A stretch of 64,000 nucleotides of DNA, from positions 434,001-498,000 of the forward strand of contig NZ_SJKD01000007.1 of NCBI RefSeq assembly GCF_004331485.1, read 5' to 3'. Under the pieces are notes generated by a model. It ran no database searches. It had not been told where the DNA came from and saw only the letters and a list, made by a program, of their open reading frames with translations. Below are positions 1 to 64,000 of the stretch, one piece after another (position 1 is the stretch's first letter; the number at the start of each line of letters is the position of its first letter). The stretch is from Kribbella capetownensis. GTDB lineage: Bacteria > Actinomycetota > Actinomycetes > Propionibacteriales > Kribbellaceae. A program made the translations under genes and the position numbers.

Positions 1-431
1 CAGTTCGTGTCGCGACGGTTCAAGACCGAGGACCCGATCGAGATGCCGAACTTCTCGCACGGACTGGCGGGCATCGCAGCGGTGCTTACAGTCGCCGGGG
101 TCGAGCTGGAGCGGCCGGAGTTTGTCGACGCGGGACGGCGGGAGCCGGCGACGCGTTCCTGGATGCCTGGCACCGCGACGGCGATCGGCTGGACCTGGAG
201 TTCGCCGTCCGGCTCGCGGATGCCGTCGTCGGGCGGGCGATCCATGATGGCGGGTCGGCGTACTGGCGGTTTGTGGAGCACAAGAACGAGGATCCGCTGC
301 TACCTCCAGGGGTCGGCTGGATGCAGGGTGCGGCCGGGATCGCGGCGTACCTTTTCCGGATCGAGCGGGTGCTGGGCGGCGGTCGGGACGCTGTGGAGCG
401 GATGGACAACTGGTGGGCGCTCAGACGGTGA
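1..431 (+). pseudogene. LanC-like protein, C-terminal part, frameshifted
   Basis: The window opens inside a gene whose two halves lie in different frames. Frame 1 reads FSHGLAGIAAVL and then FVDAGRR. From about base 147 the sense continues in frame 3 with GDAFLDAWHRDGDRLDLEF, then GVGWMQGAAGIAAYLFRIE, and stops at 429-431. The glycine-rich GLAGIA and GAAGIA repeats resemble the inner helices of lanthionine-cyclase (LanC-like) barrels. Adding one G to the GGG run near 140-142 restores a single frame (RRGAGDAF). The 3' end overlaps the opposite-strand reductase by 11 bases. The 5' part lies outside the window, so the family call rests on short motifs. It could be a true pseudogene or a one-base sequencing error. 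Confidence 0.6.
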
Positions 432-1401
432 TGACCACCTTGGCCCGGGCGTGGCCGGTCTCGACGTGGCGGATCGCGTCGGCCGCGGCTGCGAGCGGGT
501 AGGTCCGGTCGACCACCGGCATGAGCTTGCCGGCCTCGGCGAAGTCGCGAAGCGTCGCCAGATTGCCCCGGCTCGGGACCGCGTTGAAGAGTGTCACTCG
601 CTGCGACACGAAGGGTGCTGACAACTTCCCTCTGACCATCAGGCCGACCGGCCCGAAGAGGCTGCCGCCGGTGAACAGCCCGCCCCCGGACAGGAGGAGG
701 GTGCCGCGGCGAACCAGCGCCCGGCGAAGAGCCGTCAGGGACCGATTCCCGACGAGGTCGAGCAAGACGTCGTACTGCTGACGGGTCCGGCTGAAGTCGG
801 TCTGCCGATAGTCGACGACGTCATCGGCGCCGAGTGACCGGACCAGGTCGACGTTCCCGGTGCCGCACACGCCGGTCACCTCCGCGCCGAGGGCCTTGCC
901 GATCTGGACCGCGAACGTCCCCACGCCGCCCGACGCGCCGTTGATCAGCAGGCGCTGGCCGGGCTGGAGCTTCGCCGTGTCGCGCAGGCCGATCAGGGCG
1001 GTGTTCGCGGCCAGCGGGATCGCCGCGGCCTGCTCGTGGGTGAGGTTCGCGGGTTTGGTCTCGAACGATTGCGCGCGGACGGCGACGTACTCCGCGAAGG
1101 CTCCGGGCGCTTCGCCGTACACCTCGTCGCCGATCTGCACCCCGGTCACCGCGGGGCCGACCGCTTCGACGGTGCCGGCGAAGTCGGTGCCGCGGATCGG
1201 GACGTTGGGCCGGCGCCAGCCGAGATCGGCGGACGGGCGGGCGACGTACGGATCGCCGCGCAGCACGTGCCAGTCGCGGGCGTTGACCGACGCCGCACAG
1301 ACCTTGACCAGCACCTCGCGATCGGCCGGGACCGGCCGGTCGACGTCGGTGAACTCCAGAACATCCGGCGATCCGTACCGGCGTTGAACGATGGCTTTCA
1401 T
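421..1401 (-). CDS. NAD(P)H-dependent quinone/alkene reductase-like MDR protein
   Basis: A 326-residue zinc-free medium-chain dehydrogenase/reductase of the quinone oxidoreductase type. It has an N-terminal GroES-like fold, the signature GASGGVG at residues 155-161 and a Rossmann domain after it. The cysteine cluster of zinc alcohol dehydrogenases is absent. The likely reaction is NAD(P)H-dependent reduction of a quinone or enone; the substrate cannot be read from sequence. The chosen start is ATG at 1401 (MKAIVQRRYG); a GTG nine bases upstream is in frame. It lies directly downstream of a TetR gene on the same strand, and two perfect palindromes fill the gap between them, so it is probably the main target of that repressor. 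Confidence 0.85.
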   Translation of the reverse strand: MKAIVQRRYGSPDVLEFTDVDRPVPADREVLVKVCAASVNARDWHVLRGDPYVARPSADLGWRRPNVPIRGTDFAGTVEAVGPAVTGVQIGDEVYGEAPGAFAEYVAVRAQSFETKPANLTHEQAAAIPLAANTALIGLRDTAKLQPGQRLLINGASGGVGTFAVQIGKALGAEVTGVCGTGNVDLVRSLGADDVVDYRQTDFSRTRQQYDVLLDLVGNRSLTALRRALVRRGTLLLSGGGLFTGGSLFGPVGLMVRGKLSAPFVSQRVTLFNAVPSRGNLATLRDFAEAGKLMPVVDRTYPLAAAADAIRHVETGHARAKVVITV

Positions 1402-1418
1402 CGCACCCACCCCAATTT

Positions 1419-1449
1419 CTTACGTCGTAAGGCTGCCTTACGGCGTAAG
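1419..1449 (-). promoter_or_regulatory. Tandem TetR-type operators upstream of the reductase
   Basis: Two perfect 13-base palindromes, CTTACGTCGTAAG (1419-1431) and CTTACGGCGTAAG (1437-1449), are spaced 18 bases centre to centre. They sit in the 77-base gap between the tetR gene and the reductase start. A related site occurs upstream of tetR at 2182-2194. Repetition at both genes supports use as operators by the adjacent repressor. Confidence 0.8.
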
Positions 1450-1478
1450 AAAATGCAAGAGGTCGCGGCCGCGGCGAG

Positions 1479-2156
1479 CTACTTGAGCCGGTCCAGACCG
1501 TCGAGGATCAGATCGAGGGAGAACTCGAACTCGGCCTGGTCGTCACACCAGCCGAGCGTCGACTCCGGGTCGTCGTGGGCGATCTCGGACAGCATGCCGA
1601 CCAGGTTCGGCAGCTGATCCGCCAGGTCCGCGAGCATCCGGTCGGATTGGGCGACCGCGCCGGCGGACGGGTCGAACAGCTCCTGGGAGAACCCGAGCGC
1701 CCGGCTGCCGAGCGCGTGCAGGGCGTGGTGGGCAAGGTCGTACGAGAAGCCGCCGGACCGCATCAGACCGACCAGACGATCGTGGTACAGCACCACTGCC
1801 GGGCGCATCGTCGTACGACTCTCGAGGAGCCTTGGCGCCCAGGGATGCCGCAGCATGATCTGCCGGGCGGTCAGGATCCGCCGCCGCATCGCGGCCTTCC
1901 AGTCGCCCGGCTCACCGTCGGCGCGGTCGACGCTCTCGTTGAGCTCGGCCATCAGTACGTCGACGATGCCGTCGAACAGATCGTTCTTGTTCGCGACGTG
2001 GTAGTACAGCGACATGGCCTCGGCGCTGAGTGCTTCGCCGATCCGGCGCATCGTGACGGACTCCAGCCCGTCGGAGTCGGCGATCGCGACCGCGGCCCGC
2101 AGGACCCGGTCCCGGCTCAACGGGATCCGGGGTTCGGAGTTCGCCTGCACGGCCAC
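1479..2156 (-). CDS. TetR/AcrR family transcriptional repressor
   Basis: A 225-residue protein with an N-terminal helix-turn-helix (residues about 15-60, including VTMRRIGEAL and MSLYYHVANKNDL). The C-terminal ligand domain is of the TetR_C (tetracycline-repressor-like) class. GTG at 2156 is the preferred start because GGAAGGGG lies seven bases upstream. Candidate operators flank both this gene and the reductase downstream, which predicts autoregulation plus control of the reductase. The ligand is unknown but is probably an electrophile, quinone or drug, judging from the partner enzyme. Confidence 0.9.
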   Translation of the reverse strand: MAVQANSEPRIPLSRDRVLRAAVAIADSDGLESVTMRRIGEALSAEAMSLYYHVANKNDLFDGIVDVLMAELNESVDRADGEPGDWKAAMRRRILTARQIMLRHPWAPRLLESRTTMRPAVVLYHDRLVGLMRSGGFSYDLAHHALHALGSRALGFSQELFDPSAGAVAQSDRMLADLADQLPNLVGMLSEIAHDDPESTLGWCDDQAEFEFSLDLILDGLDRLK

Positions 2157-2181
2157 GCGGATCCCCTTCCTACGCTTGATT

Positions 2182-2194
2182 CGTACAGCGTAAG
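2182..2194 (-). promoter_or_regulatory. Third TetR operator copy upstream of tetR
   Basis: CGTACAGCGTAAG on the plus strand reads CTTACGCTGTACG on the minus strand. It matches the CTTACG-N-CGTAAG palindrome at 10 of 12 arm positions and lies 26 bases upstream of the tetR GTG. This fits autorepression. Confidence 0.6.
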
Positions 2195-2201
2195 GCAGGG
2201 T

Positions 2202-2765
2202 TCAGCGCTGCCAGACCTCGGCGGTGGTGAGGAAGGCGGACGAGCCGGGCTTGTCGGGCGAGCCGTCGACCTGGACGAAGCCGGGCACGGACGCGCCGCC
2301 GATCGAGACCGTCGCCGACCGGACTGGGGCGATCACCAGGCTGAGGCTGTGGTTGCCCTCGGCGAGCGGGAAGTCGTCGGTGGCGAACAGCCGCCGGTCC
2401 AGTACGCCGCCCATCTCGATCTGGATGTCAGCCGCCTTGGCGCTGAGTCCGTCGGCCAGATTCATCCGCACCTGGACCAGGTCACGCTCGACTGCGGGCT
2501 CGTGCCACGGCAGGCCCTGCACCTCGATGAACGAGCGAACGAAGTACCGCTCCAGCCAGGAGGCCAGATCGACGTCCTCCGACACCACCCGGACGATCCC
2601 GTCGAACCAGAGCACGACCGCCGTACCGGAGCCGCGGATGGACCAGTCGACCATCCAGATCGAGGCGTACGCCGTCACCTTGCCGTTCTCGTCGAACAGC
2701 CGCAGCCCAGGGTTGGCCCCCGCCAGGATGATCCGGCGGTTGCTACCAGCCGACGACTTGGACAT
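2202..2765 (-). CDS. Conserved hypothetical protein
   Basis: A 187-residue protein of unknown function that I do not recognise. It is soluble in character, with no signal peptide or membrane segment, and begins MSKSSAGSNRRIILAG. It looks all-beta, with alternating hydrophobics such as TAVVLWFDGIVRVV and HSLSLVIAPVRSATVSIG. The start is ATG at 2765, although no strong ribosome-binding site is present; an upstream TTG at 2843 would add 26 low-complexity residues and is less likely. It lies 107 bases downstream of the pcrA stop region on the same strand. Confidence 0.6.
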   Translation of the reverse strand: MSKSSAGSNRRIILAGANPGLRLFDENGKVTAYASIWMVDWSIRGSGTAVVLWFDGIVRVVSEDVDLASWLERYFVRSFIEVQGLPWHEPAVERDLVQVRMNLADGLSAKAADIQIEMGGVLDRRLFATDDFPLAEGNHSLSLVIAPVRSATVSIGGASVPGFVQVDGSPDKPGSSAFLTTAEVWQR

Positions 2766-2872
2766 GGGAGGACGCTTCCGGGAGGGGGCCGAAGAAGCCT
2801 TGATTGTCTCAATCTCCGGCTGGGACGCAATGTAAACGTCCAAAAGCTTGACGGGGATATGCCCGGGGCCGC

Positions 2873-5191
2873 TCAGATCTTCTCTACCGGCGCGTAGCGC
2901 AGCAACAACCGCTTCACACCCTCGGACCCGAAGTCGATGTCGGCCTGTGCCTGCTGGCCGTCGCCGCGCACCACCACGACTGTGCCCATCCCGAAGCTGT
3001 CGTGGACCACCCGGTCCCCCGGGTTCAGGCTGATCACGGGCTTGTCGGACGCGGTACGACGGGCCGGCTCGTAGCGACTGGGGATGCCGCTGCCGGTCGA
3101 CGTCCCGGTGCCGGACCAGCGGGTGATGGCCGACTCGTCCCGGCGCCAGTCGAGCAGTTCGGCGGGGATCTCCTCCAGGAACCGCGACGGCGGGTTGTGC
3201 TGCGGCGCGCCGTACGCCGAACGGACCGCGGCCCGGGAGATCGCGAGCCGCTGCCGGGCCCGGGTGATGCCGACGTACGCGAGCCGGCGCTCCTCCTCGA
3301 GCTCCTTCATGTCGGTCAGCGACCGGGAGTGCGGGAAGACGCCGTCCTCCATGCCGGTCAGGAACACCACCGGGAACTCCAGGCCCTTCGCGGTGTGCAG
3401 GGTCATCAGCGTGACCACGCCACCGTCGTCGGCCGCGTCCGGGATCTGATCCGCGTCGGCGACCAGGGCGACCCGCTCCAAGAACGCCTGCAGGTCGGCG
3501 GCCTCACCTGCGGCAGTGCGCTCCTCGACGAACTCGCGGGCCACCGAGATGAACTCGTCCAGGTTCTCCAGCCGGGTCTCGTCCTGCGGATCCGTCGACT
3601 TCTGCAGCTCCTCGTAGTACCCGGAGCGGTGCAGCGCGACGTCCAGGATGTCGTCCGGCGGCGCGCCCGAGTCGACCATCGCGGTCAGCTCGTCGAGGAT
3701 GTCGACGAAGGCCTGCACGGCGTTCACCGACCGCGAAGCCATCGCCGGCGCGTCCTGGGCCCGGCGCATCGCCTGCGCGAACGAGATCCGGTCCCGCGCG
3801 GCCAGCGACTCGATCGCCGCCTCGGCCCGGTCGCCGATGCCGCGCTTGGGCACGTTCATGATCCGGCGCAGCGAGACGGTGTCCTCCGGGTTCACCAGCA
3901 CGCGCAGGTACGCGAGCGCGTCGCGAACCTCCTTGCGCTCGTAGAACCGGACGCCGCCGACGACCTTGTACGGATGGCCGGTCCGGATGAACACCTCTTC
4001 GAACACTCGCGACTGGGCGTTGGTCCGGTAGAACACGGCCACGTCGGACGGCTTCACCCCGTCGGCGTCGGTGAGCCGGTCGATCTCGTCGGCGACGAAC
4101 TGCGCCTCGTCGTGCTCGTTGTCGGCGACGTACACCGCGATCTGCTCGCCCTGGCCCTGGTCGGACCACAGGTTCTTCGCCTTGCGGCCCTCGTTGCGGC
4201 TGATCACCGCGTTCGCCGCGGTCAGGATCGTCTGGGTGGAGCGGTAGTTCTGCTCCAGCAGGATCGTCTCGGCGTTGGTGAAGTCCTCCTCGAAGGCGAG
4301 GATGTTGCGGATCGTCGCACCGCGGAACGCGTAGATCGACTGGTCCGCGTCGCCGACCACCATCAGCTCCGCCGGCGGCGCGGTCGGGCCCATCCGGCCC
4401 GGCTCGTCCTCGCCGCAGAGCTCGCGGATCAGCGTGTACTGCGCGTGGTTGGTGTCCTGGTACTCGTCGACGAGGACGTGGCGGAACCGGCGGCGGTAGT
4501 ACTCCCGGACCTCCGGGAAGGCCTGCAGCAGGTTGACCGTGGTCATCAGCAGGTCGTCGAAGTCCAGCGCGTTCGCCTGGGCCAGCCGCTCCTGGTAGAT
4601 CCGGTAGCACTCGGCGTAGGTCTCCTCCAGGTGGTTGGAGGTCTTCGCCGCGGCGGTCTCGTGGTCGATCAACTCGTTCTTCTGGGTGCTGATCCAGTTC
4701 AGCACGGCCCGCGGGTTGTACCGCTTCACGTCCAGGTCGAGCTCGCGGCAGACCAGCGTCATCAGCCGGCGCGAGTCGGTGTCGTCGTAGATCGAGAACG
4801 TCGAGTTGATCCCGAACCGCTTGATGTCGCGACGCAGGATCCGCACACAGGACGAGTGGAACGTCGAGACCCACATCAGCTTCGCCCGCGGACCGACCAG
4901 GTCCACCACCCGCTCGCGCATCTCGGCGGCGGCCTTGTTGGTGAACGTGATCGCCAGGATGGATCCCGGATGCGCGTCGCGGGCCGCCAGCAGGTAGGCG
5001 ATCCGCCGGGTCAGCACCCGGGTCTTGCCCGAGCCGGCGCCGGCGACCACCAGCAGTGGCTTGCCACCATGCACGACGGCGGCGCGCTGCTGCGGATTGA
5101 GCCCCTCGAGCAGCGAGTCCGGATCGGTCCGATGCGTCTTCGGCTCCTCCAGCGGCACCGGGAGCTCATCAGGCGAGAACAGCGTAGTCAT
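2873..5191 (-). CDS. pcrA: ATP-dependent DNA helicase PcrA/UvrD
   Basis: A 772-residue superfamily 1A 3'-5' helicase for DNA repair and replication. Walker A GAGSGKT is at residues 51-57. VDEYQDTNH (motif II), VVGDADQSIYAFRGA (motif III), TAKGLEFPVVF (motif V) and YVGITRARQRL (motif VI) follow in order. The C-terminal tail ends VHDSFGMGTVV...RYAPVEKI, the RNA-polymerase-interacting Tudor-like end typical of PcrA. The length fits actinobacterial PcrA. The start is ATG at 5191 (MTTLFSPDEL); the frame stays open for another 239 codons upstream, but that extension has no helicase character and overlaps the divergent methyltransferase. Confidence 0.96.
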   Translation of the reverse strand: MTTLFSPDELPVPLEEPKTHRTDPDSLLEGLNPQQRAAVVHGGKPLLVVAGAGSGKTRVLTRRIAYLLAARDAHPGSILAITFTNKAAAEMRERVVDLVGPRAKLMWVSTFHSSCVRILRRDIKRFGINSTFSIYDDTDSRRLMTLVCRELDLDVKRYNPRAVLNWISTQKNELIDHETAAAKTSNHLEETYAECYRIYQERLAQANALDFDDLLMTTVNLLQAFPEVREYYRRRFRHVLVDEYQDTNHAQYTLIRELCGEDEPGRMGPTAPPAELMVVGDADQSIYAFRGATIRNILAFEEDFTNAETILLEQNYRSTQTILTAANAVISRNEGRKAKNLWSDQGQGEQIAVYVADNEHDEAQFVADEIDRLTDADGVKPSDVAVFYRTNAQSRVFEEVFIRTGHPYKVVGGVRFYERKEVRDALAYLRVLVNPEDTVSLRRIMNVPKRGIGDRAEAAIESLAARDRISFAQAMRRAQDAPAMASRSVNAVQAFVDILDELTAMVDSGAPPDDILDVALHRSGYYEELQKSTDPQDETRLENLDEFISVAREFVEERTAAGEAADLQAFLERVALVADADQIPDAADDGGVVTLMTLHTAKGLEFPVVFLTGMEDGVFPHSRSLTDMKELEEERRLAYVGITRARQRLAISRAAVRSAYGAPQHNPPSRFLEEIPAELLDWRRDESAITRWSGTGTSTGSGIPSRYEPARRTASDKPVISLNPGDRVVHDSFGMGTVVVVRGDGQQAQADIDFGSEGVKRLLLRYAPVEKI

Positions 5192-5299
5192 CACCCAACA
5201 CCTTAGGCGCTCCCGCCGACAGTTACCGAACGCCGGTTCGAATCGGGGGTCGGCGTTCGTGGTTGACACCACCCCACGGATGGGCCTTGGGTGGCATCG

Positions 5300-5944
5300 A
5301 TGAGTGAGCGGGGATCGCATCCGGTGTTCGCGCGGATCTACGCGCGGATCCGTCCGGGCCTGGACGAGCACGGCGTGGCCGGGCACCGCAAGCGCCTGCT
5401 GGACGGACTGGCCGGCGAGATCGTCGAGATCGGCGCGGGCGACGGCGGGAACTTCGCTCACTACCCGGCCGAGGTGACCCGCGTGATCGCGGTCGAACCG
5501 GAACCGTATCTGCGCGCGAAGGCCGAACGGCAGGCCGCGCTCGCACACATCCGTGTCGAGGTCGTCAACGGTACGGCGGAACGCCTGCCGCTCGCGGACG
5601 GCTCGGTCGATGCCGTGGTGACCTCCCTGGTGCTGTGCTCCGTCCGAAACCAGGCGGTCGCGCTGGCCGAAGCCTTCCGCGCGCTGCGTCCGGGCGGCGA
5701 ACTGCGCTTCTACGAGCATGTCGCCGCCGCACCCGGCCGGATGGAGACCGTTCAGAGGGTCCTCGACGCGACCATCTATCCGCGGGTGTCGGGCGGCTGC
5801 CACCTGCATCGGGACACGGCTGCCGCCATCACTACCGCCGGCTTCGGCATCACCGAGCTCGACCACTTCAAGTTTCCGCCCACTGGTTCCAACCCGGCCG
5901 CCCCGCACATCCTCGGCCGCGCCATCCGACCGGAGGACTCCTGA
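5300..5944 (+). CDS. Class I SAM-dependent methyltransferase
   Basis: A 214-residue Methyltransf_11 type enzyme. Motif I is VEIGAGDGGNFAHYP, the acidic end of strand 2 is VIAVEPEPYLR, and the post-motif is VVTSLVLCSVRNQ followed by ALRPGGELRFYEHV. The PGGELRFYEHV segment recalls small methyltransferases acting on thiols or quinone-like substrates, but the substrate is unknown. ATG 5300 is chosen; an in-frame GTG at 5291 is possible. The stop TGA overlaps the next ATG (TGATG), so the two genes are translationally coupled. It is divergent from pcrA. Confidence 0.85.
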   Translation: MSERGSHPVFARIYARIRPGLDEHGVAGHRKRLLDGLAGEIVEIGAGDGGNFAHYPAEVTRVIAVEPEPYLRAKAERQAALAHIRVEVVNGTAERLPLADGSVDAVVTSLVLCSVRNQAVALAEAFRALRPGGELRFYEHVAAAPGRMETVQRVLDATIYPRVSGGCHLHRDTAAAITTAGFGITELDHFKFPPTGSNPAAPHILGRAIRPEDS

Positions 5945-6822
5945 TGGACAGGTCGCGGTTCGACGCTCTGATCGATCGCATCGAGGTCCTCTACGACGAG
6001 GACCGCCTCCGCGACGCCATCGACCTGCTCGACGCCGGGAGCCCCGGCCTCGAAGCCTGGGCCGCGGATCTGGCCCACATCAAGGCGTGCCTGCTGGCCG
6101 TCTCCGGCGACCCGGACGCGGCACTGCGCGTCCTGCAGGACGCGAGTGCGGCTGGTGCGTGGTGGCATCCGTCGATCCTCACCGACGACGACCTGGCCGC
6201 GCTGCGGGAACGGCCCGAGTTCCACCAACTGGTGGAGGTGTCGAAGGGCCGGGTCGCGGCAGATCCGCGACCGCCTGTGGTCCTGCTGCCCGACGGAGCG
6301 CCGGTGGGTGTGGTCGTGGCGTTGCACGGCGCGGGCCTGACAGCGGCACACTCCGCCCGGGAGTGGGCCGGCGTGCTGCCGCTGGATCACGCGTTGGTCT
6401 GCCTCGAGTCGTCACAGCGGATGTCGCCGATGTACCGCACGTGGCCGGACCGGGACCACGCGGTCGCAGACATCGCCCGTGCGCTCGGACAATTGCCCAC
6501 CGAGCTGGACGGCGTACCGCCGATCGCCGCAGGGTTCTCGGCCGGGGGCCGGGTGGCTCTGGACTGGGCGCTCACCGCTGACCCGGTCGAGGTCGCCGGC
6601 GTCATCGTGATGGCGCCGGCGCTGCGCGAGCTTCCCACGACCGCGGCCGGATCGTTGTCTCCGGCATCAATCCTGATCGGCGCGGACGACGGGCTGGTGG
6701 AAACCGTCGACCAGGCCGCGGACCGCCTGACCGGCTTCGGTTGCACGGTCGAGCGACTGCCCGGCCTGGGACACGGCTTCCCGGCAGACTTCGCCGACCG
6801 GTTGGCCGAGCTCCTGCGTTAG
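5944..6822 (+). CDS. Alpha/beta hydrolase with N-terminal helical region
   Basis: A 292-residue protein. The first 90 residues are helical and repeat-like (LIDRIEVLYDEDRLRDAIDLL and later GDPDAALRVLQDA), resembling a TPR-like lead. The C-terminal part is an alpha/beta hydrolase: oxyanion-type VVALHGAG, nucleophile elbow AAGFSAGGRVALDW (Ser in GFSAGG), acid near ILIGADDGLV and histidine in LPGLGHGFP. It probably is an esterase of the dienelactone-hydrolase or phospholipase group. Its start overlaps the methyltransferase stop by one base. The 3' end overlaps the convergent gene by four bases. Confidence 0.8.
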   Translation: MDRSRFDALIDRIEVLYDEDRLRDAIDLLDAGSPGLEAWAADLAHIKACLLAVSGDPDAALRVLQDASAAGAWWHPSILTDDDLAALRERPEFHQLVEVSKGRVAADPRPPVVLLPDGAPVGVVVALHGAGLTAAHSAREWAGVLPLDHALVCLESSQRMSPMYRTWPDRDHAVADIARALGQLPTELDGVPPIAAGFSAGGRVALDWALTADPVEVAGVIVMAPALRELPTTAAGSLSPASILIGADDGLVETVDQAADRLTGFGCTVERLPGLGHGFPADFADRLAELLR

Positions 6823-7196
6823 GACAGCTGGCGGGTCAGATGGAGTTCGACCGGGATGGCAGCGCCTAGCCAGAGCATCTTGGCGGTGTGGTCGTCGCAT
6901 GAGGTGATGCGAAGGCCGGGGACGCCTTCGATCGTGCCCTCGTAGTCCTTGGCTGCGAGGTGGGCGACAACGTGGGCGAGCTCGGGGCCGTCCAGCCACT
7001 CGACGCGAGCCAGGTTGTGGCGCGCCTGCCACATGTCGACCCACCCGGCCGGGTCCTCGCCGAACAGCGTCGTACGCAGGATGTCCGAAACCGCGCCGAG
7101 GAGCGTGGCGGACGGGGTGGCCATCAGCTCCAGCAGGAGGCGTTCCTGATCGGACAGATCGTCGGCCACCAGGATCGCGTTGTCGCCCAGATTCAC
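6819..7196 (-). CDS. Conserved hypothetical protein
   Basis: A 125-residue acidic, soluble protein beginning with GTG at 7196 (MNLGDNAILVADDLSD). I do not recognise a named domain. The N-terminal half is helical and the C-terminal half has strand-like segments (GLRITSCDDHTAKMLWLG). It is convergent with the hydrolase, sharing four bases at the 3' ends, and divergent from the clpP pair. Confidence 0.6.
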   Translation of the reverse strand: MNLGDNAILVADDLSDQERLLLELMATPSATLLGAVSDILRTTLFGEDPAGWVDMWQARHNLARVEWLDGPELAHVVAHLAAKDYEGTIEGVPGLRITSCDDHTAKMLWLGAAIPVELHLTRQLS

Positions 7197-7293
7197 CCGC
7201 AGGAGCCTGCCACAGGAACGGCTTTGCTCTGAGCAGACTTGCCGTCAGCAGAAAAACTGGGGTGGGCCGGTTCGCCCGGTCACTGTTGAGGAC

Positions 7294-7890
7294 ATGGCTG
7301 AAGACAACAAACCTCCGCTGTTCAACGAGACCACGCGGCAACGGCTGCTCGCGCAGCGGATCGTCGTCCTGGACGGACAGCTCGACGACGACAACGGGAC
7401 GCTGCTGGCGACCCAGATGCTGACGCTCGCGGCCGAGGACCCGAAGACCGACATCGCCTTGTGGATCCATTCGCTCGGCGGTTCGGTGCCGTCGATGCTG
7501 GCGATCCGGGATGTGATGCGGCTGGTGCCGTGCGACGTGTCCACGCTGGCAATCGGGCTGGCCTGCAGTGCGGGGCAGTTCCTGCTGTCGGCCGGTACGC
7601 CGGGGAAGCGGTACGCACTGCGGCACGCGCGCGTCCTGATGCACCAGGGCTCGGCCGGCATCGGCGGGTCCGCGGTGGAGATCGAGATCCAGGCCAACGA
7701 TCTGCGGCACATCCGCGACACCGTGCTGGCCCTGATCGCCGAGGACACCGGACAGTCGTTCGACACCGTGCACGAGGACTCCCTGCACGACCACTGGTAC
7801 ACCGCCGAACAGGCCCGCACGTACGGCTTCATCGACCACATCGTCGAGACCTTCGACCAAGTCATGCCCCAAGCAAAGGCGGCCGCGTGA
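7294..7890 (+). CDS. ATP-dependent Clp protease proteolytic subunit, catalytically complete paralog
   Basis: A 198-residue ClpP-fold serine peptidase. The oxyanion glycines are in [11 protein letters not shown]. The triad aligned to E. coli ClpP is Ser92 ([12 protein letters not shown]), His117 (VLMHQG) and Asp166 (LHDHW), all present. It is an accessory paralog rather than the housekeeping clpP1P2 pair, because no tig or clpX is nearby. ATG 7294 is preceded by TTGAGGAC. The stop TGA overlaps the next ATG (TGATG), implying that the two subunits are made together. The arrangement resembles the secondary clpP3-clpP4 operons of Streptomyces. Confidence 0.9.
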
Positions 7891-8498
7891 TGAGCACCTA
7901 CACGATTCCCAATGTGATCGCTCAGCATCCGCGGGGCGAGCGGATCATGGACGTCTACTCGCACCTGCTCAGCGAACGCATCATCTATCTCGGTACGGCG
8001 ATCGACGCAGGCGTGGCGAACGCGCTGATCGCGCAACTGCTGCACCTCGAGGCGGACAAGCCGGACCAGGAGATCAACCTCTACATCAACTGCGAGGGCG
8101 GCGACATGACCGCGATGCTCGCGATCTACGACACCATGCAGTACATCCAGGCACCGATCTCGACGTTGTGCGTCGGGCAGGCGATCGCGGCCGGCGCGGT
8201 CCTGCTGGCCGCAGGCGAGCAGGGGCGCCGGGCTCTCCTGCCGCACGCCCGCGTGGTCCTGCACCAGCCGGCCGCCCACGGTCAGGGCACCATCCCGGAC
8301 CTGATCCTGCAGGCCGACGAGGTGGTCCGGGTGCGCGGACAGGTGGAGTCGATCCTCGCCGAGCACACCGGTCAGTCCATCGAGCGGCTGCGGCACGACA
8401 CCGACCGGGACCACGTGCTGACCGCCCAAGAGGCCAAGGAGTACGGCATCGTCGACCAGGTGATCCAGCACCGGGTGTCAGTGGCCGCCTTCGCCTGA
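7890..8498 (+). CDS. ClpP-like subunit lacking the catalytic serine
   Basis: A 202-residue ClpP-family protein co-translated with the upstream paralog. The fold signatures are intact: [11 protein letters not shown] oxyanion region, His125 in VVLHQP and Asp174 in TDRDHV. The E. coli motif GQAASMGAFLL is here [11 protein letters not shown], so the nucleophile position is Ala100. The codons at that site are ATC GCG GCC and no serine occurs within the motif. By family knowledge such a subunit should be proteolytically dead yet able to form heptamer rings. It probably makes a mixed tetradecamer with the first paralog, as ClpR does with ClpP in cyanobacteria and plastids. The last 21 bases overlap the convergent hydrolase gene. 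Confidence 0.9.
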
Positions 8499-9608
8499 GG
8501 CCGTGGTCCCGGGCGACGTGGAGTCGGCTGCGGCGAGGACCGCGTCGGCGACAGCGGCGTGGTGAGCCATGTCGGCCTTCGGGCGCCCGAGCCGGTCGGT
8601 GAGGTATGCGTAAGCGATCCGCCGGTCCGGGTCCGCCCAGCCGACGCAGCAGTTGCTGCCGTTGTGCCCGAACGCGCGCGGGCTGCTCGTCGCGCCGAGG
8701 GAGGAGATGGCGTCCGGCAGGAACCGCGGGCCGCCGAGCTGGAAGCCCTGCGACCACCGGATCGGTGCCCGCACGGTCCGGTCCAGCTCGCCCTCGCTGG
8801 TCGGCTCCACCGCCACGGCCAGTGACTCCGGCCGCAACACCCGCCCGGCCGGTCCGACCCCGCCGTTCAACAGGGCCACGTAGAACGCAGCCAGATCCCG
8901 TGCGGTGGTGGAGATCCCTGCCGCCGGTACGACGGCCTCACGGGTACTGCGCCGGTTCAGGACCGACTGGATGAACGGTCCGGCCGGTCCGGACACCCGG
9001 ACCGGGACATGCCGGGACCACTGGTCGGCAGGCAGCCCGAGATAGGTGTCGGCGACGCCCAGTGGTTCGAGGACGGAGCGCCGTACCAGCTCGTCGATCG
9101 GGAGACCGCTGCACCGGTGCGCGACCTCGCCGAGGATGAAGCCGAAGGCCAGCGGGCTGTACGCGACGGTGCCGAGCGGCCAGCGCGGTCCGGCTTCCTC
9201 GATCCGCTCCAGTGAGCGGTCCCAGTCCGCCATCGAGCGCACGTCTCCGAGGTACGACTTGCCCACGGTCAGGCCGGAGCGGTGTTGCAGTACCTGGCGG
9301 ACCGTGATGTCCCGCTTGCCGTTGTGCGCGAACCCGGGCCAGTACGCCGCCACCGCGTCGTCCAGGTGGAGACGCCCGGACTCGACCAGCTGGTGGATCA
9401 CGACGGCGATGTAGGGCTTGCCTGCCGAGAACAGCCAGAACAGCGCGTCGGGGGGACAGCCGAACGACAGGTCGACGGCCACCCGGCCGTCCTTGATCAC
9501 ACACAGCTGCGCGACGCCAGGACGGCCTCGGACCAGCTGGACCGCCTCGCCCAGCCGGTCGGCGTCCAGACCGGCGTCGCGCGGTGCGCAGTCGCCGCCG
9601 AAATCCAT
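8478..9608 (-). CDS. Serine hydrolase, class C beta-lactamase fold
   Basis: A 376-residue penicillin-binding-protein-like esterase of the EstB/beta-lactamase class C family. The SxxK nucleophile motif is FSAGKPY, the Tyr motif is VAYSPLAFG, and HNGSN provides the third-box-like HxG. No signal peptide is present, so it should act in the cytoplasm as an esterase or peptidase rather than a beta-lactamase. ATG 9608 is selected because GGAGGT lies seven bases upstream; the in-frame GTG at 9617 overlaps that site. It is convergent with the clpP pair and divergent from the PIG-L gene. Confidence 0.88.
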
Positions 9609-9666
9609 CGTCTTCACCTCCCCCTGTCAACCAGCTTGCCGCGCAGGACAAGTTAGGGTCGATCAG

Positions 9667-10395
9667 GTGAGCGTGCCTGAGGCGAATCCGCGTCCGGACA
9701 ACGAGATCGAGCGGGTGCTGGTGGTGGTCGCCCATCCGGACGACATCGACTTCGGCGGCGCCGGCACGGTGGCGCTGTGGACCAAGGCCGGCATCGAGGT
9801 GCAGTACTGCATCGTCACCGACGGCCAGGCGGGGGGCTTCGAACCGGATCGTGACCGTGCCGAGATTCCCGCCGTACGGCGAGCCGAGCAGACCGCTGCC
9901 GCGCAGCATGTCGGCGTCCGGGACCTGCACTTCCTCGGCTACGTCGACGGCGCGGTCGAGCCGACGCTCGAGCTGACCCGCGACATCAGCCGCGTGATCC
10001 GCAAGGTCCGTCCGCAGCGCCTGCTCACCCAGTCACCGGAGCGGGTGTGGTCGCGCCTGCAGGTCTCGCACCCCGACCACCTGGCCGCGGCGGAGGCCAC
10101 GGTCCGGGCGTTCTACCCGGCGGCCGGCAACCCGTACGCGTACCCGGACGTCGCCGAGGAAGCCTGGGACGTCGACGAGCTCTGGATGATGGACCACCCG
10201 GAGATCAACCACTACGTCGACATCACCGATACCTTCGACCAGAAGCTGGCGGCGTTGATGTCCCACACCAGCCAGCACCGCGACCCCGACGGCCTCCGCA
10301 CCGGGATCCGGGCCCACTTCGCCCAGGTCGCCACCGGCGCGGGCATGCCGCCGAACCACTACGCCGAGGACTTCACGGTCGTCCGGCTGCGCTAA
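9667..10395 (+). CDS. PIG-L/LmbE family zinc deacetylase
   Basis: A 242-residue metal-dependent N-deacetylase related to MshB and Mca. The metal motif HPDDIDFGGAG (AHPDD) is near residue 24, and HPDHLAAAEATV supplies the later histidine ligand. Typical substrates are N-acetylglucosamine conjugates such as mycothiol precursors or conjugates; the sequence does not fix which. GTG 9667 is used as the start (GTGAGCGTGCCTGAG). It is followed after 40 bases by an alpha/beta hydrolase on the same strand. Confidence 0.87.
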   Translation: MSVPEANPRPDNEIERVLVVVAHPDDIDFGGAGTVALWTKAGIEVQYCIVTDGQAGGFEPDRDRAEIPAVRRAEQTAAAQHVGVRDLHFLGYVDGAVEPTLELTRDISRVIRKVRPQRLLTQSPERVWSRLQVSHPDHLAAAEATVRAFYPAAGNPYAYPDVAEEAWDVDELWMMDHPEINHYVDITDTFDQKLAALMSHTSQHRDPDGLRTGIRAHFAQVATGAGMPPNHYAEDFTVVRLR

Positions 10396-10435
10396 TTCCT
10401 TTGCAGGCACGTCGCCGAGAAGACAGGGTGCGGCC

Positions 10436-11167
10436 ATGACGATCAATCATTGGGTGGTTGGAGCAGGGCCCGCTGTGCTGCTGGTGCACGCCGGGGTGGC
10501 GGATGCGCGGATGTGGAGGCGGCAGGTCGACGAGCTGCGTGCGGACCACCGGGTGATCACGGTGGATCTGCGCGGGTACGGCGAGACTCCGCTCGACGCA
10601 GGGGCGAAGTACTCCGACGCGGGCGATCTGCTCGCGGTGCTCGACGAGGTCGGCGCCGAGTCGGTGGCCGCCGTCGGATCGTCGTACGGCGGGTACGTCG
10701 TGCAGCAGGTGGCGAGCCGGCAGCCGGAGCGATTCGACCGGCTGGTGCTGCTCTGTGCACCGACTGATGACGTGCACCCGACGGACGACCTGCGCGCGGT
10801 GTGGGCCGAGGAGAACGAGCTGATCGAGGCCGGCGACGTCGACGGCGCCACGGACCTGATGGTGCGGAGCTGGATCGGGCCGGAGGCAGACGACGACGCG
10901 CGGGAGCTGCTCCGGGCGATGCAGAAGCGGGCGTACGAGCTTCAGATCCCGGCGGGTGATGTCGACAACGAGGAGTACGCCGTCGAGCCGGAGAAGCTGA
11001 CCATGCCGGTGCGGCTGATCACCGGTGCACACGACTTCCAGTTCTTCGCGGACTGCGCGACGTACCTGGCCGAACGGCTGCCCAACGTCGAGCGCATCGA
11101 CCTGCCGTGGGCCGGGCACCTGCCGACGCTGGAGAGCCCCGGCGAGGCCGGGGCGCTCATCAGCTAG
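10436..11167 (+). CDS. Alpha/beta hydrolase
   Basis: A 243-residue alpha/beta hydrolase. The oxyanion segment is LLVHAGVADARMW, the nucleophile elbow is VGSSYGGYV, the acid lies in LITGAHDFQF and the histidine in LPWAGHLPTLESP. The set resembles 3-oxoadipate enol-lactonase-like esterases (PcaD-type), but no aromatic degradation genes are nearby, so the substrate is unknown. ATG 10436 follows GGGTGCGGCC. Confidence 0.85.
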   Translation: MTINHWVVGAGPAVLLVHAGVADARMWRRQVDELRADHRVITVDLRGYGETPLDAGAKYSDAGDLLAVLDEVGAESVAAVGSSYGGYVVQQVASRQPERFDRLVLLCAPTDDVHPTDDLRAVWAEENELIEAGDVDGATDLMVRSWIGPEADDDARELLRAMQKRAYELQIPAGDVDNEEYAVEPEKLTMPVRLITGAHDFQFFADCATYLAERLPNVERIDLPWAGHLPTLESPGEAGALIS

Positions 11168-11179
11168 TCACTAACTACT

Positions 11180-12502
11180 TCAGTCGGCCAGGGCGCCCAT
11201 CGGGTCCCAGGCCGGGAGCACGATCGGCTCGTCGTCGAGACGCGCCTGCAGCTCGGCCGGCAGGGCGGAGCGGCGGACCGCGATCTCGAAGACGTGCTCG
11301 GCGTACCACGAGTCGTTCATGGTCCAGAAGCCGCTGTCGGCCTTCTCGTCGCCCCAGCTGTTCTCGACCCGCCAGCGGCGCGGCTTGCCGTCGACCACGT
11401 CGACACCGGTGAACAGCATCGCGTGCGTCATCAGCGTCTCGTGGTGCACCAGCCGCTCGGCCTTGTCGAGCGAGAACTCGGTGTCGTAGACGGAGCCGTA
11501 GTCGTACAGCTTGGCGTCCCAGAAGCCGAGGTCGCCGCTCATCTGCTTGCCGACGTCGCAGCCGAACCAGACCGGCTCGCCGCCGACGATCGCGTCCTGG
11601 GTGAGCTGCTTCATCAGGTCGATCTCGACGTTCAGGTACACCACCGGCGGCGCGTCGATGACGTTGCCGAGGTAGTCGACGGTGAAGGTCTTGCCGACCG
11701 GGCTGGACTCGCGCGGGTCGTGCACCAGGCAGACGTACTCGTCGACCGGCAGCTGCACGTACGCCGCGGCGAACTCGGCCGGCGTGGTCCAGCCGTCACG
11801 GTGGAAGCCCTTGTCGCTGTCCTTCCACTGCCACAGGAACTTCTGCGGCGGCGTACCGAGGTGGATGCTCAGCACCCGGTGCACGGTGGTCAGGATCTCC
11901 TGCTTGCGGGCCCGCTGTGCCTCCTGGCCGTCCAGCGCCCGCAGGTCGCGCGCGCCCTGGCGCAGCAGCTTGCGGAGGATGTCGTTCATCTGCGCCGTCG
12001 CCGACGAACTCTCGGTCTCCGGCATCGCCGTCTTCGGCACCAGGCCGTGCTTGCGAACGAGCGCGACGAACATGTTCCACTGGCCGCCGTCACCGATCGG
12101 GTCGGACAGCAGGTGCGCGACGGTCCGGTCGTCGGCGTCCCGCCCGGCCGTCTCGATGATCGCCTCGAGGAAGAAGTTCGAGCGCTCGAACTTGTCCCAG
12201 AACAGGACGTAGTTCTGGGAGAACTCGAAGTCCTTGACGCCCAGCTTGCCGGCCGCACCGGCGCGGAGCAGGTTGAGTCCGGCGAACAGCCAGCAACGGC
12301 CGCTCTTCTTCTGGTTGGTCACCTTCCAGTCGTCCAGCAAGTTCGACACCGAGTGGTCGATCGAGGTGACGACCTGGCGGTCCAGGGCGATGGTGTTGAC
12401 CGGCGTCTGCGTGATGGCGTTCTGCATGACCCGGTACTGCGGGTTCGATGCGAACTCCTTCTCGAAGAGCGCGAGCTGTTCGGCTGTGAGATTCCGCTCC
12501 AT
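11180..12502 (-). CDS. pepC: Aminopeptidase C / bleomycin hydrolase (peptidase C1B)
   Basis: A 440-residue papain-like cysteine aminopeptidase, the usual PepC length. The catalytic Cys70 is in KKSGRCWLFAGLN, the histidine in HETLMTHAMLF and the asparagine in WRVENSWGD. It is a cytoplasmic, usually hexameric enzyme that trims short peptides and can inactivate bleomycin-type compounds. ATG 12502 (MERNLTAEQL) matches the family start; the open frame continues 24 codons upstream without homology. It is divergent from the zinc-independent rpsR copy. Confidence 0.94.
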   Translation of the reverse strand: MERNLTAEQLALFEKEFASNPQYRVMQNAITQTPVNTIALDRQVVTSIDHSVSNLLDDWKVTNQKKSGRCWLFAGLNLLRAGAAGKLGVKDFEFSQNYVLFWDKFERSNFFLEAIIETAGRDADDRTVAHLLSDPIGDGGQWNMFVALVRKHGLVPKTAMPETESSSATAQMNDILRKLLRQGARDLRALDGQEAQRARKQEILTTVHRVLSIHLGTPPQKFLWQWKDSDKGFHRDGWTTPAEFAAAYVQLPVDEYVCLVHDPRESSPVGKTFTVDYLGNVIDAPPVVYLNVEIDLMKQLTQDAIVGGEPVWFGCDVGKQMSGDLGFWDAKLYDYGSVYDTEFSLDKAERLVHHETLMTHAMLFTGVDVVDGKPRRWRVENSWGDEKADSGFWTMNDSWYAEHVFEIAVRRSALPAELQARLDDEPIVLPAWDPMGALAD

Positions 12503-12600
12503 AGTTGTCGACGGTATAACAGCGACCAAGCCGATAGCGCATCCGCCGGGGTGGCGAATCAATGCCCTGTCCACAACCCGCCACTCGCGAGGCCTCGCGT

Positions 12601-12624
12601 TATGCTAAATGAAAACGACATTCA
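12601..12624 (+). promoter_or_regulatory. Candidate Zur operator and -10 region upstream of rpsR
   Basis: TGAAAACGACATTCA at 12610-12624 has TGAA/TTCA arms and matches the actinobacterial Zur consensus TGAAAATGATTTTCA at 12 of 15 positions. TATGCT at 12601-12606 could be the -10 element, placing the box over the transcription start. A strong AAGGAGG follows at 12628-12634. Zinc-repressed, cysteine-free ribosomal proteins are classic Zur targets. Confidence 0.75.
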
Positions 12625-12641
12625 AATAAGGAGGACCGCAG

Positions 12642-12884
12642 ATGCCCCGACGCCCGGCCCCGACCGGCAAGCGCAAGCCGAAGCAGAATCCGCTCGACCG
12701 CGACGGCATCACCTACATCGACTACAAGGACACCGCGCTGCTGCGCAAGTTCATCTCCGACCGCGGCAAGATCCGCTCCCGCCGCGTCACCGGTCTGTCG
12801 GTGCAGCAGCAGAAGCAGGTCGCCCGCGCGATCAAGAACGCCCGGGAGATGGCGCTCCTGCCCTACACCTCGGCCAACCGCTGA
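12642..12884 (+). CDS. rpsR: 30S ribosomal protein S18, zinc-independent (C-minus) paralog
   Basis: An 80-residue S18 with the conserved core [19 protein letters not shown] and [20 protein letters not shown]. It contains no cysteine at all, so it lacks the zinc-binding CxxC pattern of the housekeeping copy. It stands alone, not beside rpsF, ssb and rplI. Together with the Zur-like box upstream this fits the known zinc-starvation replacement set (as in mycobacterial rpsR2). In that set a zinc-free paralog is swapped into ribosomes to release zinc. Partner paralogs (L28, L33, S14) are not in this window. Confidence 0.93.
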
Positions 12885-12923
12885 CCGTCACCAACTGCTT
12901 GCCCTCGGCAATTACACCAGGGG

Positions 12924-13565
12924 TCAGACCAGGCGGCGGTCGGTGGCCCAGCGGGTCAGCTCGTGGCGGTTCGACAACTGCAGCTTGCGCAGTACCGAGG
13001 AGACGTGCGTCTCGACCGTCTTGACCGAGATGTACAGCTCCCGGGCGACCTCCTTGTAGGCGTAGCCGCGGGCGATCAGGCGCAGTACTTCGCGCTCGCG
13101 CTGGGAGAGCCGGTCCAGGTCCTCGTCGACCGAGGCGATGTCGATGGCGCCGGAGAAGGCGTCCAGCACGAAGCCGGCCAGCCGCGGTGAGAACACCGCG
13201 TCACCGTCGGCGACCCGGCTGATCGCGTCGACCAGTTCGGCGCCGCTGATGTTCTTGGTGACATAGCCGCGGGCGCCGGCCCGGATCACGCCGATCACGT
13301 CCTCGGCGGCGTCCGACACCGACAGCGCGAGGAACTTGATCTCCGGGTGCCGCTGGTGCACCTGCTTCATCACCTCGGTGCCACCACCACCGGGCAGGTG
13401 GACGTCGAGCAGCACCACGTCCGGCTCGGTCCCGACGATCGCCTTCACCGCGGTGTCGACGTCGGATCCCTCCCCGACGATGTCGACCGAGGCGCCGATC
13501 TCGCTGCGCACCCCGGCCCTGAACATGTCGTGATCGTCGACGACGACAACGCGCCTGTTGCTCAT
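12924..13565 (-). CDS. LuxR/NarL-family response regulator
   Basis: A 213-residue two-component regulator. The receiver domain has the acidic pair in VVVVDDHDMF and the phospho-acceptor Asp in VVLLDVHLPGGG. The C-terminal LuxR helix-turn-helix reads LSQREREVLRLIARGYAYKEVARELYIS. Its ATG overlaps the stop of the sensor kinase gene by four bases. Its likely targets include the divergent PspC gene, on the pattern of similar actinobacterial loci. Confidence 0.94.
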   Translation of the reverse strand: MSNRRVVVVDDHDMFRAGVRSEIGASVDIVGEGSDVDTAVKAIVGTEPDVVLLDVHLPGGGGTEVMKQVHQRHPEIKFLALSVSDAAEDVIGVIRAGARGYVTKNISGAELVDAISRVADGDAVFSPRLAGFVLDAFSGAIDIASVDEDLDRLSQREREVLRLIARGYAYKEVARELYISVKTVETHVSSVLRKLQLSNRHELTRWATDRRLV

Positions 13566-15115
13566 CTGTCCATCTCCAGTCGCACTTCGGTGCCTGTCTC
13601 CGGATCGGACCGCACCGTTGCGCGGCCGCCGTGCCGTTCCATTCTGCCCATCACACTGTGCCGCAGGCCGAGCCGGTCGTCCGGCACGCCGTCGACGTCG
13701 AATCCCTTGCCACGGTCCCGGACGAACATCTCCGCCCGGTCGCCGTCCACCTCGACGAACACGTCGATCTTGGCCGCACCGGAGTGCTTGGCCGCGTTCA
13801 CCATCGACTCGCGCGCGGCCCGGACCATCGCCGACAGCCCTTCGGTCAGGTCGCAGTCGCCGACCGTGACCACCTCGACCGGAACCCCGTGCGAGTCCTC
13901 GACCTCGGCAGCGGCCCGCTTGGCGGCTCCCGACAGCGTCTGGTCGGTGTTGTCCTCCTCGTCGTACAGCCAGGACCGCAGTTCACGCTCCTGCGACCGC
14001 GCCAGGGTGGTGACGGCGCGCGGGTCGTTCGCCTGCTTCTGGATCAGCGCCAGCGTCTGCAGCACCGAGTCGTGCAGGTGCGCGGCCATGTCGGCGCGCT
14101 CCTGGGAGCGGATCCGCTCGGCCCGCTCGGTGTTCAGGTCCCGGGTCAGCCGGTGCACCCACGGCCCGGCGATGACGCCGATGCCGACCACCGCGAGCAG
14201 CAGAGCGATCAGTACGTCGCCGACCATCGAGAGCCGGCCGTTCTGCACCAGGAACACGGTCACCGCGGTCCCGAGCAGGATGAGGCCGATGCCGATCCGG
14301 ATCAGCGACTTCCAGCCGCCCTTGCCGAGCAGGATGCCGAGGAACGAGAAGCGCCCGTAGTCGCGGGTCCAGGCGGCCTTCTGGCTCTCGTCCGCCTGCC
14401 GCCAGATCAGCGCGAGACCGGTGACGGCGAACACCAGCGGCCAGAACATCTTCCCTGCGATCCCGAGGCCGGCCACCTGCAGCAGGAGCAGCAGGCCGAC
14501 ACCGATCGCGACCAGGGCCGTCACCTGGCTCTTGCTCTTCTCCCGCCGACGCGCTTTGGCCTCTGTCACCGGTGGCGGCGTCTCGTCGGACCGCAGTCCG
14601 CTTCGGGTGTGTGCGGCCAGCCCCGGCGCCGCCGGCATCCCCGGGGTCGCGAGCGGCATCAGGAACCACAGCGCGGCGTAGATCAGGACGCCGAACCCAC
14701 CGAACACGGTGGTGGCGATCAGCACGAGGCGTACGACGGTGTCCGAGACCCCGAGGTGGTCCGCGATCCCACCGGCCACACCGGCGATGATCCGGCCCTC
14801 GGTACGGCGGTAGGCGCGGCGTACCGGTGGTGCGTCCGCCGTCGGGCGGCCCTGCTGGCCTGGCCCGGCTTGCGCGGCCCCGGTCGGACCGGCGTACGGG
14901 CCCTGGCCGGAGTACGGCGGGCCGGAGTACGGCGGGATCTGTCCGGCGTAGGCGGCGTACGGGCCTTGGTACTGTCCAGGTCCTTGCGGTCCCCAGCCTT
15001 TGTACTGCCATTGGCCGTCGTTCTGCTGACCGGTTCCGGGCGCAGGCGGCTGCTCGGGTGGGGTCCCGGAAGTGGAGGACCCGCCCGACGGCGCGGCTGC
15101 GGCTGGATGACTCAT
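13562..15115 (-). CDS. PspC-domain sensor histidine kinase
   Basis: A 517-residue membrane kinase. A proline/glycine/tyrosine-rich cytoplasmic lead (about 80 residues) is followed by a PspC domain (GRIIAGVAGGIADHLGV and YAALWFLMP) and several membrane helices. The HisKA_3 dimer domain carries phospho-His in MAAHLHDSVLQTLALI, and the HATPase domain has VNAAKHSGA and VRDRGKGFD. The start at 15115 gives MSHPAAAAPS; a GTG at 15130 is an alternative. It probably senses envelope stress through the membrane and phosphorylates the coupled LuxR regulator. Confidence 0.93.
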   Translation of the reverse strand: MSHPAAAAPSGGSSTSGTPPEQPPAPGTGQQNDGQWQYKGWGPQGPGQYQGPYAAYAGQIPPYSGPPYSGQGPYAGPTGAAQAGPGQQGRPTADAPPVRRAYRRTEGRIIAGVAGGIADHLGVSDTVVRLVLIATTVFGGFGVLIYAALWFLMPLATPGMPAAPGLAAHTRSGLRSDETPPPVTEAKARRREKSKSQVTALVAIGVGLLLLLQVAGLGIAGKMFWPLVFAVTGLALIWRQADESQKAAWTRDYGRFSFLGILLGKGGWKSLIRIGIGLILLGTAVTVFLVQNGRLSMVGDVLIALLLAVVGIGVIAGPWVHRLTRDLNTERAERIRSQERADMAAHLHDSVLQTLALIQKQANDPRAVTTLARSQERELRSWLYDEEDNTDQTLSGAAKRAAAEVEDSHGVPVEVVTVGDCDLTEGLSAMVRAARESMVNAAKHSGAAKIDVFVEVDGDRAEMFVRDRGKGFDVDGVPDDRLGLRHSVMGRMERHGGRATVRSDPETGTEVRLEMDR

Positions 15116-15309
15116 CCCCACGATCGTCACACGCCGGAAGGGCCGACACCAGCAGGCTTGTCCCGGGCCGGCTCCTCAGCGGCGGTCCGCCAGGCTCAGG
15201 GTCGGCTCGGGGAGAACCCCGAGCAGGTGCTCGACTCCTGGCGACTCCGGGGGTGCTCAGGGGGGATCCCCGATGTTGTACCGCCGCCGGGCGAGCCAGT
15301 ATCGATGAC

Positions 15310-16653
15310 ATGGAGCAGAACTCGAGCGGGCCCGGTGGGTTCGACCGCAGCCGCCTGCAGGACGTGCAGACGTGGCAGCGTAGCCGGTCGGACCGGATGG
15401 TGGCCGGTGTCTGCGGCGGGATCGGCCGCGCGCTGAACATCGACCCGGTGCTGATCCGCGTGGTGATGGCGGTCCTCATCATCAGCGGACCGGGGATCAT
15501 CTTCTACATCGCCGCCTGGGTGCTGATGCCCGACGAGGGCAGCCAGCGCTCCGCGGCCCAGAGTCTGCTCGGCGACCGGGTCCGGCCGGACCACCCGTGG
15601 CTGTGGCCGGTCATCATCGGCATCTGTGTGTTCGTCGCCATCGCGATGATGTCGTCGTTCAACATCGGCCGGTTCGTCCCCGGGCCGCTGATCGTGCTCG
15701 CCGTGATCTGGCTGGTCGCGCGGCACCGCCGCAGGGATCGGCGCAGCCGGCGCGCAGGCTGGACCGGCCCGGGCATGCAGTGGCAGGGCGGCCAGCCGAC
15801 CGCACCGCGTCCGCAGGACTCCACTGCGGCCAACCAGCAGCCGACGACCGGCACCTCGGCGTCCATGCCTCCCCAGAACGGCCCGCCGGCTCCCCCGACG
15901 GGTCCGTCGTCCTCGGCCACACAGAGACCCCAGGACCGCACCGTCGAACCGGTCCAGGCTGTGTGGACCGAGGACGACCCCCTCGGCCTGTACGTCGACG
16001 AGCCGCCGGCCGGACCCCCGTCGGAGCCGGCCCGGTCCGCGAAGGCCGAGCCGCCCGCCAAGGGGATGCGCGGGGTCAAGTCGATCATCGTCGTGCTGAC
16101 CGGTATCGCGATCGCGATCGCCGCGGCCGCCGGTGCCTCGACCGCCACGATGCTGATCGTCGGCCTGATCACGCTGGGCGGCGGCATGCTGGTCGGTGGC
16201 TTCGTCGGCAAGACCGTCGCGCTGCTGCCGCTGGGCATCCTGCTCGCCGTCGGCGCGATCGTCAGCACCGTGTTCACCGACGTACCGCGCAACTTCGCCG
16301 ACACCAACTACGTCGCGCCGGCCGGGGACAAGATCGGGGCGACCGGGCAGTCCTACACCTTCGACGCCGGATCGGTGCACCTGGACCTGACCAGGGCCAC
16401 CTTCACACCGGGTGCGAAGGTCGAGGTGCACGGCGGCGTCGGCGAGGTCGTGGTGAAACTGCCGGAAACCGTTGACATCGACGGCAACCTGACCACCAAG
16501 ATGGGTGACGTGACCTGGCTGAACGAGCACCACGGCGGCCGGAACGCGGAACTGGACATCAAGGACCTCGGACCCGACGGCAAGGCCGGGCCGCAGCAGG
16601 TCACCCTCGACCTTGACCTGAAGCTCGGCAGCATCACAGTGGAGCGCGGATGA
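15310..16653 (+). CDS. PspC-domain membrane protein with LiaF-like C-terminal domain
   Basis: A 447-residue membrane protein divergent from the kinase. The PspC domain is near residues 22-75 (RMVAGVCGGIGRALNIDP, YIAAWVLMP). Two helices, a proline-rich low-complexity linker (PPQNGPPAPPTGPSSS) and a second group of helices follow. The C-terminal 110 residues form a beta-rich domain (GQSYTFDAGSVHLDLTRATF, VHGGVGEVVVKLPE) like those of LiaF and DUF4097 proteins. Such proteins modulate envelope-stress two-component systems. ATG 15310 follows GTATCGATGAC, with no strong ribosome-binding site. Confidence 0.85.
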   Translation: MEQNSSGPGGFDRSRLQDVQTWQRSRSDRMVAGVCGGIGRALNIDPVLIRVVMAVLIISGPGIIFYIAAWVLMPDEGSQRSAAQSLLGDRVRPDHPWLWPVIIGICVFVAIAMMSSFNIGRFVPGPLIVLAVIWLVARHRRRDRRSRRAGWTGPGMQWQGGQPTAPRPQDSTAANQQPTTGTSASMPPQNGPPAPPTGPSSSATQRPQDRTVEPVQAVWTEDDPLGLYVDEPPAGPPSEPARSAKAEPPAKGMRGVKSIIVVLTGIAIAIAAAAGASTATMLIVGLITLGGGMLVGGFVGKTVALLPLGILLAVGAIVSTVFTDVPRNFADTNYVAPAGDKIGATGQSYTFDAGSVHLDLTRATFTPGAKVEVHGGVGEVVVKLPETVDIDGNLTTKMGDVTWLNEHHGGRNAELDIKDLGPDGKAGPQQVTLDLDLKLGSITVERG

Positions 16654-16829
16654 GGAAGACGAAACCGGACGTCCCGGGCGTCATCGCGGGCACCATCCTG
16701 TCCGGCGGCGCCACCGTCTGGATGCTGACCGACAACGGCGTCCTGCAGACCGACGACCTCGGCCTGACCGCAGCCCTCCTGCTCGTCGCGGCCGGAGTCA
16801 TCGGCCTCGCCGCCTCCCACCGCGGCTGA
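16650..16829 (+). CDS. Small two-helix membrane protein
   Basis: A 59-residue ORF starting MRKTKPDVPGVIAG and ending GLAASHRG. It has two hydrophobic segments, GVIAGTILSGGATVWML and LTAALLLVAAGVIGLAA, separated by a short acidic loop (TDNGVLQTDD). Its ATG overlaps the PspC gene stop (ATGA), so it is co-translated. A charged N-terminus followed by helix-loop-helix suggests an inner-membrane accessory of the PspC system; the function is unknown. Confidence 0.75.
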   Translation: MRKTKPDVPGVIAGTILSGGATVWMLTDNGVLQTDDLGLTAALLLVAAGVIGLAASHRG

Positions 16830-16835
16830 ATTCGA

Positions 16836-16864
16836 TGGACCGCCGTCGCGGCGATCCCTAAACT
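16836..16864 (+). promoter_or_regulatory. Promoter of the exporter leader
   Basis: TGGACC (16836-16841) and TAAACT (16859-16864) are separated by 17 bases and match the -35 and -10 boxes at 4 of 6 and 4 of 6 positions. Transcription should begin near 16871, immediately before the ATG of a short leader ORF. Confidence 0.5.
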
Positions 16865-16871
16865 CCCCGGC

Positions 16872-16901
16872 ATGTCCAGCCCGGAGGCCAGCAGACCGTA
16901 A
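16872..16901 (+). CDS. Putative leaderless leader peptide MSSPEASRP
   Basis: A nine-codon ORF (ATG 16872, TAA 16899-16901) begins at the predicted transcript 5' end and has no ribosome-binding site. It is followed at once by a hairpin and then, 105 bases on, by a Cmx-type chloramphenicol exporter. Chloramphenicol efflux and acetyltransferase genes are known to be controlled by drug-stalled ribosomes on about nine-codon leaders. The size, place and leaderless start fit that scheme, but the peptide itself could be fortuitous. Confidence 0.45.
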   Translation: MSSPEASRP

Positions 16902-16919
16902 CCACCGGCCGTTCGGTGG
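16902..16919 (+). promoter_or_regulatory. Attenuator-like hairpin after the leader ORF
   Basis: CCACCG (16902-16907) and CGGTGG (16914-16919) form a perfect six-pair stem with a six-base loop. It begins one base after the leader stop codon. A ribosome stalled in the leader would cover its 5' arm. Confidence 0.45.
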
Positions 16920-17006
16920 CACCCGAACCGCACCCGAACCGCCGGCGATGTCCCGGCAGGCGATCCGTCCTGCCGCCTTCATCGACGTGGTTGCGGAGTT
17001 CCTTCC

Positions 17007-18149
17007 ATGCCTCTCGTGCTGTATCTGCTCGGCCTGGCCGTGTTCGCCCAGGCGACCTCCGAATTCATGCTCTCCGGGCTCGGCCCGGACATCGCCCAGG
17101 ATCTGGGTGTCTCGATCCCGACGGCCGGCTGGCTCACCTCGGCCTTCGCGGCCGGGATGATCGTCGGCGCTCCGGCGATCGCCGTCCTGGGCGCCCGCTG
17201 GCCCCGCCGGCGCACCCTGCTCGTCACGCTGACCGTGTTCATGTTCGCCCACGTGATCGGCGCCGTCACCACCAGCTTCGCTGTCCTGCTAGTCACCCGC
17301 GTGCTCGCGGCGCTGGCCAACGCGGGCTTCCTGGCGATCGCGCTCGCCACCGCGACCAGCCTGGTTCGTCCCGACGCCAAGGGTCGCGCGACCTCCGTCC
17401 TCCTCGGCGGTACGACGCTCGCCTGCGTCGCCGGCGTACCCGGGGGTGCCGTCCTCGGTCAGCACCTCGGCTGGCGGTCCGCGTTCTGGGCGGTCGCGAT
17501 CATCTCCGTCCCGGCGCTCATCGCGATCCTGTGGCGGGTCCCCGCCCGCACCCCAGGCCCGGTGACGCTCGGCGGATTGCGAGTACGGCGGCGTCTCGTC
17601 GTACTGCTGCTGCTCGGTGCGTTGGTGAACGGCGCGACGTTCTGCTCCTTCACCTACCTGGCACCGGTCCTCACCGAGGTGACCGGCTTGGCCGCGGGCT
17701 CGGTGCCGTTGCTGCTCGCCCTCTTCGGTCTCGGTTCGTTCGCCGGCGTCACCATCGCCGGGCGGTACGCCGACCGCGGCGGCAACCGACCGGTGTTCGT
17801 TGCCGGTGGCATCTTGCTGGCCGGATGGTGCGTGTTCGCCCTGACCGCGTCGACCCCGGTGCCGGCCGTCGTACTGGTGTTCGTCCAGGGCGCACTGTCG
17901 TTGGCCGTCGGCTCGTCCCTGATCTCGGCCGCCTTGTACGCCGGAGCCGAGTCACCGGTCCTGGCCGGAGGTCTTGCCACCGCCGCGCTCAATGTGGGCG
18001 CTGCACTGGGTCCGGTCTTGGGCGGTGTCGGCATCGATCTGGGCGGCTACCGGGCTCCACTCTGGGTCAGTGCCGCCATGGCCGGTACGGCACTGTGCGT
18101 GGCGATCACCGCACACCTGGCGGCTGTCCGGGGCCAGGGGCTCGGTTAG
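17007..18149 (+). CDS. MFS exporter of the Cmx/CmrA chloramphenicol-resistance type
   Basis: A 380-residue, 12-helix major facilitator. The N-terminus MPLVLYLLGLAVFAQATSEF, the segment HVIGA...RVLAALANAGFLAIAL and the antiporter motif C region GGTTLACVAGVPGGAVLGQ closely follow Cmx of Corynebacterium and Cmr of Rhodococcus. Motif A lies in VLGARWPRRRTL. It is expected to pump phenicols out by proton antiport. ATG 17007 follows GCGGAG. The 176-base 5' region carries a promoter, leader ORF and hairpin. Upstream genes are not drug related, so it is probably a stand-alone unit. Confidence 0.88.
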   Translation: MPLVLYLLGLAVFAQATSEFMLSGLGPDIAQDLGVSIPTAGWLTSAFAAGMIVGAPAIAVLGARWPRRRTLLVTLTVFMFAHVIGAVTTSFAVLLVTRVLAALANAGFLAIALATATSLVRPDAKGRATSVLLGGTTLACVAGVPGGAVLGQHLGWRSAFWAVAIISVPALIAILWRVPARTPGPVTLGGLRVRRRLVVLLLLGALVNGATFCSFTYLAPVLTEVTGLAAGSVPLLLALFGLGSFAGVTIAGRYADRGGNRPVFVAGGILLAGWCVFALTASTPVPAVVLVFVQGALSLAVGSSLISAALYAGAESPVLAGGLATAALNVGAALGPVLGGVGIDLGGYRAPLWVSAAMAGTALCVAITAHLAAVRGQGLG

Positions 18150-18192
18150 GCTTATGGACCGCTCATCGGCTTCGGCCTGGGCGAGTACCCGA

Positions 18193-18215
18193 GGGGCCCG
18201 GGTGAAGCGGGCCCC
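18193..18215 (+). terminator. GC-rich hairpin between exporter and cold-shock gene
   Basis: GGGGCCCG (18193-18200) pairs with CGGGCCCC (18208-18215) around a seven-base loop, followed by GTTGTC. It is either the exporter terminator or a structured part of the cold-shock 5' leader; the ribosome-binding site AAGGAG starts six bases later. Confidence 0.6.
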
Positions 18216-18232
18216 GTTGTCAAGGAGTTCCG

Positions 18233-18433
18233 ATGGTGCGCGGCACCGTGAAGTGGTTCAACGCCGACAAGGGCTATGGCTTCCTTGCCGTCGACGGACA
18301 GGACGACGTCTTCGTCCACTGGAGCAAGATCGTCTCCGACGGCTACAAGACGCTGGAGGACGGTCAGCAGGTCGACTTCCAGATCGTCGACGGGCCGAAG
18401 GGCCGCGAGGCCGACACGGTCACTCCGGTCTGA
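18233..18433 (+). CDS. Cold-shock protein, CspA family
   Basis: A 66-residue single cold-shock domain. VRGTVKWFNADKGYGFLAV contains RNP-1 (KGYGFL) and DDVFVHWS contains RNP-2 (VFVHW). It binds single-stranded nucleic acid as an RNA chaperone. The ATG at 18233 has AAGGAG six bases upstream. It stands alone, with a GC hairpin just before it. Confidence 0.96.
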   Translation: MVRGTVKWFNADKGYGFLAVDGQDDVFVHWSKIVSDGYKTLEDGQQVDFQIVDGPKGREADTVTPV

Positions 18434-18555
18434 CCGCGCGAAGGTCCGACCGCGCAAAGCTGTTGCCCCCGGCCCACGCCGTTTCCCGGTTTCCGGACTG
18501 CACGGGGAGTCGTCAACCGATAACCTGACCACCTCACCTTGGGAGGGTCAGAGAC

Positions 18556-19710
18556 GTGACAGAGCCGGTACCCGTCATCCGCAGGCTCGAGCAGGCGCTG
18601 GCCGACGACGACTTCGCCTGGTCGCTGCTGCTCGTCGGCGAGGACCAGACCGACAAACTGGCCACGCTCACCGGCGACCTGCGCGGACCGTTCTCCAAGA
18701 CCGGCGACGGCAAACAGATCACCTCGGGCTTCTCCTACTGGGGTATCGGTCCCACGATCGCGTGGGCGAACGCCACCAACGACCCGTTCTACCTGGTGAT
18801 GAAAGCCGGCACGGAGTCATTCCTGCGGCACTGGCGCAAGCTCCGGCCGCATGTCGAGAACGGCGGGTTCCACCTGGTCAGCCTCGGTGTCGGCACCGGC
18901 GTCAAGGACCGCACGATCCTCGGCGACATGCGCCGCCAGAACCCGGACATGTTCTACATCCCGGTGGACATGAGCTCGGAGATGCTCCGGCTGGGGACCG
19001 TCGAGCCGGTCCGCGGCGCCCACTTCCCGATGTCGCAGGTGCTGCCGGTGCAGCTCGACTTCTCGCTCGACGACAACATGGACGAGCTGGGCCAGATGCT
19101 CGCCCGGCTGGTCGGTGCCGACCCGATCCTGTTCACGCTGACCGGCAACACGCTGGCGAACTTCGAGAGCGACGAGGACGTCCTCAGCACCATCACCCGG
19201 GTCCTGCGCCCGCAGGACCGGCTGCTGCTCGAGGTGGCCAGCACCAGCAGTCTGGACCGGGACGCCGCGAAGGCGGCAGCCGACGAATACCACCAGACCC
19301 GGGCGTTCGCCGAGTTCGTGACCAGCGCGCTGCGGTACAACACCGACCTGAAGATCGACAACGACCGGATCGACTTCCGCGGCGAGGTCGAGAACGACGA
19401 CGCCCTGCGGGTGAAGATCGTCTGGCAGAACAACACCGGCGAGCCGATCGTGATGGGTCTGCCGGACCACACCGAGGTGGTGCTGGACCCGGAGGACACC
19501 ATCCTGCTGTACACCACCCGCAAGTTCTCCACCGAGCGGCTGAAGCGGCTCACCGCCGCCTGTGACCTGACGCCGATCGAGCACGCACACTCCGGCTTCC
19601 GGCACACCCGCCGGCCCAGCCCGTTCGGACTCGACCTGCTGCTGCTCGCCCCGGGCACTGTCGAAGGTCCGGCCGTCACCACCCTCGCCGACGACATCTG
19701 GTCGACATGA
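18556..19710 (+). CDS. Methyltransferase of the histidine-specific (EgtD-like, Methyltransf_33) family
   Basis: A 384-residue SAM-dependent enzyme. LVSLGVGTGVKDRTIL resembles the glycine motif of EgtD-type methyltransferases. The downstream acidic step is FYIPVDMSSEMLR, and LFTLTGNTLANFESDEDVLS matches the family signature. Unlike ergothioneine clusters, no egtB, egtC or egtE lies nearby, so the substrate is uncertain. GTG 18556 follows GGGAGGGTCAGAGAC. Its end overlaps the next gene start by four bases (ATGA), so the two products probably work together. Confidence 0.75.
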   Translation: MTEPVPVIRRLEQALADDDFAWSLLLVGEDQTDKLATLTGDLRGPFSKTGDGKQITSGFSYWGIGPTIAWANATNDPFYLVMKAGTESFLRHWRKLRPHVENGGFHLVSLGVGTGVKDRTILGDMRRQNPDMFYIPVDMSSEMLRLGTVEPVRGAHFPMSQVLPVQLDFSLDDNMDELGQMLARLVGADPILFTLTGNTLANFESDEDVLSTITRVLRPQDRLLLEVASTSSLDRDAAKAAADEYHQTRAFAEFVTSALRYNTDLKIDNDRIDFRGEVENDDALRVKIVWQNNTGEPIVMGLPDHTEVVLDPEDTILLYTTRKFSTERLKRLTAACDLTPIEHAHSGFRHTRRPSPFGLDLLLLAPGTVEGPAVTTLADDIWST

Positions 19711-20282
19711 TCCCTGCCAGTGCGCGCCGGACAGTGGTCACCGCACTGAGCTACGGACTTCTGGGCCTCGCGTTCTCACTGGGGGTGATCTGGTTCTTCT
19801 GGCCGGAGAACTCCCGGTGGGAGCCGGCGGTGAACTCGCTGACTCTGGTCGCCGGGCTGACCGGTATCTTCGTCGAGCGCCTGACTGCCGAAGCGGAGCG
19901 CCGTACCGAGGTACTCCGGGCGGTCGCGGACGAACTGCAGGAGAACCAGCGGCTGCTGAACGACGAGCGGTTCTCCCCGGCGACGCCGACGACCAGGCAG
20001 GTGTACCCGCGACTCGTGGTGTCCGCGGTGGACCTCGCGCTCGTCTCGGGAGCCCTCGGGTTGCACCGCGACTCCGAGCTGGTCGGCCTGCTGCACCGGT
20101 GGCGCGACACCGTGCACCTGTTCAACCGGCGGCTCGACCTGACCGAGATCAGCACCTTCTCCAACAGCATCTCGACCGAGGAGCTGGCCGCCTTCCACCG
20201 GGCCCTGCACCGGGAGAACAGCTACTTCGCCGCGACCCGGGACAAGCTCGAGACCCTGCTCACCCGGCTGCCCACCTCTTAA
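19707..20282 (+). CDS. Two-helix membrane protein with coiled-coil domain
   Basis: A 191-residue protein with two N-terminal membrane helices (ALSYGLLGLAFSLGVIWFFW and VNSLTLVAGLTGIFVERL). A charged helix follows (TAEAERRTEVLRAVADELQENQ, coiled-coil-like), then a soluble helical domain. I do not recognise the family. Translational coupling to the methyltransferase suggests it anchors or regulates that enzyme at the membrane. Its stop codon lies inside a candidate operator of the next promoter. Confidence 0.7.
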   Translation: MIPASARRTVVTALSYGLLGLAFSLGVIWFFWPENSRWEPAVNSLTLVAGLTGIFVERLTAEAERRTEVLRAVADELQENQRLLNDERFSPATPTTRQVYPRLVVSAVDLALVSGALGLHRDSELVGLLHRWRDTVHLFNRRLDLTEISTFSNSISTEELAAFHRALHRENSYFAATRDKLETLLTRLPTS

Positions 20283-20299
20283 CGGCTGAGGCCGTAAAT
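20278..20299 (+). promoter_or_regulatory. Upstream copy of the ATTTACGGTC/GACCGTAAAT operator
   Basis: The right arm GGCCGTAAAT matches GACCGTAAAT at 9 of 10 positions and the left arm CTTAACGGCT matches at 6 of 10, with the same two-base spacer. It lies 75 bases upstream of a second, better copy in front of the beta-propeller gene, about seven helical turns away. Confidence 0.5.
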
Positions 20300-20325
20300 G
20301 GACTGTGCACATTTGGCCCGAGCGG

Positions 20326-20374
20326 TTGACTTGGCCACATTCCCAGGGCTTCACTTTCGGACAGGACCGTAAAT
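20326..20374 (+). promoter_or_regulatory. Promoter with operator in front of the secreted propeller gene
   Basis: TTGACT (20326-20331) is a -35 box and a weak -10 (TTCACT, 20350-20355) follows after 18 bases. The operator at 20353-20374 (arms ACTTTCGGAC and GACCGTAAAT, two-base spacer) matches the perfect palindrome at 29922-29943 at 17 of 20 arm positions. It covers the predicted start of transcription, which suits repression. Confidence 0.65.
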
Positions 20375-20397
20375 ACGGCACCCCCGGAGGCCTTCGC

Positions 20398-22416
20398 ATG
20401 CGATCAGCCCGCTCGCTCATCGCGGTGGCACTTGCCGCCGTCCTCGTGTCGACCCTGACCACTCCCGCCCAGGCGAACCACAATCCACCGACAGGCAAGC
20501 TCGTGTCACTCGGTATCCCGCTGTCCGACGTACTCCTGATCGGGGGCACCGTCGCCCCTGGCCCGAACGGCAAGACCGCGATCTGGAACGTGTCCACCGG
20601 CAGTCCGGCGTACCTGAACGCCGTCGACCCGGCCACCGGCGAGAGCCTGCTGTCCGCGGCCCTGCCCGGCGCCGACGGCAGCTACGCGGTCGCTGCGACC
20701 CCGGATGGCACGATCTACGTCGGCACGTACAACAACGGTCACCTCTATCGCCTGCGACCCGGCTCCGGGACCACGGTCGAGGACCTCGGCCGCCCGATCG
20801 CGTCCGAGACGTTCATCTGGCGCATCACCACCGACAACCAGGGCAATGTGTACGGCGGCACGTTCCCGAACGGCAAGGTGTTCCGGTACGACGACCAGAC
20901 CGGCGCCGTCCGCGACTACGGCCAGATGAAGGCCGGCCAGCCGTACGTCAAGAGCATCGACTACGCCGACGGCAAGATCTACACCGGCTCGCTGCCCGAC
21001 GCACACATCATGGAGCTCGACGTCGCCAGCGGCGCGATCACCGAACTGCCGTCCCCACCCGGGCTCGGCGACCCGACCGACAAGGTCGTGTACGACCTGA
21101 ACGCCCGCGGCGGCCGCGTCTACGCCCGGATCAGCACCGCCTTCCCCGGCCCGCTGTACGTCTGGGACATCGCCTCCCGCACCTGGGTGGACGAGATCCC
21201 GAACGCGCACGGCCTGGACATCTCGCCGGTCGGCGGCGACGGCTCGCTGTACCTGATCCAGGCCAGTGAGCTGAAGAAGTACGACCCGGCGACCAAGACG
21301 CTGACCGGGACCGGCCTGACCTTCACCGGACGGATCCAGAACGCCCGCGCGATCGGGTACGCCGACCTCGGCCTGCCCGACTACCCGGGCACGAGCGTCG
21401 TCGGCACGCTCTGGCGCGGCGAGGAGTTCCGGTACAACCCGCAGACCGGGAAGTCGGAGATCTTCGAGACCAAGGTCCGCCGCGAGCCGATCGAGATCCT
21501 GTCCGTCGCCGGCGGCCAGTCCAAGGTGTACGCCGGTGGCTTCCTGAACGGCGGCGTCTCCGTGGTCGACCCGGCCACCGGCCAAGCGGCGTACAACCGG
21601 TTCTCCCAGACCGAGGCGCTGATGGAGAGCTCCGACGGCAAGCTGTGGATCGGCGCCTACCCGGAGGCCCGGCTGTACTCGTACGACCAGACCCAGCCGT
21701 GGAGCAGTCCGGAGTACTCCCCCGGACCGCCCGGTACACCGGACAACCCGACGCTGGCGGTCAACCTGCACTCCGAGCTGCAGACCCGCGCCCGCGCGCT
21801 GGCGGAGGTGAACGGCAAGATCGCGGTCGGCACCGTCCCCGACGGCGACCGGCTCGGCGGCGTACTGGCCATCTTCGACCCGAATACCGGGACCACCCAG
21901 TCCTTCCGCAACGTGGTCCAGGACGAGAGCATCTTCGGCCTGACCGCCCGCCGCGGCATCGTCTACGGCGGTACGTCGATCGTCGGCGGACTGTCCACCA
22001 CCCCGCCGACCCGGGACGCGGGCACCGTGTTCGCCTGGGACGCGGCCAAGTCCCGCAAGCTGTGGGAGACCGTGCCGGTGCCCGGTGCGGCCACGGTCTC
22101 GTCCGTCACCATCGGCCCGGACGGGCTGCTGTACGGCGTGGCCGGCAAAACCGTGTTCGCGGTGGACCCCCGAGACGGCAAGCTGGTCAAGTCCTTCACG
22201 CTCGGGACCACCACGTCCAGCGGCGACATCGTCGCCACCAACGAGGCGGTGTACGTGAGCATCGACCTCACCAAGGTCTACCGGATCGCGCCGGGAAAGA
22301 AGCAGATCCCGACGCTGTTCGTCGAGCACGCCCACCGGCGGCTCGGGGTCCGGGGAGATCACCAGCTGCTGCTCACCAGCGGCTCCGAGCTGTTCCGAGT
22401 TGATATCAGCCGTTGA
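20398..22416 (+). CDS. Secreted beta-propeller protein (PQQ/WD-like repeats)
   Basis: A 672-residue exported protein with an N-terminal signal peptide (MRSARSLIAVALAAVLVSTL, cleavage near PAQA-NH). The rest is made of propeller blades: DGTIYVGTYNNGHLYRL, GNVYGGTFPNGKVFRYD, GKIYTGSLPDAHIMELD, SKVYAGGFLNGGVSVVD, DGKLWIGAYPEARLYSYD. There is no catalytic motif, so a ligand-binding or polymer-recognition role is more likely than catalysis. GGAGG lies eight bases before ATG 20398. It shares its operator type with the ABC importer directly downstream and with the 30 kb cluster. Confidence 0.8.
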   Translation: MRSARSLIAVALAAVLVSTLTTPAQANHNPPTGKLVSLGIPLSDVLLIGGTVAPGPNGKTAIWNVSTGSPAYLNAVDPATGESLLSAALPGADGSYAVAATPDGTIYVGTYNNGHLYRLRPGSGTTVEDLGRPIASETFIWRITTDNQGNVYGGTFPNGKVFRYDDQTGAVRDYGQMKAGQPYVKSIDYADGKIYTGSLPDAHIMELDVASGAITELPSPPGLGDPTDKVVYDLNARGGRVYARISTAFPGPLYVWDIASRTWVDEIPNAHGLDISPVGGDGSLYLIQASELKKYDPATKTLTGTGLTFTGRIQNARAIGYADLGLPDYPGTSVVGTLWRGEEFRYNPQTGKSEIFETKVRREPIEILSVAGGQSKVYAGGFLNGGVSVVDPATGQAAYNRFSQTEALMESSDGKLWIGAYPEARLYSYDQTQPWSSPEYSPGPPGTPDNPTLAVNLHSELQTRARALAEVNGKIAVGTVPDGDRLGGVLAIFDPNTGTTQSFRNVVQDESIFGLTARRGIVYGGTSIVGGLSTTPPTRDAGTVFAWDAAKSRKLWETVPVPGAATVSSVTIGPDGLLYGVAGKTVFAVDPRDGKLVKSFTLGTTTSSGDIVATNEAVYVSIDLTKVYRIAPGKKQIPTLFVEHAHRRLGVRGDHQLLLTSGSELFRVDISR

Positions 22417-22459
22417 CAGCCGAAATTCGACCCGGCTACTTTCGGTCCTGACCGTTATT
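22413..22459 (+). promoter_or_regulatory. Promoter and operator of the ABC importer
   Basis: TTGACA (22413-22418, overlapping the previous stop codon) and TACTTT (22437-22442) are 18 bases apart. The operator at 22438-22459 (arms ACTTTCGGTC and GACCGTTATT, spacer CT) matches the 29922-29943 palindrome at 16 of 20 positions and covers the -10 box. A degenerate second copy begins 31 bases further on (CTACTTTCCGG at 22467). Confidence 0.7.
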
Positions 22460-22506
22460 CGGCGATCTACTTTCCGGCCCTGACTTCCGGACACCCTGGG
22501 GGTGCG

Positions 22507-23784
22507 ATGTCTTCCACGCTTCACACGACCGTCCGCCGCATCGCGGCACCACTCACGGCGCTCGTACTGGCCGCCGCACTCTCCTCGTGCGGCGGCGACT
22601 CGGGCTCCTCGTCGACCGAGACCAAGAGCGTCACGCTCTGGATGTATCCGGTGATCGGCGACCAGGCGGCCAGCGACGCCTACTGGCAGAAGGTCGAGAA
22701 GGACTTCGAGGCCGCGAACTCCGGCATCGACCTGAAGCTGGAGATGCAGCCGTGGGCGAACCGGGAGGAGAAGGTCGCGGCGGCGTTCTCCGGCAAGAAG
22801 GGCCCGGACGTCCTGCTGATGATCCCCGACCAGATCCCGCAGTACGTCACCAACGGCTCGCTCGAGCCGGTCGACGACGTGGTGACACCGGACAAGGACA
22901 AGTTCCTGCCGGCCGCGATCCCGGGCCTGACCGTCGAGGGCAAGGTGTACGGCGCACCGATCTACCACACCGTCACCTCGACGATGTACAACAAGACGAT
23001 CCTGACCAAGGCCGGCATCACCAAGCCGCCGGAGACCTGGGACGAGATCAAGGCCGCGGCGCCGAAGATCAAGGCGGCCGGGTTCTCGACGCTGGACTAC
23101 TCCGCCTCGCCGGAGGCGTCGCTGAACCTGAACTTCTACCCGCTGCTGTGGCAGGCCGGCGGCAAGGTGTTCGCCGACGACGGCAAGTCGGTCGCCTTCA
23201 ACCAGGCCCCGGGCCTGGCGGCGCTCACCTTCCTCAAGTCCCTGTGGGACGAGGGCGGCATCCCGAAGAGCGCACTGAGCAACGGCAACACCGTCGCCGA
23301 CTCGCCGCTGGGCAAGGGCCAGGTCGCGATGGCCTTCACCAGCACGCCGGCCGACGCGGGCACCGTGGCGAAGACCTGGGGCGCGGCGAACATCGAGATC
23401 GGTACGCCGCTGACCGGCCAGAAGCAGGTCGGCTTCGGTCTGCCCGGCGGGCTCGTGCTGAACGCCGCCTCGGAGAACAAGGACGCCGCGAAGAAGTTCA
23501 TGTCGTTCATGATCCAGCCGCCGCAACTGGAGGCGCTCAGCAAGGCGTCCGGCTTCTACACCCCGCGCACCGATGTGAAGGCGCCGGCCGCGGACGCGAC
23601 GGCGGCGAAGTTCGCCGACGCGCTGCAGTACGCCTTCCCGGGTGAGCCGAACCCGGCCGCCCGGCAGGTGAACTCGCTGCTCGGCGTCGAGATCCAGGCC
23701 GTGCTGACCGGCAAGAAGCAGCCGCAGCAGGCGCTCGACGACGCCGCCAAGCAGGCCAACGACCTTCTGTCGAGACAGCGTTGA
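22507..23784 (+). CDS. Sugar-type ABC transporter substrate-binding lipoprotein
   Basis: A 425-residue family 1 extracellular solute-binding protein. The lipobox LSSC (Cys28) follows a charged N-terminus and hydrophobic stretch (LTALVLAAAL), and a Ser/Thr linker precedes the mature domain (VTLWMYPVIGDQAASDAYW). AAFSGKKGPDVLLMIPDQ and GAPIYHTVTSTMYNK are typical of CUT1 oligosaccharide binders. The start is ATG 22507. It is followed without a gap by two permease genes. The ligand is unknown. Confidence 0.9.
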   Translation: MSSTLHTTVRRIAAPLTALVLAAALSSCGGDSGSSSTETKSVTLWMYPVIGDQAASDAYWQKVEKDFEAANSGIDLKLEMQPWANREEKVAAAFSGKKGPDVLLMIPDQIPQYVTNGSLEPVDDVVTPDKDKFLPAAIPGLTVEGKVYGAPIYHTVTSTMYNKTILTKAGITKPPETWDEIKAAAPKIKAAGFSTLDYSASPEASLNLNFYPLLWQAGGKVFADDGKSVAFNQAPGLAALTFLKSLWDEGGIPKSALSNGNTVADSPLGKGQVAMAFTSTPADAGTVAKTWGAANIEIGTPLTGQKQVGFGLPGGLVLNAASENKDAAKKFMSFMIQPPQLEALSKASGFYTPRTDVKAPAADATAAKFADALQYAFPGEPNPAARQVNSLLGVEIQAVLTGKKQPQQALDDAAKQANDLLSRQR

Positions 23785-24686
23785 CCGACACACTCCGGCA
23801 GCCCGCGTCGTCGCTGCGGCGGCGCGGGCCCCGCCGTAGGCCATGGGTCGGGCTGCTGTTCGTGGCCCCGATGCTCGCGTTGTTCCTGGTGTTCCGGTTC
23901 CTGCCGGTGGTCGGCGCGTTCCTGCTCTCGCTCACCGACTACCGGCTCAGCGGCCGCTGGACCTTCGTTGCCGTGGACAACTACACGCGGCTGCTCCAGG
24001 ACGACCTGTTCCGGCAGAGCCTGGTGGTCACCCTCACCTACACGGTGATCTTCGTCCCGCTGACCGTGCTGCTGTCGCTGGGCACCGCGATCATGTTGCA
24101 GCAGGTGGTGTGGAACCGCGGTTTCTTCCGCAGCGTGTTCTTCCTGCCGTACGTGACCAGCATCGTGCTGGCCGCGGTCATCTGGAAGTGGATCTACGAC
24201 GCCCAGGACGGCCTGCTGAACGCCGTCCTCGGGCTGGTGTCGGTCGGGCCGGTGGACTTCCTCGGCCAGTCCGGATCGGTGCTTGCGTCGATCGCGGTGA
24301 CGTCGGCCTGGAAGGGCTTCGGCTACTCGATGCTGATCCTGCTGGCCGGACTCCAGGCGGTGCCGAAGTCGTACCTCGACGCGGCGATGATCGACGGCGC
24401 CGGCAGCTGGCAGCGGTTCCGCTACATCACCTTGCCGCAGCTGCGTCCGGTGCTGTTCTTCGTGCTGGTGATCGAGACCATCGGCGCGTTCCAGGTCTTC
24501 GACGCGATGTACGTGATGACCGGTGGCGGGCCGGTCCGTTCCAGCTACTCACTCGTCTATCTGCTCTACGACAGCGGCTTCAAGTACTTCGACTTCGGCT
24601 ACGCCAGTGCGATCGGACTGGTGCTGTTCCTGATCGTGCTCATCGTCTCGCTCGTACAGCGACGACTCGTCGGGAGGGACGACTGA
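23781..24686 (+). CDS. Sugar ABC transporter permease, MalF-type
   Basis: A 301-residue inner-membrane permease with six helices. The EAA loop reads YLDAAMIDGAGSWQRFRYITLPQLRP, the contact site for the ATPase. The start is TTG at 23781, overlapping the lipoprotein stop (TTGA), which implies translational coupling. With the next gene it forms the heterodimeric channel of a CUT1 importer. Confidence 0.92.
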   Translation: MTDTLRQPASSLRRRGPRRRPWVGLLFVAPMLALFLVFRFLPVVGAFLLSLTDYRLSGRWTFVAVDNYTRLLQDDLFRQSLVVTLTYTVIFVPLTVLLSLGTAIMLQQVVWNRGFFRSVFFLPYVTSIVLAAVIWKWIYDAQDGLLNAVLGLVSVGPVDFLGQSGSVLASIAVTSAWKGFGYSMLILLAGLQAVPKSYLDAAMIDGAGSWQRFRYITLPQLRPVLFFVLVIETIGAFQVFDAMYVMTGGGPVRSSYSLVYLLYDSGFKYFDFGYASAIGLVLFLIVLIVSLVQRRLVGRDD

Positions 24687-25558
24687 TGGTGAACCTGCTC
24701 GAACGACCCAAGGTCCAGGACCGGACCGAGTCGCCGCGGGTCGACCGCCGCCCGGTCGCCCGGCTCACCCTGCCGACGCTGCTGGCGCTGACCGCGATCG
24801 TCACCGTCGTACCGTTCGCGGCCATGGTCCTGGTCGCGTTCGCGCCGCCGAGCGGCCGGACGTTCCCGGACGCACTCAACCCGGCCAACTTCACGTTCGA
24901 GAACTTCGAGCGGGTGCTGTCCAGCTCGGACATCCCCCGCTGGACGGTCAACTCGCTGCTGTACTCGCTGGTGTCGGTGGTCTGCGTACTGCTGTTCGCG
25001 TCGATGGCCGGCTACGCCTTCGCGAAGAAGCGGTTCCCCGGCCGGGACATCATGTTCTGGGCCTTCCTGGCCACTCTGATGGTGCCGTTCCAGGCGACGC
25101 TGATCCCGTCGTACATCCTGGTCTCGCGGCTGGACTGGGTGGACAGCTTCTGGGGGCTGATCGTGCCCACGCTGGCGAACTCGCAGGCGGTGTTCCTGCT
25201 GCGGCAGTTCATCAGCCAGTTGCCGGACGAATTGTTCGAGGCGGCCGAGATCGACGGTGCGCCGGAGTGGCGGATCTTCACCCAGATCGTGCTGCCGCTG
25301 ATCCGGCCCGCGCTGGCCACGCTCGGCATCTTCGTGTTCCTGTGGCACTGGAACGACTTCCTCTGGCCGCTGGTGATCGGCCAGTCCGCCGAGATGCAGA
25401 CGCTCACCGTCGGCCTGGCGACCCTGCAGACGCAGGCGGTGCCGATCAACCAGGTGATGGCCGGCGCGACCATCACCGTCGTACCGAGCCTGCTCGTGTT
25501 CGGCCTGCTGCAGCGCTACCTGACCGACAGCATCGCGATGTCCGGGCTCAAGGGCTGA
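24686..25558 (+). CDS. Sugar ABC transporter permease, MalG-type
   Basis: A 290-residue permease with six helices and the EAA loop LFEAAEIDGAPEWRIFTQIVLPLIRP. Its ATG overlaps the stop of the first permease (TGATG). No ATP-binding subunit is encoded nearby, so the importer probably borrows a shared MsiK-type ATPase, as is known for many actinobacterial CUT1 systems. The 3' end overlaps the convergent membrane-protein gene by 11 bases. Confidence 0.92.
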   Translation: MVNLLERPKVQDRTESPRVDRRPVARLTLPTLLALTAIVTVVPFAAMVLVAFAPPSGRTFPDALNPANFTFENFERVLSSSDIPRWTVNSLLYSLVSVVCVLLFASMAGYAFAKKRFPGRDIMFWAFLATLMVPFQATLIPSYILVSRLDWVDSFWGLIVPTLANSQAVFLLRQFISQLPDELFEAAEIDGAPEWRIFTQIVLPLIRPALATLGIFVFLWHWNDFLWPLVIGQSAEMQTLTVGLATLQTQAVPINQVMAGATITVVPSLLVFGLLQRYLTDSIAMSGLKG

Positions 25559-26039
25559 CCTCGTCCCGGCCCTCCCGGATGACGCGCATCTCGTCGCCGT
25601 GGACGGTCAGCGCCCAGATGACCAGGATGTCGACCGCGATCATGATCATCGACCAGAGCGGGTACGCCGCGAGGAACGCCACGTTGACCATGACACTGAT
25701 CACCGCCAGGACCACGCCGACGATGCGCCCCCACAACCGGCCGTTCAGCAGCCCGATCCCGGCCGCGATGACGACCAGCCCCATGAACAGATGGATCCAC
25801 CCCCAGCCCGTGTAGTTCAGGTGAATGGTGAGACCGCGCCGGCCGACCAGGTAGTAGTCGTCCTCGAACAGCGCGATGAACCCCTGGAACGCGTGGAACA
25901 TGCCGAGCACGATCATCATCACGCCGGCGAACAGGATCCAGCCGACCCACCGGCTCGGCCACTCCGGGACCTCGACCTCACCCGGCCCCGGCGGTTGCCG
26001 GTGCCTCGCCGCGGCGGGGTTGGCATCAGTCTCCGACAT
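25548..26039 (-). CDS. Four-helix membrane protein, DUF7144-like (copy 1)
   Basis: A 163-residue protein with a proline-rich cytoplasmic lead and four membrane helices (WVGWILFAGVMMIVLGMFHAF, TGWGWIHLFMGLVVIAAGIG, IVGVVLAVISVMVNVAFLA, IMIAVDILVIWALTV). It shares the pattern GMFHAFQGF...GWGWIHL...GxGL with the gene at 27164-27574, so the two are paralogs. AGGAGG lies five bases before ATG 26039. It is the last gene of a three-gene minus-strand operon. The function is unknown. Confidence 0.8.
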   Translation of the reverse strand: MSETDANPAAARHRQPPGPGEVEVPEWPSRWVGWILFAGVMMIVLGMFHAFQGFIALFEDDYYLVGRRGLTIHLNYTGWGWIHLFMGLVVIAAGIGLLNGRLWGRIVGVVLAVISVMVNVAFLAAYPLWSMIMIAVDILVIWALTVHGDEMRVIREGRDEVSP

Positions 26040-27147
26040 CGTGACCTCCTACTCGTGGTGGCTGAGGTTCCACGACCTCCGGATGGGCGGCGCGGTAGTC
26101 GGCGACCGGCCGGTACCTGTCGTAGAGCATGGTCAGAATGCTCACCAGGAAGACGAAGAAGAAGGTGTCGGACAGCCGCAGATCACCGCCGCCGAAGCGC
26201 CGCAGCAGGAGGAGGTCGACGATGACCAGTCCGATGTTGACCGCGAAGACGACGGCGAAGGAGATCAGCGCGGAGTCCCACCCGTAGCCTCGCCGGGCCG
26301 ACCAGAGCCCGATCGCGGAGTTCAGGATGACGAAGACGGCAATACCGAAGAACAGCTGCAGGTCGGTCGCTTCGACCCCCGGCAGCACCCGTCCGTAGAT
26401 CACGCTGATCAGGCCGATCAGGAAGATCTTCTCCAGCGAGGCCAGGTCGAACACCTTGCGGTGCGAGGCCTGGTACGCGGCCCGCTCGCTGGCCTCGTCG
26501 ATCTGGACCGGCAGCGGGTCGGCCGCCAGTCGCAGCGACCAGTCGGCCGGGCTGAGCCGGGGCCGGACCACGAACCAGAGGACCGCCGCGAGCGCGAGGA
26601 TCGCGAGCACCAGGGCCGGTCCGAACCACGCGACGTCCCGGATGGTGTCGGTCAGGTCCAGCTGGGCGATGTGGATCCAGTACTCCTGCGGCAGCTTGAT
26701 GAAGATCCAGATCCCGCCGGCCACCAGCACCCAGAACCTGAACGAGTAGCGCAGCGGATTGCGGCGGCTGCGCACCAGTTCGTAGGCGATGAAGAAGTAC
26801 TCGAAGGTGTTCGGGAACACCATCAGCAGGAACCGGGCGCCGCTGAGTTCGAAGGCCACCACGCCGACCTGCCGGTAGAAGAACAGGAACCGGCTGATCT
26901 TGACCGCCCCCTGGTGGGTCCAGTTGCGCAGGCTGGCCAGATAGGCGACGGCCAGATAGAACACGTCCATCGCCTTGTCGTAGCTCTGGTAGTTCGGCGG
27001 GTCGAATCCGAAGGTCTGGAAGATCGTCTGGTCTACGCCGTCCAGCAACAGGCAGGCGACGATCGCGGGCAGCGGGTAGCGCGGGATGAGCAGCGGCAGG
27101 AGGAACCGCGCCAGCACCACCGTCCAGAAGACAACGTCGACGCCCAT
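26026..27147 (-). CDS. Multi-helix integral membrane protein, unknown function
   Basis: A 373-residue protein with about nine predicted membrane helices (for example WTVVLARFLLPLLIP, FWVLVAGGIWIFIKLP, LQLFFGIAVFVILNSAIGL). It contains conserved polar patches, DQTIFQTFGFDPPNYQSYDKA and FDLASLEKIFLIGLISVIYG. I do not recognise a transporter family. It overlaps the downstream four-helix gene by 14 bases, and a paralog of that gene precedes it by 16 bases, so the three are one transcription unit. Confidence 0.75.
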   Translation of the reverse strand: MGVDVVFWTVVLARFLLPLLIPRYPLPAIVACLLLDGVDQTIFQTFGFDPPNYQSYDKAMDVFYLAVAYLASLRNWTHQGAVKISRFLFFYRQVGVVAFELSGARFLLMVFPNTFEYFFIAYELVRSRRNPLRYSFRFWVLVAGGIWIFIKLPQEYWIHIAQLDLTDTIRDVAWFGPALVLAILALAAVLWFVVRPRLSPADWSLRLAADPLPVQIDEASERAAYQASHRKVFDLASLEKIFLIGLISVIYGRVLPGVEATDLQLFFGIAVFVILNSAIGLWSARRGYGWDSALISFAVVFAVNIGLVIVDLLLLRRFGGGDLRLSDTFFFVFLVSILTMLYDRYRPVADYRAAHPEVVEPQPPRVGGHDVGD

Positions 27148-27163
27148 GGCCGGCCGGACCCGG

Positions 27164-27574
27164 TCAGCTGTGGATCGTTCTCGGCCGGGTCAGCGCCCAG
27201 ATCACCCAGACATCGAGGGCGATCACCAGCAACGACCACACCGGCGCGTACGGAATGAAGAAGAAGTTGTCGATCGCGCTCAGGATCGTGAGGACCAGCG
27301 CGGTCACCCCGGCCCAGGTGGCCCGGTAGAACAGGCCGAAGCCCGCCGCCACCATGAGCAGTCCGAGCAGCAGGTGGATCCAGCCCCAGGCCGTCGTGTC
27401 GAGGTGGAAGGCGTACCCCTGGGCGGTCACGAAGTACCGGTCGTCGATGATGGCGGCGAGCCCGGTGATCACCTGGAACGCGCCGATCAGGACCATCATG
27501 GTCGCGGCGAACATGACACCGGTCATGGCGAACACGGACTGCTCTCGCCGGTCGTTGGTCTCTTCCTGGGTCAT
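27164..27574 (-). CDS. Four-helix membrane protein, DUF7144-like (copy 2)
   Basis: A 136-residue four-helix protein (MVLIGAFQVITGLAAII, TAWGWIHLLLGLLMVAAGFG, ALVLTILSAIDNFFFI, LLVIALDVWVIWALTR). It has the same AWGWIHL core and VDxWVIWALT end as the gene at 25548-26039. First gene of the operon, with AAGGGTGGG upstream of ATG 27574. Related proteins often occur as stand-alone stress-linked membrane proteins. Confidence 0.8.
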   Translation of the reverse strand: MTQEETNDRREQSVFAMTGVMFAATMMVLIGAFQVITGLAAIIDDRYFVTAQGYAFHLDTTAWGWIHLLLGLLMVAAGFGLFYRATWAGVTALVLTILSAIDNFFFIPYAPVWSLLVIALDVWVIWALTRPRTIHS

Positions 27575-27738
27575 CTGCGCCCACCCTTCAGTGGTCGGCC
27601 ACCCCGAATGGATGCCGAGTGCTCATCGACACTAAGCGCGCACGGGCGGTCAGAGGATCATCCGAGTTGGGTGATGTCGGCGCGGGGGATGCGAGCGATG
27701 TTCGAGGTCCGAACCCAGCCCGGGAGGGAGGCTTCGAC

Positions 27739-28917
27739 GTGCCGGAATCCCCCGCCACGTCCGCGGACGACCCGCTACCCGCTCCAGCGGCCGCCGCACC
27801 GAAGGACCTGCTCCCGCGGGGGGTCGTCGTACTGCTCGGGATGGCCGGCGCGGTCATCACGGCCGCCGGGCTGCGCGGCTTCTCCGACATCGCCGGCCCG
27901 GTCTTTCTCGCGCTGGTCCTGACCGTCGCCATGAGTCCGCTGCGCCGCTTCCTGATCCGGCACGGCACCCGGAGATGGCTGGCCGGGCTGGTCTCGCTCG
28001 TGGCGGTGAACGCCCTTCTGCTGGGGCTGGCGGCGGCGCTGGCCTTTTCCATCGCCCGGCTGGCGACATTGTTGCCCAAGTACCAGGACACGTTCGCCGG
28101 CCTTGTCGACGATGTGCGGGGCTGGCTGGCCGACCGCGGGATCGGCGATCAGGAGATCCAGACCGCGCTCCAGGCGTTCGACTTCGGCACGCTCCTCAAC
28201 CTCCTGGAGAGCTGGCTGACCAGCCTGCTCGGGGTCTTCTCCGACCTCGGCCTGATCGTGGTGCTGCTGTTCTTCATGGGCATCGACGCCATCCGGTTCA
28301 CCGACCGGATGACCGAGACAAGGCGGGTCCGGCCCGGGCTGGCCGGCGCCCTGATCGGCTTCGCCCGCGATACGACGCGCTACCTGATCGTCTCGAGCGT
28401 GTTCGGACTGATCGTGGCGCTGGTGGACGTCGGAGTGCTGTACCTGCTCGACATCCCGCTGCCGTGGTTGTGGGGGCTGCTCGCGTTCATCACCAACTAC
28501 ATCCCGAACATCGGATTCTTCATCGGGCTCGTCCCGCCGGCCCTGCTCGGCCTGCTCGACAGCGGGTGGGAGACGATGATCTGGGTGATCGTCGCCTACA
28601 GCGTGATCAACTTCATCCTCCAGTCGATCATCCAGCCGAAGGTCGTCGGTGATGCGGTCGGGCTGTCCACCACGCTGACCTTCCTGTCCCTGATCTTCTG
28701 GGCCTGGGTCCTCGGCCCGCTGGGCGCCATCCTCGCCATCCCGCTGTCGCTGCTGATGAGGGCGCTGCTGGTGGACGCGGACCCCTCGACCGCCTGGCTC
28801 AGCGGGCTCATCTCCGGCAACGACCCGCAGGACGAGGAGGAGACGGTCGAGCCCGCCGCGGCGGAGCCGCCGGACGCCGAGGCGTCCGACTCCAAGACGT
28901 CGGAGGCCGAGGTTTAG
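27739..28917 (+). CDS. AI-2E family (PF01594) membrane transporter
   Basis: A 392-residue membrane protein with about eight helices. The signature AFITNYIPNIGFFIGLVPPALLGLL and the C-terminal QPKVVGDAVGLSTTLTFLSLIFWAWVLGPLGAILAIPL define the AI-2E/YdiK family. Members export small molecules or exchange ions (some are sodium/proton antiporters); none of these roles can be chosen from sequence. GTG 27739 follows GGAGG with seven-base spacing. It carries an acidic low-complexity tail (EEETVEPAAAEPPDAEA). It converges with the LLM oxidoreductase with a four-base overlap. Confidence 0.88.
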   Translation: MPESPATSADDPLPAPAAAAPKDLLPRGVVVLLGMAGAVITAAGLRGFSDIAGPVFLALVLTVAMSPLRRFLIRHGTRRWLAGLVSLVAVNALLLGLAAALAFSIARLATLLPKYQDTFAGLVDDVRGWLADRGIGDQEIQTALQAFDFGTLLNLLESWLTSLLGVFSDLGLIVVLLFFMGIDAIRFTDRMTETRRVRPGLAGALIGFARDTTRYLIVSSVFGLIVALVDVGVLYLLDIPLPWLWGLLAFITNYIPNIGFFIGLVPPALLGLLDSGWETMIWVIVAYSVINFILQSIIQPKVVGDAVGLSTTLTFLSLIFWAWVLGPLGAILAIPLSLLMRALLVDADPSTAWLSGLISGNDPQDEEETVEPAAAEPPDAEASDSKTSEAEV

Positions 28918-29882
28918 TTGCTGAGCTCCCCGAACGCCTCGATCGAGCGGAGTACGTCGGCCTGCGGCATCCCCGGCGGCTGGATCCGCAGGATGATGCC
29001 GTCGGCCCCCATCTCCTCGTAGTGCGCCAGTCGCTCGGCGCACTCGGCCGGGGACCCGATCAGGCTGCGTGCGGCGATGTCGTCCCAGCCCTGCGTGTAG
29101 CGGCTCGCGTCCGTCGAGGTGCGCTTCCAGCCGGTGTAGGCGTCGTACAGGTCGCGCAGCGGCTCCTCCAGCGTCTGCCGGGCGTCCTGCGAGGTCGGGG
29201 CGCAGAAGCCCTCCCGGCAGAGGATCACCTCGGCCCCGAGCGTGCCCTCGCCGCGCGGGTACGACAGGTACTCGGCGATCTTGTCCGGCAGGTCGGAGTC
29301 CAGTTCGTTGAACGACGTGGTCCAGCCGTCGCACATCCGTGCGGTCCGCTCCAGTACGGCGGACACCCGGCCGCCGTTCCACAGCCGCGGTCGCGGGCTC
29401 TGCAGCGGGCGCGGTGAGAGATACGCCTCACGGATGCTGGTGAACTTGCCGTCGTAGGAGACCTCGTCCTCGGTCCACAACCGGGTGACGATCTCCAGGC
29501 ACTCCTCGAACCGCGCGACCCGCTCCGGCTGCGTCACGCCGTACAGGGCGAACTCCTCCGGCCGGTAGCCGAGCACGAAGCCGGCGGTGACGCGGCCGCC
29601 GGACAGTACGTCGAGGTGCGCGAGCGTCTCGGCCAGGACGACGGGGTGGTAGAGCGGGGCAACGATCCCCGCGGTGGCGATCCCGATCCGCTCGGTCTTC
29701 GCCGCCAGCCAGGTCAGCGAGGTGAGGATCTCGTGGTACCCGGGCCGGTGCAGGTGCCGTTCCCCGAGCACGATCCACTCGAACCCGGCCTGTTCGGCCA
29801 GCCGCGCCTGCTCCACCGCGTCCGCCAGCAGGGGCCGCTCGCCGGGGGTGCCGTAGAGGTTCAGATAGAGACCCAGCCGCAT
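28914..29882 (-). CDS. LLM-class flavin-dependent oxidoreductase
   Basis: A 322-residue luciferase-like TIM barrel enzyme (MRLGLYLNLYGTPGERP, FEWIVLGERHLHRPGYHEIL, GRVTAGFVLGYRPEEFALYG, GSPAECAERLAHYEEMGADG). In actinomycetes such proteins use FMN or F420 for monooxygenation or hydride transfer. ATG 29882 is preferred over GTG 29894. Its promoter region is shared with the divergent enolase-family gene and contains the perfect operator palindrome, so it may belong to the same regulon. Confidence 0.85.
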   Translation of the reverse strand: MRLGLYLNLYGTPGERPLLADAVEQARLAEQAGFEWIVLGERHLHRPGYHEILTSLTWLAAKTERIGIATAGIVAPLYHPVVLAETLAHLDVLSGGRVTAGFVLGYRPEEFALYGVTQPERVARFEECLEIVTRLWTEDEVSYDGKFTSIREAYLSPRPLQSPRPRLWNGGRVSAVLERTARMCDGWTTSFNELDSDLPDKIAEYLSYPRGEGTLGAEVILCREGFCAPTSQDARQTLEEPLRDLYDAYTGWKRTSTDASRYTQGWDDIAARSLIGSPAECAERLAHYEEMGADGIILRIQPPGMPQADVLRSIEAFGELSN

Positions 29883-29900
29883 CGGGGGTGCCACCTTCCG

Positions 29901-29943
29901 TTGACAGAGAGCGCTCGCGGTATTTACGGTCTTGACCGTAAAT
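29901..29943 (+). promoter_or_regulatory. Promoter with perfect palindromic operator
   Basis: TTGACA (29901-29906) and TACGGT (29925-29930) are spaced 18 bases. A perfect palindrome with arms ATTTACGGTC (29922-29931) and GACCGTAAAT (29934-29943) and spacer TT covers the -10 box and the start of transcription. Similar sites lie at the promoters at 20.3 and 22.4 kb. A repressor bound here would control both divergent genes. Confidence 0.8.
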
Positions 29944-29979
29944 GCTTTCGCGTCAGATTGCGACCCTTAGGAGCCGGAA

Positions 29980-31095
29980 TTGAGTGTTGCATCGCATCCG
30001 GTCGGGTTGCCCGCCGGGACCGGCTCGGGGCCGATCAGCGCCATCAAGACCCGAGTGGTGAGCGCGCGGTACCGCCGGCCGTTCCGGATCAGCAGCGGGA
30101 CCAGCACCGAACTGGTCAGCCTGGTCGTCGAGGTGCACACCTCCGACGGTGCCATCGGCATCGGCGAGACCTCCCCGATGACGGCGTACACCGGGGAGAC
30201 GCTGGCCGGGGTCACCGCCGCGATCGAGGAACATCTCGCCCCGGCCCTGATCGGCCACGACCCGCTCGACCGGGCCGGGGCGCATGTGGTGATGGACACA
30301 GTCCTCCGCGGCCAGCAGGTGGCCAAGTCCGGCCTCGACATCGCGCTGTTCGACCTGGCAGGCCGGATCAGCGGGTGGCCGGTGCACACACTGCTCGGTG
30401 GCAGCGTCCGCGACCGTGTGCAGACGACCTGGGTGGTCGGGCTGGGCACGCTCGACGAGATGGCGGCCGAGGCCGCGGAGTACTCCGCCAAGGGCTTCAG
30501 CCACCTGAAGGTCAAGGGCGGCCACGTGCCGGCCGACGACCTGGAACTCATCCGCGCGGTCCGCTCTGTCATCCCCGCCGACGCCGAGCTGTGTCTCGAT
30601 GCCAACGAGGGGTACGACGCGACCGCGCTGCCGTACCTGGCGAAGATGGCGGACGCCGGTCTGACGCTGCTGGAGCAGCCTCTGCCGCGCTGGGACCTGG
30701 CCGGCCTGGTCCGGCTGCGGGAGCGCCTCGACGTACGGCTGATGGTCGACGAGAGCATGCACTCGCTGCACGACGCTCTCGAGATCGCCCGTCGCGGTGC
30801 GGCGGACGTACTGAACATCAAGATCCTCAAGGTCGGCGGACTGCACCGCGCCCTGCAGATCGCGAACGTGGCCGAGGCCGCCGGGCTGGCGGTGAAGGTA
30901 GGCTCCATGCCGGAGCTGGGCGTGGCCACACTGGCCGCGGTTCACCTGGCCGCCGCCGTACCGGGTGCCACTGTCGCGGCCGATCTGGTCGGTCCACTGA
31001 TGGTGCACGAGGATCCACTCGCTCCGACCGTCTTCGCCGACTGTGACGGCTGGATCGACGTACCCAAGCGACCAGGCCTCGGCCACGACGTCTGA
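29980..31095 (+). CDS. Enolase-superfamily enzyme, muconate-cycloisomerase/dipeptide-epimerase subgroup
   Basis: A 371-residue mandelate-racemase/muconate-lactonizing enzyme homolog. Catalytic lysines are in LKVKGG (Lys177, Lys179) and NIKILKVGG (Lys281). The metal ligands are Asp207 (LDAN), Glu232 (LEQP) and Asp258 (VDES). The KxK plus distal Lys pattern places it in the MLE subgroup (cycloisomerase, N-acylamino acid racemase or dipeptide epimerase), not among sugar-acid dehydratases. The start is TTG 29980, with AGGAG six bases upstream. The DapA-family gene follows after eight bases. Confidence 0.85.
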   Translation: MSVASHPVGLPAGTGSGPISAIKTRVVSARYRRPFRISSGTSTELVSLVVEVHTSDGAIGIGETSPMTAYTGETLAGVTAAIEEHLAPALIGHDPLDRAGAHVVMDTVLRGQQVAKSGLDIALFDLAGRISGWPVHTLLGGSVRDRVQTTWVVGLGTLDEMAAEAAEYSAKGFSHLKVKGGHVPADDLELIRAVRSVIPADAELCLDANEGYDATALPYLAKMADAGLTLLEQPLPRWDLAGLVRLRERLDVRLMVDESMHSLHDALEIARRGAADVLNIKILKVGGLHRALQIANVAEAAGLAVKVGSMPELGVATLAAVHLAAAVPGATVAADLVGPLMVHEDPLAPTVFADCDGWIDVPKRPGLGHDV

Positions 31096-31103
31096 GAGGT
31101 CCC

Positions 31104-32066
31104 ATGCACGCACTCGTCGCACGACTCCGCGGCACGCTGCTTCCCGCGGTCGTCACTCCGATGTCCACCGAGGGTGTCGTCGCGTACGACGTACTGGGGT
31201 CGTACGCCGGTGCTCTCGCTGCTCAGTCCATCGGTGGCCTGGCCGTCTGGGCTCACACCGGGCGAGGGCTCTACCTGACGGCGGCTGACCGGTCCAAGGT
31301 GCTGGAGACGTGGCGGCAGGCGACGGACCTCCCGATCGTCGCGGGGGTCGGCGTACCGCGGTCTGAATCGGCTCAGAGCCTGCAGGAGGCTTCTGACGCG
31401 ACTGTGGCGGTGGCACAGCAGGCGGCCGCGGGTGGAGCCGATGCGGTGATGGTCTACCCGCTGGCTGCTCTCGGAGACCTGCCGGACGGGCATGCGCAGG
31501 CGGTGGCACTGCACGAGCGCGTGGCGGCCGAGAGTGGGCTGCCGCTGGTCGGCTTCTACCTGCACGGGGAGGCGGGCGGATACCCGTACTCGCCTGAGCT
31601 GATCCGCGACCTGCTGAGCCTTGACTCCATGCTCGGGGTCAAGACGGCGACTCTGGACCGCGCCATCGGCTGCCAGGACGCCATCTGGGCCGGACGCGGC
31701 ACTGGGAAGCTCCTGATCACGGGCGAGGACCGGATGTACGGCCCGTCGTTCATGTGGGGCGCTGACACGGCTCTGGTCGGGATCGCCGCGGCTCAGGTCG
31801 AGCTGTCGGCCGCCGTACTGCGGACTTGGACGTCAGGCGACCACAGCGGCTTCCTGACGGCCTCAGACCGGCTGGACCGCTTCGCTGCGGCGACCTTCTA
31901 CGCACCTATCGAGGGTTACGTGCAGCGGATGCTCTGGGCGGCGGTGTGGGAGGGCCTGATCCCTGAGGAGGCATCCCACGACCCGTACGGTCCGGACCTG
32001 CCGGCCGGTGAGCGCGACCTGGTGATCCGCTGCCTCGAGGAACTCAGCCACTATCCTGCGATTTAA
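31104..32066 (+). CDS. Dihydrodipicolinate synthase/N-acetylneuraminate lyase family protein
   Basis: A 320-residue class I aldolase-type TIM barrel. The Schiff-base lysine is Lys180 in LGVKTATLD and the helper tyrosine is Tyr152 in VGFYLHG. The usual lysine-pathway motif YNxP is replaced, so it is unlikely to be the housekeeping DapA. It probably cleaves or condenses a keto acid in a catabolic pathway with the preceding enolase-family enzyme. GAGAGG lies just before ATG 31104. Confidence 0.85.
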   Translation: MHALVARLRGTLLPAVVTPMSTEGVVAYDVLGSYAGALAAQSIGGLAVWAHTGRGLYLTAADRSKVLETWRQATDLPIVAGVGVPRSESAQSLQEASDATVAVAQQAAAGGADAVMVYPLAALGDLPDGHAQAVALHERVAAESGLPLVGFYLHGEAGGYPYSPELIRDLLSLDSMLGVKTATLDRAIGCQDAIWAGRGTGKLLITGEDRMYGPSFMWGADTALVGIAAAQVELSAAVLRTWTSGDHSGFLTASDRLDRFAAATFYAPIEGYVQRMLWAAVWEGLIPEEASHDPYGPDLPAGERDLVIRCLEELSHYPAI

Positions 32067-32097
32067 GGGCCAGACCAGAAGTCTTCGAAGGAGTGCC

Positions 32098-32133
32098 GTG
32101 CAGATGAGCTCAGCCCCTGGCGCGGTGGCCTGA
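32098..32133 (+). CDS. Short upstream ORF coupled to the regulator gene
   Basis: GAAGGAG is followed after five bases by GTG (32098), giving VQMSSAPGAVA with a TGA at 32131-32133 whose last base starts the regulator ATG (TGATG). An internal ATG at 32104 could also begin it. The regulator ATG itself has no good ribosome-binding site, so its translation probably depends on this short ORF. Confidence 0.5.
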   Translation: MQMSSAPGAVA

Positions 32134-33356
32134 TGGCCCTCACCGTCGGCGTCGTCGGCCCCGAGGACCTGGTCCAGCGCGTCATCGCCGTCGGTCCGCC
32201 GAGCGGCGCGAATCTGCTCCCGCTGCCCTACCGGCACGAGACCGAAGCGGTCGAACTGGTCGAGCAGGCACACGAGAAAGTCGACGCGCTGCTGTTCACC
32301 GGCGTCGTGCCGTACACGATCGCCACCGAGGCCGGCGTGATCGACCGGCCCGCGATGTACGTCTCGTACGACGGCGCCACCCTGCTGCGGGCGCTGGTCG
32401 AACTGCTCCGGCTCGGGCACAACGTCACCCAGTTCTCCATCGACACCCTGCGCCGCAGCGAGGTGATGGAGACGCTGATCGAGGCCAAGCTGCCGACCGA
32501 TCAGATCCAGGTGCTGCCATACCGGCCCGGCCTCACCTCTGACGACATCGTCGAGTTCCACCGGACCGCGCGGGACAAGCACGACACCAAGGTCGCGATC
32601 AGCTGCCTCGGCTCTGCCTTCCACCTGCTCGAGAACGAGATGCCCTCGGTCCGGCTCGCGCCCTCGCGCTACTCGATCCGGTCGACACTGCAAGCCTTGG
32701 TGCTGACGACGACCGGCCAGCACGTCGGCGACGCGCAGGTCGCGCTCGGCGTCATCGACCTCCCCGAACCGGACGACGCCCTGGCCGCGGACCTGATCAC
32801 ACTCGGCGGCAGCCTGGCCGCGCTCCCCGACGGCCGGCACCTCGTCGTCACCACCCGCGGCCTGCTCGAGCAGGCGACCGAACAGTTCTCCCGGATGCCC
32901 CTCCTCGACCACCTCGCCGCAAGGCACAGCACGGCGTACGTCGGCTTCGGCGTCGGACGTACCGCGGCCGAAGCCGAAGCACTCGCCCGTCGCGCGGTCA
33001 GCCGGGCCGGCTCTATCGGCACGGTCGCCGGAGTGGTGTCGATGTCCGACGACGTGGAGATCGTGATCCAGCCGTCCGGCGACCACCCAGCCGCCGCCCG
33101 CGGCACCGAAAGCCTCCCGCTCCTGGCGCGACGCGTCGGCCTCAACACGCAAACCCTGGCCCGGATGCGCGAACTCACCGCCGCCCTCCCCGACGGCCTC
33201 ACCACCCAAGACGTCGCCGACCACCTCGCCGTCCAACTCCGCACCGCCCGCCGAGTCCTCAAACGCCTGGAACGAGCCGGCCTGGCCGACCCCATAGGCA
33301 GCCAGCAACACGGCCGAACCGGCCGCCCACCCACCGTCTACCTGATCCGCCTGTAG
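32133..33356 (+). CDS. Transcriptional regulator with sensor, GGDEF-like and winged-helix domains
   Basis: A 407-residue regulator of a family I cannot name. Residues 1-180 form a Rossmann-like sensor (LTVGVVGPEDLVQRVIAVG, VDALLFTGVVPYTIAT). Residues about 200-310 include TAYVGFGVGRTAAEAEALARR, like a degenerate GGDEF/cyclase-like domain. The C-terminus carries a winged helix-turn-helix (LTTQDVADHLAVQLRTARRVLKRLERAGL). It is the third gene of the enolase/DapA cluster and is the best candidate to bind the palindromic operators at 20.3, 22.4 and 29.9 kb. No operator copy is visible at its own start. Confidence 0.75.
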   Translation: MALTVGVVGPEDLVQRVIAVGPPSGANLLPLPYRHETEAVELVEQAHEKVDALLFTGVVPYTIATEAGVIDRPAMYVSYDGATLLRALVELLRLGHNVTQFSIDTLRRSEVMETLIEAKLPTDQIQVLPYRPGLTSDDIVEFHRTARDKHDTKVAISCLGSAFHLLENEMPSVRLAPSRYSIRSTLQALVLTTTGQHVGDAQVALGVIDLPEPDDALAADLITLGGSLAALPDGRHLVVTTRGLLEQATEQFSRMPLLDHLAARHSTAYVGFGVGRTAAEAEALARRAVSRAGSIGTVAGVVSMSDDVEIVIQPSGDHPAAARGTESLPLLARRVGLNTQTLARMRELTAALPDGLTTQDVADHLAVQLRTARRVLKRLERAGLADPIGSQQHGRTGRPPTVYLIRL

Positions 33357-33652
33357 AACAGCTGGGGTCTGCCCCGCCGCGTTGTGCCGGGCTCTCGCCC
33401 GGGCTGCACGGGCTGCCGCCCGGGGCGATCCGCGGGTCGGCGAGCGGTCGTCCGCGAGACGACTGGGCTCGTGGCAAGACAACCGGGCGGACCCGTAAGG
33501 CAAGGGTGAGCCCGGGACCTGGCCGGCCGCGGTGTGTGCAGGCTGCTGCTCTGGCCCTCCCGCATTGATGGGCTGACCCAACAGACGGCGGGTTTGCCCA
33601 CCGGGTTCCGCTGGGCCAACCCACACACCCGTGGGTCAGCCAGGCAGAGGGG
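33357..33652. other. Convergent intergenic region with a nested hairpin
   Basis: This 296-base gap between two convergent genes has no convincing ORF. The only notable structure is the nested inverted repeat at 33571-33641; the rest is GC-rich sequence in which I see nothing further. Confidence 0.6.
33571..33641. terminator. Nested symmetric inverted repeat, possible bidirectional terminator
   Basis: The outer arms GGCTGACCCA (33571-33580) and TGGGTCAGCC (33632-33641) are perfect. The inner arms GGTTTGCCCA (33591-33600) and TGGGCCAACC (33612-33621) pair at 9 of 10. The two arms are separated by ten bases on each side. There is no U-tract, so a termination role is inferred from the convergent position. 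Confidence 0.55.
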
Positions 33653-34669
33653 TCAGGGCTTGATGATGGTGACGCCGGCGGGGGTGCCGTTGGAGAGGGC
33701 TGCCAGGGCGGCGGGGGTTTGTTCCAGGGTGATGGTGCGGGTGATCAGGTCGGCAGGCTTGAGGTTGCCGGTGGCAACTAAGTTGAGCATCTCGGGGTAG
33801 GCGTGGGCGGGCATGCCGTGGCTGCCGAACCATTGGAGTTCCTGGCCGATGAGGCGGCCTACGTCCAGTTGCAGCCCCGACGGAAGGAGGCCGACCTGGA
33901 GGTGGCGGCCGCGCGGCTTCAATGCGAGCAGGGCCTGCTGGACGATGTCGTTGGAGCCGAGAGCGTCCATGGTCACGTGTGCGCCACCGAGATCCTGGAT
34001 CTCCTCGACGGTGGTCGACGAGGCTTGCAGGGTGTCGGATGCGCCGTACTCGCGGGCGAGCTTCAACGCGTCGGGATTGGTGTCAACGGCGATCACCCGC
34101 GCACCGAGGGCCGCCGCGATCATGACGGCCGACAGCCCGACGCCTCCGCAACCGAAGATCACCACGTTCTCCCCGGCGACAACCTTGCCGACCTGGTGGA
34201 TCGCGCGGAAGGACGTGGCGAAGCGGCAGCCCAGGCCAGCGGCGGTCGCGAAGCCCAGGTCGTCCGGCAGCCTGACGAGATTCACCTCGGCGTACGGCAC
34301 CGCGACGTACTCCGCGAACGAGCCCCAGTAGTTGAACCCAGGCTGCAGCTGATTCGGACAGACCTGCTGGTTCCCGTCGCGGCACTGCTCACAAGCGCCA
34401 CACGCACAGATGAAGGGCGTCGTCACCCGCTCCCCGACCTGCCAGCCCTGAACGCCGGCCCCGATCGCAGCGATCGTCCCGGCGAGCTCATGACCCGGCA
34501 CATGCGGCAGCACGATGTCCGAGTCGTGTCCCATCCAGCCGTGCCAGTCGCTCCGGCACAACCCGGTCGCCTCGACCTTCAGAACGACCGAGCCATCCGC
34601 CGGCTCAGGCCGCGGAACCTCTTGTACGACGGGCAGTACGCCGTACTCCTCGACAACGACAGCGCGCAT
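33653..34669 (-). CDS. Zinc-dependent alcohol dehydrogenase (MDR)
   Basis: A 338-residue medium-chain dehydrogenase. The catalytic zinc ligands are Cys in TGLCRSDWHGW and His in PGHELAG. The structural zinc site is in CACGACEQCRDGNQQVC. The coenzyme motif is VVIFGCGGVGLSAVMIA followed by VDTNPDALK, an acidic residue that favours NAD. It probably oxidises a primary alcohol or aldehyde adduct. Start ATG 34669; the VOC-family gene lies 13 bases upstream on the same strand. Confidence 0.93.
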   Translation of the reverse strand: MRAVVVEEYGVLPVVQEVPRPEPADGSVVLKVEATGLCRSDWHGWMGHDSDIVLPHVPGHELAGTIAAIGAGVQGWQVGERVTTPFICACGACEQCRDGNQQVCPNQLQPGFNYWGSFAEYVAVPYAEVNLVRLPDDLGFATAAGLGCRFATSFRAIHQVGKVVAGENVVIFGCGGVGLSAVMIAAALGARVIAVDTNPDALKLAREYGASDTLQASSTTVEEIQDLGGAHVTMDALGSNDIVQQALLALKPRGRHLQVGLLPSGLQLDVGRLIGQELQWFGSHGMPAHAYPEMLNLVATGNLKPADLITRTITLEQTPAALAALSNGTPAGVTIIKP

Positions 34670-34682
34670 GGCGGCATCGTAG

Positions 34683-35063
34683 TCAGCCCACGCAGAACTC
34701 GTTGCCTTCGGGATCGAGCATCACGATGTGGCCGAGTTCGGGGCCGTAGAAGTCCTCGCGGACCTGGGTCGCGCCGAGGTCCACCAGCGCGGCGGCCTTC
34801 GTGCGCATGCGCTCCGCGGAGGCGGCGTCGCGCTCACCGGGGCCCGCGACGCGGATGTCGATGTGCAGCCGGTTCTTCGAGGTCTTGGGCTCGGGCACCC
34901 GGAGGAACCCGATCGCCGGTCCCACGTCATCGGGATCGACGATCGAGGCTCCGTCCGGGTCGTCGTACCCGGGCTCGAGAATGTAGCCGAGCGCAGCCGC
35001 CCAGAACTCTGCCAGTCGCTGCGGATCGGCCGCATCCGCGCCAATGGTCCAGTGAGTCGCCAT
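34683..35063 (-). CDS. VOC-superfamily glyoxalase-like protein
   Basis: A 126-residue single-chain protein with two beta-alpha-beta-beta-beta modules (THWTIGADAADPQRLAEFWA, RLHIDIRVAG, VMLDPEGNEFCVG). The ending DPEGNEFCV is typical of actinobacterial glyoxalase-like (Glyoxalase_6) proteins. The substrate is unknown. It is probably co-transcribed with the alcohol dehydrogenase downstream. Confidence 0.85.
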   Translation of the reverse strand: MATHWTIGADAADPQRLAEFWAAALGYILEPGYDDPDGASIVDPDDVGPAIGFLRVPEPKTSKNRLHIDIRVAGPGERDAASAERMRTKAAALVDLGATQVREDFYGPELGHIVMLDPEGNEFCVG

Positions 35064-35113
35064 GTAGGCGACGCTAGCGCCTGTTCCGGACAGTTCACGC
35101 CCGGAACATCAAC

Positions 35114-35389
35114 TCAGCCGCCGGCGACCGCGGGGATGATCGAGACCTGACCGCCGTCCTTGATCGAGGTCTGCAGGCCGTCGGCGAACCGTACGTCGTC
35201 ATCGTCGACGTACACGTTCACGAACCGGCGCAGCTCACCCGACTCGTCCAGCACCCGGCCCTTGATCCCGGGGTAGGAGCTGTCCAGCGAGTCGAGCACC
35301 TCGACCAGCGTCCCGCCCTCGGCGGACACCTCGGACGCGCCCTGGGTGTAGGGCCGCAGGATGGTCGGGACCCGTACGCTCACGCTCAC
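35114..35389 (-). CDS. MoaD/ThiS-family sulfur carrier protein
   Basis: A 91-residue beta-grasp protein ending in the activatable Gly-Gly (IIPAVAGG). The start GTG 35389 overlaps the stop of threonine synthase by four bases (GTGA), so it is tightly coupled to it. Such carriers take sulfur as a C-terminal thiocarboxylate; CysO of mycobacteria is a similar protein serving cysteine synthesis. No JAB peptidase (Mec) or CysM is present here. The pairing with thrC is seen in other actinomycetes. Confidence 0.88.
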   Translation of the reverse strand: MSVSVRVPTILRPYTQGASEVSAEGGTLVEVLDSLDSSYPGIKGRVLDESGELRRFVNVYVDDDDVRFADGLQTSIKDGGQVSIIPAVAGG

Positions 35390-36648
35390 TGCAGGCCTGC
35401 CTTCACGAAGGCGTCGTACGACGCGGGGATGGTCACCTTGGGGCCGACCCGGTCGGCCACGGCGTCGAGCGTCTTCAGCCCGTCGCCGGAGTTGATGATC
35501 ACCGTCTCGGCTTCGGGGTCGAGCTGGCCGGTCTCGATCAGTTTCTTCAGCGTCGCGACCGTCACCCCGCCCGCGGTCTCGGTGAAGATGCCCTCGGTCC
35601 GGGCCAGCAACTGGATGCCCTCGACGACTTCCTCGTCGCTGACGTCCGCGATCGCGCCGCCGGTACGGCGGGCGACGTCCAGCACGTACGGACCGTCGGC
35701 CGGGTTGCCGATCGCCAGCGACTTCGCGATCGTCGACGGCTTCACCGGCTTGACCACGTCGTGGCCGTCGCGGAACGCCTGCGCGACGGGCGAGCAGCCG
35801 GTCGCCTGCGCGCCGTACACCTTGTAGTCGGTCGCGTCGACCAGGCCGAGCTTGCCGAGTTCGGTGAAGCCCTTGTCGATCTTGGTCAGCTGCGAGCCGG
35901 ACGCGACCGGGATGACGATCTGCTGCGGCAGCCGCCAGCCGAGCTGCTCGGCGATCTCGAAGGCCAGCGTCTTGGAACCCTCGGAGTAGTACGGGCGGAC
36001 GTTGACGTTGACGAACGCCCAGCCCTCCTCCTCGCCGGCGATCTCCGAGGCCAACTTGTTCACGTCGTCGTAGTTGCCCTCGACGGCGACCAGGGTGCCG
36101 CCGTACACGGCGGTGGTGATCACCTTCGGGCGCTCGAGGTCGTGCGGGATGAACACGACCGAGCGGATGCCGGCCCGGGCGGCGGCCGCGGCGACGGCGT
36201 TGGCCAGGTTGCCGGTGGAGGGGCAGGCGAAGACCTTCAGGCCGAGTTCGCGGGTGGCGCTCAGGGCGGAGGCGACCACGCGGTCCTTGAAGGAGTGGGT
36301 CGGGTTGCCCGAGTCGTCCTTGACCCACAGTTTGCGCAGGCCGAGTTCGCGGGCGAGGTTGCCGGCATCGATCAGCCGGGTGTAGCCCGGCTCGGTGTTC
36401 GGGAAGCTGGCCACGTCGACCGGGACGGGCAGCAGTGGCTGGTAGCGCCAGATGTTCTTGGGTCCGGCCTCGATCTGCTCGCGGGTGATGGTCGGGTAGT
36501 CGTACCCGACCTCGAGTGGACCGAAGCACTCCATACAGGCGTAGAACGGGCCGAGCGGCGACTTCGCCCCACAGGCGCGACAGCTCAGGTGCGTTCCGTT
36601 GCCGAAGGCACCTTCACGGATCGTGTGGGTGGCGGCGGTCAGGCTCAT
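35386..36648 (-). CDS. thrC: Threonine synthase
   Basis: A 420-residue PLP enzyme that converts O-phosphohomoserine to threonine. The Schiff-base lysine is Lys121 in NPTHSFKDR and the phosphate loop lies in ACPSTGNLANAVAAAAARAG. An N-terminal CRAC...CMEC set (Cys23, 26, 38, 41) forms a likely zinc ribbon, usual in this thrC subclass. The homoserine genes are elsewhere. The short 5' leader is occupied by a SAM-I riboswitch whose closing stem lies next to the ribosome-binding site AGGGG. Confidence 0.95.
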   Translation of the reverse strand: MSLTAATHTIREGAFGNGTHLSCRACGAKSPLGPFYACMECFGPLEVGYDYPTITREQIEAGPKNIWRYQPLLPVPVDVASFPNTEPGYTRLIDAGNLARELGLRKLWVKDDSGNPTHSFKDRVVASALSATRELGLKVFACPSTGNLANAVAAAAARAGIRSVVFIPHDLERPKVITTAVYGGTLVAVEGNYDDVNKLASEIAGEEEGWAFVNVNVRPYYSEGSKTLAFEIAEQLGWRLPQQIVIPVASGSQLTKIDKGFTELGKLGLVDATDYKVYGAQATGCSPVAQAFRDGHDVVKPVKPSTIAKSLAIGNPADGPYVLDVARRTGGAIADVSDEEVVEGIQLLARTEGIFTETAGGVTVATLKKLIETGQLDPEAETVIINSGDGLKTLDAVADRVGPKVTIPASYDAFVKAGLQ

Positions 36649-36663
36649 GAGTGAGGTTCCCCT

Positions 36664-36801
36664 CTCATCTTCCCCGGGAGCCGGATCTCGGCGCGGGACG
36701 GATTTGGCACCGGTCCGCCGCGAGGATCCCGGGAGTGGGGCCTCAACGGGGAGGGTTGCCGGGACGTCAACGGGCCGTTTCCCTCAGTCCCTCTGGATGA
36801 G
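36664..36801 (-). promoter_or_regulatory. SAM-I (S-box) riboswitch upstream of thrC
   Basis: On the minus strand the S-box core reads CAGAGGGACTGAGGGA, then CGGCCCGTTGACGTCCCGG, then CAACC. Further on GGTGCCAAATCC matches the conserved S-box segment of the second half. The closing stem P1 is CTCATC (36801-36796) with GATGAG (36669-36664). The ribosome-binding site AGGGG (36663-36659) directly abuts P1, ten bases before the ATG, which suggests translational control. Confidence 0.85.
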
Positions 36802-36868
36802 CTCCCCCGAGATTACCCAATCGGGTCCATATTGTGTCTTCACTTCCCACCATTCGAGACGACCGATC

Positions 36869-38110
36869 TCAGTCCCGTACGGCCTGGCTCCGCTGTTCCA
36901 GGAACCGCATCACCGGCGTGGCGGCGATGCCGTGCAGTACGACGCTCAGGACCACCGTGAACCCGAGCGTCGCCCACAACCACGGCAGATCGGAGCGGAA
37001 GTGCGCGCCGACCGCTGCCAGGTAGTACACCGACGACACCCCTCGGACCCCGAAGGCGGCAGTCGCCCAGCGCTCCGACCGGTCCAGTTCCGTCCGCGCG
37101 AGTGACAGCCAGGCAACCAGTGGGCGCACCACCAGCACCAGCAGTACGCCGATCGCCACTCCGGCCGGGGTGAGCGGCCTGAGTAGACCGCAGGTGATCG
37201 CGACACCCAGGAGCAGCAGCACTCCCCAGGTCAGGATGTGTTCGAGCTCACCGATGAAGTCGTGCAACTCCTCGTGGAAGTCGTGACGACGCTCGGCCGA
37301 CCGGAGCGTGAGCGCCGCGACGAACACCGCGATGAAGCCGTAGCCGTGCAGGACCTCAGTGAGTCCGTAGACGCCAAGGGTCATGGCCAGCGCCAGCACC
37401 GGCTCGCGAGAGTCCGCCAGCCGGAAGCTCCGCGCCGGGGCCGAGAAGGTCATCCTCCCCAGCAACCAACCCGCCCCGAAGCCGACGGCGACTCCGATGA
37501 CCGACTTGCCGACCAGGTCCCAAGCCAGCCACTCGACCGGCGAGAAGCTTTTGGTGGCGATGAACACGGCGAGGTAGACGAGTGGAGCGGCCAGGCCGTC
37601 GTTCAGGCCAGCCTCGGAGGTCAGCGCGAACCGTACTTCGTCGTCCTCGTCGAGCTCGGCATCCTCCCCGGTGGTCGGCCCGCCGACCTGGACGTCGGAG
37701 GCCAGCACCGGATCGGTGGGCGCCAGTACGGCGGCGATGAGCAGCGCCGTCGCCGGCGCGAGGCCGAGCAGCCAGCCGACTCCGGTCAGTGCCGCGACCC
37801 CTGCGGGCATCGCAACGAACAGCAGTCGCCAGGTGACTCTCCACTGCAGCAAGCTGATCGGGCGGTCGATGGCAAGGCCGACGCCCATCAGGGCGACGAT
37901 CACCGTCAGTTCGGCCAGGTGTTCGGTGATCTCCGGTTCGGCGAGCGGGCTGAGCTCCCGGTCGCCGACCGCCAGGCCGAGCAGCAGGCCGGCGCCGAGG
38001 AACGCGATCGGCGCGGAGACGGCGTACCGGCGGAGGAGGCGCGGGAGCACTGCGCCGAGCAGCAGGGCGAGCCCCGCCACCAGGTAGAGGCCGTCCCCGT
38101 CGATCGTCAT
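36869..38110 (-). CDS. Cation:proton antiporter, CPA1 (NhaP-type)
   Basis: A 413-residue membrane protein with about 12 helices. The TDP motif is in AVLAPTDPVLASD and the ion-binding Asn-Asp is in LTSEAGLNDGLAAPL, both diagnostic of the CPA1 family. A conserved arginine region is FGVRGVSSVYYLA. It exchanges sodium or potassium for protons at the cell membrane. ATG 38110; it follows the glycosylase gene on the same strand with a 27-base gap. Confidence 0.92.
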   Translation of the reverse strand: MTIDGDGLYLVAGLALLLGAVLPRLLRRYAVSAPIAFLGAGLLLGLAVGDRELSPLAEPEITEHLAELTVIVALMGVGLAIDRPISLLQWRVTWRLLFVAMPAGVAALTGVGWLLGLAPATALLIAAVLAPTDPVLASDVQVGGPTTGEDAELDEDDEVRFALTSEAGLNDGLAAPLVYLAVFIATKSFSPVEWLAWDLVGKSVIGVAVGFGAGWLLGRMTFSAPARSFRLADSREPVLALAMTLGVYGLTEVLHGYGFIAVFVAALTLRSAERRHDFHEELHDFIGELEHILTWGVLLLLGVAITCGLLRPLTPAGVAIGVLLVLVVRPLVAWLSLARTELDRSERWATAAFGVRGVSSVYYLAAVGAHFRSDLPWLWATLGFTVVLSVVLHGIAATPVMRFLEQRSQAVRD

Positions 38111-38137
38111 GGTGGCACTCCAGTGCCCCGGCGACGG

Positions 38138-39085
38138 CTACCTCAAGCGATGGGTTGCTCCCGGGGTATGGGTGGGCAGTGACTGGCGTGGGCCGTGGCG
38201 GGGGTGGCGGATGCCGGCCAGCTCGAGCAGGCGCTGGACCCGGAACCGGTGGCCTCGGTACGGCTCGATCAGTTCGGCGCACCCTTCGTCGTCGAGTTCC
38301 TCGCCGATCAGCGCGTAGGACACGTCGCGGGACACGTGGTAGTCCGCGAACGAGAACGCGTCGGCGTCACCATGCGCCCGCTGCCGCACCTCGGCCGCGG
38401 TCCACACCCCGACGCCCGGCAGCGACCGCAGCCGCCGCTCGATCTCCTCCGAATCGGTCAGCTCGAGCGTCCGCTCCAGCGCCTTCGCCCGCGTCGCAGC
38501 CGTCAGCACAACCCGCGAACGCCGACCTTCGACCCCGGCCCGCAGCCACTGCCACGACGGGATCTGCCGCCACTCCTCCGGCGACGGCGGGACGATCAGC
38601 ACGCGCCCATCCCGGGTGCTCGGACCCGGTGCGGGCTCGCCGTACTCACGCAGTAGCAGCCGCCACGCCCGGAACGCCTCTTTGCCGGTGACGACCTGCT
38701 CGATCCCCGCGGCCGCCATCGCTTCGAACACCGCCCGCGTCCGCGGCACCCGCACATGCGGGAAGCGCCGCGCCGCATCCACCAGCGCCTGATGCTCCGG
38801 CAGCGGCTCGAACCCGTCCCAACTGTCCGCCTCGCCGAGCAACTCCGGCACCCCGTCAAGCACCCAGGCCGCTCCCGGACCCCAGGCCTCCGCCTCGACT
38901 TCCCCGGCGTACGGCGCCAGTCGCAGCAGCACCGGCCCGTCCGGCGTCCGGGTCGCCCGCCAGACCGTACGACGGCCACTCTCGAAGTAGTACGCAGGGT
39001 CGCCAGGCCCCTTCCGCAACCCTCCGATCACCGAATGCGGATCAACCATCCGCCCAGCCCGCCAAACCCGCACCACCGAACTCAC
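38138..39085 (-). CDS. DNA-3-methyladenine glycosylase II-like (HhH-GPD)
   Basis: A 315-residue base-excision repair enzyme of the AlkA superfamily. The helix-hairpin-helix is LRSLPGVGVWTAAEV and the catalytic Asp is in FSFADYHVSRDV, in the family position. No iron-sulfur cysteines are present. The preferred start is GTG 39085 (MSSVVRVWRAG); GTG 39103 is equally possible. The frame stays open for over 150 codons upstream without homology. It probably excises alkylated bases. Confidence 0.85.
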   Translation of the reverse strand: MSSVVRVWRAGRMVDPHSVIGGLRKGPGDPAYYFESGRRTVWRATRTPDGPVLLRLAPYAGEVEAEAWGPGAAWVLDGVPELLGEADSWDGFEPLPEHQALVDAARRFPHVRVPRTRAVFEAMAAAGIEQVVTGKEAFRAWRLLLREYGEPAPGPSTRDGRVLIVPPSPEEWRQIPSWQWLRAGVEGRRSRVVLTAATRAKALERTLELTDSEEIERRLRSLPGVGVWTAAEVRQRAHGDADAFSFADYHVSRDVSYALIGEELDDEGCAELIEPYRGHRFRVQRLLELAGIRHPRHGPRQSLPTHTPGATHRLR

Positions 39086-39127
39086 CCGCCAAGTCTTACT
39101 CACCCCACGGACATCCCGGCGACGGCA

Positions 39128-39226
39128 TGCAGCTCGACAGGAGGTATCAGGCCGCTCGTAGTGCACCTGAGCGCAGGTCGCGTCCTGTGTACGGCGTCTC
39201 GCAGGTGCACCACCTGTCGAGCTGCA
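39128..39226. repeat. 99-base nested palindrome
   Basis: TGCAGCTCGACAGG (39128-39141) and CCTGTCGAGCTGCA (39213-39226) are perfect 14-base inverted arms. Inside them GTGCACCTG (39161-39169) and CAGGTGCAC (39202-39210) are perfect 9-base arms. The structure lies in the divergent gap between the glycosylase and the HExxH gene. It may be a structured RNA, a non-autonomous transposon remnant or a regulator-binding array. Confidence 0.65.
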
Positions 39227-39264
39227 CACCGCCCCACACCGTTGGCCTGGCAGGGGTTCCTGGT

Positions 39265-39303
39265 GTCCTAATGATTGAGACATCAGGACATCGGCTCGAT
39301 ACT
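39265..39303 (+). promoter_or_regulatory. Promoter with overlapping palindrome, leaderless start
   Basis: TTGAGA (39275-39280) and GATACT (39298-39303) are 17 bases apart; transcription would begin at about 39310, next to ATG 39311, giving a leaderless message. The palindrome TGTCCTAATG...CATCAGGACA (39265-39291, arms 9 of 10 complementary) spans the -35 box and may be an operator. Confidence 0.55.
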
Positions 39304-39310
39304 GAGCCCC

Positions 39311-39778
39311 ATGGGTGGGTGGCAGTGGGTGAAGGTGGTGGGGAACTTCCTGAATCTGTCGACTGTGGCGGGGTTGCTGGTCGGGGTGATCGGGCGGGCT
39401 CGGGTCAGTCGGGGGCCGCGGGGGTTGTTCTTCGCCAACGGGTACAGGATCAAGTTCCCATTGGCGGGCGCGTTCACGATCGGGAACGTGGTGCTGAGCA
39501 AGCACGAGCGGTCGTACTTCGACGACGAGGCGCTGGTGCGGCACGAGGAGCGGCACTCGTGGCAGTACTTCTGGCTGCTCGGGTTCCTGATGCTTCCGCT
39601 GTACGTCGTCGGCGTGATCGTCTCGTTCCTGCTCACCGGCGACCCGGCGTCACGCAACCCGTTCGAGCGGCTCGCCGGCCTGAAGGACGGCGGGTACGTC
39701 GAGCGGCCGATCCAGCCGATCGGTCAGACCCTGACGCAGGCGTTCAGCGGGCTGCGATCGCGTCCGAAAGGGCCGTGA
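39311..39778 (+). CDS. Small membrane protein with HExxH motif
   Basis: A 155-residue protein with a hydrophobic N-terminal helix (NLSTVAGLLVGVIGRA) and a second helix (WLLGFLMLPLYVVGVIVSFLL). Between them VRHEERHSWQYFWLL contains HEERH, a match to the zinc-metallopeptidase HExxH signature placed next to the membrane. The protein is shorter than known site-2 or HtpX peptidases, so catalysis is unproved. ATG 39311 coincides with the predicted transcription start. The 3' end overlaps otsB by 35 bases on the other strand. Confidence 0.7.
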   Translation: MGGWQWVKVVGNFLNLSTVAGLLVGVIGRARVSRGPRGLFFANGYRIKFPLAGAFTIGNVVLSKHERSYFDDEALVRHEERHSWQYFWLLGFLMLPLYVVGVIVSFLLTGDPASRNPFERLAGLKDGGYVERPIQPIGQTLTQAFSGLRSRPKGP

Positions 39779-40577
39779 GGACCGTCACCACGCCGGTCGG
39801 GTCGTCGACCACGATGTCTGCGGCCTCGATCAGTTCGGTCGCGCCCGATGACCGCGTGGCCAGCAGCACCGCCCGCAGTCCGGCTTTGCGGTGCTCGTCG
39901 ATCGCCCGGAACGCCGCCAGGTCGCCAAGGTCGTCCCCGGCGTACAGAACCGACTGAGCGGCGGTCGACTCGATCAGACCGCGCAGTGCGACACCCTTGT
40001 CGATGCCGGGAGGCCGCAGCTCGAGCACCAGGTTCCCCGGCTCCAGCCGCAGCTCCGTGGCCGCGGCCAACTCGGTCAACGGCGTACGCAGTCGCTCCAG
40101 CGCGCCGACCGGATCGGGCAGCCGGCGGGTGTGCACCGCCAGCGAGCTCTCCTTGTCCTCGACGAAGGCCTCAGACAGACCAGCCTCCTGCAGCAACCCT
40201 GGCAGCCGCGAACGAGCCACAGCGACGCCCTCAGGCACCGGCTCACTGGTCACCCGGCCAGTTGACGCATCCCACCGCTCCAGACCGTAGTGCCCGAGTA
40301 CGACGAGACTCCCCAAACCAGCGTGGCCGGTGACACCCGTGAGCTCGGTCGCCACCAGGGCAGGACGACCGGTGACGATCGCGACCTGCTTGACCGACCG
40401 GGCCAGCCGGGCCAGCGCGTCCAGCGCGCCGTCGACCGGACGAGCCCGCGCCGGGTCCTCGACCAGGGGCGACAGCACCCCGTCGAAGTCCGATGAGATG
40501 ACGGCTCCGGCCGGGTCAGCGACGATCGCCTCCCAGCCCTCCTGACCTGCGTCCGTCTGGATGACCGGAGTACTCAT
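39744..40577 (-). CDS. otsB: Trehalose-6-phosphate phosphatase
   Basis: A 277-residue HAD-superfamily phosphatase that dephosphorylates trehalose-6-phosphate. The nucleophile motif is SSDFDGVLSPLVEDP (Asp30, Asp32), motif II lies near AIVTGRP, and the metal motif is LYAGDDLGDLAAF. Its partner otsA is 3.5 kb away on the other strand. ATG 40577 overlaps the preceding LytR_C gene by four bases, so it is the last gene of a DUF3263-LytR_C-otsB operon. Confidence 0.93.
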   Translation of the reverse strand: MSTPVIQTDAGQEGWEAIVADPAGAVISSDFDGVLSPLVEDPARARPVDGALDALARLARSVKQVAIVTGRPALVATELTGVTGHAGLGSLVVLGHYGLERWDASTGRVTSEPVPEGVAVARSRLPGLLQEAGLSEAFVEDKESSLAVHTRRLPDPVGALERLRTPLTELAAATELRLEPGNLVLELRPPGIDKGVALRGLIESTAAQSVLYAGDDLGDLAAFRAIDEHRKAGLRAVLLATRSSGATELIEAADIVVDDPTGVVTVLTALSDAIAAR

Positions 40578-41185
40578 CCGGTGTAGTCCGAGGTGAGGAT
40601 CACGGTGAGGCGGTCCTTCTTCATGTTGTCCAGCGCGCCCTTGGTCCGGCTGATGCCGAGATCGCGGGCGAGCTGGTTGGCGGCGTCGAGCATCCCCGGC
40701 GGGTAGTACACGGTGCTCTCGGCGATCTTGCCGTGCCAGTTGTCGGCACCGGCGACGGTCCAGCCGGCCTGCCGCGCCCGGCCGGCGACCGAGTCGGCCA
40801 GGCCCTTGTGTCCAGTGTTGTTGTAGACCTCGACCGCGGGCCGCTCGGCCGGCGGGATCGCCAGCTCGGTCGCCGGTGGCGGCGCGGTCGTCGGCTCCGT
40901 GGCCGGCGGCGGCGTCGGCTCTTCGGTCGGCGCGCTGGTGGGCTCGGTAGGCGGCACCGGCGTCTCGGATTCACCAGGCTTCGGCACGCTCGCGACGATC
41001 GTCGACGGCCCGGTCGATGGCTTGGTGCTCGGCTTCGGGGTCGTCGCGGTGGCCGGCTGGTCCGCGGTGCTGTCGCCGCCGCGCGTGCCGAACAGCACCA
41101 GCAGGCCGGCGACGATCGCGACGACGGCGAGCACGGCGACGAGGGACGAGAGGACCTGGCCCCGTTCGTCCGTCGGGCGGGACAT
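40574..41185 (-). CDS. LytR C-terminal domain membrane protein
   Basis: A 203-residue protein. A short cytoplasmic start (MSRPTDERGQ) is followed by one membrane helix (VLSSLVAVLAVVAIVAGLLVL), a Pro/Thr/Ser-rich wall-spanning linker and the LytR_C domain (PAVEVYNNTGHKGLADSVAGR to the end). The domain is outside the membrane. LytR_C proteins accompany cell-wall polymer attachment in actinobacteria. It is coupled to otsB downstream (ATGA) and follows the DUF3263 gene by two bases. Confidence 0.9.
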   Translation of the reverse strand: MSRPTDERGQVLSSLVAVLAVVAIVAGLLVLFGTRGGDSTADQPATATTPKPSTKPSTGPSTIVASVPKPGESETPVPPTEPTSAPTEEPTPPPATEPTTAPPPATELAIPPAERPAVEVYNNTGHKGLADSVAGRARQAGWTVAGADNWHGKIAESTVYYPPGMLDAANQLARDLGISRTKGALDNMKKDRLTVILTSDYTG

Positions 41186-41187
41186 TC

Positions 41188-41496
41188 TCAGACCTCGATG
41201 CCCAGCCGGCGTGCGGAGCGGGCTCGCTGCCGGGCGGCGCGCAGGCGGCGCAGCCGTTTCACCAGCAGTGGATCGTGGGCGAGAGCCTCGGGCCGGTCGA
41301 TCAGCGCGTTCAGGACCTGGTAGTACCGGGTGGCCGACATCTGGAACTGGTCCCGGATCGCCTGTTCCTTCGCACCGGCGTACTTCCACCAGTGCCGCTC
41401 GAAGGCGAGGATGGCGCCGTCACGCTCGGAGAGCCCGGCAACAGCCGGCGGCGCAGCCTCGGCAGGACCGGGAGAGCTGGCGTTGGCGCTGTCCAT
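41188..41496 (-). CDS. DUF3263 protein
   Basis: A 102-residue basic, helical protein with the DUF3263 core LSERDGAILAFERHWWKYAG followed by AKEQAIRDQFQMSATRYYQVLN. That segment looks like a helix-turn-helix, so DNA binding is plausible. The C-terminus is arginine-rich. The DUF3263-LytR_C pair is widely conserved in actinobacteria; here otsB is added to it. Confidence 0.9.
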   Translation of the reverse strand: MDSANASSPGPAEAAPPAVAGLSERDGAILAFERHWWKYAGAKEQAIRDQFQMSATRYYQVLNALIDRPEALAHDPLLVKRLRRLRAARQRARSARRLGIEV

Positions 41497-41644
41497 CTGT
41501 TGATGACTCCTGTGCGGTCGGTGATCGTCCGTCCGCGCTCCACTCTACGTGCTGAACAACAGCGATGTCATTCACCGGTGACCGACACGAAGCGTGTCGT
41601 TGAGCGGACAGCCAGACGTGGCCAACTCTGGCAGGATCGACGGT

Positions 41645-43081
41645 GTGAGCTCAACTCTCTCCGACCGGGGTGGTGGGGTGGGGAAGGAATTCCGGGCAGT
41701 GGAGCTGGTGGAAGAGCTGCAGGCCAGGAGCCGTGAGGTGGACCCGCTGGTCAACGCCATCTGCACGCCGAACACTGCCGCTCTCACCCATGCCGCCCAA
41801 CTCGACACAGAGCGTGACGATGGGCATGTCCGCGGCCCGCTGCACGGCGTACCGATTCTGGTCAAGGACAACATCGACACCGCCGATCTGCCGACCACGG
41901 CCGGCTCGCTGGCGCTGGCCGATCAGCCGCCGCCACCCGAGGACGCCCCACTGGTACGCCGGCTGCGTGCGGCCGGTTGCGTCGTCCTGGGCAAGACCAA
42001 CCTGAGCGAGTGGGCCAACTTCCGCGGGTCGTCGTCCTCCTCCGGCTGGAGCGCGTACGGCGGTCTCACGCGCAACCCTTACGCGCTGAACCGCTCGGCG
42101 GGCGGATCCTCGAGTGGATCCGGCGCAGCCGTGGCCGCAGGGCTCGCGGACTACGCCATCGGCACCGAGACCAACGGGTCGATCGTCTGCCCCGCCGCGC
42201 TCAACGGCATCGTCGGCCTGAAGCCCACCGTCGGCCTGGTCTCGCAGCAGGGCATCGTGCCGATCTCACACTCGCAGGACACGGCCGGTCCGATGACCAG
42301 GACCGTGCTCCAGGCCGCCGCCCTGCTGACCGTGTTGACCGGCGGTGACACCGACTACACAGAGCACTGCCGTGGTGACGATCTCAGTGACCTGCGGATC
42401 GGCGTACCGCGAGGACCGCTGTGGGGCTACTCGACCGGCCTCGACGAGGTCAGCGAGCGGGCTCTGGAGCTCCTCAGTCGCTGTGGCGCCACGCTGGTGG
42501 ACCATTTGTCGCTACCGACGCCCGGTGGCGAGGAGGACCAGTTGCAGGTGCTGGCCCATGAGCTGAAGGTCGATCTGGCTGCCTACCTGTCCACCCGTGT
42601 GCCCGGCGGTCCACGCACGCTGGACGATCTGATCGCCTTCAACAAGGAGCATGCGGACGTCGAGCTCCAGTGGTTCGGTCAGGAGCTGTTCGAGCGGGCC
42701 GCTGAGACCGAGGGCCTGGGCTCCCCGATCTACGTCGCTTCCCGGCTGACCGCGCTGCGGGCCGGCCGGGACGGCATCGACAACCTGCTCCGGGACAACC
42801 AGCTCGACGCCCTGGTGTCGCCGTCGTACTCGCCGGCCTGGGCGATCGACCTGGTGAACGGCGACCACGTGCTCGGCAGCTCGTCCTCGCATGCCGCGCT
42901 GGCGGGCTATCCGCTGCTCTCGGTGCCGTCCGGAACGGTCTCCGGACTGCCGGTCGGGATCACCTTCAGCGGTACCGGCCGGAGTGACGCCACGCTCATT
43001 CGCTTGGCTCATGCGTTCGAAACGGCGAGAATCAAGGCAGACGGACCGTTTCCGACCCCGGAGTTCACACAGTGGTTGTAG
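41645..43081 (+). CDS. Amidase signature family hydrolase
   Basis: A 478-residue amidase. The Ser-cisSer-Lys triad is visible as Lys in PILVKDNIDTA and the serine cluster in SAGGSSSGSGAAVAAGLADY. No signal peptide is present. The range of the family is wide (amides, indole-acetamide, peptide amides), so the substrate is unknown. GTG 41645 starts MSSTLSDRGG. It is divergent from DUF3263, with a CGACAC/GTGTCG inverted repeat in the gap, and overlaps the next gene by ten bases. Confidence 0.9.
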   Translation: MSSTLSDRGGGVGKEFRAVELVEELQARSREVDPLVNAICTPNTAALTHAAQLDTERDDGHVRGPLHGVPILVKDNIDTADLPTTAGSLALADQPPPPEDAPLVRRLRAAGCVVLGKTNLSEWANFRGSSSSSGWSAYGGLTRNPYALNRSAGGSSSGSGAAVAAGLADYAIGTETNGSIVCPAALNGIVGLKPTVGLVSQQGIVPISHSQDTAGPMTRTVLQAAALLTVLTGGDTDYTEHCRGDDLSDLRIGVPRGPLWGYSTGLDEVSERALELLSRCGATLVDHLSLPTPGGEEDQLQVLAHELKVDLAAYLSTRVPGGPRTLDDLIAFNKEHADVELQWFGQELFERAAETEGLGSPIYVASRLTALRAGRDGIDNLLRDNQLDALVSPSYSPAWAIDLVNGDHVLGSSSSHAALAGYPLLSVPSGTVSGLPVGITFSGTGRSDATLIRLAHAFETARIKADGPFPTPEFTQWL

Positions 43082-44073
43082 ATCGTGTCAGGTGGGCCGT
43101 TGTTGCTACTGGCAACATCTCCACGTCGTTCACGAGAGACCTGAAGCTACTCGCCGACGACGCCGTGGTGACCGCTGTCTCATCGCGGTCGCAGCAGAAC
43201 GCGGACCGGTTCGCGGCCGAGTTCGGCATCGAGCACTCCTACGACGACTACCGCCGGCTGATCGAATCCGGCACGGTCGACGTGATCTACATCGGTACGC
43301 CGCACCCACAGCACTACGCGGTCGCCCGCGCCGCGCTGCAGGCCGGGATCGCGGTCCTGTGTGAGAAGCCGGTCACACTCACCGCCAAGCAGGCCCAGGA
43401 CCTCATCGCCGTCGCCGCTGAGCACAACACGTTGTTCGCCGAGGCGATGTGGATGCGGACCAACCCGGTGATCCAGGCAATGTTCGCCGAGCTGCACAAC
43501 GGCGTGATCGGCGAACCGCAGCAGGTCGTCGCGGACTTCGCGTTCCACAAGCCGTCGCTGCCCGCACGCCTGCTCGACCCGGCGCTCGGCGGCGGTTCGC
43601 TGATGGACGGCGGCATCTACCCGATGACGTTCGCCTACATGGCCCTCGGGCGACCCGCCGAAATCAAGGCAGTCGGCTCCCTCAACGACGACGGCGTCGA
43701 TCTGAACGTCGCCATGGCCTGGCGGTACGACTCCGGTCCGGTGGCCGCGATCACCTGCGGCCTGCGCTCACAGAACCCCTGGACAGCCTCGGTGAGTGGC
43801 CCCGAGGGCAGCCTGCAACTCCCACACCGCTTCCACCACCCGGAGTACTACGTGCGCAGTACGGCGTCCGGAGCGGAGCGGATCGACGTACCGACGCATG
43901 GGCTTGGGTACCACTACGAAGCCGCCGCAGTGATGCAGGCGCTGCGCGACGGACTGGTTGAGGTCCCGTCGCTGCCGCATGCCGCCACGGTCGGGATCCT
44001 CGAACTCCTCGACGAGACACGGAGACAGATCGGGGTCCGTTACCCCGGTGACGACGACGACCTGAGTGGATGA
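43072..44073 (+). CDS. Gfo/Idh/MocA family oxidoreductase
   Basis: A 333-residue NAD(P)-dependent dehydrogenase. The nucleotide-binding start [15 protein letters not shown] has a relaxed glycine motif. [14 protein letters not shown] contains the catalytic EKP lysine, and [18 protein letters not shown] matches the dihydrodiol/sugar dehydrogenase branch. GTG 43072 overlaps the amidase end. It is probably co-transcribed with amidase and otsA, but no pathway link is evident. Confidence 0.88.
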
Positions 44074-44080
44074 ACCGAAT

Positions 44081-45478
44081 ATGCCGAACGGACGAAGTTC
44101 CTTCGTAGTGGTGGCCAACCGGCTGCCGGTCGACCGGATCGAGATGCCCGACGGCAGTACGGCGTGGCGGCGCAGCCCGGGTGGTCTCGTCACCGCCCTG
44201 GCTCCGGTGATGCAGCGCGCCCACGGTGCGTGGATCGGCTGGACCGGGAGCGCCGACGAGAAGGTCGACCCGTTCGAGAACGACGGCATGCACCTGGTCC
44301 CGGTGATGCTGTCGGCCGAGGACGTTCAGCTGTACTACGAGGGTTTCTCGAACGCGACGCTCTGGCCGCTGTACCACGACGTGATCGTGGCGCCGGAGTT
44401 CCATCGTGAATGGTGGGAGTCGTACGTCGCGGTGAACCGTCGGTTCGCCGAGGCCGCGGCGGACGCGGCCGAGGACAACGCCGACGTCTGGGTGCACGAC
44501 TACCAGCTGCAGCTGGTGCCGGCGATGCTGCGCCGGCTGCGTCCCGACGTCCGGATCGGCTTCTTCCTGCACATCCCGTTCCCGCCGACCGAGCTGTTCG
44601 CGCAGATGCCGTGGCGGCGTCAGATCCTGGACGGGCTGATGGGTGCGGACCTGGTCGGTTTCCAGCGACCAGGCGCGGCGTCGAACTTCGCCCGCCTGGC
44701 CCGCAACCGGATGGGTCTGCGCACCCGCGGCGACCGGATCCACCTGCCGGACGACCGGATCGTCCGGGCCAAGGCGTTCCCGATCTCGATCGACGTCGGC
44801 GAGCTGGAGGAGCTGGCCCGCCAGCCGGAGACCGATCAGCGCGCCCGCGAGATCCGCAAGGAGGTCGGCGACCCGGCGCACATCCTGCTCGGAGTGGACC
44901 GGCTCGACTACACCAAGGGCATCCGGCAGCGGCTGCGCGCGTTCGGCGAACTGCTGGACGAGAAGCGCATCTCCGTCGACGATGCCGTCTTCGTCCAGGT
45001 GGCGACCCCGTCGCGCGAGCGGGTCGAGCAGTACCGGGTGCTGCGCGACGAGATCGAGCTGCTGGTCGGCCGGATCAACGGCGAGCACGGCCGGATCGGT
45101 ACTCCGGCGATCAACTACCAGCACACGTCGTACTCGCGGACCGAGATGGCCGCGCTGTTCCGGGCCGCCGATGTGGCCGTGGTGACGCCGCTGCGCGACG
45201 GCATGAACCTGGTCGCCAAGGAGTACGTCGCCTGCCGGTACGACGACACCGGTGCGCTGGTGCTGAGCGAGTTCGCCGGGGCCGCGGACGAGTTCCGGCA
45301 GGCCTTCCTGGTGAATCCGCACGACATCAACGGCATGAAGGACACCATCGTCGACGCGATGAACACCGACGACCGCCAGCTCGGCCGCCGGATGAAGGCG
45401 ATGCGCAAGCACCTGGCCGCGCACGACGTGAACGTCTGGGCCCAGTCCTTCCTGAAGGCGCTGCATGACGACGACTGA
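44081..45478 (+). CDS. otsA: Alpha,alpha-trehalose-phosphate synthase (UDP- or GDP-forming)
   Basis: A 465-residue GT20 glycosyltransferase that makes trehalose-6-phosphate. [61 protein letters not shown] and [18 protein letters not shown] are all in family order. ATG 44081 (MPNGRSS) is chosen; a GTG at 44066 is possible. It follows the oxidoreductase by seven bases and overlaps the kinase by 14. The phosphatase otsB is transcribed divergently 3.5 kb upstream. Confidence 0.95.
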
Positions 45479-46886
45479 CGGCCGGGTGCTCGCGCTCGAC
45501 CTCGGTACGTCGTCGTCGCGGGCCCTGGTACTGACGGCCGGCGATGCCGCGCCGGTCCCGGGCGCACTGGCCCGGCACAAGATCTCTCCCACCTACGGCA
45601 CCGGCGGCTCGGCGACTATCGACCTGCACGAGTACGTCGAGGGCCTGCTCGGCTGCCTGGACGAGCTGCAGCAGAACGGGCACCTCGACGACATCGGTGC
45701 GATCGTGGTCTCGTCGCAGTGGCACTCGATCGTTGCCCTGGACAACAAAGGCGACGCGCTGACGCCGGTGGTCACCTGGGCGGACACACGGTCGGTCCAC
45801 CTGGACCTCGGCTCGTCGTTCGACGAGCACGCCTTCCACGCCCGGACCGGATCCTGGCTGCACCGCCTCTACTGGACACGGCGGATCCCTTGGCTGCTGT
45901 CCGAAGGATCCCCAGCCGGCTTCGCCGGTCTGCCCGACCTGGTGATCGAGCGCTTGACCGGCGAGCGGGTCACGTCGGTGTCGATCGCCTCCGGCACCGG
46001 GACTCTCGACCTCGCCACCGGCGAGTACGACGACGAGGCGCTGGAAATCGCCGGAGTCAAGGCGGACCGGTTGCCGTCGATCGTGCCGACCGGCTGGGTC
46101 GCTCACTTGTCCGCCGAGTACGAACGCCGGTGGCCCGAGCTGGTCGGCGTACCGGTGCATCCGCCGACCGGTGACGGCGCCGCGTCGAACGTCGGAACCG
46201 GTGGGTACGACGAGACGACCGCGGCGGTGACCGTGGGGACGTCGGCCGCGGTGCGAGTGGTGCATCCGATCGACGGTGCACCGGAGCTGCCGTGGGAGTT
46301 GTGGCGGTACCGCGTGGACGAAAAGCGGGCGGTGACCGGGATGGCGTTCTCGGCCGCCGGGAACCTGCATGCGTGGCTGACCGGCGTACTGCAACTGACC
46401 TCGGACGAGCCGACCGGTGTGGAGATCGGAGGGTCTCGGGTGATCGCGATCCCGTTCCAGGCCGGGACCAGGCCGCCGGCGACGGTGCCGAGCGGATCCG
46501 GGGTGTATTTCGGCCTGTCGTTCGACGACACCGCTGCGGACCTGCTGGCCGCGTCGATGCAGGGCGCCTCGCTGGAGGTCGACCGCGGGCTGCGGATGCT
46601 GGACTCGCTGTTCGGGCGTGAGCTGTCCGTCGTCCTCGGTGGTGGCGGCATCGACGCCTCGGCCTGGTGGCGCCGCTGCCTCACCGCGACCTTCGCCCGG
46701 CCCACCACGGTCTGCGCCGAGGCCGAGGTCGGGGCACGCGGCGCCGCAGCCGTGGCCCTCGGCCTGTCACCACAGCCCGGCGGCGAACACCTCACACCGG
46801 CCAAGGCCGACGTCGACCGCGTCGCCGCGCTCCGACCGCGGTACGAAAGGTTGCGCGAACTCGCGGCGCAAGCAGCCGCAGTCTGA
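45465..46886 (+). CDS. FGGY-family carbohydrate kinase
   Basis: A 473-residue kinase of the gluconokinase/xylulokinase class. The N-terminal phosphate loop is [15 protein letters not shown], the substrate domain has [13 protein letters not shown] and TWADTRS, and the C-terminal ATPase half has GMAFSAAGN and [17 protein letters not shown] 45465 overlaps otsA by 14 bases. A sugar or sugar acid such as gluconate is the likely substrate. It ends at a long inverted repeat shared with the convergent ligase gene. Confidence 0.9.
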
Positions 46887-46889
46887 GGA

Positions 46890-46993
46890 GCGGACTTCCG
46901 CCACTCACCAACTCCGGTCGCCCCCGCGGGCGCACGCTCGGCCGGGCTCCCGGTTGCCGGATTCTGCGAGGTTGGTGAGTGCTGCAGGTCCGC
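46890..46993. terminator. Nested symmetric inverted repeat between convergent genes
   Basis: The outer arms are GCGGAC (46890-46895) and GTCCGC (46988-46993). The inner arms CACTCACCAAC (46902-46912) and GTTGGTGAGTG (46971-46981) are perfect. Six-base internal loops lie on both sides. It fills the whole gap between the kinase and Ddl stops, so a bidirectional terminator or barrier is likely. Confidence 0.6.
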
Positions 46994-47992
46994 CTACAGG
47001 TTCAGGATCTGCTCGGCCAGGTCGGCGTAGCTCCAGCCGTGCGCGGCGGCGGCTCGCGGGACGAGGCTGACCGGAGCCAAGCCAGGCAGAGCGTTCACCT
47101 CCAGGCAGTACGGATTGCCGGCCGCGTCACAGCGGAAGTCCGCCCGGGAGTACGCCGGAGCGCCGAGCGCATCGTGAGCGGTGCGGGCCAACTCCTGCAG
47201 CCGAGCAGCGAAGTCCGGCGTCACCTCGGCCGGGCAGATCTCCCGGGCGGCACCCGGCTGGTACTTCGTCTCGTAGTCGAAGATCGCCGTGGACAGCTCG
47301 ATCTCGACGACCGGCAGGACCTGATCGCCGACGACGCCGACGGTGAACTCACGACCGGGCAGGAACGGCTCGACCAGGAGGTCGGTGCGCGGCGTGATCG
47401 CGGCCAGCTCCTGGAGGGTCCGGACCTGGCGGACGTCGACACTCGAGCCGTCCGCGATCGGCTTCACGACGACCGGGCCGGCATCCAGAAACTCCTTCAC
47501 CCGATCCGGCAGTCCGCCGCCCGGCCGGAGTACGACTCGCTCCGCGACCGGAACGCCGTACGCGCCGAGGAGCGCCTGGCAGCGGTCCTTCTGCCAGCTG
47601 AGCGCACAGGTCGCACTGCCCGCGCCGGTGAACGAGATGCCGGCCATCTCCAGCAGCGCCTGGACGTGACCGTCCTCGCTCCAGCCACCGATCAGCCCCA
47701 TGAAGACCCGGTCCGCCGCCCGCATCCGGCGCAGTACGTCGCCACCGGTCAGTGCGGAGTACATGCGTTCCCGCCAGAGCGGCTGCCCGTCCATCGCGGG
47801 CGGTGTCTTCGGGATCGGGTACGACGTTCCGTTCCCCTCCACCCTCTCCGCCAGCACCTGCTCGGCTGCCGCTGGGTCGATCACCGACACCTCGTGGCCG
47901 CGCTCGGTCAGCGCACCCGCCAACGCCCAGCCACCGGACAGCGAGACGTCTCGCTCCGAGCTCTCACCACCACACAGCATCACCACACGCAT
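46994..47992 (-). CDS. D-alanine--D-alanine ligase-like ATP-grasp protein
   Basis: A 332-residue ATP-grasp enzyme. The start MRVVMLCGGESSERDVSLSGG matches the Ddl N-terminus. GWSEDGHVQALLEMAGISFTGAG matches the GEDGxxQ segment. VVKPIADGSSVDV is the ATP loop, and CLEVNALPGLAPVS carries the final metal-binding Glu and Asn. The variant start ERDVSL (not EHxVSL) and the lone position suggest an accessory ligase or one for a related dipeptide rather than the main ddl. AGGAGGG lies seven bases before ATG 47992. Confidence 0.85.
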   Translation of the reverse strand: MRVVMLCGGESSERDVSLSGGWALAGALTERGHEVSVIDPAAAEQVLAERVEGNGTSYPIPKTPPAMDGQPLWRERMYSALTGGDVLRRMRAADRVFMGLIGGWSEDGHVQALLEMAGISFTGAGSATCALSWQKDRCQALLGAYGVPVAERVVLRPGGGLPDRVKEFLDAGPVVVKPIADGSSVDVRQVRTLQELAAITPRTDLLVEPFLPGREFTVGVVGDQVLPVVEIELSTAIFDYETKYQPGAAREICPAEVTPDFAARLQELARTAHDALGAPAYSRADFRCDAAGNPYCLEVNALPGLAPVSLVPRAAAAHGWSYADLAEQILNL

Positions 47993-48092
47993 GAGCCGCC
48001 CTCCTCTGGGACAGTCTGACGCCCTGGACACCTCGGTAGTTGGGTGACCGCCGCCACTGACAGGATCCGGGCCTGCCTGGATCATGACGCGC

Positions 48093-48515
48093 ATGCTGCG
48101 CGAGATGATGAAGTCGAAGGTCCACCGGGCCACGGTGACGCAGGCGGATCTGCACTACGTCGGGTCGTGCACGCTGGACGCGGACCTGATGGACGCGGCC
48201 GATCTGCTGGCCGGCGAGAAGGTCGACATCGTCGACATCACCAACGGTCAGCGGCTGTCGACGTACCTCATCGAGGGGCCGCGCGGGTCCGGGGTGGTGG
48301 GCATCAACGGGGCCGCGGCGCACCTGATCCATCCGGGCGATCTGGTCATCCTGATCGCCTACGGGATGTTCGACACCACCGAGGCCAAGGTCTTCGAACC
48401 GAGCGTAGTCTTCGTGGACGAGCACAATGCGATCACCCGCATCGGCTCGGACCCCGCCGAGGCCCTGCCTGACACGGGCACGCTCCGGGGCGACCAACTG
48501 CACACCGCGCGCTGA
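48093..48515 (+). CDS. panD: Aspartate 1-decarboxylase
   Basis: A 140-residue pyruvoyl enzyme that makes beta-alanine for pantothenate. Self-cleavage occurs at Gly24-Ser25 in [15 protein letters not shown]; the residue after Ser is Cys where Val is common. [22 protein letters not shown] is the conserved core. ATG 48093 ([15 protein letters not shown]) aligns with other PanD starts; an ATG nine bases upstream is possible. No panB or panC is in the window. Confidence 0.95.
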
Positions 48516-48533
48516 GACGAGGACTGGTCCAGG

Positions 48534-49994
48534 ATGACCGAACCCACCGCTGACAGCTCCGCCACCACCACCGGCGAGGCCGCACCGAAGACCGCGTCGC
48601 ACGACAACGAGCCGAACCCGAAGCTGCGCGCGTTCATGAACTCGGGCTGGGCCGACTCGGAGCGACACGATGTGACGCTCAGCGACGTCGGCGTGTGGGC
48701 GTCCAAGCGGCGGGACGCGCTGTCGCAGGCGTTCCCGGGTGAGCGACTGGTCATCCCGGCCGGCACCTACAAGGTCCGCTCGAACGACACCGACTTCGTC
48801 TTCCGGCCGCACACCGACTACGTCTGGCTGGCCGGCGACCAGACCTCCGACGCCGTACTGGTGCTGGAGCCGAACGGCACCAGCGGCCACGACTCGGTGC
48901 TGTACTTCCGGCCCCGCGCGGACCGCAGCGAGGGCGAGGAGTTCTGGCGCGACCGGATGTACGGCGAGCTGTGGGCCGGCCGGCGTCCGTCGCTGACCGA
49001 GACCGCCAAGGAGTTCGGGATCGAGACCCGGCACGTCGACCAGCTCGCCGACGCGCTCAAGGGCGACGTACCCACCCGGGTCCGGCGGGACGAGGACGAG
49101 TCGATCGCGTCGCTGCTGAGCGGCGCCCGGACCGACGACCTCAAGGACAACGAGCTGGCGGCCACGCTGTCCGAGCTGCGGCTGGTCAAGGATCCGTTCG
49201 AGCTCGAGCAGCTCCGGGACGCGGTCGCGATCACGCACCGCGGCTTCTCCGACGTCCTCGCCGAGATGGACAAGGTCCGCGAGTACGGCGAACGCTGGAT
49301 CGAGGGCACCTTCTTCCGCCGGGCCCGGGCCGAGGGCAACGATCTCGGCTACAGCTCGATCGCCGCCTCCGGACCGCACGCGACCACGCTGCACTGGATC
49401 GAGAACGACGGAACGGTCGACAACGGCACGATGATGCTGCTCGACATGGGCGTCGAGAACCGGCAGCTGTACACCGCGGACATCACCCGGACGCTGCCGG
49501 TGAACGGCGAGTTCACCCCGCGCCAGCGCGAGCTCTACCAACTGGTGCTGGACGCGCAGAACGCCGGCATCGCGGCGGTCAAGCCCGGTGCACGGTTCCG
49601 CGCCGCGCACGAGGCGGCGATGGAGGTCATCGTCCACGGCCTCGACGCGATGGGCCTGCTGCCGGTCTCGGCCGAGGAGGCACTCGACCCGGAGAGCATG
49701 CTCTACCAGCGCTACACGCTGCACGGCGTCAGCCACATGCTCGGGCTCGACGTGCACGACTGCTCGGCGGCGCGGTCGGAGAAGTACCGCAAGGGCGAGC
49801 TGAAGACCGGCTACGTGCTGACGGTCGAGCCGGGTCTGTACTTCCAGGCCGACGACCTGACCGTGCCGGAGGACCTGCGCGGCATCGGCATCCGGATCGA
49901 GGACGACATCCTCGTCACCGACGACGGCGCCGAGAACCTGTCCGACGCGCTGCCTCGCGACGTCGAGGGCATCCACAACTGGATGGCTTCCTGA
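48534..49994 (+). CDS. pepP: Xaa-Pro aminopeptidase (aminopeptidase P, M24B)
   Basis: A 486-residue metallopeptidase removing N-terminal residues before proline. An Aminopeptidase P N-domain (GTYKVRSNDTDFVFRPHTDY) precedes the pita-bread domain. The metal ligands lie in LLDMGVENRQLYTADITRT (two Asp), LHGVSHMLGLDVHD (His), LTVEPGLYF (Glu) and IRIEDDILVT (Glu). A disordered 25-residue lead is present. It is 18 bases after panD and ends in a strong hairpin. Confidence 0.94.
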   Translation: MTEPTADSSATTTGEAAPKTASHDNEPNPKLRAFMNSGWADSERHDVTLSDVGVWASKRRDALSQAFPGERLVIPAGTYKVRSNDTDFVFRPHTDYVWLAGDQTSDAVLVLEPNGTSGHDSVLYFRPRADRSEGEEFWRDRMYGELWAGRRPSLTETAKEFGIETRHVDQLADALKGDVPTRVRRDEDESIASLLSGARTDDLKDNELAATLSELRLVKDPFELEQLRDAVAITHRGFSDVLAEMDKVREYGERWIEGTFFRRARAEGNDLGYSSIAASGPHATTLHWIENDGTVDNGTMMLLDMGVENRQLYTADITRTLPVNGEFTPRQRELYQLVLDAQNAGIAAVKPGARFRAAHEAAMEVIVHGLDAMGLLPVSAEEALDPESMLYQRYTLHGVSHMLGLDVHDCSAARSEKYRKGELKTGYVLTVEPGLYFQADDLTVPEDLRGIGIRIEDDILVTDDGAENLSDALPRDVEGIHNWMAS

Positions 49995-50002
49995 ACAACA
50001 GC

Positions 50003-50040
50003 CGAAAGGGGCCGTACCAGGATCGGTGCGGCCCCTTTCG
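50003..50040. terminator. Bidirectional terminator between pepP and the M13 peptidase
   Basis: CGAAAGGGGCCG (50003-50014) pairs perfectly with CGGCCCCTTTCG (50029-50040) around a 14-base loop. It lies in the 54-base gap between two convergent stops. The A/T-containing stem base gives short T-runs on either strand. Confidence 0.85.
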
Positions 50041-50048
50041 CTTGTCTG

Positions 50049-51983
50049 CTACCAGATCCGGACGCGCTCCTCCGGGGCCAGCCACATGCCGTCGCCTTCG
50101 GCGCTGTTGAAGGTCTGGTGGTACTGGTCGATGTTCTTCACCACCGCGTTGCAGCGGAACTCCGGCGGTGAGTGCGGGTCGATCGCGAGCCGCCGTGCCG
50201 CCTCTTCCGGCCGGGTCTTGGTCGACCAGGCGTGTGCCCAGGAGATGAAGAACCGCTGCCCGTCGGCCTCCGGCGGCTCGGCGCCGTCCAGCGACAACTG
50301 GTAGGCGACGTACGCGATCGACAGGCCGCCCAGGTCGCCGATGTTCTCGCCCAGGGTGAGCTTGCCGTTCACGTGCTGCCCGGGCGTCTCGGCCGGCTCG
50401 AGGACGTCGTACTGCGCGACCAGCTTGTCGGTGCGCTGCTCGAACGCGGCCCGGTCGTCGTCGGTCCACCAGTCGTTCAGGTTGCCGTCGCCGTCGTACC
50501 GCGAGCCCTGGTCGTCGAAACCGTGGCCGATCTCGTGCCCGATCACCGCGCCGATCGCGCCGTAGTTGACCGCGTCGTCGGCGTCGGCGTCGAAGAACGG
50601 CGGTTGCAGGATGCCGGCCGGGAACACGATCTCGTTCATCGGCGGGTTGTAGTAGGCGTTGACCGTCTGCGGCGTCATCTTCCACTCGGTCCGGTCCATC
50701 GGCTGACCCAGCTTCGCCAGATCACGCGCGGTCTCCACCGCGACCGACCGGCGGACGTTGCCGAACAGGTCGGCCGGGTCGATCTCGAGCGCGCTGTAGT
50801 CCTTCCACTTGTCCGGGTAGCCGATCTTCGGCATGAAGCTGCCGAGCTTGTCGAGCGCGCGCTGCCGGGTGTCCGCGCCCATCCAGTCAAGCGTTTCGAT
50901 CCGCTGCCGGTACGCCTCGACCAGGTTCTGCACCAGCTCGACCATCCGGGCCTTCGCGGCCGGCGGGAAGTGCTCGGCGACGTACAGCTGGCCGAGCGCC
51001 TCGCCCAGCGCCTGCTCGACCACGCCGACGCCGCGCTTCCAACGCTCGCGCAGCTCCGGGGCACCGGTCAACGTCGTGCCGTAGAAGGCGAAGTTCTCGT
51101 CGACGAAGGCCCTGCTGAGCAGCGGCGCCGCGCTGTGCACGATCCGCCAGCTCAGCCACTCCTTCCAGCGGTCCAGCCCGGCGTCCTGAACGGCCGCGGC
51201 GGCTCCGGTGAAGAAGTCCGGCTCGCGAACGACGACCTGCTCGAAAGCACTCTCCGGTACGCCGGCACCCGCCAGCCACACCGACCAGTCGAAGTCCGGC
51301 GTCAGTGCCTCGAGGCCGGACCGGTCGACCTTGTTGTACGTCAGCGTGACGTCGCGGTTCTTCACCCGGTCCCAGTGGTGACCGGCGATCCGCGTCTCCA
51401 GGTCCATGATCCGCTCGGCGGACCCAGCCGGGTCGGGCAGTCCGGCCAGCTCCAGCATCCGTGCGACATGCGCGACGTACGCCGTCCGCTCGGCGGCGAA
51501 GTTGTCCTCGCGGTAGTAGGACTCGTCCGGGAGGCTGAGTCCGCCCTGCATCAGGTACACGACGTACTCGTCGGACTTCTTCGCGTCCGCGTCGACCCAG
51601 TAGTGGAACAGCCCCGGCACGCCCTGCAGCTCGAGCTGCCCGAGCGCCGACACCAGCCCGGGGACGTCCTCGATGGCACGGACCAGAGCCAGTTGCTCGG
51701 CGATCGGCTCGGCTCCGAGACGCTCGATCGTGTCCTCGTCCATGAAGCTGCCGTACAGGTCGCCGATCTTGCGCGCCTCGGTGCCGTCCGGATGCCCGGC
51801 CGCGGCGGTCTTCTCGACGATCGCGCGGACGTCCTGCTCGGCGGTGTCCCACAGCGCGTGGAAGGCGCCGTAGATGGCCTTGTCCGCCGGAATCTCGTGC
51901 TCGGCCAGCCATTGCCCGTTCGCGTGCCGGTACAGATCGTCCTGCGGGCGCACCGTGCCGGAACTGTCGATGCCTGCTGTCAT
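50049..51983 (-). CDS. M13 family zinc metallopeptidase (neprilysin-like)
   Basis: A 644-residue neprilysin-type endopeptidase. The zinc motif is GAVIGHEIGHGFDDQG (about residue 480), with the third ligand Glu in LGENIGDLGGLSIAY. NAYYNPPMNEIVFPAGILQPP is the substrate-aligning motif. It has no signal peptide or membrane anchor, unlike animal neprilysins, so it should cleave oligopeptides in the cytoplasm. ATG 51983 (MTAGIDSSGTV). Confidence 0.94.
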   Translation of the reverse strand: MTAGIDSSGTVRPQDDLYRHANGQWLAEHEIPADKAIYGAFHALWDTAEQDVRAIVEKTAAAGHPDGTEARKIGDLYGSFMDEDTIERLGAEPIAEQLALVRAIEDVPGLVSALGQLELQGVPGLFHYWVDADAKKSDEYVVYLMQGGLSLPDESYYREDNFAAERTAYVAHVARMLELAGLPDPAGSAERIMDLETRIAGHHWDRVKNRDVTLTYNKVDRSGLEALTPDFDWSVWLAGAGVPESAFEQVVVREPDFFTGAAAAVQDAGLDRWKEWLSWRIVHSAAPLLSRAFVDENFAFYGTTLTGAPELRERWKRGVGVVEQALGEALGQLYVAEHFPPAAKARMVELVQNLVEAYRQRIETLDWMGADTRQRALDKLGSFMPKIGYPDKWKDYSALEIDPADLFGNVRRSVAVETARDLAKLGQPMDRTEWKMTPQTVNAYYNPPMNEIVFPAGILQPPFFDADADDAVNYGAIGAVIGHEIGHGFDDQGSRYDGDGNLNDWWTDDDRAAFEQRTDKLVAQYDVLEPAETPGQHVNGKLTLGENIGDLGGLSIAYVAYQLSLDGAEPPEADGQRFFISWAHAWSTKTRPEEAARRLAIDPHSPPEFRCNAVVKNIDQYHQTFNSAEGDGMWLAPEERVRIW

Positions 51984-52112
51984 CCCTGCCCCTTGTTGCC
52001 GAAGTCGAGTTGCTGCCAGTGACAGTACCCGCTGGCACGGACCAGTATTTGAACCATCCACAGGGATGCGCCGTTGTCCCTGTAAAGGACATCGGATCAG
52101 GAGGGCCCGCCC

Positions 52113-53162
52113 ATGTCTAACCCTGTCCGCCGGCTCACCACAGTGCTGAGTGTGCCCGCTCTGCTACTGGGCCTGGTGAGTTCGCCGGCCGACGCCGCCC
52201 CAACCATGACCCAGACCACGACCCACGCCACGCCCCACGCCACGACGCAGACCACGACCAAGTTCCCGGCCCGGATCGACCTGCCGGACGGGTTCCAGCC
52301 GGAAGGCATCGCGATCGCCGGCGGCAAGGCGTTCTTCGGCTCTCGGGTGGACGGTGACATCTACCGGGCAGACCTGAGGACCGGCACCGGGGAGGTGTTC
52401 AGCCAGGGACCGGGCACCGCCTCCCTGGGGATGAAGGTGGACCGCTCCGGACGGCTGTGGGTGGCCGGCGCCGGCGGTGGCAACGGCCGCGTGATCGACA
52501 CCCGGACCGGCCGCATCCTGGCCGGCTACACGTTCACCACCTCGACCACGACGTTCGTGAACGACGTGATCCTGGGCAAGGACGCGGCCTGGTTCACCGA
52601 CTCGCAGCAGCCGGTGCTCTACAAGGTTCCGTTCGGCCGGCACGGCCGGCTGGCCGGGCAGTCCGCGGTGAAGACCGTTCCGCTCAGCGGCGACTACCAG
52701 CACACGGCCGGCGCCACCAACGCGAACGGCATCTCGCTGACCCCGGATGGCCGCGGCCTGATCATCGTGCAGTCGTCGACGGGCTTCTTGTTCCGGGTCG
52801 ACCCGCGCACCGGCGTGACGAGGCGGGTCGACCTCGGCGCCGAGGTGATGACGAACGGCGACGGCCTCCTGCTGATCGACATGACCCTCTACGTCGTCCA
52901 GAACGTGCTGAACACGGTCGCGGTCGTCAGCCTGAACGACGGCGGCACCAAGGGGACGGTGGTCCAGCGCGTCACCAGCAAGGACTTCGACGTACCGACC
53001 ACGGCGGCGGCGTTCGGGAACCGGCTCTACCTGCCGAACGCGCGGTTCACCACACCGCCTGAGCCGACCACGCAGTACTGGGCCGCGGCGCTCGAGCTCT
53101 CGCCGGTCAAGCACTCGGTCGACGACGGGCAGTGCGACCCGATCCGCTTCCTGAAGGGGTGA
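52113..53162 (+). CDS. Secreted SMP-30-like beta-propeller protein
   Basis: A 349-residue exported protein with a signal peptide (MSNPVRRLTTVLSVPALLLG, cleavage near ADA-AP). A Thr/His-rich mature start (TMTQTTTHATPHATTQTTT) is followed by propeller blades (FQPEGIAIAGGKAFFGSRVDG, LIIVQSSTGFLFRVDPRTG). Members of this family are often labelled superoxide dismutase in databases without support. No catalytic motif is clear. ATG 52113 has AGGAGG upstream. Confidence 0.8.
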   Translation: MSNPVRRLTTVLSVPALLLGLVSSPADAAPTMTQTTTHATPHATTQTTTKFPARIDLPDGFQPEGIAIAGGKAFFGSRVDGDIYRADLRTGTGEVFSQGPGTASLGMKVDRSGRLWVAGAGGGNGRVIDTRTGRILAGYTFTTSTTTFVNDVILGKDAAWFTDSQQPVLYKVPFGRHGRLAGQSAVKTVPLSGDYQHTAGATNANGISLTPDGRGLIIVQSSTGFLFRVDPRTGVTRRVDLGAEVMTNGDGLLLIDMTLYVVQNVLNTVAVVSLNDGGTKGTVVQRVTSKDFDVPTTAAAFGNRLYLPNARFTTPPEPTTQYWAAALELSPVKHSVDDGQCDPIRFLKG

Positions 53163-53169
53163 TCGGGGG

Positions 53170-53463
53170 TCAGGAAACGGTCCGGAGGTCACCTCGTGCG
53201 GCAGCCTTGAGGCGGCTGCCGCACGAGAGGCGCACGGAGTAGCCGGCCGGGATCGCCAGCGGTTCGCCGGTCTGCGGGTTGCGGCCGGTGCGTGGTGCGC
53301 GCAGGACCCGCTCGATGCTCAGCAGACCGGTCAGCGACACCTTGTCGCCCTTGTGCACGGCCTCGGTGACGACGTCGCCCAGCGCGTCGAGGACCTTCTC
53401 GGCCTGGTTCCGCGGGATGCCCGCCTTCTGCGCCACCCCGGCGACCAGCTCGTTGCGGTTCAC
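53170..53463 (-). CDS. HU/IHF-family DNA-binding protein
   Basis: A 97-residue histone-like protein. VNRNELVAGVAQKAGIPRNQ begins the HU fold; the DNA-binding arms contain RAPRTGRNPQTGEPLAIP, with the intercalating proline at the usual place. GTG 53463 is preceded by GGAGGAG. The last 23 codons include a 14-pair hairpin that may serve as terminator. A Zur-like sequence lies 45 bases upstream. Confidence 0.93.
   Translation of the reverse strand: MNRNELVAGVAQKAGIPRNQAEKVLDALGDVVTEAVHKGDKVSLTGLLSIERVLRAPRTGRNPQTGEPLAIPAGYSVRLSCGSRLKAAARGDLRTVS
53193..53227. terminator. 14-pair hairpin inside the 3' end of the HU gene
   Basis: CTCGTGCGGCAGCC (53193-53206) and GGCTGCCGCACGAG (53214-53227) are perfectly complementary with a seven-base loop. 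The hairpin is coding (it specifies LSCGSRLKAAARG) and lies only 31 bases beyond the convergent stop at 53162, so it could end transcription from both sides. Confidence 0.65.
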
Positions 53464-53504
53464 GGCTCTCCTCCGATTCGCTAACCCTTCGATCGGCACC
53501 GTAA

Positions 53505-53520
53505 CCGAAATGATTGTCGT
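53505..53520 (-). promoter_or_regulatory. Possible Zur-like box upstream of the HU gene
   Basis: The plus strand reads GAAATGATTGTCG around 53507-53519; its complement, CGACAATCATTTC, shares ACGACA-TCA with the rpsR box. It fits the Zur consensus at 10 of 15 positions, with the AATGATT core intact but weak outer bases. Confidence 0.3.
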
Positions 53521-53596
53521 TAGCGAGAAGCGCCCGGAATCCGGTCGACTGCGCCGGAGCGGGAACTTCGCCGGCGAGGTCGGCGTCTTCAGATGC

Positions 53597-54412
53597 TCAC
53601 AGTCCGTCCTGGTCGTGCCAGTGGTTCTGCCAGCGGCCGTCGATCGCATCGTCGGCCCGCTGGTAGCGAATGTCGGTGGACAGCCGCATGTCGGTGGACA
53701 CGTTGTCGAGCGCCGCGTGGATGGTGTGGGCGGTGTGGATCACGACGTCTCCGGCGGCATAGTCGGTGACCAGCCAGTTGGCGTCGTACTCCTCGGCCAG
53801 GCCCGGCAGGTCGGCGGTCATGGAGGCGGCGGGTCGCTTGAGTCGTCCTGCGGCCTCGTCCGCGAGGACTCTGTGGTGGCTGCGTTCCAGATAGGTCAGG
53901 CCGCCGCGACTGACCGGGCATTCACCCAGTGGGATCCACGCCGACAGCACCTGATCGCTCCCCCCGCGCAGGTACACCAGGTCGTAGTGGGCCTGCGTCG
54001 CCGTACCGATGCCGTTCTCGCCCGGTGCAGTCTGCCGGATGATCTTCCGCTGGTGCAGGAACGGTTCACCACCCAGGAACCACTCGAACCACCCCTTCAG
54101 CGCCGGCTGCGCGCAAAAGGCCGCGTACTCCGTCCCCGGCACGATCTGACCGAACAGCACCTTCCGGTACGCCGCCCGCTCGGTCACCGACCCGATGAGC
54201 CCGAAGTAGTAGCGCCGGAACGCCAGCACGTCCTCGGGATCCAGCAGCCCGGTCAGGAACAGGTACCCGTCCCGCTGCAGCCTCTCCCGCAACCGCGGCC
54301 GGTCCCGACGCTCCCGCTCCGGTACAACGCTCAGCTCACCGAGCCGCCGCTCATCCAGCACATACCCGTTCGAAGTCAGCACACGTCCATTGCAGCCGGG
54401 CCGCGGCCGCAC
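53597..54412 (-). CDS. Phytanoyl-CoA dioxygenase (PhyH) family protein
   Basis: A 271-residue Fe(II)/2-oxoglutarate oxygenase. The iron ligands HxD and distal His are seen in THYDLVY-like QAHYDLVYLRG and VIHTAHTIHAA; the 2-oxoglutarate arginine is probably in MRLSTDIRYQR. Such enzymes hydroxylate lipids, amino acids or natural products, so the substrate is open. The start is uncertain: GTG 54412 or GTG 54382. It is divergent from an AraC regulator that probably controls it. Confidence 0.85.
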   Translation of the reverse strand: MRPRPGCNGRVLTSNGYVLDERRLGELSVVPERERRDRPRLRERLQRDGYLFLTGLLDPEDVLAFRRYYFGLIGSVTERAAYRKVLFGQIVPGTEYAAFCAQPALKGWFEWFLGGEPFLHQRKIIRQTAPGENGIGTATQAHYDLVYLRGGSDQVLSAWIPLGECPVSRGGLTYLERSHHRVLADEAAGRLKRPAASMTADLPGLAEEYDANWLVTDYAAGDVVIHTAHTIHAALDNVSTDMRLSTDIRYQRADDAIDGRWQNHWHDQDGL

Positions 54413-54453
54413 CGGAATGGACAGCCGGGATCCGATTCTTGGACTCTTGTGTC

Positions 54454-55287
54454 ATGCCGAACTGGTCGATCTACCTGACCCCCGGCGCTCCCGAGCGTGA
54501 ACTTGGACTCTTCTGCCTCGGCGCCGGCGAACAGGACCACCCGCCCGACGCACCTCCGGAGCGAGCCCTCGGCTGCCACGCTCTCGTCTGGATCAAGGAA
54601 GGCCGTGGGCAGTTGCTGCACGGTCCCGACCGCCGGTTGCACGAGGTGAAGGCACCGGCGATGCTCTGGCTCTATCCCGGCGTACTGCATGGCTATCGGC
54701 CGACGACTCGCTGGCGTCAGGCGTGGGCGCTGTTCAGCGGTCCGGCCACCGCGGCACTCACCACACTGGGCCATCTCAACCCGTCCGAGCCCGTACGACG
54801 GTATGCCGACGCGCGACCGGTCGACCGCGCGTTCACCCGGCTGCTGCGGGTCTGTACGACGCATGACGCCGTACAGACAGTGGCTGCGCTGTATGAGCTT
54901 CTCGCGGCCGCGGCACCGCCGCGTGCTGATGATGTGGCCGGGCGGTTGAGTGAGTTGGCGTGTACGCCGATGAGCATTCAGGACTACGCCACTGAGCTCG
55001 GGTTGACCGTGAAGGAGTTGCGCGAGGCAGTCCGTCGTACGACTGGCTCCACGCCGCAAGAACTGGTCCTGACCACAAGACTCAACACTGCAAAGGTTTT
55101 GCTCGCCGAGGAGGACCTGCCCGTCGCCGTGGTCGCCCGGCAGGTCGGGTACGACGATCCGGCGTACTTCACCCGCCTGTTCACCGCCCGGGTAGGGCTT
55201 TCGCCCGGCGGCTTCCGGCGTTCTGGTTCGGTTTCGGGCCTGATTTCGTCCTTCCGGAGGAGGCAGGATCGACTTTCCGACGTGTAA
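54454..55287 (+). CDS. AraC-family transcriptional regulator
   Basis: A 277-residue regulator. The N-terminal cupin-like sensor (CHALVWIKEGRGQLLHGPD, PAMLWLYPGVLHGYRPTT) is followed by the two-part AraC helix-turn-helix (YATELGLTVKELREAVRRTT and VVARQVGYDDPAYFTRLFTARVGLSPGGFR). It lies 41 bases from the divergent phyH gene, the usual place for a dedicated activator. The ligand is unknown. Confidence 0.92.
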   Translation: MPNWSIYLTPGAPERELGLFCLGAGEQDHPPDAPPERALGCHALVWIKEGRGQLLHGPDRRLHEVKAPAMLWLYPGVLHGYRPTTRWRQAWALFSGPATAALTTLGHLNPSEPVRRYADARPVDRAFTRLLRVCTTHDAVQTVAALYELLAAAAPPRADDVAGRLSELACTPMSIQDYATELGLTVKELREAVRRTTGSTPQELVLTTRLNTAKVLLAEEDLPVAVVARQVGYDDPAYFTRLFTARVGLSPGGFRRSGSVSGLISSFRRRQDRLSDV

Positions 55288-55341
55288 AACCGTTCAGTGG
55301 GGTGACGTGCGGCGGCACCCGGCACCGCTACGGTCGTGGGT

Positions 55342-56358
55342 ATGAGTCAACCGCAGCCCAACGACCCACGTTACGTGAGCCGGCCGCCGCAGGCACGACC
55401 GAAGAAGCGGCGCAACTGGTTCCTCCGGACCGTCGGACTGATCGTCCTGCTGTTCATCCTCATGCTCGTCGCGGTCCCGCTCTACGCCTGGAGCCGGATC
55501 GACAAGATCGACGCGATGCCGACCGGCGACCGGCCGGCCGAAACCCCTGGAACGACGTACCTGATGGTCGGCTCGGACGCCCGCGAGGACCTGAGCCGTG
55601 CTGAGCGGGCCCGGCTGCACACCGGCTCCGACAGCGGTGCCCGGACCGACACGATCATGATCATGCACGTGCCCGACTCCGGACCGACGGCGCTGATCAG
55701 CGTCCCGCGCGACAGTGCTGTGACCATCCCGGGGATGAAGGGCAAGCACAAGATCAACGCTGCGTTCAACAAGGGCCCGGCGCTGCTGATCGAGACCCTC
55801 GAGAACGCGACCGGCCTGCGGATCGACCACTACGTCGAGGTCGGCTTCGGCGGCTTCGCCTCCGTCATCGACAGTGTCGGCGGCATCGAGATGTGTTTGC
55901 CCAAGGCAATGAAGGACAAGGACGCGCACATCGACCTGCCGGCCGGCTGCCAGGAACTCGACGGTGTGAACGCGCTCGGATACGTCCGGTCCCGCAAGGC
56001 CGACGGCAACAACGACTTCGGCCGGGTGGAGCGGCAGCGCGCGATGGTCGGCGCGGTGGCGAAGAAGGCCAGCTCGCCGTCGACGTTCCTCAACCCGGTG
56101 CGCTACTTCAACGTCGCCACCAAGGGTGTGGACGCGTTGACCGTCGACAACGACATGAGCCTGTTCGACTTCATCCGCTTCGCTCGCGGGATGCGCGCGG
56201 TCTCCGGCAGCGGCGGCGTCACCCTGACCGTCCCGATCAGCGACGACAACTACCGCCTGTCCGACGGCAGCGTGGCGGTGAGGTGGGACCAGAAGAAGGC
56301 GCTGGCGCTCTTCAACGCCCTCAAGCAGGACAGCACGAGCGGTCTCAAGAGCGCTTGA
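55342..56358 (+). CDS. LytR-CpsA-Psr (LCP) family cell-wall ligase
   Basis: A 338-residue membrane-anchored phosphotransferase. A basic cytoplasmic start, one helix (TVGLIVLLFILMLVAVPLYAW) and the external LCP domain follow. The domain has TYLMVGSDARED, ARTDTIMIMHV, LISVPRDSAV and YVRSRKADGNNDFGRVERQR, with the conserved Arg and Asp residues that bind the polyprenyl phosphate. It attaches wall polymers to peptidoglycan. The start is ATG 55342; its stop overlaps the next TTG. Confidence 0.93.
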   Translation: MSQPQPNDPRYVSRPPQARPKKRRNWFLRTVGLIVLLFILMLVAVPLYAWSRIDKIDAMPTGDRPAETPGTTYLMVGSDAREDLSRAERARLHTGSDSGARTDTIMIMHVPDSGPTALISVPRDSAVTIPGMKGKHKINAAFNKGPALLIETLENATGLRIDHYVEVGFGGFASVIDSVGGIEMCLPKAMKDKDAHIDLPAGCQELDGVNALGYVRSRKADGNNDFGRVERQRAMVGAVAKKASSPSTFLNPVRYFNVATKGVDALTVDNDMSLFDFIRFARGMRAVSGSGGVTLTVPISDDNYRLSDGSVAVRWDQKKALALFNALKQDSTSGLKSA

Positions 56359-57158
56359 CCGTCCTCGTCCATGCCGTGGTGAGCCTGGGCATGCTCGTCG
56401 TCGTACCCCTCGGCCTCACCCTCCTCCCGACGCGAACCACCAGCACTCGCTGGTGGTTCGCGTTCGCCATCCCCGGAGCGCTCGCCCTCTGGTTGCCGCG
56501 CGGCCCGGTCTCGATCACCTTCGCGTCGACCTACCTCGCCGGCACGCTCGTGCTCATCACGCTGGCCGGTCGGCATCTCCTGCAGCACAAGGCGATCCGC
56601 CCTCGCGAGATCGCGCTCTACACGGCATTGGCGACGCCGTCCATCGCCGCACTCGCGTTGGTCGCCGAGCGCTCGTCGTACGAACTGTTCGGTTTCAGCC
56701 TGACCGTTCTGACCCTGACCGTCGCCCACTTCCACTTCGCCGGTTTCGCGGCCGCCCTGATCGCCTATCTGGTCTCCGATCGTCCCGGTACGACGACCAC
56801 GGTCGCCGCGATCAGCGTCCCGCTCGGCACCGGGATCGTCCTGCTCGGTTTCTTCGTCGGCGACGCGGTGGAACTCGCGGGTGCCGCCGTACTGACCGCA
56901 GGGATGTGGCTGGTCGGGTGGAACCTCTGGCGGAGGTCGCGCCAGGCCGGCCGTGCCACCGCCGCACTTCTGATCTCTTCTGCGTCGGTCCTCGTGGTGA
57001 CCATGGTGCTGGCGTTGATTTGGGCCTTGGGGCATGTCATTGGTACGCCGTACCTACCGTTGGAGTGGATGGTTGCGACACACGGCCTGGCGAACGCGGT
57101 CGGGTTCGCGTTGTGCGGGGTACTGGCGTGGCGACGGCTGATGGAAGGGGTTCGATGA
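56355..57158 (+). CDS. YndJ-like integral membrane protein
   Basis: A 267-residue protein with about nine helices (for example MLVVVPLGLTLLP, FAIPGALALWLPRG, AAISVPLGTGIVLLGFFVG). The histidine-rich TVAHFHFAGFAAALIAY and MVATHGLANAVGFALCG match the YndJ family. The TTG start at 56355 overlaps the LCP stop (TTGA). It is coupled to a DUF1990 gene, a known partner of YndJ (sometimes fused). The biochemical role is unknown. Confidence 0.8.
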   Translation: MTVLVHAVVSLGMLVVVPLGLTLLPTRTTSTRWWFAFAIPGALALWLPRGPVSITFASTYLAGTLVLITLAGRHLLQHKAIRPREIALYTALATPSIAALALVAERSSYELFGFSLTVLTLTVAHFHFAGFAAALIAYLVSDRPGTTTTVAAISVPLGTGIVLLGFFVGDAVELAGAAVLTAGMWLVGWNLWRRSRQAGRATAALLISSASVLVVTMVLALIWALGHVIGTPYLPLEWMVATHGLANAVGFALCGVLAWRRLMEGVR

Positions 57159-57718
57159 GGCTGGAGGATCTGGCCGGACTGCGGTTCAACTACGACGTGG
57201 TCGGGTCGACGCGGTACGACGAGACGCCACAGGGGTACCACCGGCTCGAGTACCGGGAGCAGATCGGCGTGGGTGACGAGGTCTTCCGGCGAGCCGGTGA
57301 GGCGCTGCTGGCATGGCGTATGCATCGGGCCGCCGGACTACCGATGACGGCGACCGACACCCCACCCGCGATCGGCACGAACAGTCTCGGCCGGATGGGC
57401 GCCGGCATGCTCGTCGGCCGCCTCCGCACCCTGTCCCCGGTCGGCCTGCTCGGCTTTCCTGTCCCCTGTCGCGTCGTCTGGACCGTCGACGAACCGGACC
57501 GCATCGGCTTCGCCTATGGCACCCTCGAAGGCCACCCAGCCTCCGGCGAGGAGTCCTTCGTCGTCACCCGCGACGCCGACGGCATCCACTTCACCGTCCG
57601 GGCCTACAGCCGCCCCGCCACCTGGTACACCCGCCTGGGCGGCCCCGCCACCCGCAAGGCCCAACACCTCGCCGCCCGCCGCTACACCCAAACCCTCCGC
57701 CGCCTCGCCACCCGCTGA
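57155..57718 (+). CDS. DUF1990 family protein
   Basis: A 187-residue soluble protein. FNYDVVGSTRYDETPQGYH and the segment CRVVWTVDEPDRIGFAYGTLE followed by GHPASGEESFVV are family signatures; this beta-rich fold resembles a lipocalin- or START-like pocket. ATG 57155 overlaps the YndJ stop (ATGA). The co-occurrence with YndJ suggests joint handling of a lipid-like or quinone-like molecule, but this is inference. It ends at a strong terminator. Confidence 0.88.
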   Translation: MRLEDLAGLRFNYDVVGSTRYDETPQGYHRLEYREQIGVGDEVFRRAGEALLAWRMHRAAGLPMTATDTPPAIGTNSLGRMGAGMLVGRLRTLSPVGLLGFPVPCRVVWTVDEPDRIGFAYGTLEGHPASGEESFVVTRDADGIHFTVRAYSRPATWYTRLGGPATRKAQHLAARRYTQTLRRLATR

Positions 57719-57729
57719 CGACAAGCAAA

Positions 57730-57759
57730 GGCCCCGCAAGCTCATACCTTTGCGGGGCC
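57730..57759 (+). terminator. Rho-independent-like terminator
   Basis: GGCCCCGCAA (57730-57739) pairs perfectly with TTGCGGGGCC (57750-57759) around a ten-base loop, followed by GGGTCCTTTGT. It closes the LCP-YndJ-DUF1990 unit. Confidence 0.85.
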
Positions 57760-57865
57760 GGGTCCTTTGTACCGTGGTGGACGAGGCGGGGGGCTGACCA
57801 ACACGCGAACAGGTGTCGACAACCCGAGGTGCGGGGGTGGGCGGCGTACTGCGAAACTGTGGCGG

Positions 57866-58543
57866 GTGAGCCCGAAGACGTTGACGGATTTGGTGGCGCC
57901 GGACTGGGCGGAAGCGCTGGCGCCGGTGGAAGAGACGGTCGCACGGATGGGCGAGTTCCTCCGGGCGGAGATCGCGGCCGGGCGGCCGTACCTGCCGGCC
58001 GGGGAGAACGTGCTGCGCGCGTTCAAGAGTCCGCTGCAGCAGGTCAAAGTACTGATCGTCGGCCAGGACCCGTACCCGACCCCTGGCCACCCGGTCGGGC
58101 TCAGCTTCTCAGTGGCGCCGGACGTCCGACCGATTCCGCGCAGCCTGGCCAACATCTACCGCGAGTTGATGGCGGACGTCGGCGTACCGGCTCCGTCGAA
58201 CGGCGACCTGACGCCGTGGGCCGATCAGGGCGTCCTCATGCTCAACAGAGTGCTGACTGTGCAGCCGGGCAAGTCCGGCGCGCACCGCGGCAAGGGCTGG
58301 GAGACGGTCACCGAGCAGGCGATCCACGCGCTGGTGAACCGCGGCGGCCCGCTGGTCGCGATCCTGTGGGGCCGTGACGCCCAGACCCTGAAGCCGATGC
58401 TCGGCAGTACGCCGTACGTCGAGAGCGCGCACCCGAGCCCGATGTCGGCCGATCGCGGCTTCTTCGGCTCCCGCCCGTTCAGCCGCGTCAACGCCCTCCT
58501 GGTCGAGCAGGGCGCCACCCCGATCGACTGGCGCCTCCCCTAA
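57866..58543 (+). CDS. ung: Uracil-DNA glycosylase, family 1
   Basis: A 225-residue enzyme that removes uracil from DNA. The water-activating Asp68 is in [19 protein letters not shown] and the leucine-intercalation loop is [23 protein letters not shown] 57866 ([14 protein letters not shown]) is chosen because upstream sequence lacks homology, though the frame is open for 33 more codons. It stands alone between two terminators. Confidence 0.95.
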
Positions 58544-58560
58544 CGATCCAGTACGACGAC

Positions 58561-58592
58561 AACGCGCCGGACCCACGCGGTCACGGCGCGTT
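58561..58592 (+). terminator. Terminator after ung
   Basis: AACGCGCCG (58561-58569) pairs perfectly with CGGCGCGTT (58584-58592), with a 14-base loop and TCATCATT after it. It lies 18 bases past the ung stop. Confidence 0.75.
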
Positions 58593-58612
58593 TCATCATT
58601 CTCCGAAGAAAC

Positions 58613-58658
58613 TTGTTCGAATGATGCATTGCAGGATCGTTCAACAATCTCTTATGGT
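58613..58658 (+). promoter_or_regulatory. Candidate promoter and inverted repeat of the DUF969 operon
   Basis: TTGCAG (58629-58634) and TATGGT (58653-58658) are spaced 18 bases. TTGTTCGAATGAT (58613-58625) and ATCGTTCAACAA (58636-58647) form an imperfect inverted repeat across the -35 box and spacer; its A+T content contrasts with the surroundings. No adjacent regulator gene is seen. Confidence 0.4.
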
Positions 58659-58709
58659 GGCCGGACTCGCGTCAATCGATGCAACACCGTTCCGTCCCCG
58701 GGAGGAACC

Positions 58710-59411
58710 ATGTGGGTTCTGCTCGCCATCGCGGTGGTCGTCGTCGGGTTCGCCCTTCGGCTGAACTCGATGCTGGTCGTGACCGCGGCCGGCATCGTGG
58801 CCGGCCTGATCGGCGGCCTGTCACCGGTCAAGATCCTGAACGCCTTCGGCGACGGCTTCGCCGGCAGCCGGTCCGTCACCGTCTTCATCGTCACGCTGCC
58901 CGTGATCGGGCTGATCGAGCGCTACGGCCTGCAACACCAGGCCCGCAAGCTGATCGGCAAGCTGAAAGTCATGACCACCGGCCGGCTGCTGGCCGTCTAC
59001 CTGCTGATCAGGCAAGGTACGGCGGCCCTCGGCCTGACCAGCATCGGTGGTCCCGCCCAAGCGGTCCGGCCGCTCATCCATCCGATGGCCGCCGGCGCCG
59101 CGGAGCGCCGCTACGGCTCACTGTCGGAGCGGGTGCAGGAGAAGATCAAGGGCTTCGCCGCCAGCGCCGACACGGTCGGGCTGTTCTTCGGTGAGGACAT
59201 CTTCGTCGCGATCGGCTCGATCCTGCTGATCACCGGCTTCGTCGACACGACGTACGGCCTGCACCTGGAGGCGATCGACATCGCGCTCTGGGCGATCCCG
59301 ACCGGTATCTGCGCGCTGCTGATCCACGGCGTCCGGCTGTTCCTGCTGGATCGCCAGCTGGACAAGCTCGCTGCCGAGGACCAGGCGAACGCGAAGGAGG
59401 TGGCGCAGTGA
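58710..59411 (+). CDS. DUF969 membrane protein
   Basis: A 233-residue protein with about six helices (MWVLLAIAVVVVGFALRLNS, VFIVTLPVIGLIERYGLQ). The conserved DUF969 segment is GLTSIGGPAQAVRPLIHPMA followed by GAAERRYG. It forms a fixed pair with DUF979, and the two look like halves of a carboxylate-type permease, with DUF2891 as third member. GGGAGG lies upstream of ATG 58710. The stop overlaps the next ATG. Confidence 0.9.
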   Translation: MWVLLAIAVVVVGFALRLNSMLVVTAAGIVAGLIGGLSPVKILNAFGDGFAGSRSVTVFIVTLPVIGLIERYGLQHQARKLIGKLKVMTTGRLLAVYLLIRQGTAALGLTSIGGPAQAVRPLIHPMAAGAAERRYGSLSERVQEKIKGFAASADTVGLFFGEDIFVAIGSILLITGFVDTTYGLHLEAIDIALWAIPTGICALLIHGVRLFLLDRQLDKLAAEDQANAKEVAQ

Positions 59412-60379
59412 TCAAGGTCGAGTGGTTCTACTGGCTCTGCGGCATCTTCTTCGTCCTGATCGCGGCGCAGGTGATCAACGACCGCAGCAACCCGAAGCGG
59501 ATCGGCTCCGCGGCGTTCTGGGGCATCCTCGGTCTCTCGTTCGGCTATGGCACATTCGTCGTGAACAAGCAGGCGCCGTCCTGGCTGCTCGGCATCGCGG
59601 TGATCGGACTGGCGCTGCTGGCCGGCGCCGGCTTCCCCGGCCGGGGCAAGGAGCGCACCACCAGTCCGGAGGAGCGGATGCGCTTCGCCGACCGATTCGG
59701 CAACAAGCTCTTCCTGCCGGCACTGGTGATCCCGGTGGTCGCGGCCATCTTCGGCGCCTGGCTCGCCAAGGTGCATGTGAGTGACGGCAAGCTCCTGCTG
59801 CAGTCCGGCTCCGCCACCATCATCGGCCTCGGTGTCGCGTCGCTGCTGGCGCTCGCGGTCGGCATGGTGCTGCTCAAGCCCAAGTCCCCTGCGGTCCCGA
59901 TGCACGAGGGACGGCGGCTGCTAGAGCACATCGGCTGGACCGCGATCCTGCCACAGATGCTGGCGACGCTCGGCCTGCTCTTCAACGCCTCCGGGGTCGG
60001 TACGGCGGTCGGCCGAGTGACCGACCACCTGATCCCGAAAGGCTCGCTGATCGCCGCGGTGGCCCTGTACTGCATCGGGATGGCGGTGTTCACGATCATC
60101 ATGGGCAACGCGTTCGCCGCGTTCCCGGTGATGACGGCGGCGGTCGGCTGGCCGCTGCTGGTGCAGCAGTTCGACGGTACGCCGGCGGTCGTCTTCGCGA
60201 TCGGCATGCTGGCCGGCTTCTGCGGCACTCTGTGTACGCCGATGGCCGCCAACTTCAACCTGGTCCCGGCAGCGTTGCTCGAGATGAAGGACCAGTACGG
60301 CCCGATCAAGGCCCAGGTCCCGACCGCCGTTCCCCTGCTGGCCTGCAACATCGTCCTGATGTACGTCTTCGCGTTCTAG
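59408..60379 (+). CDS. DUF979 membrane protein
   Basis: A 323-residue protein with about nine helices and the family signatures FGNKLFLPALVIPVVAAIFGA and GMLAGFCGTLCTPMAANFNLV. ATG 59408 overlaps the DUF969 stop (ATGA). Its own stop codon TAG (60377-60379) is supplied by the first bases of a palindromic element; without that insertion the frame would end at TGA (TTC TGA) one codon position later, so only the stop has changed. Confidence 0.9.
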   Translation: MIKVEWFYWLCGIFFVLIAAQVINDRSNPKRIGSAAFWGILGLSFGYGTFVVNKQAPSWLLGIAVIGLALLAGAGFPGRGKERTTSPEERMRFADRFGNKLFLPALVIPVVAAIFGAWLAKVHVSDGKLLLQSGSATIIGLGVASLLALAVGMVLLKPKSPAVPMHEGRRLLEHIGWTAILPQMLATLGLLFNASGVGTAVGRVTDHLIPKGSLIAAVALYCIGMAVFTIIMGNAFAAFPVMTAAVGWPLLVQQFDGTPAVVFAIGMLAGFCGTLCTPMAANFNLVPAALLEMKDQYGPIKAQVPTAVPLLACNIVLMYVFAF

Positions 60380-60541
60380 TGTCCTGTAAGCGATGTGGCT
60401 TGAGCGATAGCGGTGTCCAGGTGCGTGCATCGGGGTGCTTGAGCAGTGGCCTCGATGCGGAGCATCGTGGGCGCTGGGCAAGTGCCGCGAGGTGCGTGCC
60501 TGGGCGCCGATAGCGCCGAGCCACATCGCTTACAGGACACT
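60378..60541. mobile_element. 164-base MITE-like palindromic element
   Basis: Perfect 23-base terminal inverted repeats occupy 60378-60400 (beginning AGTGTCCTGTAAGCGATG) and 60519-60541 (ending CATCGCTTACAGGACACT). Imperfect complementarity continues inward (GCGGTGTCCAGG against CCTGGGCGCCGA). It has no ORF. It separates two genes of an otherwise tight operon. No clear target duplication beyond a shared T was found. Confidence 0.8.
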
Positions 60542-60553
60542 GAAAGGAGTCCC

Positions 60554-61531
60554 ATGAAGTACGCCGCCGCCTGGGCCGCCATCGCCTGTGAGGTGCTCGA
60601 AACCCCGTATCCGTACGGCTCCGCCCACGCGTCGGCGAGTCCGGACGACGTGGACGTGACGCCGGACCGGTTGCACCCGGCGTTCCACGGCTCGTACGAC
60701 TGGCACTCCAGTGCACACATGCAGTGGTCCCTGGTCCGGTTGCTGACGCTGGCACCGGACCAGGCCGGTCACCGCCCGATCGAGGTGCTCGACCAACGAC
60801 TGACCCCGGGGGCGATCGCGACCGAGGCGGCGTACCTGCGGGATCGGCCGTCGTACGAACGCCCGTACGGCTGGGCCTGGGCGGCGATGCTGGTCGCCGC
60901 CGCGCAGAAGTTGCCGCAGGCAAAGAACTGGGCGGACGCCCTGACCCCGCTAGGCGACACGATCGCCGAGCTCGTGCTCGAGTGGCTGCCGCGCCAGGCC
61001 TACCCGGTCCGGCACGGCGTCCACCTCAACAGCGCGTTCGCGCTCGCCTTGCTCCTCGAGGCGTACGACGACCTCGGTCGAGCCGATGTGGTCGATGCGA
61101 TCCGGGCCCGCGCGATCGAGTGGTTCGGCGCGGACACGGCGTACGACACGCGCTTCGAGCCGTCCGGCACCGACTTCCTGTCACCCGCGCTGACTGAGGC
61201 CGAGCTGATGCGTCGCGTGCTGCCGGCCGATGAGTTCGCCACCTGGCTGACTGCCTTCCTGCCCGGCCTCGGCGGCGACGCCCACCAGCATCTGCTGGAG
61301 GTGCCGATCACCGACGACACTGGCGATGGACAACTCGCACACCTGTCCGGGCTGGCGTTGTCGCGAGCTTGGCAGCTCCGTACCATCGCACCGGCACTCC
61401 CTGACGTCGCCGAGGTGCTGCGCCAAGGAGCCGACCGTCAGCTCGAGGCGGTTCTGCCGACGGTGACCGATGGCGGCTTCATGTCGACACACTGGCTCGT
61501 GTCGTTCGCCCTGCTGGCGAGTCAGGCGTAG
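60554..61531 (+). CDS. DUF2891 family protein
   Basis: A 325-residue soluble protein with an alpha/alpha-barrel look. [20 protein letters not shown] and [21 protein letters not shown] carry conserved His, Asp and Trp residues that suggest a glycan- or dipeptide-processing hydrolase or isomerase. It is the usual third gene of the DUF969-DUF979 cluster. AAGGAG precedes ATG 60554. The last 53 bases overlap an antisense ABC-transporter remnant. Confidence 0.88.
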
Positions 61532-61670
61532 GCACTCCCGCCCAGCTGCGCCACAGCTGGGCGTACGACCCACCGTCGGCCAGCAGCGACTCCTGCGTAC
61601 CGGACTCCACCACCCGCCCGTGATCCAGTACGACGATCCGATCCGCCTGCTCGGCCGGATTGATTGACAC
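61479..61670 (-). pseudogene. Remnant of an ABC exporter ATP-binding domain (C-terminus only)
   Basis: The minus strand encodes a 63-residue open frame. Its core [19 protein letters not shown] and [17 protein letters not shown] is the extreme C-terminal part of ABC exporter ATPases, downstream of the H-loop. Walker A, signature and Walker B parts are missing, and the upstream bases belong to the ROK promoter. The last residues run into the DUF2891 3' end. It is a scar of a deletion or rearrangement. Confidence 0.75.
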
Positions 61671-61717
61671 CTGCGTCGGTCCGTCGTACGGTCTCGCGTT
61701 AATAGGAAACTTTCCTA
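61664..61717 (+). promoter_or_regulatory. ROK gene promoter with palindromic operator
   Basis: TTGACA (61664-61669) and TACGGT (61687-61692) are spaced exactly 17 bases, and transcription should start near 61699. TAGGAAA (61703-61709) and TTTCCTA (61711-61717) form a perfect palindrome just downstream, a good place for repression by roadblock. This sequence resembles operators of actinobacterial ROK regulators. Confidence 0.7.
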
Positions 61718-61778
61718 ACAGTCTTGGAGATCAGCGAGCCGACCACACGGGAGCGGCGCAGGGAGGCAGGGTTAGCTC

Positions 61779-62978
61779 ATGGCAACGACACCCGGAACTC
61801 CCCGCCTGCTGCGGGCGATGAACGACCGCGCCGCCCTGGACCTGCTGCTGTCCCAGGGACCGCTGTCCCGCACCACTCTCGGCAACCTCACCGGCCTGTC
61901 GAAGCCGACCGCGTCGCAGCTGCTCGCCCGGCTGGAAGCCGCCGGTCTGGTCCGCGCCAGCGGCACCAGCGCCGGCCGCCCGGGCCCGAACGCCCAGCTG
62001 TACGAGATCAACGGCGGCATCGCGTACGTCGCCGGCCTCGACGTCACACCGACCCGGATCCGCTCCGCGGTCGCTGACCTGACCGGCAAGGTCGTCGGCA
62101 GCTACGAGCTGCCCACCCCGGGCCGCAGCGCCAAGGGAACCGTCGAGCGTGTGCTCAAGGCGATCGACGGCGCCGCCGGCGAGGCCGGACTGACGCGCGA
62201 ACGGATGCACCGCGTCGCGATCGGTACGCCGGGCGGGTTCGACCCGACCACCGGCCGGCTGCGGTACGCGACCCACCTGCCCGGCTGGCACGCCCCGCAT
62301 CTGCTCGACGAGCTGGCTGCGGCGATCACCGCACCGCTGGAGGTCGAGAACGACGTCAACCTGGCCGCCGTCGCCGAGCAGCAGATCGGCCACGCCCGGG
62401 ACACCGACAACTTCGTGCTGCTCTGGGGCGAGGAGGGTATCGGCGCGGCGGTCGTGATCAACGGCCGGCTGCACCGCGGCGCCACCGGCGGCGCCGGCGA
62501 GGTCGCCTTCCTCCCGCTGCCCGGTACGCCGCTGGTCCGCAACGTCGGCCGCAACAACGCGGGCGGTTTCCAGGAGCTCGCCGGTGGGGAACAGGTGCTG
62601 GAGCTGGCCCGCTCGCACGGCCTGAAAGCCCGGACGCCCGAGGCCGCGATCGCGGCTGCACTCGAGAGCGAAGGCGCCGGCGATGCAGTCCTGGCCGAGT
62701 TCGCCCACCGGCTCGCCGTCGGTCTGGCAGCGATCGTCGCGGTCGTCGACCCCGAGCTGATCGTCCTGGCAGGCGGTGTGATCACGGCCGGCGGCGAACG
62801 CCTGCGCGGCCTGGTCCAGGACGAGCTCGCGGATCTCGCCGTACCCCGCCCGCGCTTGCTGCTGACCGCGATCCACATCGACCCCGTGCTCTCCGGCGCG
62901 TTGCAGTCCGCCCTCAGCACCACCCGCGACGAAGTGTTCGACACCGCAGGTCCACCCATCCCGCAGGAGCCCGGATGA
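61779..62978 (+). CDS. ROK-family transcriptional regulator
   Basis: A 399-residue repressor. The N-terminal helix-turn-helix is LSRTTLGNLTGLSKPTASQL, followed by an actin-like sugar-kinase fold with AGLDVTPTRIRSAVADL, VAIGTPGGFDP and ENDVNLAAVAE. The zinc-finger cysteines usual in ROK proteins are absent: the region around GEVAFLPLPG has no CxCGxxGC. It probably senses a sugar or phospho-sugar and controls the coupled GH4 gene and itself. GGGAGG lies before ATG 61779. Confidence 0.92.
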   Translation: MATTPGTPRLLRAMNDRAALDLLLSQGPLSRTTLGNLTGLSKPTASQLLARLEAAGLVRASGTSAGRPGPNAQLYEINGGIAYVAGLDVTPTRIRSAVADLTGKVVGSYELPTPGRSAKGTVERVLKAIDGAAGEAGLTRERMHRVAIGTPGGFDPTTGRLRYATHLPGWHAPHLLDELAAAITAPLEVENDVNLAAVAEQQIGHARDTDNFVLLWGEEGIGAAVVINGRLHRGATGGAGEVAFLPLPGTPLVRNVGRNNAGGFQELAGGEQVLELARSHGLKARTPEAAIAAALESEGAGDAVLAEFAHRLAVGLAAIVAVVDPELIVLAGGVITAGGERLRGLVQDELADLAVPRPRLLLTAIHIDPVLSGALQSALSTTRDEVFDTAGPPIPQEPG

Positions 62979-64000
62979 AACTCACAGTCGTAGGCGGCGG
63001 ATCCACCTACACGCCCGAACTCGTCGACGGTTTCGCCCGCCTGACTGACTCGCTGCCGGTCTCCGAGCTGGTCCTGGTCGACCCCGACGCCGACCGGCTC
63101 GAGCTGGTCGGCGGACTGGCTCGCCGCATCTTCGCCAAACAAGGTCATCCCGGCCGGGTGATCACCACGTCCGACCTCGACGCCGGCATCGACGGTGCGG
63201 ACGCCGTACTGCTGCAACTGCGGGTCGGCGGTCAGGCCGCCCGGAACGAAGACGAGACGTGGCCGCTGGAGTGCGGTTGCGTCGGCCAGGAGACGACCGG
63301 CGCCGGCGGCCTGGCGAAGGCCCTGCGGACAGTCCCCGTCGTCCTGGACATTGCAGCGCGCGTACGGCGTACCAATCCGGACGCGTGGATCATCGACTTC
63401 ACCAACCCCGTGGGGATCGTGACACGGGCGCTGCTGTCACAGGGGCACAAGGCCGTCGGACTGTGCAATGTGGCGATCGGGTTCCAGCGGCGGTTCGCCG
63501 CGATGCTGGGTGTCACGCCGGACCAGGTGTCGCTGGACCACGTCGGACTCAACCACCTGACCTGGGAGCGCGCCGTCCGCGTGAACGGCGAGGACATGCT
63601 GCCGAAGCTGTTCGCCGAGCACATGAGTGAGCTCACCGACGATCTCTATCTGTCGGCTGAGGTGCTGCTGCAGCTGGGCGTCGTGCCGTCGTACTACCTG
63701 CGCTACTACTACGCGCACGACGAGGTCGTGCAGGAGTTGCTGACCAAGCCGTCACGCGCCGCCGAGGTCGCTGCCCTGGAGAAGCAACTCCTGGAGATGT
63801 ACGCCGATCCGATGCTGGACGAGAAGCCCGCACTGCTCGAGCAGCGCGGTGGTGCGTACTACTCCGAGGCTGCGGTCGCGCTCGCATCGTCGCTGCTGAA
63901 CAACATCGGCGACGTCCAGGTCGTCAACGCCCTCAACAACGGCACGCTGCCGTTCCTGCCGGACGACGCGGTGATCGAGGTGCCGGCAACGATCGGCGCC
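62975..64000 (+). CDS. 6-phospho-beta-glucosidase, GH4 family (partial, runs off the window)
   Basis: At least 342 residues of an NAD- and metal-dependent glycosidase. MKLTVVGGGSTYTPELVDGF is the Rossmann start, CGCVGQETTGAGG and VGLCNVAIGFQR carry the metal Cys, and DHVGLNHLTWERAV carries the metal His. GH4 enzymes cleave phospho-glucosides by an oxidation-elimination route. ATG 62975 overlaps the ROK stop (ATGA). The C-terminus lies beyond the window edge. The substrate is probably a phosphorylated beta-glucoside such as cellobiose-6-phosphate. Confidence 0.92.
   Translation, partial: MKLTVVGGGSTYTPELVDGFARLTDSLPVSELVLVDPDADRLELVGGLARRIFAKQGHPGRVITTSDLDAGIDGADAVLLQLRVGGQAARNEDETWPLECGCVGQETTGAGGLAKALRTVPVVLDIAARVRRTNPDAWIIDFTNPVGIVTRALLSQGHKAVGLCNVAIGFQRRFAAMLGVTPDQVSLDHVGLNHLTWERAVRVNGEDMLPKLFAEHMSELTDDLYLSAEVLLQLGVVPSYYLRYYYAHDEVVQELLTKPSRAAEVAALEKQLLEMYADPMLDEKPALLEQRGGAYYSEAAVALASSLLNNIGDVQVVNALNNGTLPFLPDDAVIEVPATIGA

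Follow-up and report, generated by a model that had tools for sequence, protein, structure and literature searches.

A conserved palindromic operator and an unclassified regulator point to a probable dispersed scavenging regulon in Kribbella

The regulator listed in Table 1 is probably a local master repressor that acts at a palindrome recurring in the window (the whole stretch of 64,000 nucleotides analysed here) and thereby governs an autoregulated scavenging regulon. This reading draws on comparison of the sites, their position in promoters, their conservation and dispersal, and their co-occurrence with the regulator. As for the purpose of the regulon, scavenging of a glycan or amino sugar is the best reading of the predicted gene products.

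The operator consensus is ATTTACGGTC-NN-GACCGTAAAT, with an 18-base core of TTACGGYC-NN-GRCCGTAA. The palindrome and the three copies reported in the first-pass annotation all read as described, and its TTGAC(A/T) boxes with 18-base spacers, placing the operator over the -10 box, were confirmed at three promoters, each -10 box being covered wholly or in part. The copy O4 is present, but its standing as an operator is doubtful because a counterpart (16/20) occurs in only one of the 12 ortholog propeller (PROP) promoters in view. Leaving O4 aside, the regulator's own site (O5) is the weakest in the window. When 20 permuted consensuses were run against the window only (at least 16/20), 17 gave no match and three gave 1, 2 and 7; a score of 16/20 alone is therefore weak evidence.

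Table 1. Operator copies, promoter elements and genes of the cluster (window coordinates)
Feature	Position	Strand	Description
O4	20278-20299		weak copy, doubtful; 16/20 against the relaxed consensus
-35-like TTGACT	20326-20331	+	propeller promoter
-10 TTCACT (weak)	20350-20355		propeller promoter; 18-base spacer
O3	20353-20374		propeller (PROP) promoter
PROP	20398-22416	+	secreted double beta-propeller, 672 aa; Pfam propeller repeats
-35-like TTGACA	22413-22418	+	SBP promoter
-10 TACTTT	22437-22442		SBP promoter; 18-base spacer
O2	22438-22459		SBP promoter; overlaps -10
SBP	22507-23784	+	solute-binding protein of CUT1-type sugar importer; SBP_bac_8/SBP_bac_1
ABC permease 1	23781-24686	+	BPD_transp_1; closest NCBIfam UgpA, under cut-off
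ABC permease 2	24683-25558	+	BPD_transp_1; closest NCBIfam UgpE, under cut-off
LLM	28914-29894	-	LLM-class flavin or F420 oxidoreductase; PF00296 E 7.6e-57
-35-like TTGACA	29901-29906	+	enolase promoter
O1	29922-29943		ATTTACGGTC-TT-GACCGTAAAT, perfect palindrome; between divergent LLM and enolase genes
-10 TACGGT	29925-29930		enolase promoter; 18-base spacer
MLE enzyme	29980-31095	+	MLE-type enolase-superfamily enzyme; MR_MLE_N/C
DapA-family protein	31104-32066	+	lyase/aldolase; PF00701 E 6.7e-12
O5	32061-32082		degenerate, 16/20; 50 bp ahead of regulator gene; candidate autoregulatory site
Regulator	32133-33356	+	407 aa; PrpR-N-like sensor fold, cyclase-like domain, C-terminal winged helix

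The proposal that one operator ties these genes together holds across orthologs, where O1 is kept ahead of the LLM gene in all 20 loci (score 19-20/20), O2 in all 16 SBP promoters in view (17-19/20) and O3 in all 12 PROP promoters in view (18-19/20). Counterparts of O5 upstream of the regulator gene score 15-17/20 in each of the 20 loci, several of which have a stronger extra copy further upstream, while the control upstream regions (DAPA, PERM1, PERM2 and ADH) remain at background (10-13/20). Fisher values computed for these footprints take no account of common ancestry and cannot be read as true probabilities. On the enolase side of one locus (L109), the score reaches only 13/20 over 200 bp from the aligned start, the palindrome being present on the LLM side. 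In total, the 20 loci hold 52 sites at 17/20 or above, as against none for ten of 12 permuted controls and 2 and 5 for the remaining two. By eye, the PROP -35 box, TTGAC(T/C), is retained in 11 of the 12 ortholog promoters in view (absent in L123), the SBP -35 box and its spacing in the ortholog promoters shown, and the enolase -35 box, 15 bases ahead of the operator, in orthologs. Furthermore, the SBP and enolase operators lie 4.1-4.3 kb apart in 8 of the 20 ortholog loci vs 7.5 kb here, and thus the intervening 4-gene block behaves as an insert, in agreement with its earlier description as unrelated.

The 8.83-Mb Kribbella genome was scanned with the reversed motif as control. The perfect palindrome (up to 3 mismatches) was found at two places, the relaxed 22-mer (up to 3 mismatches) at six, three of them inside the window, and the 18-base core at 13. 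Ten of the 13 core sites lie no more than ~100 bp ahead of genes for secreted, uptake or catabolic proteins, such upstream sequence making up ~8% of the window by our own gene calls; three of the 13 look like chance matches. The gene caller was crude (GC-position based) and missed some genes, and per-gene counts were made by tblastn. Many unlinked matches devoid of promoter bias had been named in advance as the outcome that would speak against the operator; the unlinked matches found are few and promoter-biased. The idea of a complete 13-kb system did not survive the scan, at least six further sites being located elsewhere in the genome (some in another cluster, others at isolated genes for secreted proteins). 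From the positions of these sites, the regulon appears to be dispersed, taking in secreted genes of a second propeller type (PROP2), the gene of a secreted GH123-like protein, and Amidohydro_2 genes together with a further importer gene. The site at C11:421451 is retained only in the sister genome and is absent from ~40%-identical homologs. A further match, C26:54803 (3 mismatches), was rejected as a regulon site and taken as chance, judged from its list of open reading frames.

The architecture of the regulator is unclassified. Its sensor (residues 1-198 of the predicted fold) resembles 2pju and 2q5c (Z 17.5-18.0; TMt 0.73 and 0.79), and for 2pju the likeness, which is one of fold only, reaches a Foldseek E of 6.3e-07 and a VIA-align Z of 17.5 across 181 residues. 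Pfam scans of the regulator gave no sequence-profile match to PrpR_N and no AAA+ sigma-54 interaction domain, with HTH families at the C terminus. Residues 200-315 align with Rv1264 (Z 8.9, 106 residues, rmsd 2.8) and Ma1120 (Z 8.6, 105 residues), both Z scores being near the background level of the method. Class III nucleotide cyclases and GGDEF proteins are recognised catalytically by conserved metal-binding aspartates or the GGDEF motif, and in the alignment, read by eye, the cyclase-like domain has neither a GGDEF motif nor the conserved first-strand Asp. A profile search of the PDB returned HTH proteins, ribosomal eS25 and a weak match to GTP cyclohydrolase III (E 0.074); a PDB sequence search with the regulator alone returned nothing at E 1.

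Among Kribbella genomes, all 30 that encode a close ortholog of the regulator carry the palindrome, as against none of the 8 without one (identical sets; reversed control 0). Most of this co-occurrence could be explained by inheritance of one cluster with its promoters, and hence the counts are not independent events. Across the host's order (391 genomes, regulator relatives being defined at E<=1e-45), 39 of the 40 genomes that have a relative contain the core (up to 1 mismatch), compared with 4 of the 351 that have none; the reversed control matched 22 of the 391 genomes, once each, two of these being among the 40. Such counts favour the first-pass annotation's nomination of this regulator as the likely binder. 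A phylum-wide search (E 1e-15) gave a regulator match in 2 of 396 genomes, one being the window's own. Around more distant regulators, 21 neighbourhoods together contain 41 copies of the core (up to 2 mismatches), as against none for the reversed control. Among Kribbella loci of regulators of the ~49%-identity type, the core is present in 12 of 12, immediately following the regulator and ahead of a PROP gene (10) or a DegT gene (2); these loci have no site at the stricter 22-mer level (17/20), and by eye no recognisable site ahead of the regulators' own start. The winged-helix recognition segment is common to these regulator subfamilies (alignment, by eye), while ~30%-identical paralogs lack such an operator (best 12-15/20 in 21 loci). 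Since the genome itself encodes a second, 49%-type regulator (C26:219361-220569), given sites may be bound by either protein.

It is unlikely that the palindrome is instead the operator of another factor (such as a LacI, GntR or ROK protein from elsewhere in the genome) and the regulator merely a co-inherited neighbour, even though co-occurrence in a single genus can arise by linkage and the regulator's own site is so weak. In family f4, whose loci are among the 21 neighbourhoods above, the parts found to be shared with this window are the regulator and a DapA relative, yet all 8 loci have the core ahead of the regulator, and 7 of the 8 also have it between an epimerase-like and a peptide-type SBP gene. 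Outside Kribbella, just 3 of the 344 genomes of the order with no regulator match have the core, whereas such genomes are expected (without a count) to encode many LacI-, GntR- or ROK-like factors. Linkage also fits poorly with the PROP2 genes: the core (up to 2 mismatches) lies upstream of 27 of the 29 closest ones (reversed control 0/29), and 28 of the 29 either sit on a different contig from the regulator or are separated from it by over 1 Mb. Similarly, one genome (G006) has a single regulator match, yet its operator sites are on two other contigs, a layout suggesting that the regulator may act in trans.

An activating role for the regulator at the palindrome, alone or alongside repression, is quite improbable. 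PrpR, the closest sensor fold, is itself an activator, whereas the sites in the PROP, SBP and enolase promoters lie over the -10/start region with a good -35 box upstream, and an operator overlapping that region is in the classic repressor position. Hardly any weight attaches to the view that the repeats are no operators at all but palindromes arisen by chance, hairpins of terminators or duplicates of a single promoter segment. A perfect inverted repeat can form a terminator, and one permuted consensus did give the 7 window matches at 16/20; against this stand the promoter location, a constant spacing to the -35 box with differing flanks, genome counts of 6 (22-mer) and 13 (core) vs 0 and 3 in the controls, and the conservation of sites in orthologs with control genes at background. 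This last view is already largely refuted.

Turning to the products, the PROP structure model (pLDDT 89.6, pTM 0.86) has generic propellers as its fold neighbours among the matches listed by Foldseek and VIA-align (WD40, G-beta, YncE, streptogramin B lyase and the heparin-sensing BT4663 domain), polysaccharide-lyase propellers being absent among the 50 matches listed by each method; no catalytic assignment was made. The sugar-type importer of the first-pass annotation stands as far as the solute-binding protein and two permeases of a CUT1-type system are concerned, but none of the cluster proteins scanned matched an ABC ATPase family. The ATPase of CUT1-type importers is often shared from elsewhere. 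The LLM protein scores 156.9 bits against TIGR03619, just short of the cut-off of 166.9. PDB relatives of the MLE enzyme include dipeptide epimerase and muconate cycloisomerase, and its catalytic lysines (KxK and a second Lys) align by eye with 3jva and 2p88; all 19 of its NCBIfam matches fall under their cut-offs, giving no named function such as epimerase or cycloisomerase. Likewise, the Schiff-base Lys of the DapA-family protein aligns by eye with that of the DapA structure 3l21. No scanned enzyme reached an equivalog cut-off among the NCBIfam matches listed, and substrate assignment was abandoned, since the importer and enzymes of the window, and likewise three DegT proteins, score below cut-off among those matches. 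Four Amidohydro_2 proteins, a 450-aa protein and the GH123-like protein had no NCBIfam match at E 0.01, and no PDB sequence matched the one Amidohydro_2 member searched at the same threshold.

Binding, dimerisation, repression rather than activation, the effector and the substrate are what we infer from these comparisons. In the proposed mechanism, a regulator dimer would bind ATTTACGGTC-NN-GACCGTAAAT through its C-terminal winged helices, blocking RNA polymerase over the -10/start region, and would also repress its own gene weakly. The effector would be a small molecule derived from the compound being scavenged (probably a sugar, a sugar acid or an amino-sugar derivative), whose binding to the PrpR-N-like sensor would release the regulator from DNA. 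The freed genes would then supply secreted double propellers and glycosidase-like proteins, the CUT1-type importer and the cytoplasmic LLM, MLE-enolase and DapA enzymes, with Amidohydro_2 and probably DegT proteins from elsewhere in the regulon. Taken together, these products resemble a non-phosphorylative pathway that would process a sugar or amino sugar derived from a glycan. Known non-phosphorylative sugar and sugar-acid pathways employ a dehydrogenase, a lactonase, an enolase-superfamily dehydratase or cycloisomerase and a DapA-family aldolase, for which LLM or Gfo/Idh oxidoreductases, Amidohydro_2, MLE and DapA-family enzymes of the regulon or related clusters are possible parallels. The differences are that the MLE enzyme here has its nearest relatives among dipeptide epimerases and muconate cycloisomerases, and that related clusters contain DegT aminotransferases.

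PrpR activates propionate catabolism and exerts local control of catabolic genes. The predicted sensor fold of the regulator is that of the PrpR N-terminal domain, but the AAA+ sigma-54 domain is replaced by the cyclase-like domain and the C-terminal winged helix. LacI is autoregulated, a likeness to the proposed regulon. Local carbohydrate regulons of the LacI family resemble the present one in having one factor, palindromic operators near the -10 box, and ABC importers with catabolic genes. They differ in that the regulator here has its DNA-binding domain at the C terminus, a smaller sensor and an extra cyclase-like domain. Such LacI-family regulons are the subject of a comparative-genomic study (PMC4052901). 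Among the titles and abstract openings listed in searches of open-licence PMC papers, none deals with the regulator/operator system described here.

With so few genome matches and so strong a promoter bias, the operator could serve to label the genes of a putative nutrient pathway, including unlinked secreted proteins of unassigned function. Propellers, amidohydrolases, aminotransferases and the MLE enzyme, otherwise unassignable, thus become testable as one pathway, and an unclassified regulator architecture gains a candidate DNA target. More speculatively, and with considerable doubt, one-component regulators with a PrpR-N-like sensor, a degenerate cyclase-like domain and a C-terminal winged helix might form a new class that governs a previously undescribed polysaccharide-utilisation programme in Kribbella and a related family. 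Its secreted double beta-propellers, one propeller inserted in another, would be a new enzyme family breaking a glycan of amino sugars or uronic acids; uptake would follow, and then non-phosphorylative breakdown by aminotransferases, lactonase-like amidohydrolases, the MLE enzyme and a DapA-type aldolase.

Reading of the sequence confirmed the four palindromic sites, candidate operators, that the first-pass annotation had placed at three promoters of the window (table). A scan of the 8.83 Mb genome containing it located the exact palindrome, at up to 3 mismatches, in two places, namely the window and contig C26, while the relaxed 22-mer occupied six (three in the window, two on C26 and one on C11) as against 0 in the control. 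One C26 place precedes a gene of the importer SBP type, the other is taken as a chance match, and the C11 place precedes a gene for a secreted protein. The 18-base core (TTACGGYC-NN-GRCCGTAA, up to 2 mismatches) was found at 13 places, compared with 3 for its reversed control. Ten of them are situated no more than about 100 bp ahead of genes for secreted proteins, SBPs or LLM/enolase; two others fall within called genes and the last lies 95 bp ahead of an unassigned gene. In the window, crude gene calling puts about 8% of all bases in the 100 bp ahead of a gene start.

Operator sites, regulators and associated gene blocks
Feature	Location	Coordinates	Description
Operator (perfect)	window	29922-29943	core site, between LLM and enolase genes
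Operator	window	22438-22459	core site before SBP
Operators (two)	window	20353-20374; 20278-20299	core sites before PROP (secreted propeller)
Regulator (REG)	window	32133-33356 (+)	407 aa
Inserted block	window	25548-28917	between PERM2 and LLM: DUF7144 gene, membrane protein, second DUF7144 gene, AI-2E transporter
Second regulator (L149)	G000, C26	219361-220569	49% identical to REG
Core sites	C26		before SBP gene; before PROP relative
Core sites	C28		before PROP relative; before secreted 450-aa protein gene
Core sites	C11		before secreted 524-aa protein gene; before secreted GH123-like protein gene
Additional gene pair	L116	5641-7595	ahead of LLM: Amidohydro_2 and DegT-type aminotransferase

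Conservation was assessed in 20 neighbourhoods, taken from 20 genomes out of the 30 that encode a close regulator ortholog. These neighbourhoods hold 52 sites matching at least 17/20 arm bases; among 12 permuted controls on the same neighbourhoods, ten gave 0 and two gave 2 and 5. The site is kept on the LLM side in all 20 loci, at the SBP promoter in 16/16 in view (in the other four loci, two copies of the gene fall at the locus edge and two are absent) and at the PROP promoter in 12/12 in view (three others fall at an edge and five loci have no match). The region upstream of the regulator gene scores 15-17/20 in 20/20 loci, and many orthologs carry a better copy farther upstream, which is absent from the window. 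Upstream of the DapA-family lyase gene, PERM1, PERM2 and the control gene ADH, the best scores in these loci are 10-13/20. As judged by eye, the -35 box and spacing are conserved across the ortholog promoters, excepting the PROP promoter of locus L123. The inserted block contains no site at 16/20, and the flanking operators are just 4.1-4.3 kb apart in 8/20 ortholog loci.

The regulator is 100% identical (rounded) to its Kribbella pittospori counterpart, and the 22-mer (up to 2 mismatches) is present in exactly 30 of 38 Kribbella genomes, those with a regulator ortholog of at least 86% identity; the remaining 8 have none, and controls gave 0. An 87% identical regulator also occurs in NZ_JAAGLV010000003.1 (L079), whose title, Streptomyces sp. 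SID13031, is probably wrong. Most Kribbella co-occurrences probably descend from a single ancestor, which counts against their independence. In an order-wide sample of 391 genomes, the core (up to 1 mismatch) occurs in 39 of the 40 with a regulator match at E<=1e-45 versus 4 of the 351 others, the sole exception, G218, encoding a 38% identical regulator. Since the reversed control matched 22/391 genomes (once each as counted here, with 2 of these genomes belonging to the 40), isolated single core matches elsewhere are expected by chance.

Around 21 more distant regulators, the core (up to 2 mismatches) appeared 41 times versus 0 for the reversed control. It lies directly behind the regulator in 12/12 Kribbella loci of the 49% type, preceding a PROP (10) or DegT gene (2), with no site at the stricter 22-mer level. 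In family f4 (regulators 45-48% identical) it is ahead of the regulator in 8/8 loci, and a second core lies between epimerase-like and peptide-type SBP genes in 7/8; thus, operator and regulator remain paired although the target genes change. Near paralogs of about 30% identity no such site was detected (best 12-15/20, 21 shorter loci), and the core site is also missing from G009 and G031, genomes whose only regulator relatives are such paralogs.

The proposed regulon extends beyond the window. The C26 regulator has a core site of the same type nearby, and cross-regulation is possible; its neighbours are a DegT aminotransferase gene, an Amidohydro_2 gene and a PROP relative whose site lies 29 bp upstream. 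At 11 kb from this cluster, an SBP 72% identical to that of the window carries a near-perfect site, and two Amidohydro_2 genes come after it. In L112, the main cluster has three genes between DapA and the regulator, one of DegT type, one of Amidohydro_2 type and a third with weak similarity; L116 resembles it, judging from protein starts, and its additional pair sits where the window has the unrelated insert. Secreted relatives of PROP, about 790 aa long (PROP2), are widespread, and the core (up to 2 mismatches) lies upstream of 27 of the 29 closest matches (reversed control 0/29). The exceptions are one in G028 (3 mismatches) and a G003 copy, which sits inside the regulator cluster and follows another PROP gene. 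Apart from this G003 copy, the 28 matches lie on a different contig from the regulator or >1 Mb away. At E<=1e-30, PROP-family genes occur in 30/38 Kribbella genomes and in 0/7 that lack both the close and the 49% regulator; no such match was found in G005, which does have the regulator. G003 (L088) has no close ortholog, and its divergent cluster combines a 49% regulator, four PROP-family genes (two preceded by core-like sites), a DapA relative, permeases, and 2-hydroxyacid dehydrogenase-like and epimerase-like genes.

In the structural model of the regulator (pLDDT 84.3, pTM 0.51), residues 1-198 form a predicted PrpR-N-like sensor fold, 200-315 probably a cyclase-like domain and 325-406 a winged helix, the last alone being recognised by Pfam with any confidence. 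For PROP, a double propeller is predicted with high confidence, and structural matches of about 280 residues spanning 32-669 suggest that one propeller is inserted within the other. Matches of the GH123-like protein are to PF13320 (E 2.2e-17) and to beta-N-acetylgalactosaminidases. The 524-aa protein alone matches no family; its alignment gives weak matches to GH88 (5/14 members, best E 1.7e-4) and GH9 (2/14, best E 0.0012), together with a match to a YteR-like PDB entry (E 0.003). No family match was obtained for the 450-aa protein.

From the operator position over the -10 box, the regulator would repress its target promoters and its own gene, and its sensor fold argues for a small molecule as inducer. 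Local repressor regulons working on this principle are widespread; among the open-licence papers listed, neither the regulator architecture nor a gene set centred on propellers was found. Taken as a set, the enzymes are reminiscent of a non-phosphorylative pathway for a sugar or amino sugar, the substrate of which may be released from a glycan by the secreted enzymes.
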